5,196 nt of DNA from Dehalococcoidia bacterium. Lineage in GTDB: Bacteria > Chloroflexota > Dehalococcoidia > JAUSJJ01. The notes below the pieces were generated by a model. The model was not told the origin of the DNA. It saw nothing but the letters and a program-made list of their open reading frames with translations, and searched no databases. The DNA lies in assembly GCA_030647705.1 (NCBI GenBank), contig JAUSJJ010000056.1, forward strand, positions 1 through 5,196. Reading direction: 5' to 3'. Below, piece by piece: positions 1 through 5,196 of the stretch; position 1 is the first letter of the stretch; the number at the start of each line of letters is the position of its first letter. A program made the translations under genes and the position numbers.

Positions 1-110
1 TGGTCTCCAGCGAGACGTTCGAGAGCTAACCAACCAGGCTCAATTCCCAGACGGTCGCGAATCTCCTTGGCAATGACAATTTGGCCTTTGCGGCCTACTA
101 CGTGGGCCAT
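1..110 (-). CDS. AbrB/MazE/SpoVT-type swapped-hairpin DNA-binding protein (partial, N-terminal 36 residues)
   Basis: The minus strand encodes an N-terminal fragment beginning MAHVVGRKGQIVIAKEIRD and continuing through RLGIEPGW; the window edge cuts off the rest. The pattern of G-x-K-G-Q-I-V-I followed by K-E-I-R-D-x-L-G-I-x-P-G is typical of the AbrB/SpoVT swapped-hairpin beta-barrel domain found in transition-state regulators and in antitoxins such as MazE and VapB. The ATG at 110-108 has an AGGAG ribosome-binding site (complement of 120-124) at good spacing. The protein probably binds DNA as a dimer. Because the gene is divergent from the CoA-transferase, it could regulate itself, its neighbour or both. 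It could instead be the antitoxin of a toxin-antitoxin pair, with the toxin gene expected just outside the window to the left; this cannot be decided here. Confidence 0.85.
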   Translation of the reverse strand, partial: MAHVVGRKGQIVIAKEIRDRLGIEPGWLALERLAGD

Positions 111-137
111 TGTGTGACTCTCCTATGTTGCATGACC

Positions 138-166
138 AAGCTACCACGGCTTTCACCAGGAGTCAA
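138..166 (-). promoter_or_regulatory. Candidate promoter of the AbrB-type gene
   Basis: On the minus strand TTGACT (complement of 161-166) is a 5/6 match to the -35 consensus. It is separated by 17 nt from TAGCTT (complement of 138-143), a weak -10 match. The position upstream of the AGGAG site and ATG at 110 is sensible. The strong -35 and correct spacing support it; the poor -10 keeps confidence low. Confidence 0.4.
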
Positions 167-183
167 GGGCGGGTAACCGCCCT
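166..183. promoter_or_regulatory. Perfect inverted repeat between two divergent promoters (candidate operator)
   Basis: The sequence AGGGCGGGTAACCGCCCT forms a perfect 7-bp inverted repeat around GTAA. It lies between the candidate -35 box of the minus-strand AbrB-type gene (161-166) and the candidate -35 box of the CoA-transferase (185-190). A protein bound here could block both promoters, so an operator shared by the divergent genes is plausible. Read as RNA it would be a hairpin with a GNRA tetraloop, but no T-run follows on either strand, so it is not a standard intrinsic terminator. Confidence 0.45.
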
Positions 184-184
184 C

Positions 185-212
185 TTGCCCCTCGTGACAC
201 ATGTGATAGAAT
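185..212 (+). promoter_or_regulatory. Candidate sigma-70-type promoter of the CoA-transferase gene
   Basis: TTGCCC (185-190) and TAGAAT (207-212) are separated by 16 nt. Transcription would begin near 219, leaving a short leader of about 24 nt before the TTG start at 243 that contains the Shine-Dalgarno sequence. The -10 box is a 5/6 match and the -35 box a 4/6 match. Confidence 0.45.
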
Positions 213-228
213 AGCCAAGGTTATTGGC

Positions 229-237
229 AGGAGGTGA
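229..237 (+). promoter_or_regulatory. Consensus ribosome-binding site that decides the CoA-transferase start
   Basis: AGGAGGTGA is a full-length match to the anti-Shine-Dalgarno sequence. Its core GGAGG (230-234) is 8 nt before TTG at 243, which is ideal. An upstream in-frame GTG at 234-236 lies inside the ribosome-binding site and cannot be served by it. The TTG at 243 is therefore the likely start. Confidence 0.8.
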
Positions 238-242
238 CTGAA

Positions 243-1457
243 TTGGCAGGCGCTCTTCAAGGCATCAAGGTTCTTGAACTGGGACACTGGGGCGTGATAC
301 CCATGGGCACGGCGCTGATGGCTGATTGCGGCGCTGATGTCATCAAACTGGAGAACCCCAAAGGCGGCGACTGGATACGCGGCTTCACCTCCATCGAGGG
401 CATCAGCCTGGAGCAGAAAGGCATTCACGTCACCTTCGAGCTGATGAACCGTGGCAAGCGGGGGATGGCCATAGACCTGAAGCGCAAAGAAGGCAGGCAG
501 ATCGTCTACGACCTGGTCAAGGGCGCGGACGTGTTCGCTACCAACTACCAGCAGGACGTGCTGGAGCAGCTTCACATGACCTATGAGACTTTGAGCAAGC
601 TCAACAGAGGCCTTGTCTATGCCCATCTGACAGCCTTCGGCAAGAAAGGTCCCGAGGGCGGCAAGCCCGGTTTCGATTACTCGGCATATTGGGCGCGGTC
701 GGGGGTCATGGGCAAGCTGGCGGCAGCCGGCGGCCCGCCCAGCACGCAGCGTCCGGCCTATGGAGACAGCACCACCGCCATGATGGTGGCCGGCGGCATC
801 GCTATGGCGCTGGTCTCCCGCGGTAAGACCGGCGAGGGCCAGCAGGTTGACGTCTCTTTGCTGGGCACCGGCATCTGGACATCGAACTTCGACCTGCAGA
901 TATACCTGATGAGCGGGCAGGAGTTCCCCAACACCGATCGGCAGAAGGCGCGGAACCCGCTGTGGAATACGTACCAGACCAAAGACGGGCGCTGGATGCA
1001 GTTGGTCATGGTCATCTCCGACGTCTACTGGGGCGACTTCTGCCAGGCGGTCGGCCTGACCGATCTGGAGCGCGATCCCAGGTATGACTCGCACGCCAGG
1101 CGGGAGCAGAACCGCGAGAGCCTGTTGCCGGTCATCGCGAAGACTATGGCATCGAAGACGCTCGGGGAATGGGAGCAGATATTCGATAAACGCAATCTGC
1201 CGACCTCCAGGGTAGCCACCATCCCGGAGGTCGCCAACGACCGCCAGGCGCATGCGAACGGGCATTTCCAAGAGCTTGACCATCCGATAGCAGGCAAGAT
1301 CAAGCTGGTGGCAGCGCCGGTGCAGTTCAGCAAGACGCCGGCTCATGTGGCAGGCCCTGCGCCGCAGTTGGGCCAGCACACCGAGGAGATACTGCTGGAG
1401 ATGGGCAAGACATGGGATGACATCGCCAGGCTCAAAGAGCAGGGAGTGATACCTTAG
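243..1457 (+). CDS. Family III (CaiB/BaiF) CoA-transferase
   Basis: The 404-residue product matches the usual length of about 400 for cytosolic family III CoA-transferases, which move CoA between carboxylic acids through an Asp-bound anhydride/thioester. From the TTG start, the N-terminal Rossmann-like segment G-I-K-V-L-E-L through D-C-G-A-D-V-I-K-L-E (residues about 7-37) leads to a GGDWIRG motif. The N-R-G-K-R-G-M-A-I-D-L-K segment follows at about 69-80. The likely catalytic aspartate is D175 in R-P-A-Y-G-D-S-T-T-A-M. The small domain carries N-T-Y-Q-T-K-D-G-R-W (about 242-251), and the C-terminus has the family-typical P-Q-L-G-Q-H-T-E-E-I-L-x-E-M-G. TTG is chosen as the start because of the consensus ribosome-binding site at 229-237; an in-frame GTG at 234 would add three residues. 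The stop is TAG. Acceptor and donor acids cannot be named; formyl-CoA, carnitine, succinyl or benzylsuccinate-type roles are all possible in this family. Confidence 0.93.
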   Translation: MAGALQGIKVLELGHWGVIPMGTALMADCGADVIKLENPKGGDWIRGFTSIEGISLEQKGIHVTFELMNRGKRGMAIDLKRKEGRQIVYDLVKGADVFATNYQQDVLEQLHMTYETLSKLNRGLVYAHLTAFGKKGPEGGKPGFDYSAYWARSGVMGKLAAAGGPPSTQRPAYGDSTTAMMVAGGIAMALVSRGKTGEGQQVDVSLLGTGIWTSNFDLQIYLMSGQEFPNTDRQKARNPLWNTYQTKDGRWMQLVMVISDVYWGDFCQAVGLTDLERDPRYDSHARREQNRESLLPVIAKTMASKTLGEWEQIFDKRNLPTSRVATIPEVANDRQAHANGHFQELDHPIAGKIKLVAAPVQFSKTPAHVAGPAPQLGQHTEEILLEMGKTWDDIARLKEQGVIP

Positions 1458-1460
1458 CCA

Positions 1461-1474
1461 GTTCTGCGAAGAAC
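1461..1474. repeat. Short inverted repeat with GNRA-type loop
   Basis: GTTCT and AGAAC form a perfect 5-bp stem around GCGA, four bases after the CoA-transferase stop. There is no T-run, so it is not a standard intrinsic terminator. It marks the left end of the repeat cassette, followed at 1484-1508 by a 'cccttcgcttcgctcgggg' tract of the kind often seen in dispersed intergenic repeats. Confidence 0.4.
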
Positions 1475-1539
1475 AGAGACGAGACCCTTCGCTTCGCTCG
1501 GGGTGATAAGCCAGAAACGCCCGTCCGACTTTACCGTGG

Positions 1540-1560
1540 ATTCCGGATCGAGTCCGGAAT
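1540..1560. repeat. Perfect inverted repeat, 8-bp arms
   Basis: ATTCCGGA and TCCGGAAT flank the five-base spacer TCGAG. The palindrome sits in a 'gtggattccgg...ccggaatgacgg' context typical of dispersed extragenic palindromes. It has no T-run and overlaps no gene. Confidence 0.6.
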
Positions 1561-1592
1561 GACGGATTGGAGGGGGTGGGAAGACGAGGGTT

Positions 1593-1614
1593 TCAAAGGG
1601 CAGAGCCCCTTTGA
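1593..1614. repeat. Perfect inverted repeat, 8-bp arms
   Basis: TCAAAGGG (1593-1600) and CCCTTTGA (1607-1614) are perfect complements around CAGAGC. A G-run (1616-1620) and a second G-run (1624-1628) follow rather than a T-run. It is the second strong palindrome of the cassette. Confidence 0.6.
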
Positions 1615-1621
1615 CGGGGGT

Positions 1622-1638
1622 CTGGGGGTATCTCCCAG
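1622..1638. repeat. Short inverted repeat in a G-rich tract
   Basis: CTGGG (1622-1626) and CCCAG (1634-1638) form a 5-bp stem with a seven-base loop. Alone it is weak; its significance lies in being one of a consecutive series of hairpins. Confidence 0.35.
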
Positions 1639-1648
1639 CTTCAAATTC

Positions 1649-1672
1649 CCCCCTTCCTGACCAGGAAGGGGG
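1649..1672. repeat. Strong inverted repeat, 10-bp arms
   Basis: CCCCCTTCCT (1649-1658) and AGGAAGGGGG (1663-1672) are perfect complements around GACC. This is the most stable hairpin in the window. The bases after it on the plus strand are CCAGGGG, so it lacks a terminator T-run. On the minus strand it is followed by GAATTTG, which is also not a T-run. It could still impede polymerase or stabilise the 3' end of the CoA-transferase mRNA, but a dispersed repeat unit is the better description. Confidence 0.6.
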
Positions 1673-1737
1673 CCAGGGGTCGAAGAGAGTTTTCGGACAG
1701 CCAGCGCAAGTAACGTGCGTTGCGGAGACATCGGATT

Positions 1738-3144
1738 ATGGAGACTGAACAGCCACAGGGCAACACCAGGACGGTAGTCCTGGTGATAACCACACTGGTG
1801 ACGTTCATGGTGCCGTTCATGACCGCTGGGGTGAACATCGCCCTGCCTGAGATCGGCAGTGAATTCGCCATGAACGCCGTCGTGCTGGGTTGGGTGGCGA
1901 CGGCATACTTTCTGGCGTCGTCGTCGCTGCTGGTGCCCTTCGGCAGGCTGGCGGACATCTATGGGAGAAGGAAGATATTCGCCGCGGGCGCCGTTATCTT
2001 CGCACTGGGCAGCATCCTCTGCATCATCTCCAGGTCGGAAGCGTTCTTCATCGGTTCCCGTGCGCTGCAGGGCATAGGCGGGGCGATGCTTCTCAGCACC
2101 TCGATTGCGATGTTGACCTCCGTATATCCCATGAAACAGAGGGGCAATGTGCTGGGCATCAATGCCGGCGCTGCCTATCTGGGGCTGTCTGCCGGCCCGG
2201 TGATCGGCGGATTCCTTACCTCCCATGCAGGCTGGAGAAGCATATTTTGGCTCGGTTTTGCCATACCGTTCATCACCGTGGTCGTCGTTCTATGGAAGTT
2301 GAGAAGCGAGTGGGCCGGGGCGAAGGGTGAGCGTTTCGACTACGGCGGGTCCGCCATCTTCGCCGTGTCCCTGATCGCTCTCATTTACGGCTTGACGTCT
2401 CTGCCCGATGTCCTCGGCGCCGTGCTGACTCTCGCAGGTGTCATGGGGTTCATCGCTTTTGCTTGGTGGGAAAGCCACGCAGGGAGTCCGCTTATCCAAT
2501 TGGACCTGTTCAAAAATAACCATGCCTTCGTCTTTTCCAGCGTGGCGACAATCATCAGTTACGCTGCGACCTATGCGGTGACATTCCTCATCAGCCTGTA
2601 CCTTCAATACAACAAGGGGCTGTCGCCGGAGAAAGCAGGATTGGTCCTATTGGGGACTCCTGCAGTGCAGTCGGTTTTCTCACCGATAGTTGGCAGGCTA
2701 TCGGACAGGATAGAGCCGCGGATCCTTGCCTCGGCCGGAATGGCGGTTTGCACGCTGGGGCTCGGGATGCTGATGTTCGTGGCGCAGGACACCTCGCTTG
2801 GCTATCTGGTGGCCAGCCTCCTGGTATTGGGGGTTGGCCTGGGTTTGTTCGCCTCGCCCAACACCAATGCATTGATGAGCTCGGCCAGCAAGCAGTGGTA
2901 TGGCGTCGCCTCGGCGGCGCTGGCGACCAGCCGGCAGGTGGGGGTGATGTTGAGCATGGGCATAACCATGCTGATGCTGTCCACGTTCGTGGGCCGAGTT
3001 GTGATTACCCCGCCGTACTACGGGCGCTTCGTGGACGCCGTGCGAATCGCGTTCATAGTCTTCACCGTTTTGTGCTTCATCGGCATTTTCGCCTCGCTGG
3101 CGCGGGGCAACGTGCACAAAGTAGAGCCCGGGGCCCAGAAGTAA
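1738..3144 (+). CDS. MFS exporter, DHA2-like (14-segment) drug:H+ antiporter family
   Basis: The 468-residue product is highly hydrophobic and has the length of 14-helix DHA2-type transporters (EmrB/QacA-like), which export drugs or metabolites across the inner membrane using the proton gradient. Visible signatures, from the ATG at 1738, are N-I-A-L-P-E-I at the end of helix 1 (about 33-39), MFS motif A G-R-L-A-D-I-Y-G-R-R-K between helices 2 and 3 (69-79), and antiporter motif C G-L-S-A-G-P-V-I-G-G in helix 5 (149-158). A degenerate repeat of motif A, G-R-L-S-D-R, is in the second half (319-324). The acidic residue usual before the N-x-A-L-P motif in drug exporters of this family is replaced by M-T-A-G-V. 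The start is the ATG, with GGAGA at 1724-1728; an in-frame TTG at 1720 would add six residues but has no ribosome-binding site. The stop is TAA. The substrate is unknown. Confidence 0.92.
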   Translation: METEQPQGNTRTVVLVITTLVTFMVPFMTAGVNIALPEIGSEFAMNAVVLGWVATAYFLASSSLLVPFGRLADIYGRRKIFAAGAVIFALGSILCIISRSEAFFIGSRALQGIGGAMLLSTSIAMLTSVYPMKQRGNVLGINAGAAYLGLSAGPVIGGFLTSHAGWRSIFWLGFAIPFITVVVVLWKLRSEWAGAKGERFDYGGSAIFAVSLIALIYGLTSLPDVLGAVLTLAGVMGFIAFAWWESHAGSPLIQLDLFKNNHAFVFSSVATIISYAATYAVTFLISLYLQYNKGLSPEKAGLVLLGTPAVQSVFSPIVGRLSDRIEPRILASAGMAVCTLGLGMLMFVAQDTSLGYLVASLLVLGVGLGLFASPNTNALMSSASKQWYGVASAALATSRQVGVMLSMGITMLMLSTFVGRVVITPPYYGRFVDAVRIAFIVFTVLCFIGIFASLARGNVHKVEPGAQK

Positions 3145-3166
3145 GTCGCACCGGCTCGAATAACGC

Positions 3167-3196
3167 TTGTCATTCGCTGAAGTCAGGACTTATAAT
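3167..3196 (+). promoter_or_regulatory. Sigma-70-type promoter of the amidohydrolase/rhodanese/zinc-protein unit
   Basis: TTGTCA (3167-3172, 5/6 match) and TATAAT (3191-3196, perfect) are 18 nt apart in the intergenic region after the transporter stop. Transcription would start near 3203, some 20 nt before the GTG start at 3226, with the ribosome-binding site AAGGAG at 3214-3219 inside this short leader. This separates the three downstream genes from the transporter. Confidence 0.75.
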
Positions 3197-3225
3197 GGGT
3201 TTAGCGGCCTGGTAAGGAGTCGCCC

Positions 3226-4167
3226 GTGAGTCCCTATCTTATCATTGACTGTCATATCCACACCTACCCCAGTGTCGAGATGAGCAATCGCGACGCCAAG
3301 ATCCTGGGCTTCGTGGATAAGGGCCTGGCTGGGCAGTTCACGGGGGCCATTGATGACACGCTGGCGGCGATGAAGCGGGACGGCGTCAGCAAGGCTATCA
3401 TGGCTAACTGGCTGCCTATCTCCCGGATGAAGGATGTCGCCCTCACCAAGCTGCCTTTTGGCCTGACCGACTACGAGGCGCCTGCCCGTGAAATCGACCA
3501 GACCCTGGTAGCCAGGCTCCAGCGCCGGAACCAATGGACTTGCGAGGCGGCACAAGGCCACCCGGAGCTTATTCCATTCATAAGTGTTGACCCTGTGATG
3601 AATGCGGACCAGATTCGGCGGGAGATACAGGATAGGGTCAACAACCACGGAGCGCGCGGCATCAAGCTTCAATATGCTGGTCAACGGGTGTTCCCCCACG
3701 ACCGGCGTCTCTGGCCAGCGTATGAGACCGCGCAGGAGTTGGACGTGGCGATCCTGGGCCATTCCGGAGAATCCGAAGGCGACAGCGCTCAGTATGCAGA
3801 GCCCAAGTACTTTGCGGAAGTCTTACACCACTTCCCTCGGCTGAGGCTGGTACTGGCGCACATCGGGGCTGACTTCTATGATCAGGCCAAGGCCCTGGCC
3901 CGTGCGTATCCGCAGATCAACTTCGACTGCTCGGACATCCTTTGCGCAGCCATTTTCCCTCTCACAGATGCGGAGTTGGTTTCTCTGTTCCGCGAAGTGG
4001 GAGCCGATCGCGTTGTTCTCGGCACTGACTTTCCTTTCTACGACCGCAAGCCGCTTTTAGAGCGCCTGCTGGGGCTTGACCTCACTGAGCAGGAGAAGCG
4101 GCAAATACTGGGGGAGAACGCGTTGCGCATCTACCGGCTGGGCAGCAACGGGCCAGCTACAACATAA
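3226..4167 (+). CDS. Amidohydrolase-2 family metal-dependent hydrolase (TIM barrel)
   Basis: The 313-residue product is a full-length member of the amidohydrolase-related (ACMSD-like, amidohydrolase 2) family of cytosolic TIM-barrel enzymes that use one or two metal ions for hydrolysis or decarboxylation. The metal-binding H-x-H is at the N-terminus in D-C-H-I-H-T-Y-P (H10, H12). Further expected ligands are H179 in A-I-L-G-H-S-G-E, H212 in V-L-A-H-I-G-A-D, and the catalytic D268 in V-V-L-G-T-D-F-P-F. G-A-R-G-I-K-L (142-148) is the usual strand preceding the barrel's middle. The C-terminus has the family's I-L-G-E-N-A-L-R-I-Y helix. GTG is chosen because AAGGAG lies 6 nt upstream and a clear promoter precedes it. 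The stop is TAA. The next gene begins 55 nt downstream on the same strand, so co-transcription is likely. Substrate unknown; a decarboxylase or lactonase role is possible. Confidence 0.92.
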   Translation: MSPYLIIDCHIHTYPSVEMSNRDAKILGFVDKGLAGQFTGAIDDTLAAMKRDGVSKAIMANWLPISRMKDVALTKLPFGLTDYEAPAREIDQTLVARLQRRNQWTCEAAQGHPELIPFISVDPVMNADQIRREIQDRVNNHGARGIKLQYAGQRVFPHDRRLWPAYETAQELDVAILGHSGESEGDSAQYAEPKYFAEVLHHFPRLRLVLAHIGADFYDQAKALARAYPQINFDCSDILCAAIFPLTDAELVSLFREVGADRVVLGTDFPFYDRKPLLERLLGLDLTEQEKRQILGENALRIYRLGSNGPATT

Positions 4168-4182
4168 GGTCACAGGAAGAGG

Positions 4183-4207
4183 CAGGCCTCCCGGCACGCG
4201 GGGCCTG
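4183..4207 (+). other. Intercistronic hairpin before the rhodanese ribosome-binding site
   Basis: CAGGCC (4183-4188) and GGCCTG (4202-4207) are perfect complements around a GC-rich loop, with two possible further G-C pairs after a bulge. There is no T-run. The 3' arm ends four bases before the GGGAGGAG ribosome-binding site (4211-4218), so it could affect mRNA processing or translation, but this may be chance in GC-rich DNA. Confidence 0.3.
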
Positions 4208-4222
4208 ACAGGGAGGAGTAAT

Positions 4223-4627
4223 ATGCAGACTAAGACCATAGACCTGAGCACGGCACGGCGCATCGAGATCAAGGACGCCAGGGACCGCTGGGAGAAGCAG
4301 GCCACAGGTGAGGTGCTGTTTCTAGATGTGAGGGACCCCGAGAGTTTCGAGCACATCCATGTCAAAGGCGCCACCTCTTTGCCGCTCAACCATCTGATGG
4401 CCCACAAAGATATCCTGCCCAAGGATGCGGAGATAATAACCTACTGAACCTGACCGAACGAGGAATCCAGCGCCCGTGCGGCGCTGCTGTTGATGCGGGT
4501 CGGTTTCAAAAATGCGAAGGCGCTTAAAGGAGGGCTTCAGGACTGGGTGAAAGCCGGCCACCCGGTTGAGCCCGAAGAGGCGCGAGAGCGGGTGTTGCAG
4601 GAACTGCAGGAGATGGGAGAGGTATAG
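4223..4627 (+). CDS. Rhodanese-domain protein with two in-frame TGA codons: probable selenoprotein with U-x-U active site
   Basis: Reading through two TGA codons gives a 134-residue single-domain rhodanese, the normal size for the family, which transfers sulfane sulfur (or selenium) via an active-site cysteine. Residues 34-50 carry the N-terminal signature L-D-V-R-D-P-E-S-F-E-H-I-H-V-K-G-A. Residues 94-114 carry the C-terminal signature G-F-K-N-A-K-A-L-K-G-G-L-Q-D-W-V-K-A-G-H-P. Between them the active site reads I-I-T-Y-(TGA75)-T-(TGA77)-P-N-E-E-S-S-A-R-A-A-L-L-L. Known relatives of this subtype have Y-C-x-C-P-N-E, so the two TGAs (4445-4447, 4451-4453) replace exactly the catalytic Cys and the second Cys. 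No other stop or frameshift occurs before TAG at 4625, and the protein has no other Cys. A SECIS-like hairpin follows at 4468-4486. Start: ATG with GGGAGGAG at 4211-4218. A pseudogene or a double sequencing error is the alternative, but two nonsense changes confined to the two motif cysteines would be a remarkable coincidence. Standard calling would give a meaningless 74-residue fragment. Confidence 0.85.
4452..4505 (+). promoter_or_regulatory. Candidate bacterial SECIS element (selenocysteine insertion)
   Basis: CAGCGCC (4468-4474) and GGCGCTG (4480-4486) form a perfect 7-bp stem closing the five-base loop CGTGC. The GU in that loop is the position recognised by SelB in known bacterial elements. 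The loop G (4476) is 22 nt after the second TGA and 28 nt after the first, both inside the spacing seen for bacterial SECIS elements. A possible lower helix pairs GACCGA (4452-4457) with TCGGTT (4500-4505, one G-U pair), placing the second TGA at the base of the structure as in E. coli fdhF. The element lies within the coding frame, over codons for S-A-R-A-A-L, so GC-rich codon choice could produce the stem by chance. Confidence 0.65.
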
Positions 4628-4632
4628 GAGGT
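4626..4632 (+). promoter_or_regulatory. Ribosome-binding site overlapping the rhodanese stop codon
   Basis: AGGAGGT begins inside the TAG stop (4625-4627) of the rhodanese gene and is 5 nt from the GTG at 4638. Ribosomes that finish the full-length, TGA-decoded rhodanese arrive directly at this site. It fixes the start of the next gene and implies translational coupling of the two products. Confidence 0.7.
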
Positions 4633-4637
4633 CGAAC

Positions 4638-4832
4638 GTGGCGGAAGAGCTCAGATGTGAATGCGGACATGTTGCCGAAGACATGCTGGAGTTGGCCTCC
4701 TGCGCGAAGTGCGGCGCAGAGATATGTCTCCAGTGCGCGCACGTAGACCCGAAGACTTGTCAGATGTACTGTTATGCCTGTGCCCCGAAGAAGGCGTCAA
4801 GGCCTTCCGGACACAAACACACGGCGAAGTAG
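4638..4832 (+). CDS. Small Cys-rich protein, probable zinc-binding (unknown function)
   Basis: The 64-residue product begins V-A-E-E-L-R-C-E-C-G-H and contains nine cysteines (7, 9, 22, 25, 30, 33, 41, 45, 48) plus H11 and H35. The spacing C-A-K-C-G-A-E-I-C-L-Q-C followed by C-x3-C-x2-C resembles a pair of zinc knuckles of treble-clef or zinc-ribbon type, so two zinc ions are plausible; an Fe-S cluster is less likely. The tail is basic and His-containing (K-K-A-S-R-P-S-G-H-K-H-T-A-K). GTG at 4638 is chosen because of the AGGAGGT ribosome-binding site; an in-frame upstream ATG at 4566 lies inside the rhodanese gene, would add 24 residues of out-of-frame character, and has no ribosome-binding site. 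All nine Cys use TGT or TGC. The stop is TAG. I do not recognise a named family. Tight coupling to the rhodanese suggests a functional partner in sulfur, selenium or redox chemistry, but that is inference. Confidence 0.8.
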   Translation: MAEELRCECGHVAEDMLELASCAKCGAEICLQCAHVDPKTCQMYCYACAPKKASRPSGHKHTAK

Positions 4833-4973
4833 CCGGCTCAGCTTCAGATTGTGTGGAGGCGGAAGCCGCAACGTGGATTCCCGGAGCAAGCACCGAGGAA
4901 CAAATGGCCCGGCGAAGGTTAGACATGGTGGCAGTGAGCGTGGAGGGTAACGCACGGGACCCGTGGCGGGAAG

Positions 4974-5002
4974 TTGACAGTGCTGTAGGTGGCTGCTATA
5001 TT
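4974..5002 (+). promoter_or_regulatory. Near-perfect sigma-70-type promoter of the PadR-family gene
   Basis: TTGACA (4974-4979, perfect) and TATATT (4997-5002, 5/6) are exactly 17 nt apart. Transcription would start near 5009, some 27 nt upstream of the ATG at 5036. The stretch from 4833 to 4973, between the zinc protein and this promoter, shows no gene or terminator that I can support. Confidence 0.8.
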
Positions 5003-5004
5003 GA

Positions 5005-5018
5005 AGCATCGGGATGCT
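5005..5018. promoter_or_regulatory. Palindrome at the transcription start (candidate operator)
   Basis: AGCATCGGGATGCT is a perfect 6-bp inverted repeat with a two-base spacer, beginning two bases after the -10 box and covering the expected transcription start. A dimeric repressor bound here would block the promoter. PadR-family proteins commonly repress their own genes, so autoregulation is a reasonable inference. The sequence does not match the ATGT-N8-ACAT operator type described for some PadR proteins. Confidence 0.45.
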
Positions 5019-5035
5019 AGGAGTCAAGTTTCAAG

Positions 5036-5196
5036 ATGAAGAGGGACCTGGCCAGATATGCTCCGGAGCTGCTTAGGGGCAGCACAGAGTGCCTGCTTCT
5101 GTCTCTAATTAGGGAATGCCCCAAGTACGGCTATCAGCTCATCAGGGAGATGGAGGAAAGAAGCGGCGGCTACTTCCGGTTCAAGGAAGGCACGCT
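5036..5196 (+). CDS. PadR-family transcriptional regulator (partial, N-terminal 53 residues)
   Basis: The visible fragment begins M-K-R-D-L-A-R-Y-A-P-E-L-L-R-G and continues with L-L-L-S-L-I-R-E-C-P-K-Y-G-Y-Q-L-I-R-E-M-E-E-R-S, then F-K-E-G-T at the window edge. The pattern L-R-G-x-x-x-x-L-L-L-x-L-I plus Y-G-Y-x-L is diagnostic of the PadR N-terminal winged helix, a DNA-binding domain of cytosolic repressors that respond to phenolic acids, drugs or other small ligands. The ATG is the first codon after an in-frame TAG. An AGGAG site at 5019-5023 is 12 nt upstream, somewhat far. A strong promoter and a palindrome lie directly upstream. PadR regulators often control adjacent exporters, so a transporter gene just beyond the right edge would not be surprising. 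Confidence 0.9.
   Translation, partial: MKRDLARYAPELLRGSTECLLLSLIRECPKYGYQLIREMEERSGGYFRFKEGT

What the first reader, a model, noticed from the sequence alone, without database searches (positions are those of the whole stretch)
4223..4627. Rhodanese with two TGA codons exactly at both active-site cysteines: candidate double-selenocysteine (U-x-U) sulfurtransferase
Seen directly: an in-frame 134-codon reading frame encodes both halves of a rhodanese domain, interrupted only at codons 75 and 77, both TGA, in the context T-Y-TGA-T-TGA-P-N-E-E-S-S-A-R-A-A. Known of the family: a rhodanese subtype has Y-C-x-C-P-N-E here, with the first Cys catalytic. Inference: both cysteines are replaced by selenocysteine. 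Adjacent Sec pairs are rare among prokaryotic selenoproteins. A U-x-U rhodanese could handle selenium or persulfide transfer, or act as a peroxidase-like redox enzyme. Standard annotation would truncate this gene and hide the active site. Sec-containing rhodanese-like proteins may already have been noted in environmental surveys; the double replacement is the part I would check for novelty.
Basis: partly seen in the sequence, partly recalled or inferred. Interest (0 to 1): 0.93.

Follow-up and report, generated by a model that had tools for sequence, protein, structure and literature searches.

The report
Double-selenocysteine (UxU) rhodanese, shared SECIS
A bacterial rhodanese gene carries UGA stop codons at exactly the two cysteine positions of its active site, followed by one conserved RNA hairpin; both are likely read as selenocysteine, which would give a small enzyme with two selenium atoms side by side and make it possible to test whether one hairpin can recode two stop codons.

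Summary
Among 106 aligned domain rows from fetched loci, 12 more (11 genomes of the class or phylum) have TGA at both sites, 50 have Cys-x-TGA, 13 Cys-x-Cys, none TGA-x-Cys (loci partly chosen for TGA). The 63 TGA rows share a hairpin at one fixed distance (302 of 305 pair cells formed, both-sided changes at 4 of 5 pairs, loop G invariant); 9 of 13 Cys-x-Cys rows lack it. It meets the published bacterial SECIS rule for both UGAs, at 21 and 27 nt. Codons beyond both UGAs are under purifying selection. The host MAG (probably Chloroflexota) has tRNA-Sec, a selenoprotein SelD and part of SelA; SelB was not found (69.6% complete). UxU changed at least three times on well-supported branches. CxU rhodanese is published; UxU rhodanese is absent from the 2026 review table. 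Verdict: real, very likely a double selenoprotein, a new variant of a known kind. The chemistry (nucleophile plus resolving selenol for sulfane sulfur) is inferred.

The parts
4223..4627 (+). Rhodanese-domain gene, 134 codons plus TAG, with two in-frame UGA codons (predicted double selenoprotein, U75-T-U77)
4211..4218 (+). Shine-Dalgarno-like GGGAGGAG, 4 nt before the ATG at 4223
   Evidence: read from the sequence
4445..4447 (+). UGA codon 75, aligned with the Cys that is catalytic in rhodaneses (catalytic role: general knowledge)
4451..4453 (+). UGA codon 77, at the second Cys of the CxC loop; the site that is also TGA in the 50 CxU rows
4470..4484 (+). SECIS-like hairpin: 5-bp stem GCGCC/GGCGC (7 bp in this sequence, 4468-4486); loop starts 21 nt after UGA77 and 27 nt after UGA75
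   Evidence: rule from PMC13188914 section 5
4475..4479 (+). Apical loop CGUGC; its second nucleotide is G in 61 of 61 distinct Sec rows and is followed by U or G
4638..4832 (+). Downstream 64-aa Cys-rich (zinc-ribbon-like) gene; a Shine-Dalgarno-like AGGAGG (4626-4631) overlaps the rhodanese stop TAG (4625-4627), suggesting a shared message
   Evidence: no Pfam or NCBIfam family passes; no convincing homologue in the other fetched loci searched

Best explanation
This is a single-domain rhodanese gene whose two active-site cysteine codons are both UGA, and both are predicted to be read as selenocysteine under the control of one shared SECIS hairpin, giving a U-x-U enzyme that likely takes sulfane sulfur (or selenium) from a persulfide on one selenol and resolves it with the other. 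Shown by sequence: the two UGAs at the aligned Cys sites, the conserved hairpin at a fixed distance, selection beyond both UGAs, and Sec genes in the host. Inferred: decoding of both UGAs by the one hairpin (SelB with Sec-tRNA recruited twice, at 27 and at 21 nt from the loop). Inferred: Sec75, on the residue that is the persulfide-forming nucleophile in rhodaneses, attacks the substrate; Sec77, two residues on and just before the next helix in the model, then attacks the Sec75 selenosulfide, freeing sulfide (or selenide) and leaving a Se-Se bond that a thioredoxin-like donor reduces. Reasons: the window protein has no other Cys, CxU relatives carry Sec on the second residue only, and residues 75-84 contain no Lys or Arg to hold thiosulfate but do contain Glu80, present in 74 of 76 CxC, CxU and UxU rows.
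Against: No experiment shows selenium in the protein. SelB was not found in the host MAG. G507, with UxU, has no tRNA-Sec hit and only a SelB-like fragment below the cut-off. Among CxU genomes G340 has SelB but neither tRNA-Sec nor SelA. tRNA-Sec is common in the class anyway (257 of 393), so its presence alone says little. The hairpin overlaps the conserved S-A-R-A-A codons, so part of its conservation is the protein's; the window hairpin's energy alone is ordinary (z -0.19). Ten of the 13 CxC control rows come from other phyla, so the contrast is partly one of lineage. No coordinates were available to measure the 75-77 distance; the model holds Cys in place of Sec. Two of 13 UxU rows do have a Lys or Arg in the loop. 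Nothing tests substrate, reductant or a Se-Se bond.
Confidence: 0.8

Rival explanations
1. Only UGA77 is a Sec codon, as in the CxU relatives; UGA75 is a recent stop mutation, so the gene makes a 74-residue stub and is decaying.
For: CxU is the commoner state in the rows fetched (50 against 13). L111 (UxU) sits with CxU rows L102 and L110 at short branch lengths. G500 and G528 hold both a CxU and a UxU copy. The method could not see TAA or TAG at this site, because frames were cut there.
Against: TGA at codon 75 together with TGA77 recurs in 13 domains of 12 genomes in 10 families. Non-synonymous change after codon 77 stays below synonymous change (6 UxU-UxU and 2 UxU-CxU pairs), and the hairpin is in register in 13 of 13 UxU rows, which a dead gene would not keep.
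Confidence: 0.08
2. Both UGAs are read through, but UGA75 is filled by another residue (Cys, Trp or Arg by near-cognate decoding) or needs an element of its own, since a SECIS may act at a preferred distance.
For: UGA75 lies 6 nt further from the loop than UGA77, and the hairpin's register is the same in CxU genes, where only the nearer UGA is present. No search for a second element was made; the folds cover only the 51 nt after codon 77.
Against: 27 nt is within the published 16-37 nt range. The residue aligned with 75 is Cys in 90 of 106 rows and TGA in the other 16, as expected of Sec/Cys exchange.
Confidence: 0.09
3. TGA is reassigned to a sense codon in this genome.
For: Two in-frame TGAs in one gene.
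Against: No in-frame TGA in the other four window genes checked (1,256 codons including stops); the other TGA-bearing gene met in this genome, SelD, has it in the U-x-x-K motif listed for SelD; a tRNA-Sec with anticodon TCA is present.
Confidence: 0.01
4. Same double selenoprotein, other chemistry: a selenium carrier that loads a perselenide and feeds SelD, or a peroxidase-like or oxyanion reductase, not a persulfide reductase.
For: Rhodanese can form a stable perselenide and has been proposed to supply selenium for selenophosphate (PMC9369223, passages). Seven of the 50 Foldseek rows shown are persulfide reductases or persulfide dioxygenase fusions, the rest other rhodanese types, so the fold serves several chemistries.
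Against: Nothing here decides; the pairing of two chalcogens in one loop points to redox resolution more than to carriage.
Confidence: 0.35

Closest known systems
Rhodanese-like selenoprotein form 3, NF041203 rhodanese_LYCAU (CxU), in Table 1 of PMC13188914
   Same: Rhodanese domain with the loop C-x-U; Sec on the second loop residue; best NCBIfam match of the window protein and of the 10 relatives scanned
   Different: One Sec; the window protein scores 75.1 bits against a cut-off of 115 and the 10 relatives, given as domain pieces, 61.2-109.6; here the catalytic position is TGA too (UxU)
Rhodanese-like form 5, TsoB NF045694 (UxxxxU, two Sec)
   Same: A rhodanese with two Sec
   Different: DsbD-like fusion; second Sec five residues on; window protein 28.2 bits against 805
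Rhodanese-like forms 1, 2 and 4 (UxxS, UxxG)
   Same: Sec in a rhodanese loop
   Different: Single Sec (table read)
CxC-loop rhodaneses of Acidobacteriota and Betaproteobacteria (L016-L025)
   Same: C-T-C-P-N-E loop, Cys homologues of the window protein
   Different: Two Cys; hairpin in register in only 4 of 13 CxC rows; tRNA-Sec in 1 of 6 of these genomes tested
Other two-Sec motifs: UxxU proteins in PMC13188914 (Prx-like, NF041115, FmdB-like) and UxU in animal selenoprotein P
   Same: Two nearby Sec as a likely redox or metal-binding pair; selenoprotein P has UxU itself (PMC11818150 and PMC3281104, passages)
   Different: Other folds; the bacterial ones step by three residues; selenoprotein P is a eukaryotic protein with many Sec and SECIS elements in the 3' UTR (the latter recalled)

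Membership tests
Rhodanese domain (PF00581) | Profile match over the curated cut-off | tested here: met
Bacterial selenoprotein | In-frame UGA aligned with Cys of homologues, conserved in relatives | tested here: met
Bacterial selenoprotein | bSECIS: 4-16 bp stem, 3-9 nt loop, G in the first two loop positions, 16-37 nt from UGA, MFE at most -7.5 kcal/mol | tested here: met
   5-7 bp, loop CGUGC, 21 and 27 nt, -12.8 kcal/mol for 4460-4494
Bacterial selenoprotein | Host has tRNA-Sec and SelD | tested here: met
Bacterial selenoprotein | Host has SelA and SelB | tested here: inconclusive
   SelA N-terminus only (PF03841 positions 1-73 of 367, 95.3 bits), at a contig end; SelB not found in a 69.6% complete MAG
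Bacterial selenoprotein | Selenium in the protein | not testable with these tools
   needs 75Se or mass spectrometry
NF041203 rhodanese_LYCAU (form 3) | Score over the curated cut-off of 115 bits | tested here: not met
   75.1 bits
NF041203 rhodanese_LYCAU (form 3) | CxU with one Sec | tested here: not met
   UxU
TsoB NF045694 (form 5) | UxxxxU and rhodanese/DsbD fusion over 805 bits | tested here: not met
   28.2 bits
Thiosulfate:cyanide sulfurtransferase | Positive charges in the active-site loop that hold thiosulfate | tested here: not met
   no K or R in residues 75-84 of the window protein; role of the charges from PMC9369223 passage

The most novel reading that the evidence does not exclude
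One SECIS hairpin decodes two UGAs six nucleotides apart. Once a CxU rhodanese has that hairpin, a single base change (TGC or TGT to TGA) at the catalytic codon gives a diselenide-capable U-x-U site, and this has happened several times across the phylum: a SECIS-sharing route to double-Sec active sites and a new redox form of rhodanese.
Probability: 0.65. Interest if true: 0.76.

Novelty: new variant of a known kind. Interest (0 to 1): 0.62.

Why it matters
If true, it is a rhodanese whose nucleophile and partner are both selenium, in a protein with no cysteine, and a natural system in which one SECIS must serve two UGAs at two distances. That makes an open mechanistic question directly testable (how strictly SelB needs the UGA-hairpin spacing, and whether it can act twice on one element). 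Related CxU and UxU pairs, two of them in one genome each, give a ready comparison of Cys against Sec at the catalytic residue. It also shows a class of genes that standard annotation truncates just before the active site.

Tried and rejected
SelB in the host: the best TIGR00475 hit (L001, 176 bits) was first noted as SelB in my notebook but its sequence is EF-Tu (by eye); corrected. L006 is a short ORF that does not look like SelB. Stop or pseudogene reading: disfavoured. Code reassignment: disfavoured. Conserved operon partner: the downstream 64-aa Cys-rich gene has no convincing homologue in the fetched loci searched (L026 and later), including five longer neighbourhoods of UxU genes (best E 0.13), and no family. 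Energy of the hairpin by itself: not unusual. Rfam on the window: two chance-level matches, none at its gathering score. A repeat between window genes 1440-1740: none found. One origin of UxU: rejected by the AU test (p 4.5e-67), but the tree has 105 columns for 73 rows and its deep forks are weak, so I rely on the three changes forced by starred branches. Literature: searches and look-ups (passages only, except sections 5 and 7 parts 1-2 of PMC13188914); no UxU rhodanese seen. The two papers in the listing that hold 'UxU' mean animal selenoprotein P. The library is open-access only and no supplement was read, so an earlier listing elsewhere cannot be excluded. G283 (UxxxxU) and the UM rows L128 and L129 were set aside as other rhodanese Sec types. 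Of the 1,968 proteins, 120 were listed and none analysed further.

Full report
What was checked. The frame at 4223-4627 translates to 134 residues and TAG, with TGA at codons 75 (4445-4447) and 77 (4451-4453) and no other stop. The read-through product matches Pfam Rhodanese at 56.1 bits over residues 23-110, across both TGAs. A Shine-Dalgarno-like GGGAGGAG precedes the ATG, and an AGGAGG overlaps the final TAG and leads into a 64-aa Cys-rich gene at 4638, which suggests that translation normally reaches codon 134. The nearest database proteins hold only the cut form: P0002 and P0003 (97% and 78% identical over 55% of the query) are 74 residues and end at Tyr74.

Host. The window is contig C39 of a MAG of 1.59 Mb, 69.6% complete. 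It has a tRNA-Sec at 78.4 bits with anticodon TCA, a SelD at 370 bits with one TGA in the context GSAGUASK, the U-x-x-K motif that the review lists for SelD, and an N-terminal SelA piece at a contig end (PF03841 positions 1-73). SelB was not found: the best hit is EF-Tu by its sequence.

Relatives. At class level 87 of 393 genomes had a match at E <= 1e-10, and at phylum level 348 of 400 at E <= 1e-12 with a profile (list of matches cut short). I took the loci given and 34 more gene places, mostly rows with TGA (14, 20), and aligned 106 domain rows over 35 bits, 10 of them from named genomes of other phyla. At the two sites: 13 TGA/TGA, 50 Cys/TGA, 13 Cys/Cys, 0 TGA/Cys; the other 30 rows are other loop types. 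The 13 TGA/TGA domains lie in 12 genomes of 10 families (G000, G088, G018, G007, G021, G027 twice, G507, G577, G472, G486, G500, G528). In the class sample every listed row with two or more TGA was fetched, and UxU was present in 6 of 393 genomes. G500 and G528 hold both CxU and UxU copies. TAA or TAG at these sites could not be seen, because frames were cut there.

Hairpin. In codon register the 63 Sec rows give 61 distinct 54-mers. A five-pair stem formed within codons 83-84 and 86-88 pairs in 302 of 305 cells (shuffles: mean 292, 0 of 5000 as high); both sides have changed together at four of the five pairs (1, 6, 0, 1 and 1 cells). The second loop base is G in 61 of 61, followed by U or G. 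The stem is in register in the fold of 13 of 13 UxU, 47 of 48 CxU and 4 of 13 CxC rows. On the first 21 Sec rows the counting tool gave 99.0% paired cells, with sliding controls at 21-63%, against 61.5% for the 13 CxC rows; there one of five pairs had a both-sided change. RNAalifold found the same stem. The published rule (PMC13188914, section 5 read) asks for a 4-16 bp stem, a 3-9 nt loop, G in the first two loop positions and 16-37 nt from UGA. Here the loop starts 21 nt after UGA77 and 27 nt after UGA75, so one element satisfies the rule for both codons. The window hairpin's energy alone is not unusual in this GC-rich stretch (z -0.19); the case rests on the comparison.

Selection and Sec genes. 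In the eight pairs compared (six UxU-UxU, two UxU-CxU), non-synonymous differences per site after codon 77 (0.14-0.33) were below synonymous ones (0.38-0.79). tRNA-Sec over the cut-off occurs in 257 of 393 class genomes (strict filters) and in 9 of the 12 UxU genomes. Of the other three, G027 has SelA and SelB, G500 has SelB, and G507 has only a SelB-like fragment below the cut-off. Of the 12 CxU genomes of the class set, 10 have tRNA-Sec, G320 has SelA and SelB, and G340 has SelB but neither SelA nor tRNA-Sec. G018 (UxU) has tRNA-Sec and SelB but no SelA hit. The CxC-only genome G359 has none of the three over the cut-off, five further class genomes without a Sec rhodanese among the fetched rows had no SelA, and of six CxC genomes of other phyla one has tRNA-Sec. 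The other CxU genomes of the phylum set were not tested for Sec genes.

Evolution. On a tree of 73 domains (105 columns) UxU needs at least 6 changes (gains or losses), 3 of them forced by well-supported branches, and a single UxU clade is rejected; deep forks are weak. The clearest case is L111 (UxU), close to L110 and L102 (CxU). All 50 CxU rows have TGC (34) or TGT (16) at codon 75, one base from TGA, and the hairpin is the same, so sharing of the existing SECIS is the simplest route (inference).

Known and new. The 2026 review table lists rhodanese forms UxxS, UxxG (twice), CxU (NF041203) and UxxxxU (TsoB), and 'UxU' does not occur in its main text. UxU itself is known in animal selenoprotein P (passages). 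The window protein scores below the NF041203 cut-off (75.1 against 115), as do the 10 relatives tried as domain pieces. Searches of the open-access library showed no UxU rhodanese; supplements and closed journals were not read. I file it as a new variant of the known Sec-rhodanese kind.

Noticed in passing
L067 (G283:C19): A rhodanese with two TGA in the pattern YUMDGLUD, that is UxxxxU, resembling the published TsoB motif.
   Followed up: partly
L128 (G719:C266), L129 (G605:C493): Rhodaneses with a single TGA at the catalytic position in the loop YUNMxH, a different Sec type from UxU and CxU.
   Followed up: no
L121 (G465:C92), L130 (G472:C110): Rhodaneses with Cys at the catalytic position and TGA five residues later (YCTGATUGSS, YCSGSTUGES).
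   Followed up: no
L032 (G142:C34): Two rhodanese domains in tandem in one frame, each with CTU, so two predicted Sec in one protein by duplication.
   Followed up: partly
L007 1-1598: The host's tRNA-Sec gene starts 2 nt after what looks by eye like a thioredoxin reductase gene, which follows a thioredoxin-like gene.
   Followed up: no
window 4638-4832: A 64-aa protein with nine cysteines, apparently on the same message as the rhodanese; no family found.
   Followed up: partly
L024 (genome G744, Acidobacteriota): A genome with a CxC rhodanese that also has a strong tRNA-Sec (74.7 bits).
   Followed up: no
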